DNA of 64,000 nt, from positions 1-64,000 of the forward strand of contig NZ_VJWE01000004.1 in assembly GCF_007993815.1 (NCBI RefSeq), in the 5' to 3' direction. The position numbers were made by a program, and so were the translations under genes. The stretch comes from Acidovorax delafieldii. Lineage in GTDB: Bacteria; Pseudomonadota; Gammaproteobacteria; Burkholderiales; Burkholderiaceae_C. This document shows, piece by piece, positions 1-64,000 of the stretch (positions within the stretch are counted from its first letter, which is position 1; each line of letters starts with the position of its first letter). Under the pieces are notes generated by a model, which was not told where the DNA came from, ran no database searches, and worked only from the letters and a program-made list of their open reading frames with translations.

Positions 1-60
1 GGATCCCAACAAAACAAATCAGACCAAAATCTTCTTCGTTTTGCAAACCTCGCTGCGATC

Positions 61-103
61 AGCGAAGCCTTGAATTCTAGCACAGTTTTTTAAGAACTGT
101 CAA
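61..103 (-). promoter_or_regulatory. rRNA-type promoter, copy nearest the window edge
   Basis: Read on the minus strand this has a consensus -35 TTGACA (98-103), an 18-nt spacer and -10 TAGAAT (74-79), followed by the element GGCTTCGCT (61-69). Two related copies lie upstream. Tandem strong promoters pointing the same way are typical of rRNA operons. Positions 1-60 would then be the start of an rRNA leader, with the 16S gene beyond the window; that part is inference. No gene is visible in 1-365. Confidence 0.6.
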
Positions 104-168
104 ACTTTTGCTTTCTTTTTCACCCCGCTTCAACGATCACCTGCAATTCGCGGCAACCATCTCCACCG

Positions 169-215
169 AGCGAAGCCTTGTATTCTATACCGGTTTTTAA
201 CCACCAAGAAGACAA
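169..215 (-). promoter_or_regulatory. rRNA-type promoter, middle copy
   Basis: On the minus strand this has -10 TAGAAT (182-187) and the same downstream GGCTTCGCT (169-177). The -35 is weak: TTCTTG at 17-nt spacing, or TTGTCT (210-215) at a poor 22-nt spacing. It lies 108 nt upstream of the first copy. The shared -10 and downstream element suggest a tandem array. Confidence 0.45.
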
Positions 216-318
216 AACCAAACTTTCTTCGCCGACCTTCCGGGCCATCTGCCGCAGCACCTAAGCGCCACCACAAACCACCCCATCGACCCCAACACTT
301 TTGCGCTCAGGCCTCAGT

Positions 319-360
319 AGCGAAGCCCTCGACTATAGCACGACTTTCAGGGCCGGCGAG
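319..360 (-). promoter_or_regulatory. rRNA-type promoter, distal copy
   Basis: On the minus strand this has -10 TATAGT (332-337) followed by GGCTTCGCT (319-327). No convincing -35 is visible. It sits just after the stop codon of the phosphoribosyltransferase gene, so readthrough from the upstream genes would also enter this region. Confidence 0.4.
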
Positions 361-365
361 AAAAA

Positions 366-890
366 TCAGACTCGCCACTTTTCTAGCAGCTTCTCCGGAC
401 TCAGGCTGTCGTAGCCCTCAAAGGGTTGATGGATCCAAGGATTGCTCGGCAAAAACTCCACGGAGTAATCTGGAGAAAACGTCGATAGACCCTTCGTCCA
501 GATCACGGCGCTGCGTAGCTCGGTGATGGGCGCGTAGTTGGTCTTAAGCATGTTGATCACCGCGTGCAAGGTGTGCCCTGAATCAGCCAGATCATCGACC
601 AAGAGCACGCGCCCTGCAATTTCACCCTTGGGCGTGGTGATAAAGCGTGCAATATCAAGATGTCCTTGCACCGTTCCTGCCTCGGCTCGGTAGGAGCTCG
701 TAGACATGATCGCTAACGGCTTATCAAAGATACGACTGAGAATGTCACCTGGGCGCAACCCACCGCGAGCGAGACAGAGAATGGTGTCGAACGCCCAACC
801 CGACTGATGAACTTTCAGCGCCAACTTTTCGATGAGGCTGTGATACTCGTCATAGCTGACATAGAGGTGTTTTCCGTCTTCGGTCAACAT
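366..890 (-). CDS. Purine-type phosphoribosyltransferase
   Basis: This 174-residue protein transfers a phosphoribosyl group, probably to a purine base, in salvage. The PRPP-binding signature is clear around residues 97-105 (VDDLADSGHT), with the hydrophobic strand before it and two acidic residues. Size and the final Trp-rich substrate loop (NPWIHQPFEG) resemble xanthine/hypoxanthine phosphoribosyltransferases, but the base cannot be assigned from sequence. It follows purA by 57 nt on the same strand, which fits purine metabolism. The start ATG has AGGAA upstream. Confidence 0.85.
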   Translation of the reverse strand: MLTEDGKHLYVSYDEYHSLIEKLALKVHQSGWAFDTILCLARGGLRPGDILSRIFDKPLAIMSTSSYRAEAGTVQGHLDIARFITTPKGEIAGRVLLVDDLADSGHTLHAVINMLKTNYAPITELRSAVIWTKGLSTFSPDYSVEFLPSNPWIHQPFEGYDSLSPEKLLEKWRV

Positions 891-947
891 AGTGGATGAT
901 TCCTGAACAATTGGCGTTTACTTGATGGCAGCAGGGCAAACTACAGG

Positions 948-2336
<1,389 letters not shown>

Positions 2337-2351
2337 TCAAATGACAATTGC

Positions 2352-3500
2352 TCAAACAGCCTGCACGACCCAACGGCCCGCAACCCGAACCAGTTCACGA
2401 TCACAGTGGAACTCATCCACCTCACTCTCGTGCCCTGGCAAAACACACACCACTGTTTCCCCGGCGGACCGAAGCTCTCCAATCGCAGCATTCACATCCG
2501 CGGCCTCGCCCCAAGGAGCACGAATGGCGGCTTTCAGCGCACGGGGGGGCACCACGCCAACCACCTGCTTGATGTCCAAACTGAATCCCGCCGCAGGACG
2601 ATTTCGGCCAAACACTGCCCCCACCTCGTCGTATCGGCCGCCGCGCACCAGGGCATCGCTGGCACCGGGCGCATAGATCGCGAAGCGCGCACCGCTGTAG
2701 TAGGCATATCCACGCAAATCAGCCAAGTCGAAAGTGACAGAGGCTCCATCAAGACGCGACGCCAACCACTTCAAATTTGATAGCACTTGAGACACACCAG
2801 AAATACGCTTCAGCGCATTTTCAGCCTCAGCCAGAACAGCAGAGTCTCCATATAACTGGACAAGAGCGAGAAGGCCTTGCCGAGAATCCTCAGGAAAGCC
2901 ACGCGTCAAGACTGTCAACTCTCCCGCATCCTTGGCCGCCAAAGCAGAATGAATGCCGCTGAGCAGTTGCGGGCTCACGCTCACACCAGCCAACAGGCTG
3001 CGGACGATGCGCACGTCCGCTAGGTCAATGGTTGTGTCGCGTACATTGGCAACTCGCAAGCACTCCCGAGCTAACTGCAAAGCCTCAAGGTCGGCCTCCA
3101 GCCCGGTATGCCCATAGATTTCGGCACCAAACTGAAGAGGCTCGCGGGTGGCATGCGGGCGGTCAGGACGCGTGTGCAACACAGGACCACAGTAGCAAAG
3201 ACGTGTCACACCTTTGCGATTGAGCAAATGCGCATCAATGCGAGCAACCTGCGGAGTCGTATCAGCTCGCAACCCCATGGAACGACCAGATAGCTGGTCC
3301 ACCAGTTTAAAGGTTTGCAGATCCAGCGCTTCGCCAGTGCCCGTAAGGAGAGATTCCAGATGCTCCAACAGCGGGGGCATCACTAACTCATAACCATAAC
3401 AGCGGGCTGTATCAAGCAGCCCGCGACGCAATTCTTCGATGTGCCGCGCTTCAGACGGCAAGACATCGGCAATGTGATCCGGAAGGACCCAAGCAGACAT
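2352..3500 (-). CDS. hisZ: ATP phosphoribosyltransferase regulatory subunit
   Basis: HisZ resembles the histidyl-tRNA synthetase catalytic core but does not charge tRNA. It forms a complex with the short form of HisG, which performs the first step of histidine biosynthesis, and confers histidine feedback. The 382-residue protein has the motif [15 protein letters not shown] and a late [11 protein letters not shown] segment. A genuine histidyl-tRNA synthetase is encoded separately at 10978-12300, which supports this assignment. A short-form hisG should exist elsewhere; none is in the window. Confidence 0.93.
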
Positions 3501-3590
3501 GGAGAAAAGGGGAGGCTGTTAAAACCGTGATTCTACCGGGACCGGGCAAGACTCCCCAAGGAATCTCCTAGTCGAGGGGTGTGACAGCGT

Positions 3591-3773
3591 TCAGAAACAA
3601 AGCATCAGAAGACCTGCAGCAAGGGCCAACAATGCGAAAAAGCGTATTTGGCCATCCTGCAATTGAGCGATCTGCGCAACCGTACGTTTCCAAACCTGGG
3701 GGGACAAAAAAGGCAAAAAACCCTCAATTACCAGGACCAAGGCAAATGCCGTCCAAAGACTGTCCCACATCAT
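3591..3773 (-). CDS. DUF2065 small inner-membrane protein
   Basis: This 60-residue protein has two hydrophobic segments (about residues 5-24 and 44-60) split by a short polar stretch containing Trp-Lys-Arg. Size, topology and position directly after hflC match the DUF2065 (YjeT) family, which often accompanies hflKC. Function is unknown. Two consecutive ATG codons (3773 and 3770) follow a GAGAGG ribosome site; either could be the start. Confidence 0.8.
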   Translation of the reverse strand: MMWDSLWTAFALVLVIEGFLPFLSPQVWKRTVAQIAQLQDGQIRFFALLALAAGLLMLCF

Positions 3774-3800
3774 TCACCTCTCACAACCAGCGCCACTTGT

Positions 3801-4709
3801 TTACTTGCGTGGAGCAACAGGCGCCGATGCAGAAGCTGAGCCGCGAAAGACCTTGAAGAAGTCAGAGGACGATGGGTCCAGCACCATCACATCACTTTTC
3901 TTATTGAAACTGCCCTTGTACGCCTCGAGACTGCGATAAAACTGGGCAAATTGAGGATCTTTGCCAAACGCCTCGGCGTAGATGCGGGCCGCTTCCGCGT
4001 CGCCCTCACCTTTCAGCTTTTGAGCATCCCGATAGGCATTGGCAATTGTGATCTCGCGCTGACGATCTGCGTCTGCACGAATCTTTTCGCCCTCTGCAGC
4101 ACCTGTAGAGCGCAACTCATTGGCCACGCGCTTTCGCTCCGCTTCCATGCGCCGGTACACAGATTCAGTGATGGCTTCCACGTAATCAACACGGGTAATG
4201 CGCACATCCACCACATCAACCCCCCAGGGCTTGGAACCACGAACTGTCTCCAAGACTTCGCGCTTGACATCAGCCATCAGCGCTTCGCGTTTGAGTGAGA
4301 GCAGCTCTTTCACCGTGCGCTTGTTGATTTCCTCCTGGAAAGCATTGCGAACCACCCGATTGAGCTGCATGGCGCCCGCCGTCTCATCCAGCCCAACGTT
4401 GCGAATGTACTCAGTGGGCTCGGAAATGCGCCAGCGCACATACCAGTCGATAACGACACGCTGCTTTTCAGCAGTCAACATGGGCTCGGTGTCCGTGCTG
4501 TCCAAAGTCAGCAACCGCTTGTCTATGTAAGTGACGTTCTGAAATGGAGGAGGCAGCTTGAAATTGAGGCCAGGCTCCGTGATCACTTCTTTGATCTGAC
4601 CCAGTGCATACAACACTCCAAACTGCCGCTGGTCAACAACAAAAAGCATGGAGCTCATGAGAGCAAGCACCACCAGAAGGGTAGATGCAATAAAACCGAC
4701 TCTGTTCAC
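3801..4709 (-). CDS. hflC: FtsH protease modulator HflC
   Basis: HflC is a membrane-anchored SPFH/prohibitin protein that forms, with HflK, a large periplasm-facing assembly around the FtsH protease and limits its access to membrane substrates. One N-terminal membrane segment (about residues 5-25) precedes the SPFH domain (VDQRQFGVLYALGQIKEV) and a long helical region rich in Arg, Glu and Ala. Start is GTG at 4709, preceded by AGGAG. It begins 9 nt after the hflK stop, so the two are cotranslated. Confidence 0.95.
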   Translation of the reverse strand: MNRVGFIASTLLVVLALMSSMLFVVDQRQFGVLYALGQIKEVITEPGLNFKLPPPFQNVTYIDKRLLTLDSTDTEPMLTAEKQRVVIDWYVRWRISEPTEYIRNVGLDETAGAMQLNRVVRNAFQEEINKRTVKELLSLKREALMADVKREVLETVRGSKPWGVDVVDVRITRVDYVEAITESVYRRMEAERKRVANELRSTGAAEGEKIRADADRQREITIANAYRDAQKLKGEGDAEAARIYAEAFGKDPQFAQFYRSLEAYKGSFNKKSDVMVLDPSSSDFFKVFRGSASASAPVAPRK

Positions 4710-4718
4710 GAACTACTC

Positions 4719-6089
4719 CTAGCGGGATTCACGTTCACGGGTGCGGCTGGTGTCGCGCGCGCGAGCGTCATTCGAAAAGGTTGGTGCGGGTGTTGCTGGT
4801 GACACCGCTGGAGGCACGCTGGTGGCCGCAGGGGCATCCAGCGCTCCGGACCCGCTTGCTACGCCTTGCATAATTTTGTCGAGCGGCAGGTACAGCAAAT
4901 TGGAGCCTTGACGCGACTCCACCAGCACCTTGGTCACGTTGCCATAAATCTGCTGCATCGTGTCCAGATACATACGATCACGGGTTACCTGCGGAGCCTT
5001 CTGGTACTCCGCCAAAATAGAAGCAAACCGCTGCGAGTCACCTTGAGCCTGCGCAACGATCCTCGCCTTGTACGCAGCAGCCTCCTCGTTCAGACGAGAG
5101 GCAGAGCCCACAGCGCGTGGAATCACATCATTCGCGTAAGCCTGTGCCTCGTTTTTGGCACGCTCGCGCTCCTGTCCGGCTTTGAGGACATCATCAAAGG
5201 AGGACTGCACCTGCTCAGGCGGCCGCACACCGCCCTGCTGCAAATTGATGCCAACAACTTCGACGCCAACTTTGTAACGGTCCAATATGGTCTGCATGAG
5301 CGCGCGAACGCGAGGCGCAATCTGATCCCGCTCTTCAGCCAATGCCGTGTCCATGCGCATCTTGCCCACCACCTCGCGAACGGCGGTCTCAGCTGCTTGA
5401 ACCACGGCATCTGAGGGATTCTTGCTTTCGAAAAGCCATGCCCTGGCATCGCTCAGGCGATACTGAACGGCAAACTTGATCTCCACGATGTTTTCGTCTT
5501 CGGTCAGCATCGCGGACTCTCTCAAGCCCGTGCTTTTGATGACCGTGTCCCTCCCCACATCAGCGGAGCGAATTTGTGTCACAAAAACCAGCTCATGACG
5601 CTCAATTGGGTAAGGCAAGCGCCAGTTAAAACCTGCACCCACGGTGCTTTTGTACTTGCCGAATTGCGTAATGACGGCTTGCTGACCTTCTTGCACTATG
5701 AAAAAACCTGTGCCCATCCAGATCACGAACGCAATGCCAGCAATCAAGCCAACACCCACACCGGCGCTTTTCATATCAGGTTGAAAGCCACCGCCAGCCC
5801 CTCCTCCCGGGCCACGGCCAGAGCCATTCTTTCCCCCGAACAGACTGCCAAGCTTGCGATTAAGGTCACGCCAGAGCTCGTCGAGATCAGGCGGCTGCTG
5901 GCCATTGCTTGGCCGCTGATCCCCACCCCTCTGACCTGCGGGTGGCGCTGCAGGTCGATCCTCAGGGCGCGCGTTACCGTCCTCCGACTTATCATCCCCG
6001 CGACCCCAGCGTGGATCGTTCAGATTGAACATGCCCCGAATACGGTCCGGCAATGAAGCCCAGCGTAGGGTGCGAGTATGAAAATTCAT
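4719..6089 (-). CDS. hflK: FtsH protease modulator HflK
   Basis: Partner of HflC in the HflKC complex. The N-terminal cytoplasmic part is rich in Gly, Pro, Arg and Asp and includes NLNDPRWGRG, the usual HflK beginning. A single membrane segment (FVIWMGTGFFIVQEG) is followed by the SPFH domain, a helical region and a disordered Ser/Pro/Arg tail. The start is uncertain: ATG at 6089 gives an unusual 19-residue lead, while ATG at 6032 starts directly at MFNLNDPRW. Neither has a strong ribosome site. Confidence 0.93.
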   Translation of the reverse strand: MNFHTRTLRWASLPDRIRGMFNLNDPRWGRGDDKSEDGNARPEDRPAAPPAGQRGGDQRPSNGQQPPDLDELWRDLNRKLGSLFGGKNGSGRGPGGGAGGGFQPDMKSAGVGVGLIAGIAFVIWMGTGFFIVQEGQQAVITQFGKYKSTVGAGFNWRLPYPIERHELVFVTQIRSADVGRDTVIKSTGLRESAMLTEDENIVEIKFAVQYRLSDARAWLFESKNPSDAVVQAAETAVREVVGKMRMDTALAEERDQIAPRVRALMQTILDRYKVGVEVVGINLQQGGVRPPEQVQSSFDDVLKAGQERERAKNEAQAYANDVIPRAVGSASRLNEEAAAYKARIVAQAQGDSQRFASILAEYQKAPQVTRDRMYLDTMQQIYGNVTKVLVESRQGSNLLYLPLDKIMQGVASGSGALDAPAATSVPPAVSPATPAPTFSNDARARDTSRTRERESR

Positions 6090-6142
6090 GCGCAAAATCT
6101 CTGGTTCTCTGATGGCGTCATTCGATCATGCATTGTGCCCAA

Positions 6143-7324
6143 TCAGGGCAACACATCCGGCAATTCAAGGGCGTCTGCTGGGGTCATATCCTCACGCGTA
6201 GCCAGCAACCTATCGGCCAAAGCGCGGCGCAGATCATCAAGACCTTCTCCAGATCGAGCACTTACGAACAGACGGGAAAGCGACTGCCCCCCCACTTCGT
6301 ATTGGTCTACCAGCAGGGAGGGGCGTCGCTCTTCGGGCAATGCGTCAAGCTTGTTGAACACCAGTATCTGCGGGATATCCGAGGCACCAATTTCCAGCAA
6401 CACCCGCTCCACCTGCGCCATCTGCTCCGGGAAATCCGGGTTGGAAGCATCCACCACATGAAGCAGCAAATCTGCATCGACAGCCTCTTGCAGCGTAGCC
6501 TGAAAGGCATCCACCAATCCGTGCGGGAGATCCCGGATAAAGCCCACCGTATCGGACAGAGAAACAGATCGCGCCGCATCTGCCAGATACAACTGGCGTG
6601 TTGTAGTGTCTAGCGTGGCAAAAAGTTGATCCGCTGCATACGCTCGCGCTTTCACCAAAGCATTAAAAAGCGTGGACTTACCCGCGTTGGTGTACCCAAC
6701 AAGCGAAATATTGAAGGTATCGCGCCTCTCGCGCTGGCGCCGCTGCGTGGAGCGCTGACGCTTGACCTTGATCAAGCGCTCTCTGGTGCGCTTGATCGCG
6801 TCACCAATCATCCGTCGATCCAGCTCGATCTGCTTTTCACCCGGACCGCCCCGGGCACCGATACCGCCAGTTTGGCGCTCTAGGTGAGACCAGCGCCGCA
6901 CCAGCCGTGTACTCACATACTGCAGCTTGGCGAGCTCAACCTGAAGCTTGCCTTCGTGGCTTCGCGCACGTTGCGCAAAGATCTCCAGAATCAACAGCGT
7001 GCGGTCATTGACTGGAAGCTCGATATGACGTTCCAGATTACGCTGCTGCGCGGGGCTGAGTGATTGGTCAAACAGCACCTCCAATGCCCCATGCATCTGG
7101 GCCAAGGTGCGAATTTCATCCGCTTTGCCAGAGCCAATAAAGAGTGCCGCGTCCGGCGCTTTCCGCTTGCACGTAATGCGAGCAACAGGCCGTAAACCCG
7201 CCGTCAGGGCGAGCAGTCCCAACTCTTCCAACTCAGCATCGAAGTGGGGGAGACCAAAATCAACGCCCACCAGCAACACCGGCGTCATAGCGGACGAGGA
7301 TGCGGAAGCCGAACTCAAAGCCAA
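6143..7324 (-). CDS. hflX: Ribosome-associated GTPase HflX
   Basis: HflX is a GTPase that binds the 50S subunit and splits stalled ribosomes under stress. The N-terminal HflX domain with a glycine-rich linker (GGIGARGGPGEKQ) precedes the G domain: P-loop GYTNAGKST near residues 209-217, then DTVGFIRDLP and NKLD. It lies between hfq and hflK as in many proteobacteria. The start is probably TTG at 7324, which has AGGAAGAGG just upstream; the first ATG (7288) has no ribosome site. Confidence 0.94.
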   Translation of the reverse strand: MALSSASASSSAMTPVLLVGVDFGLPHFDAELEELGLLALTAGLRPVARITCKRKAPDAALFIGSGKADEIRTLAQMHGALEVLFDQSLSPAQQRNLERHIELPVNDRTLLILEIFAQRARSHEGKLQVELAKLQYVSTRLVRRWSHLERQTGGIGARGGPGEKQIELDRRMIGDAIKRTRERLIKVKRQRSTQRRQRERRDTFNISLVGYTNAGKSTLFNALVKARAYAADQLFATLDTTTRQLYLADAARSVSLSDTVGFIRDLPHGLVDAFQATLQEAVDADLLLHVVDASNPDFPEQMAQVERVLLEIGASDIPQILVFNKLDALPEERRPSLLVDQYEVGGQSLSRLFVSARSGEGLDDLRRALADRLLATREDMTPADALELPDVLP

Positions 7325-7381
7325 CCACCCTCTTCCTGCTCTACCTCGCTCAGAAAGCGAGCCCCGCTACCAGACAACAAC

Positions 7382-7636
7382 TCAAGAGTTGCTGTTGTCA
7401 GCATCAGGGGTTTCTGAGGTGGAGAAATTGACCGCCCGACCTGGAACGATCGTAGAAATCGCGTGTTTGTAAACCATTTGCGTCACAGTATTGCGCAGCA
7501 ACACCACATACTGGTCGAAAGACTCGATTTGCCCCTGCAGCTTGATCCCATTGACCAAATAGATGGACACTGGAACATGCTCCCGACGCAATGCGTTAAG
7601 GAAGGGGTCTTGCAAAAGCTGGCCTTTATTGCTCAC
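7382..7636 (-). CDS. hfq: RNA chaperone Hfq
   Basis: Hfq is a hexameric Sm-like protein that pairs small regulatory RNAs with mRNAs. The sequence [20 protein letters not shown] begins the Sm fold, and the second Sm motif [10 protein letters not shown] is intact. The start is most likely the GTG at 7636 (giving MSNKGQLLQ, 84 residues) because GGAG sits 7 nt upstream and homologues begin there; an in-frame ATG at 7654 would add six residues. The C-terminal tail after the Sm core is short, as in other betaproteobacteria. Confidence 0.96.
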
Positions 7637-7741
7637 GATATTCTCCGTGTTCAAGTGTTGTTGTAAACCAGCACCTTACCACAGCCAGACGCACGCTCTG
7701 GCTTAAACACACATGGCCCCTCGACTGAGGAGCCTTTGTCG

Positions 7742-9085
7742 TCAAGCCTCGTCTTTGTCCGCAAAAGGATTGTGCGAGGTTTTCATCTCAATGCGCAAAG
7801 GGGTCCCCACAAGATCAAACTCCTTGCGGAAGCGCCCTTCCAAGAATCGCTTGTAAGCATCAGTCACGTGCTCCAGCGAGTTACCATGGATCACGATCAC
7901 GGGCGGATTCATGCCGCCTTGGTGCGCATACCGCATTTTGGGGCGGAACATCCCCGCCCTCTTGGGGCTTTGGAACTGAACTGCCTCCAGCAGCAGTCGG
8001 GTGAGCACTGGCGTGGACATCTTGCAGATGGCCGCCCGGTGGGCCTGGGCAATAGATGTCCATAGAGGGCCAAGCCCCTGACGCTTCTTCGCAGAAATGA
8101 AGTGCAACGAAGCAAACTTCAGAAACGCTAGCCGCGTCTCAATGGAGCGCTCTAAGAGCTGCCGTTGGTAGTCATCCACGGCATCCCATTTGTTCACCGC
8201 CAGAACCACAGCGCGGCCACTCTCCAGAATATAGCCCGCGATATGGGCATCCTGGTCCGTTACCCCCTGGGTGGCATCGAGCAATAACAGCACCACATTT
8301 GCGGACTCGATGGCTTGGAGCGTTTTCACTACCGAGAATTTTTCGATAGCCTCAAACACCTTCCCTTTGCGGCGCAGTCCTGCAGTATCCACCAGCTCAA
8401 AGCGCTGGCCATTGCGCTCAAAAGGCACAGTGATGGCATCGCGGGTCGTGCCGGGCATATCAAATGCCACCAGTCGCTCTTCGCCAAGCCACGTGTTGAT
8501 CAGGGTGGACTTACCCACGTTGGGGCGCCCCGCCACGGCAAGCTTGATTACGCCCTTGTCCAACGCCGTATCCGAATCGTCAGGCTCAGGCAGATTGAGC
8601 GGCTCCAGCGCAATGTCAACCAAACTGCGTATGCCCTGCCCGTGCGCCGCAGACACAGGATAAACCTCGCCCAGCCCCAGCTCATAGAACTCCGCTAGTT
8701 GGACGCCCTGGAGCATGCCCTCCGCTTTGTTGGCGACGAGCACGCAAGGCTTGCCCAGGCGACGCAAGTAATTGGCAATGTCGTGGTCTTGCGCGGAAAC
8801 ACCTGCACGGGCATCCACCACAAAAATCACCACGTCCGCCTCTGCGACGGCCTGCTGCGTTTGTTTGGCCATCTCGCGGTAGATGCCGCTGGAAGCGTCG
8901 GGTTCGAAGCCACCGGTATCAATGACGATGTACTCGTGTTTTCCCTGCTTGCCGTTACCGTAGTGCCGGTCACGCGTAAGTCCCGCAAAGTCAGCGACGA
9001 TAGCGTCACGCGACTTGGTCAGACGGTTGAAGAGCGTGGACTTGCCGACATTCGGACGCCCCACGAGGGCGATAACTGGCTTCAT
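7742..9085 (-). CDS. der: Ribosome-assembly GTPase Der (EngA)
   Basis: Der is a double-GTPase needed for maturation of the 50S ribosomal subunit. Two P-loops are visible (GRPNVGKST at residues 8-16 and again near 185-193), each with its own DTGG/DTAG and NKxD motifs, followed by a KH-like RNA-binding C-terminus. The ATG at 9085 gives the usual MKPVIALVG start and 447 residues; the open frame continues upstream but that part is not typical of the family. It is followed by hfq after a gap of about 105 nt. Confidence 0.96.
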
Positions 9086-9098
9086 TGAATAAGACCGA

Positions 9099-10262
9099 TC
9101 AATCTGGACGGAATCCGTAAATGCCGCCATTGCGGGTAACAACCACCAGGGTATCTGCAGCCACGACTGGGGCAGCAGCGATGGCAGACCCATCTGTCGC
9201 CAGCCTGTTCAGGGGCGAACCATCTGTACGAGACAGCAAATGCACCAAACCCGAGTCGTCACCGACGACTACCGAGCGCCCTAGAAGCAACGGCGCCGTG
9301 AGTTTGCGGTATTTAAGTCGATCGATACCCCACAAGCGTGAACCATCCGCGCGGCGCCACGCAACAAGAGTGCCATTGCTCTCAGAGCCAAAAATGGCCT
9401 CTGCATCGCCGTGAACGCCTTCTGCTCCGCTAGCAGGCTGCGTCCAGACGGTCGTTCCCCTTGCCGTGTTCACACAACCCACAGCAGCTTGAAAGGATCG
9501 AGCGCACACTGTTTCTCCCACACGGCTCGTGCGCCCCACCAACTCGACAAGGCGCTCCACATCATTGGTGCCCCGTGCGCTGGCAATGGGGGTCTCCCAT
9601 CGCACACTGCCATTGTCAGGATTCAATCCGACCAAACGACCTGACAACCCCACCACCAGCGTGTCACCCACAGCGGTCAAGACACCAGCCTGGCGCAATA
9701 TCAAAGGCTCGCCGGGGCGCTGCTGGGACCAGAGACGACGACCTGTCGACAGATCAAAGGCAGACACGGATCGATCTGCCGACAACACGAAAACACGACC
9801 GCCTGCAACCAGAGGTGGTGTGAATACCTGAGCAGCGAGCGTCTCACGCCAGCGCTCACGCCCCCCATCAATAACGATCAGTGCATTGTTACGCGAGACC
9901 ACCGCCGCGAACTTGCCATCGCTACCCACAGCTGCCGACAGAGGCTCAGCCAGCGCTGCTCGCCAGATATCCCCCCCCGTACGCGCATCCAGGGCTGCCA
10001 CCGCACCATCAGCTGACGCGACGGTCACCACATTGCCAGCAACATGGACCTCCAATGGAAATCCAGCCACATTGCCAAGGCGCGCAGTCCATGCTTGCCG
10101 CACGCCCAGAACGGCTACATTGGCTCCGAGGTCGGCAGGCACAGGCTTAGACTTGTCGGCGCTCCACAAAGAACAACCGGCCAACGTGGCAGCCACTAGT
10201 GCTACCACCAGACCGCGCACAAAAAATTGGTGCCCTGACCTTGCGTTGATAAGCGACGACAT
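9099..10262 (-). CDS. bamB: Outer membrane assembly lipoprotein BamB
   Basis: BamB is the beta-propeller lipoprotein of the BAM complex that folds outer membrane proteins. A lipoprotein signal peptide ends in LAGC with the lipidated Cys at residue 30. The body shows repeated PQQ-type blades ([38 protein letters not shown]). At 387 residues it has the normal size. It begins 2 nt after the YfgM-like gene and ends 13 nt before der. Confidence 0.94.
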
Positions 10263-10264
10263 GG

Positions 10265-10963
10265 TTATTTGGACTCCGCAGGTGTTGCGGTTGAAGAGAC
10301 AGCAGAAGCCACATTCACACCTTGCAGCGAGACACCCAGCGCGTTCAGCTTGATTTCCACCAGACGGCGGTACTCGACACTGTCTTCGAACCCCTTATAT
10401 GCCTTGGTGTACTCAGCAATCGCGTCCTGACGCTTGTCCTGGAGCATCAGGACGTCACCCTTGCGGTCCGCCACAACAGAGGAGAATTCCGGCGCGAAAC
10501 TGCTGGATAGTTGCTTGAGTGCTTCGTCATAGTTCTTTTGATCCATGAGCACACCAGCCAATCGCAACTTGGCCAAGGCCTTGAGGCCCTCGTCTGACGA
10601 TTGTTCTGCAACCCACATAAGCGCCTCTTTGGCGCCTTCGACATTACCAGTGCCCTGCATGGCCTTGGCGAGGGTCAAGCCTGCCTGCCCAGCTTGGACA
10701 GTCCCTGCATATTTAGACTTCAGATCGGCAAAAGCTTGTTCCATGCGGACGTTATCGGCAGACCGCGCAGCCACATCCACAGCATCAAACAACGCAGCCG
10801 CCTGCGTGGCCTGCCGGGTTTGCCAGTACTGGTAACCGTTCCAAGCAGCCGCTGCACCTGCAACGACAATGACCACGGAGCTGATCAACGTGCCCCAGGT
10901 GTTCCAAAAATGCTTGAGCTGGTCTAGCTGCTCTTGTTCTTCAAGGTCGAGATGATTTGCCAT
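10265..10963 (-). CDS. YfgM-family tetratricopeptide membrane protein
   Basis: This 232-residue protein has a short cytoplasmic N-terminus (LDLEEQEQLDQLKHFWNTWG), one membrane segment (about residues 24-44) and a periplasmic TPR-like domain. This is the layout of YfgM, an ancillary SecYEG-associated protein that links to periplasmic chaperones. Position between hisS and bamB is the conserved one. ATG at 10963 is preferred over an upstream GTG/TTG extension because it matches the family N-terminus. Confidence 0.88.
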   Translation of the reverse strand: MANHLDLEEQEQLDQLKHFWNTWGTLISSVVIVVAGAAAAWNGYQYWQTRQATQAAALFDAVDVAARSADNVRMEQAFADLKSKYAGTVQAGQAGLTLAKAMQGTGNVEGAKEALMWVAEQSSDEGLKALAKLRLAGVLMDQKNYDEALKQLSSSFAPEFSSVVADRKGDVLMLQDKRQDAIAEYTKAYKGFEDSVEYRRLVEIKLNALGVSLQGVNVASAVSSTATPAESK

Positions 10964-10977
10964 GGAATGTGATTGGG

Positions 10978-12300
10978 TTAGCGGGTGGATTGTAGGGTGG
11001 CCGACCATTGCGCGACCAAGTCCAGCGGGCGCTCGGTTTGCTCACCTGCGCCATCACGCAAGGCTTTGACAGTCACCATGCCACGAGACAGCTCATCATC
11101 GCCAAACACCAGCGCGTGCATTGCACCACTGGCATCAGCCTTCTTGAATTGCGATTTCATACTGCCCATGCCCTCCAGCGAAGGGGCCGCGTGCATCTGG
11201 ACACGAACACCATGTTGGCGCAATTGCTCGACAGTAGCCACAGCCCGAGGTAACGCGGCCGCCGAAGGGACAATGGCATAGACGTCCGGAACCAGCAAAG
11301 GGGTGGCACTTTGCTGCTCCTTGAGTAACTCCAGTACCCTTTCCACCCCCAACGCCCAACCCACCGCCGGTGCGGCCTTGCCACCGATTTGTTCGATCAA
11401 GTAGTCGTAGCGCCCCCCACCGCAGATCGTGCCCTGCGAGCCCAACTGATCCGTCACAAACTCGAACACAGTGAGGTTGTAGTAGTCCATGCCACGCACC
11501 AGGCGAGGATTGACAGTCCAAGCTATCCCGTTGGCATCAAGAATGGCCTTGACGGCATTGAAATGCGCCAAAGACTCCTGACCCAGAAAGTCAATCAAAC
11601 GAGGCGCTGCTTCCACCAGCGACTGCATCGCGGGATTCTTGGTGTCGAGGATGCGCAGAGGGTTGCTGTGCAGCCGCCGACGCGCCTCCTCGTCAAGAAC
11701 ATCGACGTGCTGTTCCAGATACGCGATCAATGCAGCACGGTGAGCCTTGCGCTCGTCCGGCTGCCCCAAACTGTTGAGTTCGAGACGCACATTCTGCAGG
11801 CCAAGGTCGCGCCACAGGGCACTCGCCAGAAGAATCAACTCGGCATCGACCTCGGCACCCGGAAACCCCAGTGCCTCGGCGCCGATCTGGTGAAACTGGC
11901 GGTAGCGTCCGCGTTGGGGACGCTCATGACGAAACATGGGGCCCATGTAGTACAGGCGCTTACCGCCGTCGTACAACATGGAGTGCTCTGCAACCGCACG
12001 CACCACACCAGCTGTCGCTTCGGGGCGAAGCGTCAGCTGCTCCCCATTGAGACGGTCCTCAAACGAGTACATCTCTTTCTCGACAATGTCGGTGACCTCG
12101 CCCAATCCACGTACAAACAACGGTGTGGGTTCGACAATGGGTGTGCGGATATTGCGATAGGCGTAGCGCGCCATCAGGTCGCGCACCTTGGCCTCCAGCC
12201 ACTCCCAACGGGCAGATTCCGGAGGCAGGATGTCGTTCATGCCCTTCACCGCAACCAGCTTCTCTGGTTTGGACGAGGGACTGCTTTTTTCGTTACTCAC
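10978..12300 (-). CDS. hisS: Histidyl-tRNA synthetase
   Basis: This class II synthetase charges tRNA-His. It starts with the typical [12 protein letters not shown] segment, followed by motif 2 ([17 protein letters not shown]), the histidine-specific loop ([15 protein letters not shown]) and a C-terminal anticodon-binding domain. It has 440 residues. The start codon is GTG at 12300, giving [10 protein letters not shown]. It ends 14 nt before the YfgM-like start. Confidence 0.97.
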
Positions 12301-12392
12301 AGCGCTTCTTTTCTATGTCTGGCGGAAATTTACATAAGCTGGACAGACCACCTCCCGAGGCTTTGCGGTGCGGGTGGCTGCAGCACTACCGG

Positions 12393-13673
12393 TCAAGCAG
12401 CAGACACCCCGGCGCCAAAACGCTTTTCGATGTACTGCTCGACGATGCGATGGAATTCATTGGCGATATCGTCACCGCGCAGGGTCATTGCCTTCTCGCC
12501 ATCAATGAAGACAGGGGCGGCAGGCGCCTCACCCGTCCCCGGCAGACTGATTCCAATGTCTGCGTGCTTGCTTTCACCCGGGCCATTGACGATGCAGCCC
12601 ATAACTGCAACCCGTAGCGATTCCACACCCGGATAACGCACGCGCCACACAGGCATTTGCGCACGCAGGAAATCGTCGATCTGCTTGGCCAGGTCCTGAA
12701 AGGTGGTGCTGGTGGTACGGCCACATCCCGGGCAAGCGGTAACGCTGGGCACAAAAACCCGCATGCCCAACGCCTGCAAGATTTCGGATGCCACAACCAC
12801 CTCTTGGGTACGCGCCTCGCCGGGCTGGGGTGTCAACGACACACGAATCGTGTCGCCAATACCCTCTTGCAGCAGCACAGACAATGCGGCCGCCGAAGCC
12901 ACCGTTCCCTTGGTACCCATACCGGCTTCGGTGAGACCCAGGTGCAAAGCGTAGTCGCAACGGCGTGCCAACTCGCGGTACACAGAGATCAAATCCTGCA
13001 CTCCGCTGACTTTGCACGACAAGATGATCTGGTTGCCGTCCATCCCCATGGCCTCTGCACGACGCGCAGATTCAATGGCCGATGTGATGAGGGCCTCGTA
13101 CATGACCTGACGAGCCTCCCATGGATTGCTGCGGCGGCTGTTCGTATCCATCAGCTCAGCCAGCAACTCCTGATCGAGACTGCCCCAGTTGACACCGATG
13201 CGCACAGCCTTGTTCCAGCGCATGGCAGCCTCGATCATTTGACCAAATTGCTTATCGCGCTTGTCACCTTTGCCCACATTGCCAGGGTTGATTCGGTACT
13301 TGGACAAAGCCTGGGCGCAGTCCGGAAACTCGGTGAGCAGGCGGTGTCCGTTGTAGTGAAAATCGCCCACCAAGGGAACGTTCTCACCCATGCGATCCAG
13401 TTGCTCTCGGATGTACGGTACCGCTGCAGCAGCTTCTGGCGTATTAACGGTGATGCGGACAAACTCCGACCCCGCCTGAGCGAGCTCCTTGACCTGAATC
13501 GCGGTCCCAATGGCATCGACGGTGTCGGTGTTGGTCATGGACTGCACGCGCACGGGAGCATCCCCCCCCACGGTCACCACACGCGAACCCCAGACAACTT
13601 TCGCTTGGCGCGAACGTCTAGGTAAGGGCGAAGCAATCGCCACCGGCCCAAAATCAATCGGGGAGTTTTCCAC
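12393..13673 (-). CDS. ispG: 4-Hydroxy-3-methylbut-2-enyl diphosphate synthase
   Basis: IspG performs the penultimate step of the MEP isoprenoid pathway with a [4Fe-4S] cluster. The N-terminal TIM-barrel begins near [16 protein letters not shown], and cluster ligands are seen as CPGCGRTT and [10 protein letters not shown]. At 426 residues it is the longer proteobacterial form. The start GTG at 13673 overlaps the TAG stop of the upstream rodZ-like gene by one base (TAGTG), so translation is probably coupled. Confidence 0.96.
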
Positions 13674-14608
13674 TATTTCACCTCGAAACGCGCCACGTTT
13701 TCACGGGCGACTGCCGTCAGATCAAACGGCTTTCCTCGAACAATCACTTCCGTCGCGTCAGCGCGACCGACAATCACCGCCAGGGGCGTGGGTGCCGACA
13801 CCGATACCGACTCTCCCGCCGCCAGATTGCGTTGCAACGCCAGTGCACCATTGGCATCGCGAACTTGCACCCATGACGCACCGCGCGCGCGCAGCACCAG
13901 GGGACCGGAGGGAGCATCTGCCGCGCCATCAGCGGCCGAAACAGCGCCCGCAGACACGCCACTGCCAGCGGCAGCAGGCGCTGGAGGTGCAGCGGCAGGT
14001 GGCGCAGCAGACACAGGCACCGAAGCCGCCGAAGCAGCGGCGGGCGATGCAGAAATAGATGCATCGGCGGGGCGCTCCACCGTTGGTGGCACCACTGCAG
14101 GTGCAGGCTCGGAGGCATTGGCCGGCAAAGCATCTGGCACCGCAACGGGCACTGGATTGGAAGAATCCCCTGGCGTGGAATGCCGAGGGACAAAGAACAA
14201 AACCACAGCTCCCACCAACAGTGCGAGAACGACCAACACCACCGAACGCGAGCCGGAACCTGAACCCGCGAATGACGCCGAAGAGGACGACGAAGATTTG
14301 CCGGCACTACCCTTCACAGGTGCATTGATACCCGCGCTGTCCACAGACAGACGAGGACTTTGACTTTGGGGAAGCAAAGACAAAATGGGCGCTGGGTCAA
14401 TTTTGAGGGTACGGCAAACACTCGAAGCCAGCGCGCGCACAAATACGGTGTCAGGCAGCACTGTGTAGTTATCTGCCTCCAGGGCTTCCAGCTTGCTGAC
14501 GGGTACTTTCAACGCAACCGCCAGGGCTGCGATGTGCATGCCTGCCGCCTGCCGGGCCTCCTTGAGCAAGCCGCCCGCCGTCACTCCGCTCTCCACCACC
14601 TCACTCAT
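13673..14608 (-). CDS. rodZ: RodZ-like helix-turn-helix membrane protein
   Basis: This 311-residue protein has an N-terminal helix-turn-helix of the RodZ type ([20 protein letters not shown]), a Ser-rich linker, one membrane segment ([18 protein letters not shown]), a long Ala/Pro/Ser low-complexity periplasmic stretch and a C-terminal DUF4115-like beta domain. RodZ links the MreB cytoskeleton to the cell envelope. ATG at 14608 overlaps the pilF stop by 8 bases; a longer version from 14632 is possible. Confidence 0.85.
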
Positions 14609-15434
14609 TGAAAGCCCCACGTTCGTATGCACCCAGCTCCCTGGAATCCGGGAAGCGCTTGCGCAACTGAGCAGCCAGTTGCCTCATTGCCACGGTGTCG
14701 CCCAAAGCCCGCTCCACCTTGATGCCCAGCCACAACGATTCAGAGTTGGCGAAATCGCTGTTGTTGAGCCGTCGAATGTAAAACTGCGCACGCGACAACT
14801 CGTTGCGCCGCAGCAAGAGCGCTGCGAGGTGATAACCGACCACCGGATTCGCAGCATCGAATTCATAGGCCTTCAAGAAAGACTGTTCCGCTTCGGGAAA
14901 CTGTCCCGCCCCTGACTGGCACAGGCCACGGGCCATCCACGTTTTGCCACGCGCTGTATAGGCGGGGTTGGCAATGGCTCGGACAAAATATTGGTCGGCC
15001 TCCACGAACTTTTGCTGCTGGCACATCAGCCAGCCATAGTTGTGCAGTACGTTGGAGTCATTTGCCCTTAGCGACAAGGCACGGCGGAAACTGTCTTCGG
15101 CCTGTGCATAGTCACTCAGGCGCATGTAAATCAGGCCACGAAGATTGAAAGCATCGGCATAAGAAGGATCTGCAGCCAGCGACTGCTTGACTTCATCCAG
15201 TGCGACCGCCGTTTGCCCCAATTCAAAATAGTTGGAGGCCAACTCCAGCCGGATGCGAGCGCGGCGCCGCGACTCAGGCTCATCGGACGGAGTCACCAAG
15301 CCTGCATCGGCGTCACTGACTGCAGACGATGCGTTTGTTGCACACCCCTGGAGCGCCCATATGCAAACCACCGCACTGCATGCCGTGAGTGTCCAGCGGC
15401 CAATATGCTGCCAGCGTCCAACCATTCCCGCCAT
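14601..15434 (-). CDS. pilF: Type IV pilus biogenesis lipoprotein PilF/PilW
   Basis: PilF is an outer-membrane-targeted lipoprotein with TPR repeats that helps the PilQ secretin assemble. The signal peptide ends in LQGC with lipidated Cys at residue 31. At least four TPR-like helices follow (AFNLRGLIYMRLSDYAQAEDS; VLHNYGWLMCQQQKFVEAD). Length 277 is slightly long for the family. Strong ribosome site AAGGAGG lies 6 nt before the ATG at 15434. Its position after rlmN and before rodZ is conserved. Confidence 0.92.
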   Translation of the reverse strand: MAGMVGRWQHIGRWTLTACSAVVCIWALQGCATNASSAVSDADAGLVTPSDEPESRRRARIRLELASNYFELGQTAVALDEVKQSLAADPSYADAFNLRGLIYMRLSDYAQAEDSFRRALSLRANDSNVLHNYGWLMCQQQKFVEADQYFVRAIANPAYTARGKTWMARGLCQSGAGQFPEAEQSFLKAYEFDAANPVVGYHLAALLLRRNELSRAQFYIRRLNNSDFANSESLWLGIKVERALGDTVAMRQLAAQLRKRFPDSRELGAYERGAFNE

Positions 15435-15467
15435 GTAGAGCCTCCTTGAAGTTTGCCAACTGCCTGA

Positions 15468-16580
15468 TCAAGTCACCGGTTTGAGCACGATTGTGCGCTG
15501 CTTTGCCATGCGTTCTGCGGCCCGGGTACGATCTTTGACATCCCCAGCCAATTGACCGCACGCCGCGTCAATGTCATCACCGCGCGTCTTGCGCACCGTG
15601 GTGATAATGCCCGCGTCACTGAGTATCTTGGCAAAGGCCTGCACCTGATTTTGCGGGGACCGCAACAGCCCTGATGCGGGAAACGGATTAAAAGGAATCA
15701 GATTGAACTTGCAGCGAATACCACTGCGCTTGACCAACTCGATCAGTTGGCGCGCATGCTCCGTCTGGTCATTAACACCATCAAGCATGCAGTATTCGAA
15801 CGTGATGAAGTCACGGGGTGCATGCGCCAAATAGCGGTTGCAAGCGTCCAGCAACTCCTCGATCGGATACTTGCGATTGAGCGGAACCAGGTTGTCGCGC
15901 AGTGGGTCATTGGGTGCGTGCAGCGACACCGCCAATGCCACGGGACAGTCTTGCGCAAGGCGGTCCATCATGGGCACGACGCCCGATGTAGACACCGTCA
16001 CGCGGCGGCGCGACAGGCCATACCCGTGATCGTCCAGCATTACTTTGAGCGCAGGTACTAATGCCGAATAGTTTTGCAGCGGCTCCCCCATGCCCATCAT
16101 GACCACATTCGAGATCACACGGTCTTCAGTCTGCAAGCGCTTGCGCAGGGAGTGCTCTGCAAACCACAGCTGGGCGACGATCTCACCCGTCGTCAGATTG
16201 CGACTGAAACCCTGATGGCCCGTAGAACAGAAGCGGCAACCGACAGCGCAGCCCGCCTGCGATGACACACAGAGGGTTCCACGATCATCCTCCGGGATGA
16301 ACACGGCTTCCACCGCGTTGCCATCACCCACATCAAACAGCCACTTCACAGTGCCGTCCGAGGACACATGCTCTGAAATAACGGGCAGTGACTCGACCTG
16401 CGCGCAGCCCTTGAGCTTGTCACGCAAGGCCTTGGCCAAGTCGCTCATGGCGTCGAAATCGCTGGCACCGCGCTGATGAATCCAACGAAACAGCTGGGTG
16501 GCGCGGAAGCGCTTTTCCCCAAGCCGCTCGCAAAACGCCGCCAGACCGTCGAGGTCGAATTCCAGCAGATTCGTGCTCAT
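15468..16580 (-). CDS. rlmN: 23S rRNA/tRNA adenine C2-methyltransferase RlmN
   Basis: This radical-SAM enzyme methylates A2503 of 23S rRNA and A37 of some tRNAs. The cluster motif CAVGCRFC is near residues 109-116, and the C-terminal methyl-carrying Cys segment and SLHAPND motif are present. At 370 residues it matches the family. It begins the run rlmN-pilF-rodZ-ispG-hisS. Confidence 0.96.
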
Positions 16581-16631
16581 GGTGCCAAACCCACTGGAGA
16601 CCAGGCATAGCTACCCCCATGACACTGGACT

Positions 16632-16645
16632 CCCACCAAGGTGGG
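16632..16645 (-). terminator. Short hairpin downstream of ndk
   Basis: A perfect 6-bp inverted repeat (CCCACC-AA-GGTGGG) lies between ndk and rlmN. On the minus strand no clear run of U follows, so it would be at best a weak attenuator. Confidence 0.25.
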
Positions 16646-16670
16646 TGCGGGCATGGGGAGCATCACCATC

Positions 16671-17096
16671 TCAGCGCGAGTAGATATTCAGGCCAGGGAA
16701 GAAGAATGCCACTTCGGCCTGTGCGGTTTCAGCGGCGTCGGAGCCGTGCACAGCGTTAGCGTCGATGCTGTCAGCGAAGTCGGCGCGGATGGTGCCAGCT
16801 TCTGCCTTCTTGGGGTCGGTTGCGCCCATGAGTTCACGGTTCTTGAGGATGGCGTTCTCGCCTTCCAGGGCCTGGATCATCACAGGGCCGGAGATCATGA
16901 AGTCCACCAGGTCCTTGAAGAAAGGACGCTCTTTGTGCACTGCATAGAACTGCTCGGCTTCCAGGCGCGACAGGTGGGCCATGCGGGCTGCCACGACCTT
17001 GAGGCCGGCAGCTTCAAAACGAGCGTAGATCTGACCGATGACGTTCTTGGCCACTGCGTCGGGCTTGATGATGGAGAGAGTGCGTTCGATTGCCAT
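16671..17096 (-). CDS. ndk: Nucleoside diphosphate kinase
   Basis: Ndk transfers the gamma-phosphate of ATP to other NDPs through a phosphohistidine. Hallmarks are the start [14 protein letters not shown] and the catalytic segment NAVHGSD with its active-site His. ATG at 17096 gives 141 residues, the family norm, and has AGGAAA 7 nt upstream. The order ndk-rlmN-pilF is conserved in betaproteobacteria. Confidence 0.97.
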
Positions 17097-17139
17097 GTTG
17101 ATTTCCTGAATGGTTGTTGCTGTGATTTGTTTGTCCACC

Positions 17140-17166
17140 GGACAAAGCCCTCGATTCTAACCGGGG
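17140..17166 (-). promoter_or_regulatory. Possible ndk promoter
   Basis: On the minus strand the sequence TTAGAAT followed by CGAGGGCTTTG resembles the -10 and downstream block of the rRNA-type promoters at the left edge of the window. A convincing -35 is not visible. It lies about 45-70 nt upstream of the ndk ATG. Confidence 0.3.
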
Positions 17167-17185
17167 AGCGTGAAGGCAGGCGCAC

Positions 17186-18754
17186 TCAGCGCCCACCACC
17201 TCCGCGCCGGGGACCGCCGCCACCGGGGCGTCGTTTGTCCTGGCGGTGGCGCGAGAGGCTGTCCATGCCGATGTAGCCCACCGACGTTTTCATCGGATCG
17301 GGCTGTGCCGAGCCCCCACGCTGGCGATCGCCCCCTGCAGCGTTGTTGCCACGGGCAGGGCCCTGGCCGCCATCGCGGCGCGGCTTCTGGCCACGGGGGC
17401 CACCAGGGACGGCTGGCTGCGACATGTCCCGACGCGAGCCATCACCGCGTGGTCCACCACGGCCACGGTTGCGCGGCTTGCCATTGCGCCCGCCAGCACC
17501 AGCCCCTTCAGGACGTCCCTCAACAGGCTCGAGGCGCCCAGCACCTGCGGCCTGAACCAGTGCGCGGATATCACTCTCGTCCAGTTCCAGCCAGGCTCCG
17601 CGCTTGAGGCCGCGCGGCAGCACCATGGCACCGTAGCGGATGCGGATCAGGCGGCTGACCGCATGACCCACCGATTCGAGCATGCGGCGTACTTCACGGT
17701 TGCGGCCTTCGGAGATGGTGACCCGGTACCAGCAGTTGGAACCCTCTCCACCACCGTCCTCGATGGAACCAAACGATGCCATACCGTCATCCAGGCGCAC
17801 GCCGTCCAGCAGTTTTTGTTTTTCCTCGTTGCTCAGAGCACCCAGCACCCGAACGGCGTACTCGCGCTCCAACCCAAAGCGTGGATGCATCAGTTTGTTC
17901 GCCAGCTCGCCCGAGCTGGTGAACAGCAAGAGACCCTCCGTGTTCAGGTCCAGGCGTCCTACCGACTGCCACTTGCCCTGCATGAGCCGGGGCAGCTTGC
18001 GAAAGACGGTGGGTCGATTCTGGGGATCGTCATGGGTCACGACCTCGCCCACAGGTTTGTGATATGCGATTACGCGCGCCGGAGGGGGGTCGATGCGATA
18101 GCGGATCGGCTTGCCGTTGACCTTGACCTGATCGCCAAACTGAATGCGCTGTCCGATGTGAGCAGGTTCGTTGTTGACCGAGATCCGCCCCTCCAGGATC
18201 AATTGCTCCATCTCCAGCCGCGATCCCAGCCCTGCCTGGGCCAGCACCTTGTGCAGTTTAGGTGTCTCGACCTGCGGCAGCAGCACCCGCTTCTGCGGCA
18301 CCGCGTCTGCGGAGGCATCTTCCTCGTCGAAACGACCGGACACTACATCCTCAAACTGATAGCCCTCCACGACAGCGGCAGCTCTGCGCTTGTCGCGCCC
18401 TGCCCCATCAGGACGCTGAGGCCGTTCACGAGATTCGCCACGAGGGGGGTGCCCTGCCTGCCGAGTATTGCCCTCGCCTTCGGCCGCCGATACGACCGCC
18501 TCAGGAGATATCGAGTCCATGGCGACCGCCTGCACCTGGGCCAAAGGCACCTCTGGCGCTGCAGCTTCCAACACAGGCGCCGAAGTACCGACCTGCATCG
18601 CCACCACAGCTTCAGGCACCGCTTCCTCGGCAAGGACAGCTTCCGCCTTTTTGCGAGGAGCCCGCTTGGCAGCCGGCTTTTTGGCAGCAGGTACCGTATC
18701 AGCGGCATTCAACCCAGGCACTTCGGCCGGATTTTCGGAGGTCGAGTCGTTCAT
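17186..18754 (-). CDS. rluB: 23S rRNA pseudouridine synthase RluB
   Basis: RluB makes pseudouridine 2605 in 23S rRNA. The core has an S4 RNA-binding domain ([14 protein letters not shown]) and the catalytic motif [12 protein letters not shown] near residues 267-278 with the active Asp. The 522-residue protein is about twice the core length. It has an acidic/Ala-rich N-terminal extension (about 150 residues) and a basic Arg/Gly-rich tail (about 120 residues), both predicted disordered. ATG at 18754 overlaps the scpB TGA by one base (TGATG). Confidence 0.93.
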
Positions 18755-19503
18755 CAAGTATTTCCCTGGATACCACCCGGGGTATCAACATGGTCGTCGC
18801 GGAGATCAGTCTCCACATTCTGAAAAAAATCATCCACGGGCCGCTTACTACCCGTATCAGTCACAGCCTCCACAGACTCCACTGGCTCTTGCCCACCGAC
18901 TTCGTGCGGCAAAACCGCCAGCAGATCAGGCTCACCCCCAATGACTCCCTGGGCGGCGGCTGCCATGGCTTCGAGCACATTCGCATTGCCTGTCGGGTCA
19001 TCGAGCACCGGCAGTTGGTCCAGAGACTGCAGGCCCATATCGTCCAGAAACTGGCGGGTCGTGGCGAACAACGCCGGGCGCCCCACCGTTTCTCGGTGGC
19101 CAATGACCTCCACCCAACCCCGGTCTTCCAACTGTTTGATGATCAGGCTGTTGACCGTCACACCCCGAATGTCCTCGATATCCCCACGCGTGACCGGTTG
19201 CCGATAGGCAATGATGGCCAAGGTTTCCATGGTGGCCCGGGTGTAGCGGGGCGGTTTTTCGGGATGCAGACGGTCCAGGTATTCACGCATTTCAGGACGG
19301 CTCTGGAAGCGCCATCCCGTCGCCACCTGTACCAGCTCCACCCCACGCTGCGCCCAATCAAGCTGCAGTTCCTGCAATAGCACCTTGAGGGTGTCGGACC
19401 CCAGCGCGTCATTGAACAGCACCCGCAACTCGCGCACAGGCACGGGCTGCTGCGCGCAGATCAACGCAGTTTCGAGGACCCTTTTGGCATCCACCGTGTT
19501 CAT
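18754..19503 (-). CDS. scpB: Segregation and condensation protein B
   Basis: ScpB is the winged-helix subunit of the SMC-ScpAB complex that compacts and segregates the chromosome. The protein of 249 residues contains two winged-helix domains, with the diagnostic stretch [20 protein letters not shown]. An acidic C-terminal tail of about 60 residues is probably disordered. scpA, often adjacent, is not in the window. The gene is translationally coupled to rluB. Confidence 0.94.
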
Positions 19504-19650
19504 GGTTCAGCGATTCCTGGAAAAGTGCCACGCGTTGCAACGGGTGTCACATCAACAGCAGGGGCAATCATTGGTGCACCGCGCAATGGCGCTGGTGCGT
19601 TGGTAGAGCCCGGCGGGATTCCGGCTGCGGGCTAGGGCCGTCACGGCCGT

Positions 19651-20694
19651 TCAGGGCGCATTGTAGCCCAGGCCCCATTCTGACAGCGCCCGGCGCATAT
19701 CGTCGGGTACAGGGGCACGGAACTCCAGAGGATCCCCCGTCACCGGATGCGCAAAAGCCAACCGGTAGGCGTGCAGGGCCTGGCGTTGCAAGGCCCCGAC
19801 CGGCGCGCCACCGTACAAGGCATCGCCCACCAAAGGATGGCGCAGAGATGCCATGTGCACACGAATCTGGTGCGTGCGCCCGGTGTGCAAGGTGCACTGC
19901 ACCCAGCAACCACCCTCGCTTCCCTCCAGACACAGGAAATCCGTGCGGGCGGTTTTGCCAGGGTGTACCGCCAAGTCCACCACCGCCATGCGCAGGCGAT
20001 TGCGAGGGTCCCGCCCGATGGGGGCATCCACCGAGCGGGTCGCCCCCCCCGTCCAGGCGCCATGCGCCATGGCCACGTACTGGCGCTTGACCTTGCGCTC
20101 GGCAATCAGCGCCACCAGGGCGTCCATGGTCGCACGGTCCCGGGCGACCACCATAAGACCGCTGGTGTCCTTGTCCAGGCGGTGAACGATACCAGCCCGT
20201 GGCACCCGCAGTGCCTTGTCGTCGCGGGCCAGCAGGCCGTTGAGCAAGGTGCCGCTCCAGTTGCCTGGCGCAGGGTGCACCACCAAGCCTGCGGGCTTGT
20301 TCACCACCAGCAAGTGCTCGTCTTCGTACACCACATCAATCGCCATGGGCTCAGGCCGGAAGGCCTGGCTTTGGAGGGTGGGCCGCATCTCCAGCACCAC
20401 CAGGTCACCGGCCTTGACCCGCGCGGCTGCCTTGAGAGCAGGCTTGCCATTGAGGCTGACCAGCCCCTGGGCCAGCAATTGCTGGAGATAGCTGCGGGAG
20501 AACTCGGGAACCAGCTCTACCAGCGCACGATCCAGCCGCTCGGCGTGCTGGCCTGGGCCCATCTGCAACGAGCGCAGCTCGCTGTCCGCGTCGGCCAGGG
20601 CTTCCGATTCATCGGCCAGCAGGAGGGAATCGCCCTCCTGCGCTGTCGTCGCCTCAGACGCTTCGGGACCACCTCCCGGCGAGTGATCCGCCAT
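19651..20694 (-). CDS. rluD: 23S rRNA pseudouridine synthase RluD
   Basis: RluD makes pseudouridines 1911, 1915 and 1917 in helix 69 of 23S rRNA. The protein has an acidic N-terminal lead (about 40 residues), an S4 domain (SRSYLQQLLAQGLVSLNGKPA) and the catalytic motif HRLDKDTSGL near residue 169. ATG at 20694 gives 347 residues; a TTG at 20703 is an alternative. It follows the nlpD-like gene with almost no gap. The 147 nt between its stop and scpB hold no gene. Confidence 0.94.
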   Translation of the reverse strand: MADHSPGGGPEASEATTAQEGDSLLLADESEALADADSELRSLQMGPGQHAERLDRALVELVPEFSRSYLQQLLAQGLVSLNGKPALKAAARVKAGDLVVLEMRPTLQSQAFRPEPMAIDVVYEDEHLLVVNKPAGLVVHPAPGNWSGTLLNGLLARDDKALRVPRAGIVHRLDKDTSGLMVVARDRATMDALVALIAERKVKRQYVAMAHGAWTGGATRSVDAPIGRDPRNRLRMAVVDLAVHPGKTARTDFLCLEGSEGGCWVQCTLHTGRTHQIRVHMASLRHPLVGDALYGGAPVGALQRQALHAYRLAFAHPVTGDPLEFRAPVPDDMRRALSEWGLGYNAP

Positions 20695-20699
20695 CGGAC

Positions 20700-21626
20700 T
20701 CAACGGGATGGCAGATAGCGTGTGGGATCGACAGGCTTGCCCTGCCGGCGGATTTCAAAGTGCAGCTTGACGCGGTCTGCGTCGGTGTTGCCCATCTCGG
20801 CGATCTTCTGGCCCTTGCGCACCGCCTGGTCTTCCTTGACCAACAGGGTCTGGTTGTGTGCGTAAGCGGTGAGGAACGTGTTGTTGTGCTTCAGGATGAC
20901 CAGGTTGCCATAGCCGCGCAGACCGGCTCCGGCATAGACCACACGGCCATCCGCCGCCGCCAGTACCGGGTCACCCGCCTTGCCGGCAATGTCGAAGCCC
21001 TTGTTGCGTGCCTCGTCAAACCCGGCAATCAGCGAACCCGATGCAGGCCAGATGAACGCCAACTCATCCTCGCCCGCTGGCGCTGCCGCAGGTGCCGGCG
21101 TGGCTGGCGCCACCGCCACCACCGTGCCCGACGCAGCAGAGGCAGCAGGCTTGGCGCCGCTGGCGGCCGATGCAGGAGCCGCAGCCGGCGTGCTGGCTGG
21201 AGCGACGGAGGATGATGTGACCGGGCGTGTCACCACCCCGCTCTCAGAGGCCACCACCGCCGGGGCAGCGGACGGCGGAAGCACGCGCAGCACCTGACCG
21301 ACTTCGATCAGGTTGGCGTTTTCCAGATTGTTCCAGCGGGCGATGTCTTTCCAGCTTTGCCCAGACTCCAGGCCGATGCGAATCAGGGTATCCCCAGGCT
21401 TGACCGTGTAGTAACCCGGCTTGCCGGCGTTTTCTGCACCAGGCAGAGGCTTTATGGGGGTACCCACCACCACGCCCGGCTGTGCTGCGGGCGCTGGGGC
21501 AGAAGACGACGAAGAGGTGCCCCGATCTTCCACAGGAGCCTTGTTCATGCGGGTGCCACAGCCGGAGAGCACCAGCCCCGCCATTGCCACGGTAAAACCC
21601 ACCACAAGACCACGCGATACGAACAT
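20700..21626 (-). CDS. nlpD: NlpD-like LysM/M23 lipoprotein
   Basis: The 308-residue protein has a lipoprotein signal (VLSGCGTR), a LysM peptidoglycan-binding domain (YYTVKPGDTLIRIG), a long Ala/Pro/Ser linker and a C-terminal M23 fold. The zinc ligands look degenerate: NKGFD replaces the usual HxGxD, and AYAHN replaces HxH. This is the pattern of NlpD/EnvC proteins, which activate cell-division amidases instead of cutting peptidoglycan. The order surE-pcm-nlpD is conserved, but rluD, not rpoS, follows here. AAAGGGA precedes the ATG. Confidence 0.9.
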   Translation of the reverse strand: MFVSRGLVVGFTVAMAGLVLSGCGTRMNKAPVEDRGTSSSSSAPAPAAQPGVVVGTPIKPLPGAENAGKPGYYTVKPGDTLIRIGLESGQSWKDIARWNNLENANLIEVGQVLRVLPPSAAPAVVASESGVVTRPVTSSSVAPASTPAAAPASAASGAKPAASAASGTVVAVAPATPAPAAAPAGEDELAFIWPASGSLIAGFDEARNKGFDIAGKAGDPVLAAADGRVVYAGAGLRGYGNLVILKHNNTFLTAYAHNQTLLVKEDQAVRKGQKIAEMGNTDADRVKLHFEIRRQGKPVDPTRYLPSR

Positions 21627-21638
21627 AAGCAATTCCCT

Positions 21639-22421
21639 TTACGCAATCCCCGATTTTAGGGGGACAAAATGCACGGGTTCGAGCACGTTTTGTTTCAATC
21701 CGTGCGGGGTTTTGTCGATCACCAGCAACATTTGCTGCCCGCCGGTCAGTGCCATGGGTGCCACCAGGCGCCCCCCCACGGCCAATTGATCACACCAGGC
21801 CAGGGGCACAGCATCGCCCCCGGCTGCGGCAATGATGGCCGCGTACGGAGCACCTTTGGCATAGCCGAGCATGCCGTCGCCAAACAGCAGGTGCACGTTG
21901 GCCAGGCGGAACGGCCGCAAGTTGTCGCGTGCCTTGTCGTGCAGGCCACGCAGGCGCTCCAGCGTGTACACCTCGCGGGCCAGCAGGCTCAGCACTGCAG
22001 CCTGGTAGCCGCAGCCCGTCCCAATTTCCAGCACACGGCCCAGCCCGCCATGGCGTGCGCTCTCTGCGCCAAGCAGCAGCTCACACATGCGAGCCACCAC
22101 GCTGGGCTTGGAGATGGTCTGGCCCAAGCCTATCGGCAGGCTGGTGTCTTCGTAGGCCTGGTTGACCAGGGCACTGTCCACAAACCGGTGACGCTCCACA
22201 GCGCCCATGGCCTGCAGCACGGGGGCCAACGTGATGCCGCCCGCCGCCAGTTTTTGCACCATCCGCGCCCTGACGGCCGACGAATCCAGCCCCACTCCGG
22301 CAGGTGCCGCGGCCACCGCCGGCTTCCGTTGTGCGGGGGAAGACGGCGCTACCGCCGGCTTGCCCATAGCGGCGTTACCGGACACCGGCAGCTTGGCCGG
22401 AAACCCCGGGCGGCGCTGCAT
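21639..22421 (-). CDS. pcm: Protein-L-isoaspartate O-methyltransferase
   Basis: Pcm methylates isoaspartyl residues in aged proteins so that they can revert to aspartate. The SAM-binding motif VLEIGTGCGYQAAVL is intact, and RHRFVDSALVNQAYEDTSLPIG is the usual N-terminal signature region. An unstructured lead of about 50 residues rich in Ala and Pro precedes the domain. The start overlaps the surE stop (GTGATG: ATG at 22421, GTG at 22424 also possible). Confidence 0.94.
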   Translation of the reverse strand: MQRRPGFPAKLPVSGNAAMGKPAVAPSSPAQRKPAVAAAPAGVGLDSSAVRARMVQKLAAGGITLAPVLQAMGAVERHRFVDSALVNQAYEDTSLPIGLGQTISKPSVVARMCELLLGAESARHGGLGRVLEIGTGCGYQAAVLSLLAREVYTLERLRGLHDKARDNLRPFRLANVHLLFGDGMLGYAKGAPYAAIIAAAGGDAVPLAWCDQLAVGGRLVAPMALTGGQQMLLVIDKTPHGLKQNVLEPVHFVPLKSGIA

Positions 22422-23209
22422 CACGCCCCGGGGGCGGCAGCCGCCCCCGCCGCCAAACGGGCGGCGGTCTGCGCCCAGTAGCCGAGGTTGTCATGATCGG
22501 TCAGATCCACCTTGAGGGGCGTGATGGACACATGGCCCTGGGCCGTGGCATGAAAGTCCGTGCCTTCTGCATCGTCCTTGGCAGCACCAGCACCGCCGAT
22601 CCAGTACATGGCTTCGCCCCGGGGGCTTTCCTGCACGATGACCCGTTCCGCCGCATGGCGGCGCCCCAGGCGGCACAGCTTGGCTGGGCGCAAGGCCTCC
22701 AGCGGCATGTTGGGGATGTTCACATTGAGCAGCCACGGGGTTTCGTTGACCAGTTGCTGCGCACGCATCTGCGCCACCAGTTCACGCGCCTTGGCCGCAG
22801 CGGCCTCCAGCTCGGCCCAGCCCTTGTCCACTTGTGAAAAAGCGATGGCCGGAACGCCAAAGAGATATCCCTCCATGGCCGCACCCACCGTGCCGGAATA
22901 GATGGTGTCGTCGCCCATGTTGGCGCCATTGTTGATGCCCGATACCACCAGGTCGGGCCGGTAGCCAAGCAAGCCAGTCAGCGCGATGTGCACGCAGTCT
23001 GCCGGGGTGCCGTTCACATAGCGAAAACCATTCGCCGCCTTGTGCACATACAGCGGTGAATGCAGTGTCAGCGCGTTGGACTTGGCACTGTTGTTATGTT
23101 CTGGCGCAACGACCTCCACCTCGACCCCGTCGAGGGTCTTGAGCGCATCATGCAGCGCGACGATGCCGGGGGCCTGGAAGCCGTCGTCATTGGAAATCAG
23201 GATCTTCAT
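22421..23209 (-). CDS. surE: 5'/3'-Nucleotidase SurE
   Basis: SurE is a stationary-phase survival phosphatase acting on nucleoside monophosphates. [16 protein letters not shown] at the N-terminus carries the metal-binding Asp pair, and [20 protein letters not shown] is diagnostic. The family start is the ATG at 23209, giving 262 residues; the open frame runs further upstream but those residues are not family-like. It is the first gene of the leftward run and is divergent from the oxidoreductase at 23379. Confidence 0.95.
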
Positions 23210-23378
23210 GGTCTGGGTAGGGGTTGCAACGGATTGTAGGTGGGCAGGCCATTGCTGCGCCCGAGGGCGCCAGAGAAGCCGCCGCCGCAGCCCGTCGCTC
23301 GTGGGACATCCGGCACGCCAGCGCCCCACCTATCATGCGGGCCATCATTGACAAGACCGACCGACAGGAGACTTCCCC

Positions 23379-24353
23379 ATGCATGCCTGGCTTTGCACCA
23401 ACCCCACCGGCGTCGAGGCACTTGCCTGGACGGAGCTGCCCACCCCCACCCCCAAGGCGGGCGAGGTGCTCATCGAGATCAAGGCCGCCAGCCTGAACTT
23501 CCCCGACCTGCTGATCGTGCAGAACAAGTACCAGATGAAGCCGCCGCTGCCCTTTGTGCCCGGCTCGGAATACGCGGGCGTGGTGGCTGCCGTAGGCGAA
23601 GGCGTCACGCACCTCAAGGTCGGCCAGAACGTGGCCTGCCTGTCGGGCACCGGCGGCTTTGGCACCCACACCATTGCCCCCGCAGCCCTGTGCATGCCGT
23701 TGCCAGACGGCTTTTCGCATGTCGATGCAGCCGCTTTCATCATGATCTACGCCACATCGCACCATGCGCTGGTGGACCGCGCACAGCTCAAGGCGGGCGA
23801 GACCGTGCTGGTGCTGGGCGCTGCCGGGGGCGTGGGCACGGCCGCCATCCAGATCGCCAAGGCCATGGGCGCACGTGTGATCGCTGCCGCATCCAGCGAC
23901 GAAAAGTGCGCGCTGTGCACTTCCATCGGAGCCGACGCGACCATCAACTACAGCAAGGACAACCTGCGCGAGGCCATCAAGACCCTCACGGACGGCAAGG
24001 GCCCCGACGTGATCTATGACCCCGTGGGTGGCGACTTTGCCGAGCCCGCGTTCCGCTCCATCGCCTGGCGCGGCCGCTATCTGGTGGTCGGGTTTGCGTC
24101 CGGCCCCATCCCGGCCCTGCCGTTCAACCTGGCGCTGCTCAAGGGCGCGTCCATCGTGGGCGTGTTCTGGGGCGACTTTGCCAAGCGCGAACCCAAGGCC
24201 AACGCCGCCATGATGGGCGAGCTGGCACAGTGGTATGCCCAGGGCAAGATCAAACCCGTGATCGACCGCACCATGCCCATGGCCGAGCTGCCCGCCGCCT
24301 ACGCCCACATGGGCTCGCGCGGGGTGATGGGCAAGCTGGTCATGGTGAACTGA
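23379..24353 (+). CDS. NADPH:quinone oxidoreductase family protein
   Basis: This 324-residue member of the medium-chain dehydrogenase/reductase superfamily has the N-terminal GroES-like fold (FPDLLIVQNKYQMKPPLPFV) and the Rossmann motif AAGGVGTAAIQIAKAMGA. The zinc ligands of alcohol dehydrogenases are absent, which places it with quinone oxidoreductases that reduce quinones or enals with NADPH. The physiological substrate is unknown. AGGAG lies upstream of the ATG. The 158 nt after it hold no visible gene. Confidence 0.88.
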   Translation: MHAWLCTNPTGVEALAWTELPTPTPKAGEVLIEIKAASLNFPDLLIVQNKYQMKPPLPFVPGSEYAGVVAAVGEGVTHLKVGQNVACLSGTGGFGTHTIAPAALCMPLPDGFSHVDAAAFIMIYATSHHALVDRAQLKAGETVLVLGAAGGVGTAAIQIAKAMGARVIAAASSDEKCALCTSIGADATINYSKDNLREAIKTLTDGKGPDVIYDPVGGDFAEPAFRSIAWRGRYLVVGFASGPIPALPFNLALLKGASIVGVFWGDFAKREPKANAAMMGELAQWYAQGKIKPVIDRTMPMAELPAAYAHMGSRGVMGKLVMVN

Positions 24354-24511
24354 CGGCCAGCCGCCCCCTTGGGAACGTGTGGGCAGATCTCGCAATGGGT
24401 CCTCCCCATGTTCCTGGCTGACATACCCGTGTGGCCCGGTGTGCCAGCACGCACAGCGCCTTGCCTGTGTCACACTTGTGCATTCCAGCCTCCTGACACT
24501 GGTGCCCGCCC

Positions 24512-26047
24512 ATGGCCGACCGACCACCTTCCGAGATCGCGCGCGAGACGCTCAAACAACTGGCCGCTCGCCGACTGGCCCCCACGCCAGACAACTACCT
24601 CGCGATCTACGATGAAATAGCGGGCATCCGCAGCCCGCAGCCTTTCCCCGAGGGACCGCTGAGCAGCATCCAGCGTGTGCTGCCCGGCCAGACACCTGCG
24701 CAAAAACGCCTGCTGGGCCAGTTCGAACGCGCCATCATCACCAAGGACTGGACATCGCTGCAAAGCGTGATGGTGGGTTACGCCAACCTGGGTCTGCACC
24801 CGGCCACTGCCTCCAAACCCATCGAGGTGGCCGATGCGCCCACCGCACTGGGCGAACTGCCCGCCGAGTTTGCCGAAGCCCTGGCCCGCCTCATCGACAA
24901 CACCCTGCCCGCCCTGGGTGACGACGATCCCCGCGTCATCGACATGGCGCAGCAGCTCATCACTTTTCTGCGCGAACCCACGCCCCTGGTGACCACCGCG
25001 CAGCTCATGCTGGGCAACTTCAGCTACCGCCTGTCGTTCGCCACCGAAGAACAAGCCTCCATCCGCGCGAGCCTGCTCGAGCTGCTGCACATGATCTTCG
25101 AGAACATCGCCGTGCTCAGCGTGGACGACCGCTGGCTGCAGGGCCAGGCCGAGGCGCTGATGAGTGCCTCGACCCCGCCCCTGACGCTGCGGCGGCTGGA
25201 CGATGTGCAGCGCCGCCTCAAGGACGTGATCTTCAAGCAGACCGAAGCCAAGGCGCGGTCGCTGGAGGCGCAAGAGCAGATGAAGGAAATGCTGGCCACC
25301 TTCATCGAGCGGCTGGCGCGCATCACCGCATCCAGCACCAGCTACCAGGGCACCATGGAGCGTTGCGCCGACCTGATCGGCAAGGCCAGTACGCTGCAAG
25401 AGATTGCCCCGGTGCTGCAGGAGGTGATGAGCGCCACCCGCGCCATGGCGCTCGACAGCCGCGTGACCCACGATGAGCTGCAGGACCTGCGCGAGCGCAC
25501 CGAGGCCAAGCGTGCCGAGGTCGCCAAGCTGCAGGAAGAACTGGACCGCGCCAGCGCCCAGGCCCGCCACGACCCGCTGACGGGCAGCCTCAACCGCAAG
25601 GGCCTGGACGAGGCTGTGGAACGCGAGATCGCCCGCGCCCGCCGCCTGGGCTCGTCCCTGTGCCTGGCACTGCTGGACGTGGACAACTTCAAGACCATCA
25701 ATGACCGGCTGGGCCATGCCGGGGGCGACGCCGCCCTGGTGCACCTGGCACAGGTCACGCGCGAAGTCATGCGGCCACAGGACCTGCTTGCCCGCTATGG
25801 CGGCGAAGAGTTCGTGATCGTGCTGCCCGACACCACGGTCGAAGCCGGCGTGGCGGCCATGACACGCCTGCAGCGCGAACTGACCACGCGCTTCTTCTTG
25901 CAAGGCACCGAGAAGGTGCTCATCACCTTCAGCGCGGGCGTGGCCCAGTTGAGTGACAGCGAGAGCGCCACCGACGCGATTGTCCGGGCCGACCAGGCGA
26001 TGTATCTGGCCAAACGCTCGGGCAAGAACCGGGTGATGGCGGCGTGA
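24512..26047 (+). CDS. Soluble diguanylate cyclase (GGDEF)
   Basis: This 511-residue protein synthesises cyclic di-GMP. The first 350 residues are helical with no membrane segment and contain a probable coiled coil before the catalytic domain (DELQDLRERTEAKRAEVAKL). The active loop is GGEEF at residues 430-434, and an inhibitory I-site RPQD lies exactly five residues before it, so product feedback is expected. No phosphodiesterase domain is present. A dispersed repeat begins just after the stop codon. Confidence 0.92.
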   Translation: MADRPPSEIARETLKQLAARRLAPTPDNYLAIYDEIAGIRSPQPFPEGPLSSIQRVLPGQTPAQKRLLGQFERAIITKDWTSLQSVMVGYANLGLHPATASKPIEVADAPTALGELPAEFAEALARLIDNTLPALGDDDPRVIDMAQQLITFLREPTPLVTTAQLMLGNFSYRLSFATEEQASIRASLLELLHMIFENIAVLSVDDRWLQGQAEALMSASTPPLTLRRLDDVQRRLKDVIFKQTEAKARSLEAQEQMKEMLATFIERLARITASSTSYQGTMERCADLIGKASTLQEIAPVLQEVMSATRAMALDSRVTHDELQDLRERTEAKRAEVAKLQEELDRASAQARHDPLTGSLNRKGLDEAVEREIARARRLGSSLCLALLDVDNFKTINDRLGHAGGDAALVHLAQVTREVMRPQDLLARYGGEEFVIVLPDTTVEAGVAAMTRLQRELTTRFFLQGTEKVLITFSAGVAQLSDSESATDAIVRADQAMYLAKRSGKNRVMAA

Positions 26048-26056
26048 GCAGGAACA

Positions 26057-26170
26057 CCCCCCTGAGGCGCTGCGCGCCTTCCCCCCGCTCTCGCAGCGCT
26101 ACGCGATGCGGGCAGGGGGACGCCGCCAGCGCGGCGGGGCGGCCCTTGCGCGGCGGCCACTGGTCTGGGC
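26057..26170 (+). repeat. Long dispersed repeat, copy 1 (about 110 bp)
   Basis: This GC-rich element begins CCCCTGAGGCGCT and contains a CTTCCCCC / GGGGGA inverted repeat and the block GCGGGGCGGCCCTTGC. A second copy lies at 33825-33938 with the same order of blocks. Both copies follow a gene stop directly. The apparent long open frame of phoD runs back through this copy, which argues that its real start is downstream. Confidence 0.75.
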
Positions 26171-26216
26171 TGCGTCAGTTGCTAAGCACGGCTGCCCGAC
26201 GCAAAGGGCAGCTGAA

Positions 26217-27800
26217 TTGACATCCGAGCAAAGACGGCAGTTCCTGCGCAACGCAACCCTGGCTGCCTCCGTCGCCACCCTCCCCCGCTGGGCCTGGAGC
26301 AATCCGCCCGCGCTGCAAAACAACCCCTTTGCCCTTGGCGTCGCCAGTGGGGACCCGGCGCCTGATGGCATGGTGCTCTGGACGCGGCTCTTGCTCGTCG
26401 ATCCAGCGCAGATGCTGAGCACCCACACCGTGCGGTGGGAGGTGGCGCACGACGCTGGGTTTGCCCAGATCGTGCAAAAGGGCGAGGCCACTGCGCTGCC
26501 CGCGCTGGGCCACAGCGTGCATGTGGAGCTGCAAGGCCTGCAACCCGCACGCTGGTACCACTACCGCTTCATGCTGGGCGACGCGGTGAGCGCCACGGGC
26601 CGCACGCGCACCGCGCCTGCGGTGGGCGACATGCCCGGGGCGCTGCGGGTGGCGTTTGCCTCGTGCCAGCGCTGGGAGCATGGGCACTACGCGGCCTGGC
26701 GCCATCTGGCCGCTGACCAGCCAGACCTGGTGCTGTTCCTGGGCGACTACATCTACGAATACGCCACACCCAAAACCACCACCGATCTGGCGCGCACCCA
26801 CAGCCTGCGCCACGCCACCACGCTGGCCGACTACCGCGACCGCTACGCCCTGCACAAGAGCGACCCGGCCCTGCAGCTAGCCCACGCCACCTGCCCGTGG
26901 GCCGTGACCTGGGACGACCACGAGGTGCAAAACGACTACGCCGCCGATGCGGGCCGGGGCGAAGGCCCGGGCAGCGCCGCCTTTCTGGCCCAGCGCAGCG
27001 CGGCCTGGCAGGCGTTTTACGAGAACATGCCGCTGCGCACGACCAGCCTCCGGGGCCCCGCGTCCGCCACCGGCTGGGACACGCTACAGATTTACCGCCG
27101 CCTGCGCTGGGGCCGACTGGCGCACATCCACCTGCTCGACAGCCGCCAGTACCGCAGCTGGCAGGCCTGCCGCACACCCGAGGCCAGCAGCGCACCCGCC
27201 GTGCGCCCCGCCGACTGCGCAGAGCTGGGCCAGCCACAGCGCACCCTGCTGGGCAGCACGCAAGAGCGTTGGCTGGACGCGGGCCTGGCCGCCGACACAG
27301 CCAGCGCACAGGCCACGCGCTGGAGCGTGATCGCACAGCAGACGCTGTTCTCGCCGCGCCACTACCCCTCTGGCACGGTGCCCACAGACGCCTGGGACGG
27401 CTACCCCGCTGCACGCCAGCGCCTGCTGCAATCCGTAGCCCGGCACACGCCGCGCAACACGGTGCTGCTGGGCGGAGACATCCACCAGAACTACGTCTGC
27501 CGCGTGCATGCCGATGCCGCTCGCGCCGACTCGGCCGTGGTGGCCAGCGAGTTCTGTGGCACGTCCATCAGTTCGCGGTCGGGCACCACGCAGGCCAAGG
27601 TGGACGCCATCGTTCGCCACAACCCGCATGTGCTGCTGGCACGCTGCGACCAGCGCGGCTATGGCCTGGCCGACATCACCCCCACGCGCTGGTCCACCAC
27701 GCTGCGTGTGGTGGACGACCCGCTGCGCGCTGACAGCGGCGCCTCCACGCTCGCCCGGTTTGTGGTGGAAGACGGCCGCGCAGGGCCCCAGGCGGCCTGA
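26217..27800 (+). CDS. PhoD-family alkaline phosphatase/phosphodiesterase
   Basis: The protein is a secreted metallophosphatase with the PhoD layout: N-terminal domain with PFALGVASGDP, then metal-binding motifs FLGDYIYEY, TWDDHEVQNDY and GGDIHQNY. It probably releases phosphate from organic esters in the periplasm, using iron and calcium as in known PhoD enzymes. A TTG at 26217 with AAGGG upstream gives MTSEQRRQFLRNATLAAS, a classic Tat signal. The frame is open further upstream, but that part is repeat sequence. It has 527 residues. Confidence 0.9.
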   Translation: MTSEQRRQFLRNATLAASVATLPRWAWSNPPALQNNPFALGVASGDPAPDGMVLWTRLLLVDPAQMLSTHTVRWEVAHDAGFAQIVQKGEATALPALGHSVHVELQGLQPARWYHYRFMLGDAVSATGRTRTAPAVGDMPGALRVAFASCQRWEHGHYAAWRHLAADQPDLVLFLGDYIYEYATPKTTTDLARTHSLRHATTLADYRDRYALHKSDPALQLAHATCPWAVTWDDHEVQNDYAADAGRGEGPGSAAFLAQRSAAWQAFYENMPLRTTSLRGPASATGWDTLQIYRRLRWGRLAHIHLLDSRQYRSWQACRTPEASSAPAVRPADCAELGQPQRTLLGSTQERWLDAGLAADTASAQATRWSVIAQQTLFSPRHYPSGTVPTDAWDGYPAARQRLLQSVARHTPRNTVLLGGDIHQNYVCRVHADAARADSAVVASEFCGTSISSRSGTTQAKVDAIVRHNPHVLLARCDQRGYGLADITPTRWSTTLRVVDDPLRADSGASTLARFVVEDGRAGPQAA

Positions 27801-27904
27801 GGCGACCGGGGAAGGCGTGACCCGACCCGCCGGGCAGGCGAGCCCCCGGTCGTTGCGCCCCGCCAGGGCCCCGGGATGGCCTGTGAACCGCCGCTGACGG
27901 TCGG

Positions 27905-27963
27905 TAACAACTATCTTTTTGATAGCTGCTCAGGCATATTGCATTAGCGCTACCGCCGCAAAA
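27905..27963 (+). repeat. Short dispersed repeat, copy A
   Basis: The sequence has a CTATC-TTTTT-GATAG hairpin followed by AGCTGCTCAGGCATATTGCA, TTAGCGCTA and a CGCCGCAAAA tail. Similar blocks occur in at least six other gaps of this window. Positions 27801-28074 otherwise hold no visible gene. Confidence 0.65.
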
Positions 27964-28074
27964 CACCTTCAATCGGTGCACAAACCCCAGGGGTAGCCTC
28001 CTGCACGCCCTCGCAGGCTGCAGCAAGGCCCCTTACCATGGCCGCTTCGCTGCTTGCACCCACAGGAGACCCGC

Positions 28075-29922
28075 ATGTCACCCACTGCCCTGCCTGCCAC
28101 GTCGCACCTGCGCCGCCCGTTCAGTCGCAACCTGCTGGCCCCTGCGGCCATCGCCACCCTGATGGCCCTGACAGGTTGCGCCGGTGCGCCATCCCAGTTC
28201 GCCTACACCGTGCCCGCCCAGCCCGAGGGTTCGTCCGGCTACACCGAAAAACCGGGCTGGGCCACGGAGAAGTTTGCCGTGGCTGCTGCCAACCCGCTGG
28301 CCACCGATGCGGGTTATCAGATCCTCAAGGCCGGCGGCTCGGCCGTCGATGCGGCCATTGCCGTGCAGATGGTGCTGACGCTGGTGGAGCCCCAGTCCAG
28401 CGGCATCGGCGGCGGCGCCTTCCTGCTGCACAGCAACGGCAAGCTGGTGGAGGCCTACGATGGCCGCGAAACCGCGCCCGCTGCCGCCGATGAAAAACTC
28501 TTCCTGGGTGCCGACGGCAAGCCCGTGCCGTTCTACGACGGTGTGGTGGGCGGCCGCTCGGTGGGTGTGCCCGGCACCGTTCGCATGCTGGAGCTGGCGC
28601 ACAAGCAGCACGGCAAGCTGCCCTGGGCCACGCTGTTCCAGCCCGCCATCACCCTGGCCGAGGGCGGCTTCAAGGTCAGCGCAAGGCTCAACACCCTGGT
28701 CAAGGCCGACGCCCACCTCAAGAAGGACCCCGTGGCCGCCGCCTATTTCTACAAGGCCGACGGCGACGCGCGCGATGTGGGCGTGAACCTGCGCAACCCC
28801 GAGCTGGCCGCCGTGTTGCGCAAGATTGCCGCTGAAGGCAGCAAAGCCCTGCACGAAGGCGAGGTCGCCCAGGCCATCGTGGACAAGGTGCAAAAGCACC
28901 CCACCAACCCCGGCAAGCTCAGCCTGGCCGATCTGGCTGGCTACCAGCCCAAGAAGCGCGAGGCGCTGTGCCACGACTACCAGGTGGCCAGCAAGGACTA
29001 CCGCGTGTGCGGCTTTCCACCGCCCAGCTCCGGAGCCATCGCCATCGGGCAGATCCTGGGCATCCTGAAAAACACCGACGCCGCCGCCAAGCCCCTGCAG
29101 GACGGCATCCCATCGGCCGACTGGCTGCACCTGTACACCGAAGCCGCTCGCCTGGCCTTTGCCGACCGCGCGCTGTATGTGGCCGACCCCGACTTTGTGC
29201 AGCCGCCCGCCGGCAGCTGGACCAGCCTGCTCGCGCCCGCCTACCTGGCCGAGCGCGCCAAGCTCATCGGCACCCAGAGCATGAAGGTCGCCCAGCCCGG
29301 CAACCCCGGCGCCGTCAAGACGGGCTTTGCGCCCATGCCCGACCAGCCTGAATACGGCACCAGCCACATCAGCATCGTCGATGCGTTTGGCAACGCGGTC
29401 GCCATGACCACCACCATCGAAGACCAGTTCGGTGCGCGGCTGATGGTGAAAGGCTTCCTGCTCAACAACGAACTCACCGACTTCAGCTTCGCCCCCACCG
29501 ACGCGCAAGGCCAGCCCATTGCCAACCGCGTGCAGCCCGGCAAGCGCCCGCGCTCGTCCATGGCACCCACGCTGGTGTTCGACAAAGCCACGGGCGAGCT
29601 CTTGATGAGCGGCGGCAGCCCCGGCGGCGCGGCCATCATCCACTACACGGCCAAGACGCTGTATGGCGTCTTCAACTGGGGCCTGATGCCGCAGCAGGCC
29701 ATCAACCTGCCCAACTTCGGCTCGATGAACGGCCCGACGCTGCTGGAAGAAAAACGCTTCCCACCCGCCACCGTCGAGGCCCTGCGCGCCCGGGGTGCCG
29801 AGGTGCGCGAGATGAACATGACCAGCGGCCTGCAAGCCATCACACGCGGCCAGGCGCATGGCAAGAAGCTGTGGATGGGCGGGGCCGATCCACGCCGCGA
29901 GGGCGTGGTGATGGGCGACTGA
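28075..29922 (+). CDS. ggt: Gamma-glutamyltransferase
   Basis: Ggt cleaves glutathione and other gamma-glutamyl compounds in the periplasm; the proenzyme cuts itself into two subunits at a Thr. The lipoprotein-like signal has LTGC near residue 30. The N-terminal part carries SGGSAVDAAIAVQ and QSSGIGGGAF. The autoprocessing site is in PEYGTSHISIVD, where the Thr begins the small subunit. SGGSPGGAAIIHY is also diagnostic. ATG at 28075 has AGGAG 7 nt upstream. It has 615 residues. Confidence 0.94.
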   Translation: MSPTALPATSHLRRPFSRNLLAPAAIATLMALTGCAGAPSQFAYTVPAQPEGSSGYTEKPGWATEKFAVAAANPLATDAGYQILKAGGSAVDAAIAVQMVLTLVEPQSSGIGGGAFLLHSNGKLVEAYDGRETAPAAADEKLFLGADGKPVPFYDGVVGGRSVGVPGTVRMLELAHKQHGKLPWATLFQPAITLAEGGFKVSARLNTLVKADAHLKKDPVAAAYFYKADGDARDVGVNLRNPELAAVLRKIAAEGSKALHEGEVAQAIVDKVQKHPTNPGKLSLADLAGYQPKKREALCHDYQVASKDYRVCGFPPPSSGAIAIGQILGILKNTDAAAKPLQDGIPSADWLHLYTEAARLAFADRALYVADPDFVQPPAGSWTSLLAPAYLAERAKLIGTQSMKVAQPGNPGAVKTGFAPMPDQPEYGTSHISIVDAFGNAVAMTTTIEDQFGARLMVKGFLLNNELTDFSFAPTDAQGQPIANRVQPGKRPRSSMAPTLVFDKATGELLMSGGSPGGAAIIHYTAKTLYGVFNWGLMPQQAINLPNFGSMNGPTLLEEKRFPPATVEALRARGAEVREMNMTSGLQAITRGQAHGKKLWMGGADPRREGVVMGD

Positions 29923-30025
29923 GAGCCAGCCCTGCGCGGCCCACCACGGTGCTGCGCGCCGAGTGCGCAGCCGCCTGGGCGGACATGGCGCGCGCCAAGG
30001 ACGGACCCCGCTACAGTCTTGCCCC

Positions 30026-31054
30026 ATGGATCTCCGAAGCCTGCGCTACTTCATCGCCGTGGTCGAGGCCGGCAGCCTCTCGCGGGCGGCGGGCAGCCTC
30101 TACATTGCGCAGCCCGCCCTCACTGCCCAGATCAAGAAGCTGGAGTCCGAGCTGGGCGCGCAGCTGCTGGAACGCTCGCACGCGGGCGTCACGCCCACAC
30201 AGGCTGGCGTGCAGCTCTACCAGGACGCCCGGCGGCTTTTGAGCGACGCCTCGGCCATGCGGGAGCGCATCCAGCGCCTGCCGCAAGGGCCAGAGGGATC
30301 GGTCACGATTGCCGTGCCGTTTCTGCTGTCATCGCTGCTCATGGGCCCGTTGCTGGCGCACCTGAAGGACACGCACCCGCGCATTCGGGTGTTCGTGCTC
30401 GACGACCTCAGCCTCATGGTCAGGAAAGCCATGCTGGACCGGCGTGCGGACATCGGCGTACTGGTCGACGCCGCGCAAGTGGAGGGCCTGCACTGCCGTC
30501 CCCTGGTGCGCGAGGCCATGTACTTTTGCGGGCACGACCCCGGCGCCACGGTGCGTGCGCTGCTGCGCCCAGCGCCTGACGCAGCAGCCACAGCCCAAGC
30601 GCCTGCTGCGCGCCGGGCCGGCGCCCGCGCCACGGCAGCGCGCGCCGCCAGCCCCACCATGCGCTCCACCATCGACTTTGCCGATGCGGCCGCACAGCCC
30701 CTGGTGCTGCAGTCGCGCCGCTACACCATCCGCCAGCGGGTCGAAGAAGCCGCCGCCGCGCGCGGTGTGGCACTGAACATCGCCCACGAACACGACTCCG
30801 CGCGGGTGATCCGCTCGCTGTATGCGTGCGGGGGCGGCTTCACCTTCACCCCTGCCTGCGCGCTGGGGGATGCCCCTGCCTCCGGCACCGACTGGATGGT
30901 GGCCCGCGTGGTCAACCCGGAGATGACGCGCAGCTACACCCTGGCCACCGCTGCGGACCGCGAGGTGGACGGGGTGATGCAGGTGGTGATGGACGCCCTG
31001 GAGGCCGTGGTGCGGGAGCTGGTGGCATCGGGCAGGTGGGAGGCCGCAGTGTGA
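30026..31054 (+). CDS. LysR-family transcriptional regulator
   Basis: The N-terminal winged helix is typical (MDLRSLRYFIAVVEAGSLSR, then TAQIKKLESELG). The effector domain resembles the Nac-like branch of LysR proteins. The 342-residue length reflects an unusual Ala/Arg/Pro-rich insertion near residues 185-215. Effector and targets are unknown. It is followed by the GrpB-family gene with a 4-base overlap (GTGA). The ATG at 30026 is chosen because upstream residues are not LysR-like. Confidence 0.9.
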   Translation: MDLRSLRYFIAVVEAGSLSRAAGSLYIAQPALTAQIKKLESELGAQLLERSHAGVTPTQAGVQLYQDARRLLSDASAMRERIQRLPQGPEGSVTIAVPFLLSSLLMGPLLAHLKDTHPRIRVFVLDDLSLMVRKAMLDRRADIGVLVDAAQVEGLHCRPLVREAMYFCGHDPGATVRALLRPAPDAAATAQAPAARRAGARATAARAASPTMRSTIDFADAAAQPLVLQSRRYTIRQRVEEAAAARGVALNIAHEHDSARVIRSLYACGGGFTFTPACALGDAPASGTDWMVARVVNPEMTRSYTLATAADREVDGVMQVVMDALEAVVRELVASGRWEAAV

Positions 31055-31566
31055 CCCGAGTGACCGCAGTGACCTTGCTCGAATCCGCGCAGTACCAGGA
31101 CGACGCCGCAGCCACGTTTGCCGCGGTGGCCGCCCAGGTGGCTGCAATCGTGCCGCAGGCGCGCATCGAACACATCGGCGCCTCGTCCATTCCCGGCGCA
31201 GTCTCCAAGGGTGACCTCGATATCTGCGTGCTGGTGCCGCCGCAAGACCATGCACCGGGCGTGGCAGCGCTCGAGGCCGCAGGCTGCAGCGCCAAGGCCG
31301 ACACCCTGCGCGCGCCCGATCTGTGCATGCTGCTGTGGCCCGGCGCCACGATGGACGTTGCACTGCAGGTGGTGGCCTGCGGCTCGCCGTTCGAATGCTT
31401 TCTGCACTTTCGCGATGCCTTGCGCGCCGACTCCGCCCTGGTGGCAGAGTACAACCGGCTCAAGCAGCGATTCGCATCCGAGGGGATGGACCGCTACCGC
31501 GAGGAGAAGGCCCGCTTCATCACGCAGGTGCTGCGGGCGGCGGGCAAGCCCCTGGCTGCCGAGTGA
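31051..31566 (+). CDS. GrpB/UPF0157-family nucleotidyltransferase-like protein
   Basis: This protein of 171 residues matches the GrpB family, which has a nucleotidyltransferase-like fold. Characteristic pieces are RIEHIGASSIPGAVSKGDLD, with the GS pair and two acidic residues, and the later ALRADSALVAEYNRLKQRF. Biochemical function is unknown for most members. The GTG at 31051 overlaps the LysR stop (GTGA), so the two are probably cotranslated. Confidence 0.85.
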   Translation: MTRVTAVTLLESAQYQDDAAATFAAVAAQVAAIVPQARIEHIGASSIPGAVSKGDLDICVLVPPQDHAPGVAALEAAGCSAKADTLRAPDLCMLLWPGATMDVALQVVACGSPFECFLHFRDALRADSALVAEYNRLKQRFASEGMDRYREEKARFITQVLRAAGKPLAAE

Positions 31567-31614
31567 TCACATTCCCATAAAGGCTCTAACGATTCCGCTT
31601 CAGGAGACACCGCC

Positions 31615-32052
31615 ATGGCATCCACAACCACTGCATCGCCCCAACCCGCCTCCACCCTCATCGATCAGCGCATCGCAGACCTGGCCGACTGGCGCGGCCC
31701 GGTGCTGGCACGCATGCGTGCGCTCATCCATGAGGCCGCCCCCGGCGTGGTGGAAGAGTGGAAGTGGATGGGAACGCCCGTATGGTCGCTGGGCGGCATC
31801 CTCTGCACCGGCGAGAGCTACAAGGCCGCAGTGAAGCTCACCTTTTTGAAGGGCGCCTCGCTGCCGGACCCGGCGCGGCTGTTCAACGCCAGCCTGGATG
31901 GCAATGCGCGGCGCGCCATCGACATCCACGAAGGCGACGTGGTGGATGCGGAGGCGTTCAAGTCGCTCATCCGCGCGGCAGTGGCACTCAACGCTGCCAA
32001 GCCGGCCAGATCCGCCGCCAAAAAGCCCGCCACCCGTGCGAAGGCGGCATAA
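31615..32052 (+). CDS. DUF1801 domain protein
   Basis: This 145-residue protein shows the DUF1801 pattern: WRGPVLARMRALIHEAAPGV, then EEWKWMGTPVWS and AAVKLTFLKGASLPDP. Members form a small alpha/beta fold of unknown activity and are widespread in soil bacteria. A Lys/Ala-rich tail follows. The ATG has a good AGGAG upstream. It lies 48 nt after the GrpB-family gene and is probably part of the same transcript. Confidence 0.85.
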   Translation: MASTTTASPQPASTLIDQRIADLADWRGPVLARMRALIHEAAPGVVEEWKWMGTPVWSLGGILCTGESYKAAVKLTFLKGASLPDPARLFNASLDGNARRAIDIHEGDVVDAEAFKSLIRAAVALNAAKPARSAAKKPATRAKAA

Positions 32053-32102
32053 CACTGTCGCAGCCGCGCACGCAGCGTGTGCGGAAGGCACGCTACGGCA
32101 CG

Positions 32103-32155
32103 GGCATCAATTTCAGTGATGCCTGACCATCAGCAATCGGTATTTCCCTGATACC
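32103..32155. promoter_or_regulatory. Two inverted repeats upstream of an acyl-CoA ligase
   Basis: Two hairpin-capable sites lie in the gap: GGCATCA-N7-TGATGCC (32103-32123) and GGTAT-N7-ATACC (32139-32155). Both have 7-nt centres. They could be operators for the ligase gene or attenuators for the upstream gene; no run of T follows either one. Confidence 0.4.
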
Positions 32156-32201
32156 CCGTCTTCTGGAACAGTGACCCCATGCCCCGCGCTCGACGGGGCC
32201 G

Positions 32202-33818
32202 GTGTTTCAGGAGACAGCCATTACCACCTCGCCCCCCATTCCCCCGCGCGTGGTCGCCAACGTCGGCGCCCTCGTGGCGCGCAGCGCCCGTGCCCATGCC
32301 CGCCGCATGGCGGTCAAGAGCCCCGCACGCAGCATCACTTATGCCGATCTGGAGCAGCGCACCAACCGCCTGGCCAACGCCTTGCTCGGCCTGGGCCTGC
32401 AGCGCGGTGACCGCGTGGGCATCTACCTGCCCAACTGTGTCGAGGTCGTCGAGATCGAGATCGCCTGCTACAAGGCCGGGCTGATCAAGGCGCCGTTCAA
32501 CGCCCGGCTCTCGCCCACCGAGGTCGGCGCCATTGCCGCCAACAGCGGTGCGGCGCTGATCGTGACCACCGCCGAGCGTGCCGAGACCATCCGCCCGCAT
32601 GTGGAGCAATGCATGCCCGGCGCCATGCCCCGGCTGCTGCTGACCGACGATGCGGGCCCCGCAGGGTATGAAGCGGCACTGGCCCAGGCCAGCGACACAT
32701 TCACCCCGGTGGTCGTGTGCGAGGACGAAGTCGCCGTGCTGCACTACACCTCGGGCTCGTCCGGCGTGCTCAAGGCGGCCATGCAGACCTTCGGCAACCG
32801 CCTTGCGCAGCTGCGCAAGTTCCTCACGCGTTCGGACGGGCAGCAGCCCGGCCACATCCTGGGACTGGTTGGCCCGATCACCCACGCATCGGGCATGCAG
32901 ATGGTGCCGGCGCTGTGCCAGGGGGTCACCATCCGCCTGTTCAACGGCTTCGAGCCCCCGCGCTTCATCGCCGACATGCGGGCCGACCGCGTGACCCACA
33001 CCTTCATGGTGCCCACCATGATCAACATGCTGCTGACCGAGCTGGAGGGCCAGTACCGCCCCCTGCCCGACCTGCTGCGCCTGGGCTACGGCGCCGCCCC
33101 CATGGCGCCTGCGCGCATCCTGCAGGCCATGGATGTGTTCGGGCCCATCCTGCAGCAAGGCTACGGCGCGGGCGAGACGACCTCGGGCGTGTGTGGCCTG
33201 TCGGTGGAAGACCATCTGTTTGCCCGCGCTGCGCGGCCAGAGCGCCTGGCGTCGTGCGGACGCCCGTTTCTGGAATGCGATGTGCAGATCCTGGGCGACG
33301 ACGGCCTGCCCGTGGCCACCGGCGAGATCGGCGAGATCGTGGTGCGTGGCGACGACATCTTTGCGGGCTACTGGCGCGCCCCCGAGCTGACGGCCGAGGT
33401 ACTGAAGGACGGCGCGTACCACACGGGCGACCTGGCCCGCGTGGATGACGAGGGCTACGTCTACATCGTGGACCGCAAGAAGGACATGGTGATCAGCGGC
33501 GGCTTCAACGTGTACCCATCGGAGGTCGAGGCCGTGCTGTACCAGCACGACGCCATTGCCGATGCCTGCGTGTTCGCCGTGCCCGATGACAAGTGGGGCG
33601 AGGCCGTGGCCGCGCACGTGGTGCTCAAGCCCGGCCGTGCGGCCGGCGCCGACACCACCGCTGCGATCGACGCGTTCTGCGCCCAGCACCTGGGCGGGTT
33701 CAAGCGGCCCCGGCGCATCGAGTTCGTCACCACCCTGCCCAAAAACCCCAACGGCAAGGTGATGCGCCGTGCCGTACAGGCCCCGTACTGGGAAGGGCGT
33801 GGGCGGATGGTGAACTAG
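32202..33818 (+). CDS. AMP-dependent acyl-CoA synthetase/ligase
   Basis: The enzyme adenylates a carboxylic acid and transfers it to CoA. The adenylation P-loop is HYTSGSSGVLKA, followed by GYGAGETTSG, YHTGDLARVDDEG and the C-terminal catalytic lysine in PKNPNGKVMRR. Substrate is unknown. The annotated start is GTG at 32202, but that codon lies upstream of the ribosome site AGGAGA (32209-32214). The best-spaced codon after the site is ATT at 32220, which would give MTTSPPIPPR. It lies upstream of an acyl-CoA dehydrogenase and a Bug protein on the same strand. Confidence 0.9.
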   Translation: MFQETAITTSPPIPPRVVANVGALVARSARAHARRMAVKSPARSITYADLEQRTNRLANALLGLGLQRGDRVGIYLPNCVEVVEIEIACYKAGLIKAPFNARLSPTEVGAIAANSGAALIVTTAERAETIRPHVEQCMPGAMPRLLLTDDAGPAGYEAALAQASDTFTPVVVCEDEVAVLHYTSGSSGVLKAAMQTFGNRLAQLRKFLTRSDGQQPGHILGLVGPITHASGMQMVPALCQGVTIRLFNGFEPPRFIADMRADRVTHTFMVPTMINMLLTELEGQYRPLPDLLRLGYGAAPMAPARILQAMDVFGPILQQGYGAGETTSGVCGLSVEDHLFARAARPERLASCGRPFLECDVQILGDDGLPVATGEIGEIVVRGDDIFAGYWRAPELTAEVLKDGAYHTGDLARVDDEGYVYIVDRKKDMVISGGFNVYPSEVEAVLYQHDAIADACVFAVPDDKWGEAVAAHVVLKPGRAAGADTTAAIDAFCAQHLGGFKRPRRIEFVTTLPKNPNGKVMRRAVQAPYWEGRGRMVN

Positions 33819-33824
33819 GTACAT

Positions 33825-33938
33825 CCCCCTGAGGCGCTACGCGCCTTCCCCCTTCTCTCGCATCGCTGCGCGCTGCGGGAAGGGGGACGACGCCCTCGCT
33901 GCGGGGCGGCCCTTGCTCGGCGTCCCTGGCACGGGGCG
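33825..33938 (+). repeat. Long dispersed repeat, copy 2 (about 110 bp)
   Basis: This is the second copy of the element at 26057-26170, with CCCCTGAGGCGCT, a perfect CCCCCTTC / GAAGGGGG inverted repeat and GCGGGGCGGCCCTTGC in the same order. It begins a few bases after the acyl-CoA ligase stop. Confidence 0.75.
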
Positions 33939-33989
33939 CGCCAGTTTCCAGCGGCAGCAGGTAGCCGCCAACCACAAGGAATACCGACC

Positions 33990-35216
33990 ATGAACAACGA
34001 CATCACATCCCCCCTCCCCGCGCCGCTGTTTCCCGGCATGCCTTTTGAAGGCTCGCCACAGGCGGCCGAACTGATCGCGCGCATCAACGAGTTTCTGTAT
34101 GGCGAGCTGGCGGCGCTGGCGCGCGAGCATGGCATCGACCACGAGAACGCGCCCGACAAGGCCTTGCTGCAGCAGGTGTGGAAGCGCTCGCACGCTTTGG
34201 GCTTTTACGGCATGACGCTGCCGCAGAAGATGGGCGGCCTGGGCCTGTCCACGCTGGACCATGTGCTGGTCAAGGAAGCCATCTACGCCAGTGGCTCGCC
34301 GTTTGCCCCCCATGTGTTTGGCGAGCTGAGCGGCCCGCCACGCGTGGGCGCGCTGGCGCGCATGGCCACACCGCACCAGATGCAGCAGTTCATCCTGCCG
34401 GTGGCGCGGGCCGAGATGGCCATCTGCTTCGCACTGACCGAGGCCGAGGCTGGATCGGACGCTGGCAACTTGCAGACACGCGCCGTGCGCGAGGGCGACG
34501 ACTACGTGATCACGGGCACCAAGCGCTTCATCTCGGGCTCGCCGTTTGCCGACTACGCGGTGCTGATGGCGTCTACCGCCACACACGACGACCCCGATCC
34601 GAAAAAGCGCGAGGTCACGGCCTTCTTTGTGGACCTGCATGCACCCGGCGTACGTGTGGAGTCGGGCTACAAGACCATGGCCGGACAGACGAGCACGGGC
34701 AACATCGTGCTGGACGGAGCGCGCGTGCCCGCCGCCAACCTGATCGGTGAGGCCGGGCGCGGCCTGGCGCTGGCGCTGGGCCGCATCAGCGTGAACCGGC
34801 TGCTGCACTGCCCCGCCATGCTGGGCCTGGCGCAGGTGGCCCTGCGCGATGCGCGCGACTACGCGCAGCAGCGCCACCAGTTCGGTCGCGCCATCGGGCA
34901 GTTCCAGGCCATCCAGCACATGCTGGCCGACATGGCGACCGACTGGGCCGCCGCACGCGGGCTGATGCTGGCCACGGCCCGCGCGATTGATGCGGGCGCC
35001 GAGCCACGCGCCGAATCGTCCATGGCCAAGCTGTTCTGCTCGGAGGCAGCCTTTCGCATCGCCGACCGCGCGGTGCAGATCCACGGCGGCGAGGGCATCG
35101 TGCAGGGCCGGCGCGTGGAGTTCCTGTTCCGCATGCTGCGCATGTACCGCGTGCTCACCGGCACGAGCGAGATCCAGCGGAACACCATCGCGAAAGAACT
35201 CATGGCATGCCCCTGA
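33990..35216 (+). CDS. Acyl-CoA dehydrogenase family protein
   Basis: This 408-residue flavoenzyme-like protein probably oxidises an acyl-CoA at the alpha-beta bond. FAD-binding segments CFALTEAEAGSD and GTKRFISGSP are present, as are RDYAQQRHQFGRAIGQFQAI and GTSEIQRN. The usual catalytic glutamate of YEGTSEIQ is Thr here (VLTGTSEIQ), and the alternative position in LERLV is Asn (VNRLL), so the catalytic base is not obvious. It lies between a CoA ligase and a Bug protein, which suggests catabolism of an imported acid. Confidence 0.88.
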   Translation: MNNDITSPLPAPLFPGMPFEGSPQAAELIARINEFLYGELAALAREHGIDHENAPDKALLQQVWKRSHALGFYGMTLPQKMGGLGLSTLDHVLVKEAIYASGSPFAPHVFGELSGPPRVGALARMATPHQMQQFILPVARAEMAICFALTEAEAGSDAGNLQTRAVREGDDYVITGTKRFISGSPFADYAVLMASTATHDDPDPKKREVTAFFVDLHAPGVRVESGYKTMAGQTSTGNIVLDGARVPAANLIGEAGRGLALALGRISVNRLLHCPAMLGLAQVALRDARDYAQQRHQFGRAIGQFQAIQHMLADMATDWAAARGLMLATARAIDAGAEPRAESSMAKLFCSEAAFRIADRAVQIHGGEGIVQGRRVEFLFRMLRMYRVLTGTSEIQRNTIAKELMACP

Positions 35217-35278
35217 GCGGCTGCGCCGCCCACAGCGCGCCATAACAACCCTCACAGAAAATGACACGGAGACAAGAC

Positions 35279-36271
35279 ATGACGAATCAACCCATCCCCC
35301 ACCTGCGCCGCCGCGTACTGCTCGCTGCAAGCCTGCTGCCACTGCTGGCCAGTACATCCGCCATGGCCGCCGAGCCGTGGCCCGCGCGCCCCATCAAGTG
35401 GGTGGTGCCCTACCTCGCCGGCACGGGCCCGGACACCACGGCCCGCATCGTGGCCGAAGCGGTGTCGAAGGAGCTGGGCCAGCCCGTGGTCATCGAAAAC
35501 AAGGGCGGCGCAGGCGGCAACCTGGGTGCGCGCCAGGCGGCCAAGGCCGCGCCCGACGGCTACACCTGGGTGTACTCCGCCTCACCCATGGCGGCCAGCA
35601 TGCGCATGTACAAGCAGCCCGGCTACGACGCACTCAAGGACTTTCGCCATGTGATCGGCCTGACGAGTTCGGACACGGTGGTCATCGTCCACGCGCAAAG
35701 CGATATCCGCAGCCTTGCCGACCTGCTCACGCGCATGCGTGCGCAGCCCGGCAAGCTGGACTACGCGTCGGGCGGTGTCGGTACGCCCTCGCACCTGGGG
35801 GTGGAGATGGTGCTCAGCGTCAGCCAGGCGCAGGCCACGCATGTGCCGTACAAGGGCGCGTCGGAAATCGTCAATGCGGTACTGGGCCAGCAGGTGGCCT
35901 TTGGCGCGCCCATCACCGCCGTGGCGTACTCGAACATCGTGGCTGGCAAGCTGCGCGCACTGGCCGTGACCGGGCCCGCGCGCAATCCCAAGCTGCCCAG
36001 TGTGCCCACGCTGGCCGAGGCGGGCCTGCCCGGGGTGGAGCTGACCTCCTGGGGCGGAGTCTCCGTGCCCACCGGCACGCCCGATGCCATCGTGTCCCGC
36101 GTGCGCGCCGCGTTCGAAGCCGCCTTGCGCCAGCCCGCCGTGGTGACCGCGCTCGAAGAACAAGGCGGCATGGTCAACCCGCAAGACGGCGAGACCTTCA
36201 CACGCGCCTTCGGCAAGGAAATCGGCTTCACCGAGGCGATGATGAAACGCATCAGGCTGGAGCCGATGTGA
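35279..36271 (+). CDS. Bug/TctC-family periplasmic solute-binding protein
   Basis: The protein has a Sec-type signal peptide (RRRVLLAASLLPLLASTSAMA) and the Bug fold: WPARPIKWVVPYLAGTGPD, VVIENKGGAGGNLGARQAAK and the conserved YASGGVGTPSHLG loop. Bug proteins bind carboxylates or related small molecules. No TctA/TctB membrane genes are nearby, as is common for Bug proteins of this family of bacteria. GGAGA lies 6 nt before the ATG at 35279. It has 330 residues. Confidence 0.9.
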   Translation: MTNQPIPHLRRRVLLAASLLPLLASTSAMAAEPWPARPIKWVVPYLAGTGPDTTARIVAEAVSKELGQPVVIENKGGAGGNLGARQAAKAAPDGYTWVYSASPMAASMRMYKQPGYDALKDFRHVIGLTSSDTVVIVHAQSDIRSLADLLTRMRAQPGKLDYASGGVGTPSHLGVEMVLSVSQAQATHVPYKGASEIVNAVLGQQVAFGAPITAVAYSNIVAGKLRALAVTGPARNPKLPSVPTLAEAGLPGVELTSWGGVSVPTGTPDAIVSRVRAAFEAALRQPAVVTALEEQGGMVNPQDGETFTRAFGKEIGFTEAMMKRIRLEPM

Positions 36272-36330
36272 TGGCGCGAAGGGGTGATCGCACCCACGTG
36301 CGCGGCCCTACCCGTCCATACCAGGCAACG

Positions 36331-36400
36331 CATTACTTCAATTTTGATAGCTGCCAGCGCATATAAATTGTGCGCTTGAGGCCTTTTCATCTCAAAAAAG
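36331..36400 (+). repeat. Short dispersed repeat, copy B
   Basis: TTTTGATAGCTGCCAGCGCA, then TATAAATTGTGCGCTTGAGG and CCTTTTCATCTCAAAAA. It sits in the leader of the alkylsulfatase gene. It is the most complete version of the family because both AGCGC and GCGCTTGAGGCC arms are kept. Confidence 0.7.
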
Positions 36401-36412
36401 GTTCCACCCCCC

Positions 36413-38386
36413 ATGCGAAACCTCCCAACGCTCGCGGCACTCGCCTTGCCACTCCTGCTGGGCCAGGCACCTGCAACCTTTGCGCAGGTGGCCGATGTCC
36501 GGCAGGACGCAACCGCCGCCACGCGTGCGCGCCAGGCCGCATCCCTGGGCACACTGGACGTGAACGCGCCCGCCAGCTTCGAGGACGCGCGCCGCGGCCT
36601 GATCGCCACGCCCAGCGGCCAGGTGCGCAACGCGCAGGGCCAGGTGGTGTGGGACTTTGATGCGCTGCAGTTTGCACAGGGCGAGGCCCCCGCCACCGTG
36701 CACCCCAGCCTGTGGCGCCATGCGCGCCTGAACCAGACGCCCGGCCTGTACCAGGTGCGTGAGGGCATCTGGCAGCTGCGCGGGTTCGACCTGACCAACC
36801 TCACGCTCATCCAGGGCCGCACGGGCTGGATCGTGGTGGACCCGCTCACCACGCAGGAGACGGCGGTCGCCGCCCTCGCCTTCGCGCGCCAGCACCTGGG
36901 CGCGCAGCCGGTGTCGGGCCTGGTGTTCACGCACAGCCATGTGGACCACTTCGGCGGCGCATTGGGCGTGCTGACCGCGCAGGACGCCAAGGCACGCAGC
37001 GTGCCCGTCGTGGCGCCGGTGGGCTTCATGGAGGAGGCGACCAGCGAGAACCTGCTGCTCGGCCCCGCCATGTCGCGCCGCGCGGGCTTCATGTATGGCA
37101 GCCAGCTACCACGCGATGCGCGCGGCGTGGTGGACAACGGCCTGGGCATGGCCGTGGCGGTCGGGCGCATCGGCATCCTGCCGCCCACCGTGCTCATCGA
37201 CCAGCCCACGCAGTCGCTCGACATTGATGGCGTGCGCTTCGTGTTCCACAACGTGCCAGGCTCCGAAGCCCCGGCCGAGATGGCGTTCGAGCTGCCCGAC
37301 CTGCGCGCGTTCGGTGCGGCAGAACTGGTCTCGCAGACACTGCACAACCTCTACACCCTGCGCGGCGCCAAGGTGCGCGACGCGCTGGCGTGGTCGCGCT
37401 ACATCGACAGCGCCATTGCGCACGCACGCCGTGCAGATGTGGTCTTCCTGCAGCACGGCTGGCCCGTGTGGGGCCGCGAGCGCATCGACACCTTCTTGAC
37501 CACGCAGCGCGACACCTACCGCTACCTGCACGACCAGACGGTGCGCCTGCTCAACGCCGGGCTGACACCCGGCGAGATCGCCGAGGCCGTGCAACTGCCC
37601 TCCACGCTGGCGGCGCAGTGGGCATCGCGCGGGTACTACGGCACCGTCAAACACAACGTGCGCGCGGTGGCGCAGTTCTACCTGGGCTGGTTCGACGCGC
37701 ACCCCGCCACGCTCGACCCGCTGCCGCCTGTGGAGGCCGCGCGCCGCTACGTGGCCCTGGCAGGCGGCGCGGACGCTGCAGTGGCCGCCGCGCGCCAGGC
37801 CTTTGACGCGGGCGACTACCGCTGGGCGGCCGAGCTGCTGCGCCATGTGCTGCTGGCGGACAGCAACAACGCAGCGGCCAAAGACCTGATGGCGCGCAGC
37901 TTTGAGCAGATGGGCTACGCCGCTGAATCCGCGCCCTGGCGCAACTTCTACCTGACCGGCGCGCAGGAACTGCGGCATGGCACTGCACCGCGCAACGCTT
38001 CAGGCCCGCGCGCTGCAGTGGCCGACATGCTCATGCAGACCCCCATCCCGCAGTTCCTCGATGCAATGGCCGCCTCGCTCAATGGCCCGCGCGCGGACGG
38101 CGTGCGCCTGGCCGTGGCACTGCGCTTTACCGACGCCGAAGAAAACCATGGTCTGTGGATTGAGAACGCGGTGCTGCACCACCGCCCGGGCACACCACCC
38201 TGGCCCGCCGACGCCACGCTGCTGCTTACCAAACCCGCCTTCCTGCGCCTGATGAACGGCCAGGCCACACCGCAGGAGCTGGCCGCCTCTGGCGCGCTGC
38301 GCATGGAAGGCGATGCGCAGGCCCTGCGGCAGCTGATGGGCATGCTGGACAAGCCGGTGCGTGACTTTCCGATCATGACGCGGTGA
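36413..38386 (+). CDS. Secreted alkyl sulfatase (SdsA/BDS1 type)
   Basis: The 657-residue enzyme probably hydrolyses primary alkyl sulfates such as dodecyl sulfate. A signal peptide (LPTLAALALPLLLGQAPATFA) precedes a metallo-beta-lactamase domain with the zinc motif THSHVDHFGG near residue 173. An all-helical dimerisation domain and a C-terminal SCP2-like domain follow, as in SdsA1. The family has about this length. The final part (NHGLWIENAVLHHRPG) matches the SCP2-like hydrophobic pocket. It is monocistronic as far as can be seen. Confidence 0.9.
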   Translation: MRNLPTLAALALPLLLGQAPATFAQVADVRQDATAATRARQAASLGTLDVNAPASFEDARRGLIATPSGQVRNAQGQVVWDFDALQFAQGEAPATVHPSLWRHARLNQTPGLYQVREGIWQLRGFDLTNLTLIQGRTGWIVVDPLTTQETAVAALAFARQHLGAQPVSGLVFTHSHVDHFGGALGVLTAQDAKARSVPVVAPVGFMEEATSENLLLGPAMSRRAGFMYGSQLPRDARGVVDNGLGMAVAVGRIGILPPTVLIDQPTQSLDIDGVRFVFHNVPGSEAPAEMAFELPDLRAFGAAELVSQTLHNLYTLRGAKVRDALAWSRYIDSAIAHARRADVVFLQHGWPVWGRERIDTFLTTQRDTYRYLHDQTVRLLNAGLTPGEIAEAVQLPSTLAAQWASRGYYGTVKHNVRAVAQFYLGWFDAHPATLDPLPPVEAARRYVALAGGADAAVAAARQAFDAGDYRWAAELLRHVLLADSNNAAAKDLMARSFEQMGYAAESAPWRNFYLTGAQELRHGTAPRNASGPRAAVADMLMQTPIPQFLDAMAASLNGPRADGVRLAVALRFTDAEENHGLWIENAVLHHRPGTPPWPADATLLLTKPAFLRLMNGQATPQELAASGALRMEGDAQALRQLMGMLDKPVRDFPIMTR

Positions 38387-38394
38387 TTTGAATG

Positions 38395-38446
38395 AAACAG
38401 GCCGCTAGCGCCTATAGATAATGCGCTCAATGCTCCCAAATGAGGA
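38395..38446 (-). repeat. Short dispersed repeat, copy C (degenerate)
   Basis: Read in reverse this has GAGCATTGAGCGCATTATC, then TATAGGCGCTAGCGGCCTG. It fills the gap between the convergent alkylsulfatase and diguanylate cyclase genes. Confidence 0.5.
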
Positions 38447-38485
38447 GCAAGACGCCAGAACCATCCCTCGATGGCTGGCACCTCA

Positions 38486-40435
38486 TCAGACCGGTGGACC
38501 TGCAACACCGTCATCGGCCAGCGGGCTCAGTGCGGTGTCGATGTTGAAGCGGTTCTTGCCTGCCTGCTTGGCCGCATACATCGCAGCATCGGCCTGGGCG
38601 AGCAGCGCATCGGCATCGGTGCCATGGCGCGGGTAAAGCGCCGCGCCCACGCTGGCCGAGATGTGGGCAACAGCGCCCTCCAGCACAAAAGGCTGCTCCA
38701 TCGCAGACAGCACCTTGCCGGCCACGACCTCGCAGTGGTCTGCCCGCTCGATGGTGGCCAGCACGATGCCGAACTCGTCGCCGCCCAGGCGCGCCACGGT
38801 GTCTTCGGCGCGCACGCAGTCTTCAAGCCGCCGAGCCACCTGCTGCAGCAGCAGGTCGCCCGCTGCATGGCCCCACTGGTCGTTGACGGACTTGAACCCG
38901 TCCAGGTCCACATAGAGCACTGCGGCGTGCCGCCCGTGGCGCCGGGCCGTTTCGAGCACACGCGCCAGGCGGTCGTGGAACATCACGCGGTTGGACAGGC
39001 CTGTGAGCGCGTCGTGCAGCACATCGTGCGACAGGCGCATCTCCAGCTCCTTGCGTGCGCTGATGTCCTGCGTCACCACCACCAGAAAGTCCGGGTGACC
39101 CTGGGCGTCCTTGACGAGGCCCAGCGCTTCGTACACCCACAACAGGCCGCCGTCCTTGCGCCGGTAGGCCTTTTCCATCTCGGGGGAGAACACGGGCGAG
39201 TGCGCCACCAGGCGCCGCGCCAGAAAGCGGCGCAGGGCTTCACGCTCGCCCTCGTCGCTCAGCGCAAACAGGTCGCGCTGGCGCAGCTCCTCCAGCGAAT
39301 AGCCCAGCATGCGGCAGAACTTGTCGTTGGCACGCAGGATGCGGCCTTCGGGCGTGATGTGGGCGATGCCGGTGGCCGCCTGGTGAAAGGTGGCGCGGAA
39401 CAAGCCTTCGCTGGACGCCAGGGCATCGGCCACGGCCCGCTGGCGTGCCAGCACCACAATGAGCAGCGCGCCAAAACACAGCAGCGCCACACTGGCCCCC
39501 GCCGCCAGGGCGAGGTAGTCAACGCGCCGCTGCATCACCGGCGCCAGCACCTCGTCGGAGGTCGACCCCACCGTCACCATCAACGGGTAGCCCGCCATGC
39601 TGCGGTAGCTGAGGATGCGCGGCACACCGTCCACCGCGCCGTTCTCATCGATCAGTTCGCCTTCAGGGTCTTGCACGCGGAGTTGAAACCAGGGCAGGCC
39701 CCGCGCATCGCCGCCGAAGCTGATCTTGCCCCCGGCCTTGCGGCCGCGCACCACGCCGTCCAGCCCTGTCAGCTCCAGCAGCCCCTGTGCGCCCAGGTCG
39801 GCCTGGCGGTAAAAGTCGGTGAAGTTCGTCGGGTCCACCGACATCACCACCACACCACCAAAGCGGCCTCCCTCGCTCACGATGCGCAGCGCCATCGGAA
39901 TGCGCCACTGCCCCGACACCCGGCCCAGCACAGGCTCGCTCACAAACAGGTCATCGCGATCACTGGCACGCAGCGCCTTGAAAAAGGCGCGGTCGCTGTA
40001 GTTGACGGCCCCGGTCTCCTGGCTGCTGCTGACGATGTCGCCCTGCTCGTTCACCACGCTGATGATGGTGAACATGGGCTCGCGGATCACCCCCCGCTCC
40101 ACCCAGTCGCGCAGGTCAATGTCGGTGCCCTGCTGCAGGTACTGCTCGCGCACAAAGGCGGCGACCTGCTCGGCCGCCTTGAGGGTGCGGAACACCTGCT
40201 GCTCGAAGGCGATGGCCAGGTTGGCATTGGACTGCATGGCGGAGGCCACGGCCTGCTCGCGCTCGAACGCCACACGCTGCAGCGTGACCAGCCACAAGCC
40301 CGCCACGGCAACGATGCAGCCCAGCGCAATCGCCAGGCTCAGCGGCGTGACAAGGCGATAGCGGCGACGCGGGGCCCCGGCCTCAAGACGGTCGTCCGCG
40401 TCCGGTGGCCGCGTGGTGTCATCTTTTTGCTCCAT
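38486..40435 (-). CDS. Membrane diguanylate cyclase with PDC sensor, PAS and GGDEF
   Basis: This 649-residue protein starts with a membrane segment (about residues 30-50), a large periplasmic region of the Cache/PDC type up to a second membrane segment near 295-315, a PAS domain and a GGDEF domain. The active loop is GGDEF at residues 551-555, with I-site RAED five residues before it. No EAL domain follows. The ATG at 40435 has GAGGGG upstream. It is convergent with the alkylsulfatase gene. Confidence 0.92.
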   Translation of the reverse strand: MEQKDDTTRPPDADDRLEAGAPRRRYRLVTPLSLAIALGCIVAVAGLWLVTLQRVAFEREQAVASAMQSNANLAIAFEQQVFRTLKAAEQVAAFVREQYLQQGTDIDLRDWVERGVIREPMFTIISVVNEQGDIVSSSQETGAVNYSDRAFFKALRASDRDDLFVSEPVLGRVSGQWRIPMALRIVSEGGRFGGVVVMSVDPTNFTDFYRQADLGAQGLLELTGLDGVVRGRKAGGKISFGGDARGLPWFQLRVQDPEGELIDENGAVDGVPRILSYRSMAGYPLMVTVGSTSDEVLAPVMQRRVDYLALAAGASVALLCFGALLIVVLARQRAVADALASSEGLFRATFHQAATGIAHITPEGRILRANDKFCRMLGYSLEELRQRDLFALSDEGEREALRRFLARRLVAHSPVFSPEMEKAYRRKDGGLLWVYEALGLVKDAQGHPDFLVVVTQDISARKELEMRLSHDVLHDALTGLSNRVMFHDRLARVLETARRHGRHAAVLYVDLDGFKSVNDQWGHAAGDLLLQQVARRLEDCVRAEDTVARLGGDEFGIVLATIERADHCEVVAGKVLSAMEQPFVLEGAVAHISASVGAALYPRHGTDADALLAQADAAMYAAKQAGKNRFNIDTALSPLADDGVAGPPV

Positions 40436-40514
40436 GCCCCTCGAAATGTAGCGGGGCATGTGCAGCAAGTCGACAACAGGATGGCCACCGGACGCGGCCC
40501 ACGCAAATGGAACC

Positions 40515-41270
40515 CTACGCGAGCCGCGCCAGCACCTTGGGCAGGCTGGCCACCAGCATCGCCACGCCCGACAAGGTCAACATGCCCAGCACGATCTGCC
40601 GGAACCGCGCATCGCTGATACCGTGGTACAGCCGCGCTCCCAGCAGCACGGGCACCAGCATGGCGGGCACCACGATGGCCAGCAGCGGCAGCGCCTCGCG
40701 GGTGACCAGACCGGTGGCCAGGTAGGTGATGAAGGTCACCAGCAGCATGGCCAAGTTGAAGTTCTGGATGATGGCGCGCTGCACGTCCTTGTCCAGACCG
40801 CGCAAGGTGCACCACAGGGTGGGCAGCACGCCGGTGAAGCCGCCCAGGCCGCCCATCACGCCGCCGGCCATGCCCACCAGCGCGTCGGCCACGCGCCCGC
40901 CGCGCGTGATGCGGGGCAACTGCTTGGCCATCAGCATCGCCGGGCACCACAGCACCAGCAGCGTGCCCAGGATGACCTTGAACGCGTCCATGTCCAGCCG
41001 GGGCAATACGGCCACGCCAATGGGGATGCCCACCAGGCCACCCAGCACAAAGGGCAGCAGGCGCACCCGGTCAAACCCCCGGCGTACCGTGGCCGCCGCC
41101 ACCAGCTGTCCAGTGAGCGCGCCGCACACCGCCAGCAGCGCGGCCAGGCGGGGCTCCAGCGTCCAGGCCCAGAACGACATGGCGACCATGCCAAAACCAA
41201 AACCCGACAGCCCCTGCACAAACCCGGCGGCCACTGCGCCCAGGGCCACGATCAACAGCACGGAATCCAT
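40515..41270 (-). CDS. TauE/SafE-family membrane permease
   Basis: This 251-residue protein has about eight hydrophobic segments and the characteristic N-terminal GLSGFGFGMVAM loop and a second inverted copy with GGVMGGLGGFTGVLPTLW. Members of this family export or import sulfite, sulfoacetate and related small anions. Substrate cannot be stated. It stands between the diguanylate cyclase and the PPOX gene, all on the minus strand. Confidence 0.88.
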   Translation of the reverse strand: MDSVLLIVALGAVAAGFVQGLSGFGFGMVAMSFWAWTLEPRLAALLAVCGALTGQLVAAATVRRGFDRVRLLPFVLGGLVGIPIGVAVLPRLDMDAFKVILGTLLVLWCPAMLMAKQLPRITRGGRVADALVGMAGGVMGGLGGFTGVLPTLWCTLRGLDKDVQRAIIQNFNLAMLLVTFITYLATGLVTREALPLLAIVVPAMLVPVLLGARLYHGISDARFRQIVLGMLTLSGVAMLVASLPKVLARLA

Positions 41271-41337
41271 GTCTCCCCCTCACTTGGTGTGAACGTGCGC
41301 GTGAGTGGGCTGCACGCCCCACGGAGCTCCACGCTCC

Positions 41338-41457
41338 TCACGCATCTGCGCGTTCGGCCGGAGAGTCCATGAAGCGCAAGCCCTGCGCATCCAGCCGCCA
41401 TTGTGTGCGCTGGCAGCAGGGGCAACGCTGTGGCGACGGATCGCGGTGCCGGTTCAA
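41338..41457 (-). CDS. Possible small Cys-containing protein overlapping the PPOX stop
   Basis: A TTG at 41457 overlaps the PPOX stop codon (TTGA), then reads 39 residues including QRCPCCQRTQWRLDAQGLRF before TGA. The CPCC cluster looks like half of a zinc ribbon. There is no separate ribosome site, so it would depend on coupling with PPOX. It may equally be a chance frame. No other gene is seen between 41271 and 41453. Confidence 0.3.
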   Translation of the reverse strand: MNRHRDPSPQRCPCCQRTQWRLDAQGLRFMDSPAERADA

Positions 41458-42083
41458 TACAGCGTGGCCTGCTGGCGCGCAGGCAGTTCGCGGTCGTAGG
41501 CAGCGCCGTCAAATGCGCCCTGTGTGATGGACGCCAGGATGGCGCCCGGGGTGGGCACGGGGCGCGGGGTGCCGGGCGGCACGGCATGCCACAGGCGCGA
41601 GCGCTGGATGGCGCGCGCGCACTGGAAGTACACCGCCTGCACATCGACCACGATCACACACTTTGGCGGCTGGCCGTTGACCACAAAACGCGCCAGCAGG
41701 TCGGGCGCGACGCTGATGCGCGCGTTGCCGTTGACGCGCAGCGTCTCGCCCACGCCGGGGATGAGGAACAGCAGCGCCACGCGCGGGTCGGCCACGATGT
41801 TGCGCAGGCTGTCGGCGCGGTTGTTGCCACGGCGCTCGGGCAGCAGCAAGGTCTTGTCATCCAGCAGTTGCACAAAACCGGCGGGGTCGCCGCGCGGCGA
41901 GGCGTCCAGCCCGCCGGGGCCGGTGGTGGCCAGCACGGCAAAGGGCGACGCCGCGATCATGGCGCGGTAGGCGGGGTGCACATACGGCAGCTCTTTGTGG
42001 ACGGAGGCATCGCTCAGCGTGCCCAGCAGGGCCTCCAGGCGTGGCAGGGTGTCGATGGCGTGCTCGTCGCGGGCGGGGGTCAT
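41454..42083 (-). CDS. Pyridoxamine 5'-phosphate oxidase family FMN-binding protein
   Basis: This 209-residue protein has the split-barrel flavin-binding fold: PFAVLATTGPGGLDASPRGD, then ERRGNNRADSLRNIVADPRV and VGETLRVNGNARIS. This arrangement is the MSMEG_1061-like branch of the family, whose substrates are not known. It is probably not the vitamin B6 enzyme. AAGGAAG lies upstream of the ATG. A perfect palindrome is found 86-110 nt upstream of the start. Confidence 0.85.
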   Translation of the reverse strand: MTPARDEHAIDTLPRLEALLGTLSDASVHKELPYVHPAYRAMIAASPFAVLATTGPGGLDASPRGDPAGFVQLLDDKTLLLPERRGNNRADSLRNIVADPRVALLFLIPGVGETLRVNGNARISVAPDLLARFVVNGQPPKCVIVVDVQAVYFQCARAIQRSRLWHAVPPGTPRPVPTPGAILASITQGAFDGAAYDRELPARQQATLY

Positions 42084-42168
42084 GGGGCGGCTTCCTTCGG
42101 GTGGGTGGGCAAGGGAGCGGCCATGGTGCAGCAGGCCTGCCGCGCTGACAAACGACTTTGCAGCCGGT

Positions 42169-42193
42169 CATGCGTGCAAAAAATGCACGCATG
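42169..42193. promoter_or_regulatory. Perfect 10-bp inverted repeat (candidate operator)
   Basis: CATGCGTGCA, five A bases, then TGCACGCATG: both arms match exactly. It lies between the CMD-family gene and the PPOX gene. The symmetry and short A-rich centre suit a dimeric repressor, although a terminator hairpin for the upstream gene is possible; no run of U follows on the minus strand. Confidence 0.55.
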
Positions 42194-42299
42194 GGTTTGG
42201 CGAAGGACTGCCTGCGATGGCTTCGCCACAGGACCGCGCCAGCAGCAACAGAAGCGGCGCGCACCCAGCCCACCGGCCAGACGCGCGCCGCCCCATCGT

Positions 42300-42866
42300 T
42301 CAGCGCGCCGGGCGCAGCTTGACGCCAGGGAAGTCCACCGGCACGGCCAGCGCCACGTTCACGTAGTTGGTGAACAGGTTGAGCGCCACATGGGCCACGA
42401 TCTCGACGATCTGCTCGTCGTTCACGCCCTGGTCGCGCAGGGCCTGCACATCGGCCGCATCGACCTGGCCGCGTTCGTTGACCAGTTGCAGCACGAAGCG
42501 CAGCACGGCCGCTGTGCGCGGGTCGGCTGACTCGCCCGCCTGCGCGGCGGCCAGGGCCTCGCCACTCACGCCTGCCTTGCGGCCCAGTGCGGTGTGGGCG
42601 GCCAGGCAGTAGTCGCAGGCATTGCGGTTGGCCACGGCCACGGCGATCTGCTCACCCAGGGCGGCGCCGATCACGCCGCCTCCCAAGGCGCCAAACGCAC
42701 CCCACATGCTTTGCAGCGCAGCGGGCGAGTTGGCCACGGCGCGGAACATGTTGGGCGTGGCGCCAAAGGCTCCGTGGACCTGGTCGAGCACCGCGAGCAC
42801 AGTGCCGGTGGCGGCAGTGCGGTCGACGAGGGGGACGCGGGCGATGGAAGAAGAAGTAGCGGACAT
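42300..42866 (-). CDS. Carboxymuconolactone decarboxylase (AhpD-like) family protein
   Basis: The 188-residue protein belongs to the CMD/AhpD fold. The redox motif CDYCLAAHTALGRKAG holds the CxxC pair and distal His of peroxidase-type members, so an antioxidant or thiol-linked role is more likely than decarboxylation. ATG at 42866 has AAGGAA upstream. It is divergent from the AraC-type regulator at 42998, which probably controls it. Confidence 0.88.
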   Translation of the reverse strand: MSATSSSIARVPLVDRTAATGTVLAVLDQVHGAFGATPNMFRAVANSPAALQSMWGAFGALGGGVIGAALGEQIAVAVANRNACDYCLAAHTALGRKAGVSGEALAAAQAGESADPRTAAVLRFVLQLVNERGQVDAADVQALRDQGVNDEQIVEIVAHVALNLFTNYVNVALAVPVDFPGVKLRPAR

Positions 42867-42952
42867 GGTGTGTTCCTTGAAGGTCATGAAGGGTGGGTGA
42901 GAACTTGTGCCTGTTCTCGGCACCCCTGCAGTGTCCGGCGCCAGCGTGTACC

Positions 42953-42986
42953 ATTGGGCACATAAAATCCATAATTCATACCCAAT
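42953..42986. promoter_or_regulatory. Inverted repeat in the CMD/AraC divergent gap
   Basis: ATTGGG (42953-42958) and CCCAAT (42981-42986) flank an AT-rich stretch in the 131-nt gap between the two divergent starts. AraC-type proteins often bind such half sites, but the short arms make this uncertain. Confidence 0.3.
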
Positions 42987-42997
42987 CATCCAAAACC

Positions 42998-43891
42998 ATG
43001 CCACCAAGCGTTCCTACGCCCGCGCAGGCCTCCACCCCGCTCGACCGGTTGTCGCCGCTGCTGGAGCGGTTTCGGGTGCGGGCGCACCTGTTCCACAACG
43101 GGCCGCTGTGTGGCGTGACGCACTTTGCGGCGGCGCCGGGCCGGGGCTTTTTGCATGTGCTGCGCCAGGGCGAGATGGTGGTCACGCACCAGCCCCAGGC
43201 GGGCCAGCCCGAGCGGCTTCAGGTGTGCGAGCCCAGCCTGCTGTTCTATGCCCGGCCGCTGGAACACTTTTTTCACAACGCGCCCACCGAGGGCTCGGAC
43301 TTCACCTGCGCCGCGCTGGACTTTGACGGCGGCGCCAGCCACCCACTGGCCCGCGCCCTGCCCCCGCTGGTGGTGCTGCCGCTGGGCGCGGTGGACGGGC
43401 TGCAGCAGTCGCTGGACCTGCTGTTTGCCGAAACCGACCGCCTGCGCTGCGGCCACCGCGTGCTGGCCGACCGCCTGTTTGAAGTGGTGCTGCTGCAGTT
43501 GCTGCGCTGGCTGCTGGACCACCCGGAGCAGGCGCAGATGCCCCCCGGCCTGCTGACGGGCCTGGCCGACCCGCAACTGTCGCGCACGCTCACGGCCCTG
43601 CACGAGGCCCCTGGCGAGCCGTGGAGCCTGGCGCAGATGGCGCAGCAGGCGGGCATGTCGCGCAGCGCGTTTGCCGCCCGCTTCAAGGCCGTGGTGGGGG
43701 ACACGCCCGCCGACTACCTGGCGCACTGGCGGCTGACGCTGGCGCAGGCTCACCTGCGTGCGGGCCGGTCGCTCAAATCCATTGCCCACGAACTGGGCTA
43801 TGCCAACCCCTCGGCGCTGTCGCGCGTGTTTGCGCAAAAGCTGGGGATGTCGGCAAGGGACTGGCGCGAAGCGGGGGGCGAAGGGCGCTGA
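42998..43891 (+). CDS. AraC-family transcriptional regulator
   Basis: A cupin-like N-terminal half (LFHNGPLCGVTHFAAAPG, LLFYARPLEHFFHNAPTEG) is followed by the AraC DNA-binding pair: helix-turn-helix MAQQAGMSRSAFAARFK and the second KSIAHELGYANPSALSRVF. This layout is the cupin_6 type, usually an activator of a neighbouring oxidoreductase. ATG at 42998 gives 297 residues. It is divergent from the CMD-family gene. Confidence 0.9.
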   Translation: MPPSVPTPAQASTPLDRLSPLLERFRVRAHLFHNGPLCGVTHFAAAPGRGFLHVLRQGEMVVTHQPQAGQPERLQVCEPSLLFYARPLEHFFHNAPTEGSDFTCAALDFDGGASHPLARALPPLVVLPLGAVDGLQQSLDLLFAETDRLRCGHRVLADRLFEVVLLQLLRWLLDHPEQAQMPPGLLTGLADPQLSRTLTALHEAPGEPWSLAQMAQQAGMSRSAFAARFKAVVGDTPADYLAHWRLTLAQAHLRAGRSLKSIAHELGYANPSALSRVFAQKLGMSARDWREAGGEGR

Positions 43892-43959
43892 CACCCAGCC
43901 CAGGCAGCGCCGCAGGGGCACCCAGGAGCCCCTGGCCCCGGTTTTCAAGCCAAAAGCGG

Positions 43960-44025
43960 CGGATGCGCTAGTGGAATATGCGCAAACAGCTATTAATTAC
44001 ATAGCAAATAACCACCCACCGCGCG
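43960..44025 (-). repeat. Short dispersed repeat, copy D
   Basis: Read in reverse: TTTGCTATGTAATTAATAGC, TGTTTGCGCATATTCCACTA, GCGCATCCGCCGC. It lines up block by block with copies A and E. It lies in the gap between the convergent AraC and acyl-CoA synthetase genes. Confidence 0.65.
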
Positions 44026-44055
44026 CGCCCCCTCCACGAGGCGTGTCACGCCTTC

Positions 44056-45702
44056 TCAGACGTTGATGGCCGCTGCCGACCCGGCCTGCTTGCGCAGCTC
44101 AAACTTCTGGATCTTGCCGGTGCTGGTCTTGGGCAGCTCGCCAAACACCACGGCGCGTGGCACCTTGAAGCCGGCCAGGTGCTTCTTGCAGTGCGCCACG
44201 ATGTCTTCGGGCGTGGTCTGCGCACCGGCCTTCAGCTCTACAAACGCGCAGGGCGTCTCGCCCCACTTGGGGTCGGGCTTGGCCACCACGGCAGCGGCCA
44301 GCACGTCGGGGTGGCGGTAGAGCACGTCTTCGACCTCGATGGACGAGATGTTCTCGCCACCCGAGATGATGATGTCCTTGCTGCGGTCCTTGATCTTGAT
44401 GTAGCCGTCAGGGTACTGCACGGCCAGATCGCCGCTGTGGAACCAGCCGCCCGCAAAGGCCTCGTCGGTGGCCTTGGGGTTCTTGAGGTAGCCCTTCATG
44501 GCGATGTTGCCCTTGAACATGATCTCGCCCATGGTTTCGCCGTCCTGCGGCACGGGTTGCATGGTCTCGGGGTCGAGCACGCGCACGTCGCGCTCCAGGT
44601 GGTAGCGCACGCCCTGGCGGGCGTTGAGGCGGGCGCGCTCGCCAATGTCGAGCGCATCCCAGGCCTCGTGCTTGGCGCACACCGTCGCGGGGCCGTACAC
44701 CTCGGTAAGGCCGTACACATGGGTCAGGTCAAAGCCCATCTTTTCCATGCCTTCGATCATCGAGGCCGGTGGCGCGGCGCCCGCCACCATGGCCTTGACG
44801 CCTGCAGGAACGCCCGCCTTCATGGCCTCGGGCGCGTTGACCAGCAGCCCGTGCACGATGGGCGCACCGCAGTAGTGCGTAACGCCGTGGGTGCGGATGG
44901 CGTCGAAGATGGCCTGCGCGTCCACACGGCGCAGGCACACGTTGACACCCGCACGCGCCGCAATGGTCCACGGAAAGCACCAGCCGTTGCAGTGGAACAT
45001 GGGCAAGGTCCACAGGTACACCGCGTGCTTGGGCATGTCCCACTCCAGCACGTTGCTGATGGCGTTGGTGGCGGCGCCCCGGTGGTGGTAGACCACGCCC
45101 TTGGGGTTGCCGGTGGTGCCGCTGGTGTAGTTGAGCGCAATCGCATCCCACTCGTCGGCGGGCAGGCTCCAGGCAAAGGCCGCATCGCCGCTGGCCACAA
45201 AGGCTTCGTAGTCGGTGCCGCCCAGGCTTTGCACAGCGGGGCCGTAGAGGGCATCCTGCACCTCGATCACGCGGATGGGCGTGGTGCCCGTGCGCAGGGC
45301 CAGCGCCTTGGCCATGGTGCCGGTGAACTCCGGGTCCACGATCACGGCCTTGGCCTCGCCGTGGTCAAGCATGAAGGCGATGGCCTCCGGGTCCAGCCGG
45401 GTGTTGAGGGTGTTGAGCACCGCGCCCGCCATGGGCACGCCAAAGTGCGCCTCCACCATCGGCGGCGTGTTGGGCAGCATCACGGCCACGGTGTCGTTCT
45501 TGCCGATGCCGGCCTGGGTCAGCGCGCTGGCCAGCTGGCGGCAGCGCGCGTAGGTCTGGGCCCAGGTCTGGCGCAGCGCGCCGTGCACGATGGCCAGGCG
45601 GTCGGGGTAGACCTCGGCCGTGCGTTCGATGAACGACAGGGGCGACAGGGCGGCAAAGTTGGCTTCGTTGCGGGGCAGGTGCTGGTCAAAGATGGAGGTC
45701 AT
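44056..45702 (-). CDS. Acyl-CoA synthetase (AMP-forming)
   Basis: This 548-residue ligase has the adenylation motif LNYTSGTTGNPKGVVYHHRG, then GLTEVYGP, WFHSGDLAVQYPDGYIKIKD and the catalytic Lys in PKTSTGKIQKFELR. The sequence resembles medium-chain and methylmercaptopropionate-type ligases (DmdB-like), but substrate cannot be set from sequence. ATG at 45702 is preferred to the TTG at 45714. It is convergent with the AraC gene. Confidence 0.92.
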   Translation of the reverse strand: MTSIFDQHLPRNEANFAALSPLSFIERTAEVYPDRLAIVHGALRQTWAQTYARCRQLASALTQAGIGKNDTVAVMLPNTPPMVEAHFGVPMAGAVLNTLNTRLDPEAIAFMLDHGEAKAVIVDPEFTGTMAKALALRTGTTPIRVIEVQDALYGPAVQSLGGTDYEAFVASGDAAFAWSLPADEWDAIALNYTSGTTGNPKGVVYHHRGAATNAISNVLEWDMPKHAVYLWTLPMFHCNGWCFPWTIAARAGVNVCLRRVDAQAIFDAIRTHGVTHYCGAPIVHGLLVNAPEAMKAGVPAGVKAMVAGAAPPASMIEGMEKMGFDLTHVYGLTEVYGPATVCAKHEAWDALDIGERARLNARQGVRYHLERDVRVLDPETMQPVPQDGETMGEIMFKGNIAMKGYLKNPKATDEAFAGGWFHSGDLAVQYPDGYIKIKDRSKDIIISGGENISSIEVEDVLYRHPDVLAAAVVAKPDPKWGETPCAFVELKAGAQTTPEDIVAHCKKHLAGFKVPRAVVFGELPKTSTGKIQKFELRKQAGSAAAINV

Positions 45703-45803
45703 GGGTCGGTGCAAGAAGGTGAACTACACACAGCCTAGCGCCGCAGGCTGACACGAAAGCAACACGGGCCGGCGCAGGCGCGGATGGACTGCGGTGCGCA
45801 GCC

Positions 45804-47471
45804 TCACAACCTTCGCTTGTGGCTCTGCTTGATGCGGTACATGGCCGCGTCGGCGCTGGCCATGAGTGTGCGCGCATCCTGCGCGTCGCGGGGGAACAGG
45901 CTCAGGCCGATGCTGGCGCGCACGGCCAGGGGCTCGCCGTCGATGTCCAGCGGTGGCTCGAACGCGTGCTGCAGCTTGGTCACGATCTGCAGCGCGGCCT
46001 CTTCGGAATCCACGTTTTCGCACAGCACCGTGAACTCGTCCCCGGCGAGCCGGGCCACGGTGTCCACCTGCCGCACGGCGCCGACGATGGTGCGTGCCAC
46101 CGCCTGCAGCACCAGGTCGCCCACGGCATGCCCGCGCGTGTCGTTGATGGCTTTGAACTCATCCAGGTCCACGAACAACAGGGCACAGCTGCGGCCGCTG
46201 CGGCGCGACAGCTCCAGCACCTGGGCCAGGCGCTGCTCGAACATGCGGCGGTTGGGCAGGCCGGTGAGTGCGTCGTGGTGCGCCAGGTGGGCCATGGCGT
46301 CACGGCTCAGGTTCAGCTCAGCCAACTGGCGGCTGATCTGCTGCTCCATGTCCTGGAAGCTGCGGGCCAGCTCGCCCACCTCGTCGCCCCGGTGCACCGG
46401 CAGCGCGCCGTGGGCCTCCCCGCGTGAAAACGCCTGCGCCGCCTTCACCATGGCCTGCAGCGGCTGGGTCACCAGGCGCGACACCCCGGCCGCCAGGGCC
46501 ACACCCACCACGCTGAGCACCAGCAGGATCTTGAGGATGCTGCGGCCCAGATCCAGCACCTCGCCCTGCACCACGGCCAGCGGCTGCGAGAGCCCCACGA
46601 CCATGAAACGCCCCTCGTCCGCGTTGCCAAAGGGCATGCGCACAAAGGCAAAAACACGCGCCTCCTCGTCGTCGGTGCCGGACTGGCTGAGTACCGCCTC
46701 TTCGGCACGGCCATCGACCAGCGCGGCCACCTGCGGGAACGACTCCTGGATCAGGATGCGCTGGCCCCGGTCAAAGCCAAAGGTCTGCGCGGCGTCCGGG
46801 TGCACCAGAAAGTCACCCCAGCGGTTGCTCAGATAAAAACCGTAGGGGGTCGGCAGCGCTGCGTTGAAGTTGTGCAGGAACGGCGCGGCCGCCACCCGCA
46901 CCACCACCACGCCCCGCAGCTGCCCCCCCTGTACCACGGGCGACGCCATGTTGAACACGGGCACGGCCGCCTCCTGCGCGGCGTCTTCATGGTTGATGCC
47001 GAACTCGGACACATACACCTCCCCATCGGGCAGGCTGAGGGCCTCGAAAACGAACGGAAAGTGCGACTTCTCCTGCAGCTGGTCATCGGGCACGCGCACC
47101 AGCTTGTCGCCCTGGCGGTCGATGCGCACCAGCTCCAGCCCGTAGTCGCTGGCGCTGATGAAGCGGATCTGCAAATAGGCGGGATGGGCCTGCAGGTTGG
47201 CCTTGAACAGGTCGGCCAGCCGTCCCTGGTCTTGTTCGACGGCAGCGGCGTCGGCCAGAAAGGCTGTGTCGCGCGCCACCGTGCCAAAGCCAGCCTGCAT
47301 GTGGCGCGCCAGCACCTGCGTGGTGGCCAGCAGCGAGCGCTCGGCCCGCCCCTGCAGGCGTTCGCGGCTCGAGTCAAAGGTGTAGTAGCCCGCCAAAATG
47401 GCCGCGAACACGCTGAACGAGGCCAGCAGGGCCCCCAGCCTCAGCGCGATGCTCCATTTCACGCGTGCCAT
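45804..47471 (-). CDS. Membrane diguanylate cyclase paired with a PotD-like protein
   Basis: The 555-residue protein has a first membrane segment (about residues 7-28), a periplasmic sensor region, a second membrane segment (about 300-320), a HAMP domain and a GGDEF domain. The active loop is AGDEF, with Ala476 in place of the first Gly; the rest of the motif and the I-site RQVD five residues before it are intact, so activity is plausible. It begins 3 nt after the binding-protein gene. It lacks the EAL domain of V. cholerae MbaA. Confidence 0.9.
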   Translation of the reverse strand: MARVKWSIALRLGALLASFSVFAAILAGYYTFDSSRERLQGRAERSLLATTQVLARHMQAGFGTVARDTAFLADAAAVEQDQGRLADLFKANLQAHPAYLQIRFISASDYGLELVRIDRQGDKLVRVPDDQLQEKSHFPFVFEALSLPDGEVYVSEFGINHEDAAQEAAVPVFNMASPVVQGGQLRGVVVVRVAAAPFLHNFNAALPTPYGFYLSNRWGDFLVHPDAAQTFGFDRGQRILIQESFPQVAALVDGRAEEAVLSQSGTDDEEARVFAFVRMPFGNADEGRFMVVGLSQPLAVVQGEVLDLGRSILKILLVLSVVGVALAAGVSRLVTQPLQAMVKAAQAFSRGEAHGALPVHRGDEVGELARSFQDMEQQISRQLAELNLSRDAMAHLAHHDALTGLPNRRMFEQRLAQVLELSRRSGRSCALLFVDLDEFKAINDTRGHAVGDLVLQAVARTIVGAVRQVDTVARLAGDEFTVLCENVDSEEAALQIVTKLQHAFEPPLDIDGEPLAVRASIGLSLFPRDAQDARTLMASADAAMYRIKQSHKRRL

Positions 47472-47474
47472 CGG

Positions 47475-48578
47475 TCAGAACCGGTTGGGTCGGTCGCCCG
47501 ACACGATGCGTTGCCACAGGCGTGCGCGCAGGGCTTCGTCTTCCACCGGCTCCAGCCACACGATGGGGCCCATGGTGCCCCCGGGCACATCGCCCGCCAG
47601 CGCTGGTGGCTCGTCCAGGGTGTTGGCCAGCCCTTGGCGCCGCGTGAACTCGCGGCTCACGGCCGGGTCGAGCATGTAGTTGATCCACTCGGCAGCCAGC
47701 GCCACCTGGGTGGAGCGGCGGGTGATGGCCCAGCAATCCAGCCAGGCGAGCGCGCCCTCCTTGGGCACAACGTAGCCCACATCCAGCCCCGCATCGCGCA
47801 GCTGCTTGAGCTGCTGCTGGCCGTAGTTGGCGTGCATTACCGCCACCTTGTGCTTGCGAAACAGCTCCACCGACTCCTCGGGCAGGCTGTAGAACGACCG
47901 CACATTGCGCCGCAGGGCCACCAGGTCCTTGGCCAGCGGGCTGAAACGGGCGGGGTCGATGCGAAACGGCGGCAGGCCCCGGTGCATGGCGGCCAGCGAA
48001 AACCCGTGGCTGCTGCCGTCAAACGCCAGCACCTTGCCCTGCCAGCGCGGGTCCCACAGCACGGCGATCGACTGCGGTGGCGTGCTGAACTGCTGGCGGT
48101 CGTACACCAGCCCCATCTCGGAATAGGTGAAGGGCATGGCATAGACCTCGCCCCGCCAGCCAATGCCCGAGATGGTGTGCAGCTGGCGAAACCGGGGCAG
48201 CTGCCCAGCAGTGTTGCGGATGTTGCCGAGCGGCAACGGCGCGAGCTTGTCATGGAGGATCAGCCGCGCAATTTCCGCCGTGTTGGCAGCCACCAGGTCA
48301 AAACCCGGCCCGTCGGTGCTGTCCATCTTGGCGCGCAAGACGTCGTCCGATGCCACGATGGTGATCTCCACCTTGACCCCGTGGCGCTTCTCGAACACCG
48401 CGACAAAGTCCGGGTCGGCATAACCCGGCCAGGCCAGCACCCTGAGGACCGTCGCGGCCTGCGAGGACCCCGGCAGCCATGCGAGCCCCGCCAGCGCGAA
48501 CAGCAGCACGGGCAGGCTGGCGCGCCACCCGTGCAGCGCCCTACCCGCCAACGCCCGCCCACATGCCGCGAACCCCAT
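47475..48578 (-). CDS. PotD-like periplasmic binding protein
   Basis: A 367-residue secreted protein with a signal peptide ending about residue 42 (LPGSSQA). It matches the polyamine-binding family: LRVLAWPGYADPDFVAVFEK, GPGFDLVAANTAEI, VPKEGALAWLDCWAI and YMLDPAVSREFT. By hand alignment with E. coli PotD, the pocket Trp of the first motif and the Trp/Asp of AWLD are kept, but the Asp168/Glu171 pair and Trp229 are changed. No PotABC transporter genes adjoin; a diguanylate cyclase follows 3 nt later. Confidence 0.88.
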   Translation of the reverse strand: MGFAACGRALAGRALHGWRASLPVLLFALAGLAWLPGSSQAATVLRVLAWPGYADPDFVAVFEKRHGVKVEITIVASDDVLRAKMDSTDGPGFDLVAANTAEIARLILHDKLAPLPLGNIRNTAGQLPRFRQLHTISGIGWRGEVYAMPFTYSEMGLVYDRQQFSTPPQSIAVLWDPRWQGKVLAFDGSSHGFSLAAMHRGLPPFRIDPARFSPLAKDLVALRRNVRSFYSLPEESVELFRKHKVAVMHANYGQQQLKQLRDAGLDVGYVVPKEGALAWLDCWAITRRSTQVALAAEWINYMLDPAVSREFTRRQGLANTLDEPPALAGDVPGGTMGPIVWLEPVEDEALRARLWQRIVSGDRPNRF

Positions 48579-48636
48579 GCCAAAAGCCTTTCCAGCAATA
48601 ACTGGTTACAAAGAGTTTACGCGGACAATAGGGCGC

Positions 48637-50694
48637 GTGACGATCCCTCAGTCTTTCATTCAGGAACTGCTCACCCGTGTGGACGTGGTGGACATCGTGG
48701 GGCGCTACGTCCAGCTGAAAAAAGGTGGCGCCAATTTCATGGGGCTGTGCCCCTTTCACGGAGAGAAGTCTCCCTCTTTCAGCGTCAGCCCCGCCAAGCA
48801 GTTCTATCACTGCTTTGGCTGCGGCAAGAACGGCAATGCCATCAGCTTTCTGATGGACCACGCGGGCATGGGGTTTGTCGAGGCCGTCCAGGACCTAGCC
48901 CAGAGCGTGGGCCTGCAGGTGCCCGATGACGACATCTCCCCGCAGGAAAAGGAACGCGCCGCCGCCGCGCGACAGAAACAAGCCACGCTGAACGAGGTGC
49001 TGGAGAAAGCCGCCGACGCCTACCGCCGCCACCTGCGCGAGTCGCAGCGCGCCATTGGGTATTTCAAGGGCCGGGGTGTTTCGGGCGCGGTGGCCAAGCG
49101 CTACGGCCTGGGCTACGCGCCCGAAGGCTGGCGCAGCCTGGCCAGCGTGTTCCCAAGCTACGACGACCCGCTGCTGGAGGAAAGCGGCCTGGTCATCGTC
49201 AACGACGAAGACGGTGGCAAGCGCTACGACCGGTTCCGCGACCGGGTGATGTTCCCCATCCGCAACGTCAAGGGCGAGTACATCGGCTTTGGTGGCCGGG
49301 TGCTGGGGGACGACAAGCCCAAGTACCTCAACTCCCCCGAAACCCCGGTATTTCACAAGGGGCGCGAGCTGTACGGCCTGTTCGAGGCCCGCACGCCCAT
49401 CCGGGAGGCGGGCTACGCGCTGGTCACCGAGGGCTACATGGACGTGGTGGCCCTGGCGCAGCTGGGTTTTCCGAACGCGGTGGCCACACTGGGCACGGCG
49501 TGCACGCCAGAGCATGTGCAAAAGCTGCTGCGGTTTACCGACGCGGTGGTGTTCAGCTTTGACGGCGACAACGCCGGACGGCGCGCTGCGCGCAAGGCCC
49601 TGGACGGCGCCCTGCCCCACGCTACCGACACGCGCAGCATCAAGTTTCTGTTCCTGCCCGCAGAGCACGACCCGGACAGCTTCATCCGCGACCATGGCAC
49701 CGACGCCTTTGCGCGCCATGTGAGCGACGCGATGCCGCTGAGCCGCTTCCTGGTCGAATCGGCCAGCGAGGGCTGCGACCTGGCCACCGCCGAAGGACGT
49801 GCCCACATGGCCAGCAATGCACGCCCGCTGTGGACGGCGCTGCCCGACGGCGTGCTCAAGCGCCAGTTGCTGGGCGAGCTGGCCGAGCTGACCCAGCTCA
49901 ATGCCCGCGACCTGTCCGACCTGTGGGGCCAGGCCGCCGCCCGCGACGGCCTGCGCGCTGCACACCATGCCCCCCCGCAGCGCCACCCGCCCCGTACCGC
50001 CCCTGATGACGCCCCCAGTTGGGATGCCCCGCTCGACACCGATGGCTGGCAACCCCACAGCGAGTCGACAGGCACGGCCTACGACCCCGGCTACGGCAGT
50101 TACGGCAATCAGGGAGGCTACGGAGGCCAAAATGGCTATGGCAGCGGCGGCAAGCCTCCGTTCCGCAAGGGAGGCGACTGGAAAAGCGGCGGGGGCTGGA
50201 AAAAACGCGACAAGGACGCTCCCTGGCCGCCCCAGCCCCGTTTGCCCCGCACGCCGGCCATGGGCCGGGCGGACCACGCGGCGCGGCTGCTGCTGTCGCA
50301 CATGGCGTTTCTGGAAGAGCTGACGCACGACGACCACACCACACTGGCGGCCCAACCAGCGCCCCATGGGCCACTGTTTGCGTGGCTGGAGGCGCAGTTC
50401 CACGAACATGGCCCCCTGGCGTGGGCCGTGCTGCGCGAAAGCCTGCGCGATCACGAGTGCGAAGAGCTGGCCGTCAAGGTGATGACCGGCTCGCATGCGC
50501 AGACCGAGGGCGAACTGCACGAATTGCGGCTGGAGCTGCGCGACCTGCTCACCCGCATGCAGATCGAAGACATCAAGGAGCAGCAAAAAGTGCTGGTGCT
50601 GCAGGTGGCACAAGACCCCTCGGCCCTGGAGCGCTACCGGGCGCTGGCCGAAAAGCGCAAGGAACTGGAGCAAATAGCGCCAAAAACCACTTGA
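48637..50694 (+). CDS. dnaG: DNA primase
   Basis: DnaG makes RNA primers at the replication fork. The CHC2 zinc finger (GLCPFHGEKSPSF, FYHCFGCGKNGNA) is followed by the RNA polymerase domain and the TOPRIM segment (VTEGYMDVVALAQLG; FSFDGDNAGRRAARKA). The DnaB-binding C-terminus is intact. Length is 685 residues, longer than usual because of a Gly/Tyr/Ser/Lys-rich insertion near residues 485-530. The start is GTG at 48637 (MTIPQSFIQELL). Confidence 0.96.
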   Translation: MTIPQSFIQELLTRVDVVDIVGRYVQLKKGGANFMGLCPFHGEKSPSFSVSPAKQFYHCFGCGKNGNAISFLMDHAGMGFVEAVQDLAQSVGLQVPDDDISPQEKERAAAARQKQATLNEVLEKAADAYRRHLRESQRAIGYFKGRGVSGAVAKRYGLGYAPEGWRSLASVFPSYDDPLLEESGLVIVNDEDGGKRYDRFRDRVMFPIRNVKGEYIGFGGRVLGDDKPKYLNSPETPVFHKGRELYGLFEARTPIREAGYALVTEGYMDVVALAQLGFPNAVATLGTACTPEHVQKLLRFTDAVVFSFDGDNAGRRAARKALDGALPHATDTRSIKFLFLPAEHDPDSFIRDHGTDAFARHVSDAMPLSRFLVESASEGCDLATAEGRAHMASNARPLWTALPDGVLKRQLLGELAELTQLNARDLSDLWGQAAARDGLRAAHHAPPQRHPPRTAPDDAPSWDAPLDTDGWQPHSESTGTAYDPGYGSYGNQGGYGGQNGYGSGGKPPFRKGGDWKSGGGWKKRDKDAPWPPQPRLPRTPAMGRADHAARLLLSHMAFLEELTHDDHTTLAAQPAPHGPLFAWLEAQFHEHGPLAWAVLRESLRDHECEELAVKVMTGSHAQTEGELHELRLELRDLLTRMQIEDIKEQQKVLVLQVAQDPSALERYRALAEKRKELEQIAPKTT

Positions 50695-50720
50695 ATCGAG
50701 TGCGGGCGGTATAATATAAG
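50691..50720 (+). promoter_or_regulatory. Candidate rpoD promoter overlapping the dnaG stop
   Basis: TTGAAT (50691-50696) and TATAAG (50715-50720) are 18 nt apart; an overlapping TATAAT begins at 50710. The hexamers overlap the end of dnaG. Together with the 240-nt leader this suggests rpoD has its own promoter. Confidence 0.45.
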
Positions 50721-50961
50721 GTTAGTTATTGGCAAGAGCGACAGCAGCACCTCCGAGCCGGGCCACCGTGACAAACGCGCACCTATGCGCTGATGGGCCC
50801 ACTTATCGCAAGGACTGCACACCAAATGATCGCCCAGACATCTTGCCGCTGAGGGTGTCCCCTCCAGGCGCAAAGCCCTCGTTGCTTTGCGTTGCCACCC
50901 GCGCCGGGATCTGAGGCGCTTGCGTTTTCTTTGTGTCCGTTTTTGATTCTGAGGTTGCTCC
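50721..50961 (+). other. Long untranslated leader before rpoD
   Basis: About 240 nt separate the promoter candidate from the rpoD start. I see no gene, tRNA or recognised riboswitch class here. GC is lower than in the flanking genes and AGGTTGCTCC lies immediately before the ATG. Confidence 0.4.
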
Positions 50962-53340
<2,379 letters not shown>

Positions 53341-53370
53341 GCCTCGCGACCCAGCCTTTACTGGCTCCAA

Positions 53371-53405
53371 CGCCCTGCCCCGCACCTGCGGCGCAGGGCG
53401 TTTTT
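53371..53405 (+). terminator. Rho-independent terminator of rpoD
   Basis: A CGCCCTGC / GCGCAGGGCG hairpin is followed by TTTTT. The 270 nt after it (53406-53675) hold no gene I can support. Confidence 0.8.
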
Positions 53406-53675
53406 CATGGTGCGCTGATCGGCGCACCGCTCTGCACGGGGCCATAAACCCCGCGTTTACCCTGATGCCAGCGACAGCAGACTGACAGCTTGGCTGGCGA
53501 CCATTGCGCGCAGCCCAGGTGGTGCGCAGGTCCCTTCCCTGTGCATGCCGCCACAGGCTGACTGCGTTGCTTCGGCGTGGCAACGCGCAAGCAACCCAGT
53601 CAGGGCGCTCCCGCAGCGGCCTGAGATCTGGTTCCCGACGCCCTTCCTGCCTTCCCTCTTGTCAAAGGACTTTCC

Positions 53676-54704
53676 ATGTCTGCAGCCATCGACCGCCGCC
53701 GTGCCCTTGCCCAATCCGTTGCGACCGCCCTGGCCTGGACTGCGCTCGGCCCCTCCGCCTGGGCGCAAAGCGCTGCGACAGCAGCCCGTCCTGCCCCTGC
53801 AGCCGCCAAGCCTGCCAAGCTGGCGGGCACCGTGCGCATCGTGATCCCTGCCAATGCCGGTGGCGGCTGGGACCAGACAGGCCGAGCCCTAGGAGCAGCC
53901 ATGGTCGCAGCCGGCGCTGCGGACCAGGTGGAATACGAAAACATCGGTGGCAAGGGCGGCACCATCGGCCTGGCCAAATACGCCGAAAAGTACAGCAACG
54001 ACCCCAACACGCTGCTGATGGGTGGCATGGTGATGGTGGGCGCAGTTGCGCTGCAAAAGCCTGCAGTGGACATGACACAGATCCAGCCCCTGGCGCGGCT
54101 CACCAGCGACTATCTGGTGGCGGCCGTGGCGGCCAACTCGCCCATCAAGACCACCAAGGACCTCGCCGATGCGCTGCGTGCCGACCTCAAGGCCGTGCCG
54201 ATTGCCGGCGGTTCGGCCGGTGGTGTGGACCACATCTACGCAGGCGTGCTGGCCCGCGCCGCCAAGGCCAACCCGGAGGGGCTGGTCTACAAACCCTTCC
54301 CTGGCGGTGCCGAGGTGGTCGAGGCCGTGCTGTCGGGCAACGCAGCCCTGGGTTTGTCGGGCTACAGCGAGTTCAACGATACCATTGCCAGCGGCAAGCT
54401 GCGCGCCGTGGGCGTGTCGTCGCGCCGCAGCGTCTTTGGCCTGCCGTCGTTCCGCGAACAAGGGCTGGATGCCGTGATGGCGAACTGGCGCGGTGTGTTC
54501 ACCGGCAAGGGCGTGTCCGCCGCACGCACGGCGGAGATGCTGGCCGCCGTTGAGGCCGCCACCCGCCACGAATCCTGGCTGCGCACGCTCAAACAGAACC
54601 GGTGGGAACCCTCTTGGCTCACCGGCAAGGATTTGGCAGAGTTCATGGAACTGGACCTCACGACCGCCCGCGTGATGGTGTACCTGCTCAAGCTGAAGGC
54701 CTGA
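53676..54704 (+). CDS. TctC-type periplasmic tricarboxylate-binding protein
   Basis: The 342-residue protein has a Tat-like signal (IDRRRALAQSVATALAW) and the TctC fold: VRIVIPANAGGGWDQTGRAL, ENIGGKGGTIGLAKY and IAGGSAGGVDHIYAG. This subgroup is closer to classical TctC than to general Bug proteins, so citrate-like ligands are likely. No TctA or TctB genes are near. The next gene (77 nt downstream, same strand) is a chemoreceptor. AAAGGAC lies before the ATG. Confidence 0.88.
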   Translation: MSAAIDRRRALAQSVATALAWTALGPSAWAQSAATAARPAPAAAKPAKLAGTVRIVIPANAGGGWDQTGRALGAAMVAAGAADQVEYENIGGKGGTIGLAKYAEKYSNDPNTLLMGGMVMVGAVALQKPAVDMTQIQPLARLTSDYLVAAVAANSPIKTTKDLADALRADLKAVPIAGGSAGGVDHIYAGVLARAAKANPEGLVYKPFPGGAEVVEAVLSGNAALGLSGYSEFNDTIASGKLRAVGVSSRRSVFGLPSFREQGLDAVMANWRGVFTGKGVSAARTAEMLAAVEAATRHESWLRTLKQNRWEPSWLTGKDLAEFMELDLTTARVMVYLLKLKA

Positions 54705-54781
54705 GAAGGTCTGAACACCCCCGCCGCAAGCGCCTCTGAGCACCAGCCGACCGGCCTGCTGCAGAACCTTTGGAGCCTCTG

Positions 54782-56365
54782 ATGAAAATGTCCAACTACT
54801 CCATCGGCGCACGCATGGCCACGGCCCTGGGCCTGGTGCTGGCCCTGCTGCTGGGGGCCGCGCTGTTCGGCATTGCGGCTCTGTACCAAACGCTGGGCAC
54901 CTACGACACCACGGTGCAACAGCGCGTGGCACAGGAGCGCGCCGTGAGCCGCATGGAAAGCGAGTTCAAGACCCAGGTGCTGGAGTGGAAGAACACCCTG
55001 CTGCGGGGCGAGGACTCGCGCAAGCGCGAGCTGCACTGGAACGCCTTCCAGGCCAGTGAAAAGCGGGTAGCCGATGCCGCCAAGGCGCTGGAGCCCCAGC
55101 TGACCGACGCGCAGGAAAAGGCGGCGCTGCAAAAGTTCACCCAGGCCCACGCCCAGATGGCGCAGGGCTACCGCAAGGGCTTTGAGGTGTTCCAGTCGCT
55201 GGGCTTTGTGCCCTCGGCGGGCGATGCGGACGTGGCCGACATCGACCAGGGCCCCGCCAAGCTGCTCACCGAGCTGAGCCAGCAGGTGGCCGCCAGCAGT
55301 GCGGCCATCGCCCAGGAGGCTGCGCAGGACGCCCGGCGCGCACTGTTCAGCAGCCTGGTGGCACTTGCACTGGTCACGGCGCTGGGCGCCTGCGCGGGCT
55401 GGCTGCTCACCCGCTCGGTGGTGCGCCCCCTGGGGGTGGCGGTGTCGGTGGCGCACAAAGTGGCGGCGGGCGACCTGACCACCCGCATCGAGGTCGAGGG
55501 CAAGGATGAGCCCGCGCGCCTGCTGGAGGCCCTGCGCGCCATGCAGGACAACCTCGAAAACGTGGTCTCCGGCGTGCGCAGCAACGCCGAGGGCGTGGCC
55601 AGCGCCAGCGCTGAAATCGCTCAGGGCAACGCCGACCTGAGCCATCGCACCGAAGAACAGGCCTCGTCGCTGGACGAGACCACCTCGTCCATGCAGCAGC
55701 TGCAGTCCACCGTGCAGCAGAACGCCTCCAACGCCCAGCGCGCGAACGAGCTGGCGCGCAACGGCGCTACCGTGGCGCAGCGGGGTGGCGATGTGGTCAC
55801 GCAGATGGTGGAGGTAGTGCAGGGCATCCAGGACAGCTCGCGCCGCATTGCCGACATCATTGGCGTCATCGACGGCATCGCATTCCAGACCAACATCCTC
55901 GCGCTCAATGCCGCCGTCGAGGCCGCGCGCGCCGGTGAACAAGGCCGGGGCTTTGCTGTGGTGGCCAGCGAGGTGCGCAACCTCGCCACCCGCAGCGCCA
56001 GCGCCGCGCGCGAGATCAAGCAGCTCATCCAGACCAGCGTGGAGCGCGTGCAGGCCGGCTCGGACCTGGCGCGCAATGCAGGCACCACCATGGCCGAGGT
56101 GGTGTCGTCCATCCAGGGTGTGAGCGCGCTGATGGAAGAGATCAGCCAGGCCAGCGCCGCGCAGACCAGCGACATGCTGCGCGTGACGCAGGCCATCGTG
56201 CGCATGGACGAGGCGACACAGCAGAACGCCGCCCTGGTCGAAGAAAGCGCCGCTGCCGCAGGCAGCCTGAGCGGGCAAGCGCAGCAACTGGTGGAGGCCG
56301 TGGAGGTGTTCCGCCTGCGCCACGCCCATCCCGCCCACCCCGCGCTCCCCGCGCCGCGCGCCTGA
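54782..56365 (+). CDS. Methyl-accepting chemotaxis protein
   Basis: The 527-residue chemoreceptor has a first membrane segment (about residues 13-35), a periplasmic four-helix-bundle sensor, a second membrane segment (about 188-208), a HAMP domain and a cytoplasmic signalling region whose tip (FQTNILALNAAVEAARAGEQ) is highly conserved. It would control flagellar rotation through CheW and CheA. No CheR-tether pentapeptide is present at the C-terminus. ATG at 54782 has GGAG 6 nt upstream. It is placed after a TctC-like protein. Confidence 0.93.
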   Translation: MKMSNYSIGARMATALGLVLALLLGAALFGIAALYQTLGTYDTTVQQRVAQERAVSRMESEFKTQVLEWKNTLLRGEDSRKRELHWNAFQASEKRVADAAKALEPQLTDAQEKAALQKFTQAHAQMAQGYRKGFEVFQSLGFVPSAGDADVADIDQGPAKLLTELSQQVAASSAAIAQEAAQDARRALFSSLVALALVTALGACAGWLLTRSVVRPLGVAVSVAHKVAAGDLTTRIEVEGKDEPARLLEALRAMQDNLENVVSGVRSNAEGVASASAEIAQGNADLSHRTEEQASSLDETTSSMQQLQSTVQQNASNAQRANELARNGATVAQRGGDVVTQMVEVVQGIQDSSRRIADIIGVIDGIAFQTNILALNAAVEAARAGEQGRGFAVVASEVRNLATRSASAAREIKQLIQTSVERVQAGSDLARNAGTTMAEVVSSIQGVSALMEEISQASAAQTSDMLRVTQAIVRMDEATQQNAALVEESAAAAGSLSGQAQQLVEAVEVFRLRHAHPAHPALPAPRA

Positions 56366-56454
56366 CGGGGGTTGCCGCAAGGCAGTTGCGCATCACACCG
56401 CACCCGCGGTGGCACCGCAGCCCTGCGGGCACAGGGCCACGGCGGCCATGCAAA

Positions 56455-56515
56455 TGCTATCAATACAATAGCTACTCAGGCATATTGCACTAGCGCAAGC
56501 GCCCGAAAACCCTCA
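56455..56515 (+). repeat. Short dispersed repeat, copy E
   Basis: GCTATCAATACAATAGCTAC, TCAGGCATATTGCACTAGCG, then CAAGCGCCCGAAAA. It nearly matches copy A. It lies in the gap between the convergent chemoreceptor and Bug genes. Confidence 0.7.
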
Positions 56516-56519
56516 AAAC

Positions 56520-56554
56520 CTGCCTGCTGCTGCGCAAAAACACGCTGCAGGCAG
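56520..56554 (-). terminator. Possible terminator of the Bug operon
   Basis: An 8-bp perfect stem (CTGCCTGC / GCAGGCAG) is followed on the minus strand by GGTTTTGAGGGTTTTC. The large loop makes it moderate at best. Confidence 0.4.
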
Positions 56555-56567
56555 TTCCTACGCTGCG

Positions 56568-57605
56568 TCAGTCGATCTTCACGTTCGCGTTCTTCACCAC
56601 CTGCGCCATGCGCGCTGCTTCGCTGCGGAAGAAGGCGGCGGCCGGCTCGGGCGGCGTGAGCTTGATCTCGTAGCCCTGCGCGATCAGCGCATCACGGGCC
56701 TCGGGCATCTCCATGGCGGCCTTGAAGCCGTTGTACAGCCGCGCCAGCTCGGCCTTGGGCAGGCCCGCAGGCGCCACAGGGGCGATCCACCCGTCCAGCT
56801 CATAGCCCGGCAGGCCTTGTTCGGCAATGGTGGGCACGCCCGGCAGTGCCGCCACGCGGGTGGCCGTGGTCACCCCCAGGGCCCGCAAGGCGCCTGCCTT
56901 GATGTGCGCAGCCGCCGGTGCCACTGCCACCACCCCCAGCTGCACCTGCCCGCCCAGGATGTCGTTCATCAGCGGGCCCATGCCCCGGTAGGGGATGTGC
57001 TTGATGTCGAGCTTGGCCTGGTCCACGAACATGGCCGCACCCAGGTGCAGGATGGTGCCGTTGCCCGACGAGCCGTAGTTGAGCACGCCAGGTTTGGACT
57101 TGGCCAGCGCGATCAGCTCCTGCACCGTCTTGGCGGGCACCGCAGGGTGCGCGACCAGCACAAACGGCGTGGCGCCCAGGATGGTGATGGGGGTGATGTC
57201 GGCCAGCGAGTCGAACGGAATGTTCTTGTACACGCTGGGGTTGACCACGTGGTTGTTGGACACCACGCCGATCACCGAGCCGTCCTTGGGCGCACGCACG
57301 ATCTGCGTGGTGCCGGTGATGCCGCCCGCGCCCGGAAGGTTCTCGATGACGATGGGCTGTCCCAGCGCCTTGGCCAGGCTGGTGCTGATGGCGCGGATGG
57401 CGCCGTCGGCCCCTGAGCCCGCCGACAGCGGCAGGATCACGCGCAGCGGCTTGCCGTCGCCCTGGGCATGCGCCATGCGGGGCAGGCCCCAGGCGGCGGC
57501 GCCCAGCGCGGCCGCGCCGGTGGCCAGCGCCTGGCGGCGCGTGAGCACGCCATGGCGGGCGGGCGCGATGCGGTGCATGTCAAAAGCAGGGGTGGGCTGG
57601 GGCAC
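56568..57605 (-). CDS. Bug-family periplasmic solute-binding protein
   Basis: The third binding protein of this class in the window, 345 residues. It has a Tat-like signal (LTRRQALATGAAALGAAAWG), then LRVILPLSAGSGADG, VIENLPGAGGITGTTQI and LNYGSSGNGTILHLGAAMF. It probably binds the substrate handled by the CoA transferase and lyase in the same operon. The GTG at 57605 has GGAGA 6 nt upstream; an ATG at 57578 is also possible. Confidence 0.9.
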   Translation of the reverse strand: MPQPTPAFDMHRIAPARHGVLTRRQALATGAAALGAAAWGLPRMAHAQGDGKPLRVILPLSAGSGADGAIRAISTSLAKALGQPIVIENLPGAGGITGTTQIVRAPKDGSVIGVVSNNHVVNPSVYKNIPFDSLADITPITILGATPFVLVAHPAVPAKTVQELIALAKSKPGVLNYGSSGNGTILHLGAAMFVDQAKLDIKHIPYRGMGPLMNDILGGQVQLGVVAVAPAAAHIKAGALRALGVTTATRVAALPGVPTIAEQGLPGYELDGWIAPVAPAGLPKAELARLYNGFKAAMEMPEARDALIAQGYEIKLTPPEPAAAFFRSEAARMAQVVKNANVKID

Positions 57606-57683
57606 GGTTGTCTCCGATGGTGGGGTTGGAATCCGGGGCCTGCGGTCTGCGCCGCGTGGGTTGCCCCGGTCGTCAAGGAAAAA

Positions 57684-58898
57684 TCAGGCAATGGCCCCGG
57701 TGGCCTGCAGCGCGGTCACTTCATCGGCCGTGTAGCCCAGGCCCTGCAGCAGCTCGGCCGTGTGCTGGCCCAGGCGCGGCGGGTCGCAGCGCACATCGAG
57801 CCGCTGGCCGTCCATGCGCAGCGGCATCAGCGTGATCTGCGCGGTCTGCCCGGCACGTTCGCCATCGGGCAGCGTGATGTCGGCGAGGCCCCCCGTGGCT
57901 TGCAGGTGCGGGTCGTCAAACAGTTCTTCGGGCCGGCGGATGGGTGCAAACGGCAGGCCGTGGCGTTCGAAGATCGCGGCCAGTTCGTCGGCCGTGTGCT
58001 GTGCCAGCCGCTCGCGCAGCACCGGCATCAGCGTGGGGCGGGCGCGCACGCGGTCGTTGTTGGTGGCCAGGCCGGTGTCGGCCTTCAGGTCGGCATAGCC
58101 CATGGCGTCGCAGAAGGTCTGCCACTGCGCATCGCTCACGGCGGCCAAAAAGATCTGCCCGCCGTCCTTCACGCTGAACACGTCGTACACGGCCCAGGAC
58201 GAGATGCGGTCGGGCATGGGAGCCGCCGGTTTGCCGGTGACGGCGTACTGCATCATGTGCTGGCCGACCAGGAACACGTTGTTCTCGAACAGGGCCGAGT
58301 CCACCTCCTGCCCGCGCCCGGTGATGCCGCGCTGCATCAGCGCCGCCATCGCACCAATCGCGCCGAACATGCCGCCCATGATGTCGTTCACGCTGCTGCC
58401 CGCGCGCAGCGGGTCGCCAGGGCGTCCGGTCATGTAGGCCAGGCCGCCCATCATCTGCACCACCTCGTCCAGCGCCGTGCGGTGCTCGTACGGGCCGGGC
58501 AAGAAGCCGGTGTGGTTGACGTAGATGAGGCGCGGGTTGACCTGGCTCAGCGCGGCATAGTCCAGGCCATATTTCGTCATCACGCCGGGCTTGAAGTTTT
58601 GCGCCACCACGTCGGCCGATGCGGCCAGCTTGCGCGCCACCGCCAGGCCCTCGGGGCTGCGCAGGTCGAGCGCAATGCTCTTCTTGTTGCGGTTGAACAT
58701 GGGGAAGAAGCCCGCGCCCGCGCCCAGCAGGTGGCGGGTGCGGTCGCCGTCCACCGGCTCGACCTTGATGACCTCGGCACCCAGGTCGGCCAGCACCATG
58801 CCGCAGGTGGGGCCCATGACCATATGGGTGAACTCCACCACGCGCAGGCCTTCCAGCGGCAGGCGGGGGGACGAGAGAGGGGCGGATGTGTCGTGCAT
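57684..58898 (-). CDS. CaiB/BaiF-family (class III) CoA transferase
   Basis: The 404-residue enzyme moves CoA between a donor thioester and a carboxylic acid. The N-terminal LPLEGLRVVEFTHMVMGPTC, the segment DLRSPEGLAVARKLAASADV and the catalytic Asp in AGSSVNDIMGGMFG are conserved. The operon with an HMG-CoA-lyase-like enzyme suggests activation of a branched hydroxy acid followed by cleavage. The gene lies 23 nt downstream of the lyase stop. Confidence 0.92.
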   Translation of the reverse strand: MHDTSAPLSSPRLPLEGLRVVEFTHMVMGPTCGMVLADLGAEVIKVEPVDGDRTRHLLGAGAGFFPMFNRNKKSIALDLRSPEGLAVARKLAASADVVAQNFKPGVMTKYGLDYAALSQVNPRLIYVNHTGFLPGPYEHRTALDEVVQMMGGLAYMTGRPGDPLRAGSSVNDIMGGMFGAIGAMAALMQRGITGRGQEVDSALFENNVFLVGQHMMQYAVTGKPAAPMPDRISSWAVYDVFSVKDGGQIFLAAVSDAQWQTFCDAMGYADLKADTGLATNNDRVRARPTLMPVLRERLAQHTADELAAIFERHGLPFAPIRRPEELFDDPHLQATGGLADITLPDGERAGQTAQITLMPLRMDGQRLDVRCDPPRLGQHTAELLQGLGYTADEVTALQATGAIA

Positions 58899-58921
58899 GT
58901 TCAGAGCGTTCAGAAAGGGGT

Positions 58922-59899
58922 TCAGGCCGTTGCTGCTTCACGCAGCACGGCGGGTGCGGCATTCTGCGGCAGCCCGGCCTGCCAGAGGGTGCCATGCAGG
59001 GTCTCGCCCGCCAGCCATCCGGCCACGCGCTGGCGCAGCGCGAGCAGCGCAGTCACATCGATGCCGGTGGCGATGCCCATGCGCTCCAGCATGAACACCA
59101 GGTCTTCGGTGGTGACATTGCCGCTGGCGCCCGGCGCGTGCGGGCAGCCGCCGATGCCCGCCAGGCAGGCATCAAAGCGGGTGATGCCTGCCTGCCAGGC
59201 GGCATACACATTGGCCAGGCCCATGCCGCGCGTGTCGTGGAAGTGCGCGCAGGCCAGGCGGTCGCCCACAAGCGCACTTGCATTGCCAAACAGGCGGGCG
59301 ACCGCAGCCGGGTCAGCATAGCCCACGGTGTCGGCCAGGCTCACGCGGTCAGCGCCCGCATCCAGCAGCGCCTGCATCAGGCGCAGCACTTCGCTCTCAG
59401 CCACCTCGCCCTGCAGGGTGCAGCCAAAGGCCGTGCCCACGCCGCCCTCGATCAGGGTGCGGCTGCCGCTCGCGTCGCGCAGTGATCGGATACGCGCGAC
59501 CTCGGCCACCACCTCGTCGGGGGTCTTGCGCAGGTTGGCCAGGCTGTGGGCGTGGCTGGCAGACAGGGGCACGATCATCAGGTCGGCACCCTGCTCCAGC
59601 GCGCGCTCGGCGCCTTTGATGTTGGGCACCAGCACCGAGGCCACCAGGCCGGGCAACGTTTTGGCGTGGGCCAGCACCTCGGCCGTGTCGGCCAGCTGGG
59701 GCAGCAGCCGGGCGGGCACAAAGGAGCCCACCTCGATCTCGCGCTGGCCGGCGGCGTAGGCAGCGTTGATCCATTCGATCTTGTGCGCGGTGGACACCAC
59801 CGTGGCGATGCTTTGCAGGCCGTCGCGCAGGCCGACTTCGCGGACGATGGCGCGGGCCACCGGGGGCTGCTGGTCGGATGGGATCGGTGAGGTGTGCAC
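58922..59899 (-). CDS. HMG-CoA lyase-family enzyme
   Basis: This DRE-TIM metallolyase of 325 residues cleaves 3-hydroxy-3-methylglutaryl-CoA or a close analogue such as citramalyl-CoA to acetyl-CoA and an oxo product. EVGLRDGLQ (in place of EVGPRDGLQ), HFHDTRGMGLAN and GCPHAPGASGN with the catalytic Cys are visible. The GTG at 59899 fits the family N-terminus (IVREVGLRDG); the frame is open further upstream but those residues are not family-like. It is first in the three-gene operon, divergent from a LysR gene. Confidence 0.9.
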   Translation of the reverse strand: MHTSPIPSDQQPPVARAIVREVGLRDGLQSIATVVSTAHKIEWINAAYAAGQREIEVGSFVPARLLPQLADTAEVLAHAKTLPGLVASVLVPNIKGAERALEQGADLMIVPLSASHAHSLANLRKTPDEVVAEVARIRSLRDASGSRTLIEGGVGTAFGCTLQGEVAESEVLRLMQALLDAGADRVSLADTVGYADPAAVARLFGNASALVGDRLACAHFHDTRGMGLANVYAAWQAGITRFDACLAGIGGCPHAPGASGNVTTEDLVFMLERMGIATGIDVTALLALRQRVAGWLAGETLHGTLWQAGLPQNAAPAVLREAATA

Positions 59900-59938
59900 G
59901 GGAGGTCTCTTTCGGGTGGGTCTGGGCAAGATTCTAAA

Positions 59939-60000
59939 AATTCCCGAATGAATCAGAAAATACATCTCGGAAGCCGTAACATTCCCAAACGGAACATTAC
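59939..60000. promoter_or_regulatory. LysR-type operator between the lyase and lysR genes
   Basis: The gap holds GTAACATTCC-CAAAC-GGAACATTAC (59976-60000), an imperfect inverted repeat (8 of 10 positions), and a second ATTC-CC-GAAT site about 35 nt to its left (59939-59948). Two such sites between divergent genes fit recruitment and activation boxes of a LysR protein. Confidence 0.5.
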
Positions 60001-60017
60001 AACCATGGAGGTTTGCC

Positions 60018-60920
60018 ATGCGCGACCTGGACTTGCAGACCCTGCGCCTCTTTGCCGCCGTGTGCGAGCAGCGCAGCATCGCGCGTGTGGCAGAGCAGGA
60101 GTCCATCGTGGGCTCGGCCATCAGCAAGCGGCTGGCGCAGCTGGAAGACACGGTGGGCACACCGCTGCTGCTGCGCAAGCGCCGGGGCGTGGTGCCAACG
60201 CCTGCCGGCGAGACCCTGCTGGAGCATGCCCGCACCATGCTGGCCAGCGTAGGGCAGATCGAGCGCGACATGGCGGCCTACGCCACCGGCACCCGGGGCC
60301 ATGTGCGCATGCTGGTCACGGCCTCGGTCATGGCAGAGTCGCTGGCCGACGATGTGGCGGCCTTTCTGCAAGACCCGGCACACCGCAACATCCAGATCAG
60401 CCTGGAGGAACGCGTGAGCCCGGACGTGGTGCAAGGCGTGCGCGACGGCAGCGCCTCCATCGGCATCTGCTGGGACGCAGCCGACCTGTCGGGCCTGGAA
60501 ACCAGCGCCTACCGCAGCGACCACCTGGCTGTGGTGGCACACGAGTCGCACCCCGTGGCCCAGCTGCAGAGCGTGCGGTTTGCCGACGTGCTGGAGCACG
60601 AATTCGTCAGCATGCCCGCGCTCAGTGCAGTGCAGGTGCTGCTGGCGCGCGCCGCTGCAGTGGAAGGGAAAATGCTGGCCCACCGCGTGCTGGTGTCCAA
60701 CTTTGACGCCGCCCTGCGGGTGGTGCGCGCCAACCTCGCCATCAGCGTGGTGCCACGCGAAGTGGCCCAGCCTTTTGCCCAGCTGGCACCGGTGCGCATC
60801 GTCCCGCTGAGCGACCCCTGGGCCCAGCGGCGCTTTGCCATCTGCTACCGCAGCGCCCAGTGGCTGCCCCCCGCGGCCCAGTTGCTGGTCGCGCATCTGG
60901 CGGGGCTGGGGCGCAGCTGA
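60018..60920 (+). CDS. LysR-family regulator of the lyase/CaiB/Bug operon
   Basis: The 300-residue protein has the typical winged helix (LDLQTLRLFAAVCEQRSIAR, ISKRLAQLEDTVG) and a full effector domain. It is transcribed away from the HMG-CoA-lyase operon across a 118-nt gap, the usual arrangement for a regulator controlling its neighbour. GGAGG lies 6 nt before the ATG. The effector is unknown, probably the substrate or a CoA ester of it. Confidence 0.92.
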   Translation: MRDLDLQTLRLFAAVCEQRSIARVAEQESIVGSAISKRLAQLEDTVGTPLLLRKRRGVVPTPAGETLLEHARTMLASVGQIERDMAAYATGTRGHVRMLVTASVMAESLADDVAAFLQDPAHRNIQISLEERVSPDVVQGVRDGSASIGICWDAADLSGLETSAYRSDHLAVVAHESHPVAQLQSVRFADVLEHEFVSMPALSAVQVLLARAAAVEGKMLAHRVLVSNFDAALRVVRANLAISVVPREVAQPFAQLAPVRIVPLSDPWAQRRFAICYRSAQWLPPAAQLLVAHLAGLGRS

Positions 60921-60949
60921 CAGGGGCCGAAAACCGTGGCCCTGTCGCA

Positions 60950-61035
60950 ACAGTTTGATACGCAACATTGTATTTTTCGCCACTAGCGCATGTGTGCTGT
61001 GCGTTCTGAGCTACTAAACTTGTAGCAAAATGGGT
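60950..61035 (-). repeat. Short dispersed repeat, copy F (degenerate)
   Basis: Read in reverse: TTTTGCTACAAGTTTAGTAG, CTCAGAACGCACAG, then CATGCGCTAGTGGCGAAAAA. The GCTA-AGTAGCT arms and the GCGCTAGTGGCG block are kept. The rest of 60921-61125 shows no gene. Confidence 0.55.
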
Positions 61036-61125
61036 TCCGCGCTATAGTCTCAGCGCATCAGCGGGCCCGGTTGACGGCCACCCGCACTGAATCCAGATCC
61101 AACACTTGCGCGAGGAGAAGCGTCC

Positions 61126-61434
61126 ATGAGCTCCAAAGAAAATGCTTCCATCAACCAGCTTTTCGAGAAACTTGAATGCCGCTATGCGCTGCGCGTGCTG
61201 TGGGCCCTGAAGGACGGCCACCCCCAGACGTTCCGCCTGCTGCAGGACAGCGTGGGTGGCATCACCCCCAACACGCTCAACACCCGCATCAAAGAGCTGC
61301 GCGAAGCCGGTTTTGTGGACCATGGCAGCGACGGCTACACCGTCACCCCCTCGGGCGCTGACCTGCTCAAGCGCCTGTCGGACGTGCAGGCCTTTGCCAC
61401 CCGCTGGGTCGCAGGCCGCGCCAAGAAGGCCTGA
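61126..61434 (+). CDS. HxlR-like winged-helix regulator
   Basis: This 102-residue protein consists of one winged-helix domain. KLECRYALRVLWALKDG, TPNTLNTRIKELREAGFVDH and YTVTPSGADLLKRL are the expected HxlR pattern. A single Cys lies in the first helix, as in redox-sensing members such as HypR or YodB, but its role here is inference. GGAG lies upstream of the ATG. A terminator follows, so it is a one-gene unit. Confidence 0.82.
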   Translation: MSSKENASINQLFEKLECRYALRVLWALKDGHPQTFRLLQDSVGGITPNTLNTRIKELREAGFVDHGSDGYTVTPSGADLLKRLSDVQAFATRWVAGRAKKA

Positions 61435-61476
61435 GCCCTCTCCCCTCCCCCTGCTCGCCCTGCCCCGCAGGGAAAA

Positions 61477-61508
61477 GCCCCGCCGGACCTCCGCGCGGGG
61501 CTTTCGTT
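61477..61508 (+). terminator. Terminator of the HxlR-like gene
   Basis: GCCCCGC / GCGGGGC stem, flanked by AAAA upstream and TTTCGTT downstream. Confidence 0.7.
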
Positions 61509-61510
61509 AA

Positions 61511-61582
61511 AATAGGGATCAAAATAGCTTCAAGCGCAATCAAAACATGCGTCTAAAGCTATATTTTTAATAGCAAACAAGG
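61511..61582 (-). repeat. Short dispersed repeat, copy G
   Basis: Read in reverse: GTTTGCTATTAAAAATATAG, CTTTAGACGCATGTTTTGAT, TGCGCTTGAAGCTATTTTGA. It occupies the leader of the FKBP gene and could form a hairpin in that mRNA. Confidence 0.6.
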
Positions 61583-61589
61583 AACTTCC

Positions 61590-61949
61590 ATGGCACTGAC
61601 CACCACTGCATCCGGCCTGCAATACGAAGACACCACCGTGGGCGAAGGCGCCGAAGCCACCAAGGGCCAGAACGTGTCGGTGCACTACACCGGCTGGCTG
61701 TACAACAACGGTGAGCAAGGTGCCAAGTTCGACTCCAGCCGCGACCGCAACGACCCTTTTGAATTTGCACTGGGCGCCGGCATGGTCATCAAGGGCTGGG
61801 ACGAAGGCGTACAGGGCATGAAGATCGGCGGCCAGCGCACCCTGATCATCCCCGCCGCCCTGGGCTACGGTGCGCGTGGTGCGGGCGGCGTGATCCCCCC
61901 GAACGCCACGCTCAAGTTCGACGTGGAACTGCTGAAGGTGGGCCGCTGA
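61590..61949 (+). CDS. FKBP-type peptidyl-prolyl cis-trans isomerase
   Basis: A single-domain FKBP of 119 residues without a signal peptide, so it is cytoplasmic. VSVHYTGWLYNNGEQGAKFD, FALGAGMVIKGWDEGVQGM and ALGYGARGAGGVIPPNATL contain the conserved pocket residues (Tyr, Phe, Asp, Trp, Tyr). It accelerates proline isomerisation during folding. AAGGAA precedes the ATG. Confidence 0.95.
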   Translation: MALTTTASGLQYEDTTVGEGAEATKGQNVSVHYTGWLYNNGEQGAKFDSSRDRNDPFEFALGAGMVIKGWDEGVQGMKIGGQRTLIIPAALGYGARGAGGVIPPNATLKFDVELLKVGR

Positions 61950-61984
61950 TCTCAGCCCCCTTCCTGTCTACATCGGCAAAACAA

Positions 61985-62008
61985 AAGCGGCCCTCGGGCC
62001 GCTTTTTT
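61985..62008 (+). terminator. Terminator of the FKBP gene
   Basis: AAGCGGCCC-TC-GGGCCGCTTTTTT: a strong 9-bp stem with a T run. Confidence 0.9.
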
Positions 62009-62092
62009 CATGCCCGCGCATCTTGCAAACGGGCTGTGGCGGTGGAGCCATCAGGCTCCTATCCGTCAAGACCAGTCCGGAACCCCGGGGCC

Positions 62093-62617
62093 TCAATCAA
62101 ACAGCGCCTTGTCCAGCCGCTCGAACTTGGCATCACCCACCGCTTCCCGGATTTTGGGGGCCAGTGCCGCCAGGTCTTCAAAACTGCCTGCGCCCTCCAC
62201 CGCGAGGTTCAAGCGAAACCCGCGCAAGCCCAGCGCCGCCGTCAGCTCCGTGGCGATGGGATATGCCGCCTGGTAGCGCTCCATGGGCGAACGCCCCGAG
62301 CCTTCGACGGGCGACGCCACCGTGCCCAGATCGGTGGCGGGAGCCTCTGCCAGCGTGGCGGAGGCAAGGGATGCACTGGCAGCAACGGAGCCCACGACTG
62401 CAGCAGCCATCTGCCCCCCGACCGGCGCCAACAGCCCCTGGGCGATCATGGCCTGCACATCGTCCTGCGTGATGCCCATGGCCGCCGTGGCCGCCAAAAT
62501 CTCCCCCGTGGTGCGCTTGCCGTCAAAAAGAATGAAGGCCGAACGCTGGCGCGAGCTCAGGCTGCCGTGACGGTCCTTGAGTGCTTCCTGGCCTGCGGGG
62601 GTTTTGACGAGAACCAT
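62093..62617 (-). CDS. Conserved hypothetical protein
   Basis: I do not recognise this 174-residue protein. The N-terminal third has a possible winged-helix pattern (SSRQRSAFILFDGKRTTGEI, then GITQDDVQAMIAQGLL). A middle Ala-rich linker is followed by a helical C-terminus (YQAAYPIATELTAALGLRGF). No signal or membrane segment is seen. ATG at 62617 is chosen over a frame open to 62671. It converges with the FKBP gene. Confidence 0.7.
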   Translation of the reverse strand: MVLVKTPAGQEALKDRHGSLSSRQRSAFILFDGKRTTGEILAATAAMGITQDDVQAMIAQGLLAPVGGQMAAAVVGSVAASASLASATLAEAPATDLGTVASPVEGSGRSPMERYQAAYPIATELTAALGLRGFRLNLAVEGAGSFEDLAALAPKIREAVGDAKFERLDKALFD

Positions 62618-62741
62618 GAGTCTCCTAGTAGTGAGCAATGGTGCGGAACGCCGCAAGGCTATCACCTGCAAACCAGAATCCCATGTTTTGGCACCTCTGC
62701 AAATCGGGGTTTACACATAACCCCCGCGCGGCGCCAATCCC

Positions 62742-64000
62742 TCACATCTCCGAGCGAATGCGTGGCAGCGGCGGTGCAGGCCGGGTGATCCAGCTGACCA
62801 CCAAGGTAACGAGCAGGCCACAGGGCACACCAAACACCCCGGCCGAAATGGGCTGGATGCCGAACCACAACCCATCGGCCAGCAGCCAGCGCGGCAGCGC
62901 CTGCATGGCGGGCACATGCGACAGCATGTAGTACACCGTGATGGCCAGCCCGCCCAGCATGCCCGCCACCGCGCCTTGCCGCGTGGTGCCCCGCCAGAAG
63001 ATTCCCAGCACCATCACCGGCACAAACGCCGACGCCGCCAGCGAGAAAGACGCCGACACCATGGGCAGGATTTCGGATGGCTTGAGCGCCGCCACAAACG
63101 CAGCCGACAAGGCGACGGCGAGCAGCGTGAACTTGGTCAGGATCACCCGCTGCTCGGGCGACGCCTGGCGGCGCGTGTCCTGGAAATACAGGTCGCGCAC
63201 GAGCGCATTGCTGATTGTGAGCAGCAAGCCGTCGGCCGTGGACAGCGCCGCTGCCAGGCCCCCTGCCGCCACCAGGCCGGACACCACGTACGGCAGCCCA
63301 CCCAGTTCGGGCGTGGCCAACATGATGAGGTCGGCCCCTAGCCGGATCTCGCCAAACTGGATCAGGCCATCGCCATTCACGTCTTCCACCGACAGCAGCG
63401 AGCTGTCCACCCGCGACCACTGCGCCATCCAGGTGGGCAGGGCCTCAAAACTGCTGCCCACCAGGTTCTGCATGACCTCGAACTTCACCAGCACCGCCAG
63501 CGCGGGCGCACTGAGGTACAGCAGCGCAATGAAAAACAGCGACCAGCCCACCGACGCACGGGCCGCAGACACCGTGGGCGATGTGTAGTAGCGGGTCAGC
63601 AGGTGGGGCAGCCCGGCGGTGCCCACCATCAGGCAGAACATCAGCGCCAGAAAATTACGGCGCGTGAGCTCGTAGTCGCGTTGCTCCTCGGGGGTGCCGT
63701 GGGGGTCGCCGGCATAGGCCTGGCTGTGGGGCGGCAGCCCGCCCAAAGGACGCGCGCGCTCGTAGTTCTCGCGCATTTCGCGGGTCCAGCGCTCGCGGGC
63801 AGCTGCAGCATCGCGGGGCAGCGCCGCCAGCTCGCGGCTGGCGGAGACGATCAGGCCCACATCAGCGTTCTGCGCACGCAGGGCCCGGATGCGCTCACGG
63901 CCCTTTTCGCGTTCACGCTCCAGGGCCGCCTCCACATCCTGCAGGCGCGCTTCGAAGTCCTTGGCGCGCTGCAGGTAAGCCTGCACCACCTGGTGTTCGG
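62742..64000 (-). CDS. Sodium/solute symporter, VC_2705-like (partial)
   Basis: The 3' part of a large member of the SSS family (acetate permease ActP relatives), cut by the right edge; about 419 residues are visible. A cytoplasmic Glu/Arg-rich coiled segment comes first, followed by about eight membrane segments with the family stretches LVAAGGLAAALSTADGLLLT and SFSLAASAFVPVMVLG. A loop carries DVNGDGLIQFGE (63348-63383), a textbook EF-hand calcium loop. It probably imports a short carboxylate with Na+. Confidence 0.88.
   Translation of the reverse strand, partial: EHQVVQAYLQRAKDFEARLQDVEAALEREREKGRERIRALRAQNADVGLIVSASRELAALPRDAAAARERWTREMRENYERARPLGGLPPHSQAYAGDPHGTPEEQRDYELTRRNFLALMFCLMVGTAGLPHLLTRYYTSPTVSAARASVGWSLFFIALLYLSAPALAVLVKFEVMQNLVGSSFEALPTWMAQWSRVDSSLLSVEDVNGDGLIQFGEIRLGADLIMLATPELGGLPYVVSGLVAAGGLAAALSTADGLLLTISNALVRDLYFQDTRRQASPEQRVILTKFTLLAVALSAAFVAALKPSEILPMVSASFSLAASAFVPVMVLGIFWRGTTRQGAVAGMLGGLAITVYYMLSHVPAMQALPRWLLADGLWFGIQPISAGVFGVPCGLLVTLVVSWITRPAPPLPRIRSEM

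Follow-up and report, generated by a model that had tools for sequence, protein, structure and literature searches.

The window, by which we mean the whole 64,000-nucleotide stretch of Acidovorax delafieldii DNA analysed here, carries two adjacent genes on its minus strand. The first (47475..48578, minus strand) codes for a 367 aa PotF/PotD-like periplasmic solute-binding protein (SBP) of the SBP_bac_8 type, an assignment drawn from Pfam, NCBIfam and its orthologues. It matches the Pfam models SBP_bac_8 (2.8e-25) and SBP_bac_6 (7.5e-17), and its single hydrophobic stretch lies close to the N-terminus (residues 20-38), compatible with a signal peptide that we predict to span residues ~1-41 (48456..48578, minus strand), the cut near SQA/AT being placed by eye. 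The top NCBIfam models, PotF, YdcS and PotD, score 64, 62 and 54 bits, far below their respective cut-offs of 636, 725 and 582; hence, judged by these profiles, the SBP belongs to the polyamine-type superfamily outside the PotF/YdcS/PotD equivalogs.

After a gap of 3 nt (47472..47474, minus strand), the SBP gene is followed by one for a 555 aa membrane diguanylate cyclase (DGC; 45804..47471, minus strand) with the architecture TM-dCache-TM-HAMP-GGDEF. Its two hydrophobic stretches (residues 8-26 and 312-330) bracket a periplasmic sensor of the double-Cache fold (residues ~34-305; 46557..47372, minus strand), in which Pfam recognizes the HK_sensor_dom_bact family (PF21623, residues 79-238). Pfam also identifies the HAMP domain (residues 330-375; 46347..46484, minus strand) and the GGDEF domain (residues 397-553; 45813..46283, minus strand). 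The latter scores 158 bits against a gathering score of 23.8, has 5m3c as its closest PDB match by sequence, and retains the xGDEF motif as AGDEF (residues 476-480; 46032..46046, minus strand) along with an RxxD inhibitory site, RQVD (residues 467-470; 46062..46073, minus strand), in the string RQVD-TVARL-AGDEF. Structure models of both proteins are of middling confidence (mean pLDDT 64.4 for the SBP and 67.7 for the DGC). The pair is neighbored by a divergent dnaG and a gene for an AMP-binding acyl-CoA ligase. The original prediction of a secreted SBP followed 3 nt later by a membrane sensor-HAMP-AGDEF cyclase is thus exact in its coordinates and domains; its further statements that transporter genes do not adjoin the pair in the window and that the output is GGDEF only also hold, the latter by a Pfam scan of the DGC that finds no EAL domain.

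Most genomes of the genus share the pair: 26 of 36 Acidovorax genomes possess both genes, always adjacent, the other ten have neither, and in none does one occur singly. Nine of the ten genomes without the pair are at least 90% complete. The gene on the other side of the pair is dnaG in 25 of the 26, the contig of the remaining one (G010) beginning too close, and both AGDEF and RxxD are invariant in the 23 aligned genus rows. Individual copies are disturbed: the DGC gene is divided between contigs in G020 and interrupted by an insertion in G007, and the SBP of G012 is apparently broken or misassembled. Acidovorax also supplies the nearest named relatives of the window's SBP in the phylogenetic tree.

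A profile search of a 399-genome sample of the order, in which up to five first-look candidates were scored per genome such that a few orthologues were possibly missed, recovers SBP orthologues in 27 genomes (E 1e-40 or better; at least 428 bits). With a profile of the DGC N-terminal region, 16 of the 399 genomes score at least 334 bits, the next match down being at 168 bits, and in all 16 the SBP gene lies directly before the DGC orthologue. Eleven of the 27 SBP orthologues are without a neighboring DGC orthologue; hence, the SBP can serve some other purpose. The convergent neighbor of one of these lone SBPs codes for a PAS-MCP chemoreceptor (L187), and another (L185) has an unrelated GGDEF gene at a distance of 4.4 kb.

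A scan of contigs from named genomes yielded 469 relatives, and the best 80 of these come from Acidovorax, Simplicispira, Giesbergeria, Comamonas granuli, Curvibacter, Rhodoferax, Undibacterium, Massilia, Gallionella, Oryzomicrobium, Aquabacterium and others; 21 of the 80 carry the title Pseudomonas or Pseudomonadaceae. Outside the order, a 369-genome sample of the class contains no close SBP; nonetheless, the idea that the pair is confined to the order was dropped in light of those 21 loci. No more than 100 nt separate the SBP stop from a same-strand DGC in 79 of the best 80; the match is partial in four (L269, L289, L322 and L336), at contig ends or broken frames, and L287, the sole locus without a DGC, reaches its contig end behind the SBP gene. 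With DGC start codons picked by their nearness to the SBP stop, the nearest ATG is at +3 nt in 28 of the 79 and at -4 nt, i.e., overlapping, in 25. All four Burkholderia replicons examined likewise contain the pair with an ATGA overlap, at 50-53% identity to the window for the SBP and 38-39% over 547-549 residues for the DGC, and without the dnaG/rpoD/acyl-CoA ligase surroundings. More generally, the surroundings are mostly different outside Acidovorax-like lineages, Curvibacter gracilis still showing dnaG and the ligase; since they change while the pair persists, the SBP and DGC are kept as a unit. Distances between SBPs are strongly correlated with those between DGCs (r = 0.95 for 75 of the 79 pairs), a relationship that shared descent alone could explain. 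The expectation that the pairing would recur in related genomes is thus borne out in the genus, the order and the named loci alike, and a chance pairing is ruled out. Based on these comparisons, the pair is a real, conserved and widespread candidate for a two-gene receptor in Betaproteobacteria and Pseudomonas.

The output of the family is more varied than in the window alone. In the 76 named loci with frames seen for more than 1.5 kb, the DGC frame runs to 1.57-1.80 kb past the SBP stop, leaving no space for an EAL domain. Thirteen of the 16 orthologues of the order sample were read to the frame end, two further frames (G288 and G318) being only 575 aa, and by frame length or Pfam an EAL domain is missing in 15 of the 16, the window's included. 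The exception, L199 (G241), is a GGDEF-EAL protein with a full EAL domain (PF00563, 260 bits). This whole frame caused us to drop the view of the family as GGDEF only throughout: most members have GGDEF alone and at least one has GGDEF-EAL, and the family's output is therefore not always that of a cyclase only. The motif is readable in 72 of the 79 named orthologues, as GGDEF in 39, AGDEF in 31, and HGDEF and GGEEF in one each; RxxD is found in 66 of these 72. As the AGDEF cyclase VCA0965 of Vibrio cholerae makes c-di-GMP in vitro (PMC3974145), we rejected the notion that AGDEF renders the enzyme inactive, and by analogy the window DGC is probably an active cyclase.

The original prediction had called the locus an NspS-MbaA-type system without a described betaproteobacterial counterpart. 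On the latter count, the text of the published NspS-MbaA survey names Vibrio, Pseudomonas, Sinorhizobium/Ensifer, Marinomonas, Shewanella, Shinella and a few more, with no betaproteobacterium among them; the Pseudomonas pairs counted there overlap by 13 bp (PMC9993111). The survey's criteria include a spacing of at most 20 bp, within which the 3 nt of the window falls, and an identity of at least 30% to NspS and MbaA (PMC9993111). The tandem GGDEF-EAL output of NspS-MbaA systems is lacking in the window DGC. For comparison we used as stand-ins two loci with the same architecture, an NspS-like SBP with a GGDEF-EAL partner (L257 and L258), which are not the named NspS proteins themselves; the window SBP is 20.9% and 22.1% identical to these. 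Profile comparison of window-type sensors with the two MbaA-like proxies gives a weak likeness (probability 22.5%, E 9e-4). In a tree of 111 SBP rows, which carries the program's long-branch warning and represents NspS by the proxies only, the paired and lone SBPs form one clade of 95 rows (support 100/100), neighbored by two ABC-transporter SBPs from Rhizobium and Phaeobacter (99/96), and the proxies group with PotF/PotD (93/87). Because the proxies fall with PotF/PotD and the SBP clade lies elsewhere, the pairing appears to have arisen independently of NspS-MbaA. Hence, the NspS-MbaA label fits the gene order and arrangement, and the tree speaks against descent from NspS.

The ligand-binding pocket points away from polyamines. 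In PotF, the proximal pocket comprises S38, D39 and D247 with an aromatic box of W37, W244 and F276, and the distal pocket S85, S87, A182, E185, D278 and L348; D39, E185, D247 and D278 are each at least 96% conserved in 250 polyamine systems (PMC8666671). We aligned 94 relatives, of which 83, counting L287, come from the paired loci and 11 are lone SBPs; the window was counted apart and is alike. The position of E36 in PotD (D39 in PotF) is glycine in all 94, that of E171 (E185) is histidine in 93, and D247 of PotF is replaced in all, by Q, R, S, T, K, N or G in 93 and by E in one. The SBP thus keeps only D278 of the four carboxylates. W244 of PotF is replaced by asparagine in 93 of the 94; an alignment gap close to this position means that the assignment of W229 to N251 may be off by one, to Y252 instead. 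Y293 of PotD (Y314 of PotF) is leucine throughout. W34, Y37, W255 and D257 of PotD are retained in every relative; in PotF numbering, W37, Y40 and D278 are kept throughout, and F276 is a tryptophan in all 94, as in PotD. The lost carboxylates leave a dication or trication without partners at one end; hence, the pocket does not support the predicted polyamine sensing, and a polyamine is an improbable ligand. The aromatic grip and the one carboxylate would suit a single-amine compound, perhaps a zwitterion of the omega-amino acid type. Other SBP_bac_8 proteins for which polyamine binding had been predicted turned out to be GABA or 5-aminovalerate binders (PMC11113362), and by this analogy either compound would be a fair first guess, but no more than that. 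The neighborhoods of 11 representative loci contain no recurring metabolic gene pointing to the ligand.

Could the SBP instead belong to a transporter? Elsewhere in the host genome there are four PotABC-like operons, each with a PotD-like SBP gene within ~3 kb; accordingly, we rejected the possibility that the SBP is borrowed by a distant PotABC devoid of its own, which answers in part the original prediction's proviso that the SBP might work with a distant PotABC and not touch the cyclase. We surveyed 132 fetched SBP loci, some organisms being represented twice and the flanks, of up to ~7 kb, often being ended by the contig, and found PotA/B/C- or PotG/H/I-related ABC genes in ten. PotA/B/C-like genes lie ~1.4 kb before the SBP in one (L300), and PotB/PotC-like genes ~3.5-5 kb away in two lone-SBP genomes (L183 and L186). 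Importer genes directly beside the pair are absent from the fetched loci. An initial statement that no ABC gene lies beside any pair or lone SBP was dropped, for L196/L326 (one MAG) has an opposite-strand ABC-ATPase gene (PF00005) that starts ~0.1 kb past the DGC, and the lone SBP of L191/L192 is followed by a gene for an ABC exporter (PF00664 and PF00005, scanned in L191); a complete importer is seen beside neither.

The sensor domain offers a further line of comparison. Among 35 distant sensor relatives, an SBP of the window kind is absent within the fetched 1.5 kb or less. A PhnD-like SBP (PF12974) lies directly upstream in six of the 35, and the four receptors scanned behind these are all histidine kinases with PF21623; one further relative has a Peripla_BP_2 fragment ~0.2 kb upstream. 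Scanning one frame each against Pfam, we found no SBP in the upstream frame of 17, and of the remaining 11, six are without a same-strand upstream frame of 130 aa and five have one 0.48-0.96 kb away. These patterns weakly suggest that the PF21623 sensor can dock different binding proteins and that many sensors of the family do without one; such dCache domains may well sense directly. Within the SBP, R82 is present in 92% of the paired forms, with tryptophan there in all 11 lone ones, and R224 occurs in all paired forms and one of the 11 lone ones, making these residues candidate contacts only between the SBP and DGC.

Taken together, we consider it probable that the SBP and DGC, whose genes are likely cotranscribed, form a single two-protein receptor, with probably a non-polyamine ligand and an origin independent of NspS-MbaA. 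SBP-stimulated cyclase and phosphodiesterase receptors are known (PMC9602780). The secreted SBP would bind a small molecule in the periplasm, and its closed form would dock onto the dCache domain of the DGC; the signal would then pass via the second TM helix and HAMP to the GGDEF dimer and alter c-di-GMP synthesis, which feedback at the RxxD site would limit.

Three other readings have to be weighed against this one. A true NspS-MbaA-type sensor, in which the SBP would signal polyamine binding to the cyclase, is unlikely: the EAL domain of L199 shifted the odds slightly toward it, but nearly all 94 relatives retain just one of the four conserved carboxylates, the NspS-like proxies (21-22% identical to the SBP) sit with PotF/PotD outside the SBP clade in a tree with a long-branch warning, and the window DGC combines the lack of an EAL domain with an RxxD site, which both characterised MbaAs lack in the account of PMC9993111. 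Equally improbable in our estimate is that the SBP serves a distant ABC transporter and is merely cotranscribed with a cyclase sensing by its own dCache domain. The 11 SBP orthologues without a DGC and the PotB/PotC-like genes in two of their genomes would fit such a role, as would precedent: in Pseudomonas aeruginosa, the kinases AgtS and AruS showed no interaction with SBPs whose genes lie close to theirs (PMC11113362), so that gene neighborhood is no proof of contact. Against this, every DGC orthologue recovered is accompanied by the SBP, in 26 of 26 cases for the genus and 16 of 16 for the order sample, importer genes are missing directly beside the pair in the fetched loci, L196/L326 having the opposite-strand ABC-ATPase gene, and the host's four PotABC-like operons have their own SBPs.

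Least plausible, indeed very doubtful, is a degenerate cyclase that, if acting at all, would be a c-di-GMP-binding or scaffold protein. The first glycine has become alanine in 31 of the 72 readable named rows, and the gene is broken by an insertion in one genus member; on the other side stand the in vitro activity of an AGDEF enzyme (PMC3974145), the intact GGDEF of 39 of the same 72 rows, and the invariance of the motif and RxxD in the 23 genus rows. The two-protein receptor remains our preferred reading.

A search of the open-access literature, with subscription papers largely outside its reach, returned no description of this SBP-DGC pair. We tentatively propose, as a broader view that we hold to be possible rather than probable, that these are undescribed, widespread SBP-gated cyclases of Betaproteobacteria and Pseudomonas, separate from NspS-MbaA and responsive to a non-polyamine signal, perhaps an omega-amino acid, with the dCache family being a docking port for SBPs: PotF-like ones would dock for cyclases and PhnD-like ones for histidine kinases. 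Few diguanylate cyclases have a known signal; here, the cyclase is accompanied in many environmental bacteria by a soluble SBP that can be purified and screened, such that the input could be sought by a plain ligand screen. If the proposal is true, binding proteins came to gate c-di-GMP on more than one occasion. The locus also cautions that "PotD-like" need not mean "polyamine".

Several known systems share parts of this plan. The HK_sensor_dom_bact (PF21623) kinases likewise have a sensor of this family encoded immediately after an SBP gene, and differ in the SBP family (PF12974) and, in the four scanned, in their kinase output. VCA0965 shares with the window DGC the AGDEF active site and RxxD, and differs in that the abstract of PMC3974145 mentions no paired SBP. 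The orphan PA0602, PA0222 and PA4985 of P. aeruginosa are, like the window SBP, SBP_bac_8 proteins encoded outside transporter operons, and PA0602 and PA4985 further resemble it by description as predicted polyamine binders near receptor genes; all three bind GABA, 5-aminovalerate is a second ligand of PA0602 and PA4985, and the kinases that were tested gave no response (PMC11113362). The closest parallel is NspS-MbaA of V. cholerae and Sinorhizobium meliloti, in which the gene for a PotD-like SBP directly precedes that for the membrane receptor, as here (PMC9993111, PMC8967002). The window DGC shares with MbaA a periplasmic sensor, HAMP and the (x)GDEF motif, and neither pair needs transporter genes beside it. 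In contrast, the window SBP belongs to another clade and has shed the polyamine carboxylates, and the window DGC, unlike its orthologue L199 and unlike MbaA, has no EAL domain and hence no phosphodiesterase state. Both characterised MbaAs have SGDEF and EAL or EVL, and, by the same survey, are missing the RxxD present in the window DGC (PMC9993111). Hence, the pair resembles NspS-MbaA in plan, and is apparently separate from it in origin, with a mostly different output and probably a different ligand.

The start codon of the gene for the PotD/PotF-like solute-binding protein (SBP) is overlapped by the longest reading frame of dnaG (positions 48577-48637 of the window). Judged by the usual N-terminus of DnaG, translation of the primase presumably starts at the GTG at 48637, and this choice would leave a short divergent promoter region common to dnaG and the SBP gene.

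The SBP also occurs without the dCache-HAMP-AGDEF cyclase in 11 genomes from three families of the order (L085 and L183-L192). The lone SBP is followed by an ABC exporter gene in L191 and L192, has a PAS-MCP gene as its convergent neighbor in L187, and lies about 3.5-5 kb from PotB/PotC-like genes in L183 and L186. In G007, a genome of the window's own genus, an insert of about 1.48 kb (L069, 3705-5181) splits the cyclase ortholog and carries an open frame that by eye resembles an ISL3-type transposase. The SBP frame of G007 is unbroken, which makes it a natural strain without the cyclase.

The nearest ABC-transporter relatives of the SBP in the tree, from Rhizobium and Phaeobacter (L122 and L123), have neighboring genes whose annotations point to the metabolism of sugars, lactones and amines, surroundings that possibly hint at the chemistry of the SBP ligand. 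At six further loci (L207, L209, L211, L212, L214 and L216), the gene immediately upstream of one with a sensor of the cyclase's own kind (PF21623/dCache) codes for a PhnD-like SBP (PF12974), and all four receptors scanned among them are histidine kinases. This combination is a second SBP-receptor pairing, unrelated to the first.

Among other proteobacterial loci, L257 and L258 hold NspS-MbaA-like pairs, in which a PotD-like SBP is joined by what, judged by eye, is a periplasmic sensor-HAMP-GGDEF-EAL protein; in L256, a different membrane GGDEF protein is preceded by an SBP. One cyclase ortholog from the order sample (L199, 2715-5267, minus strand; genome G241) retains the usual pairing with the SBP and has a complete EAL domain behind its GGDEF domain, the same arrangement as in MbaA.
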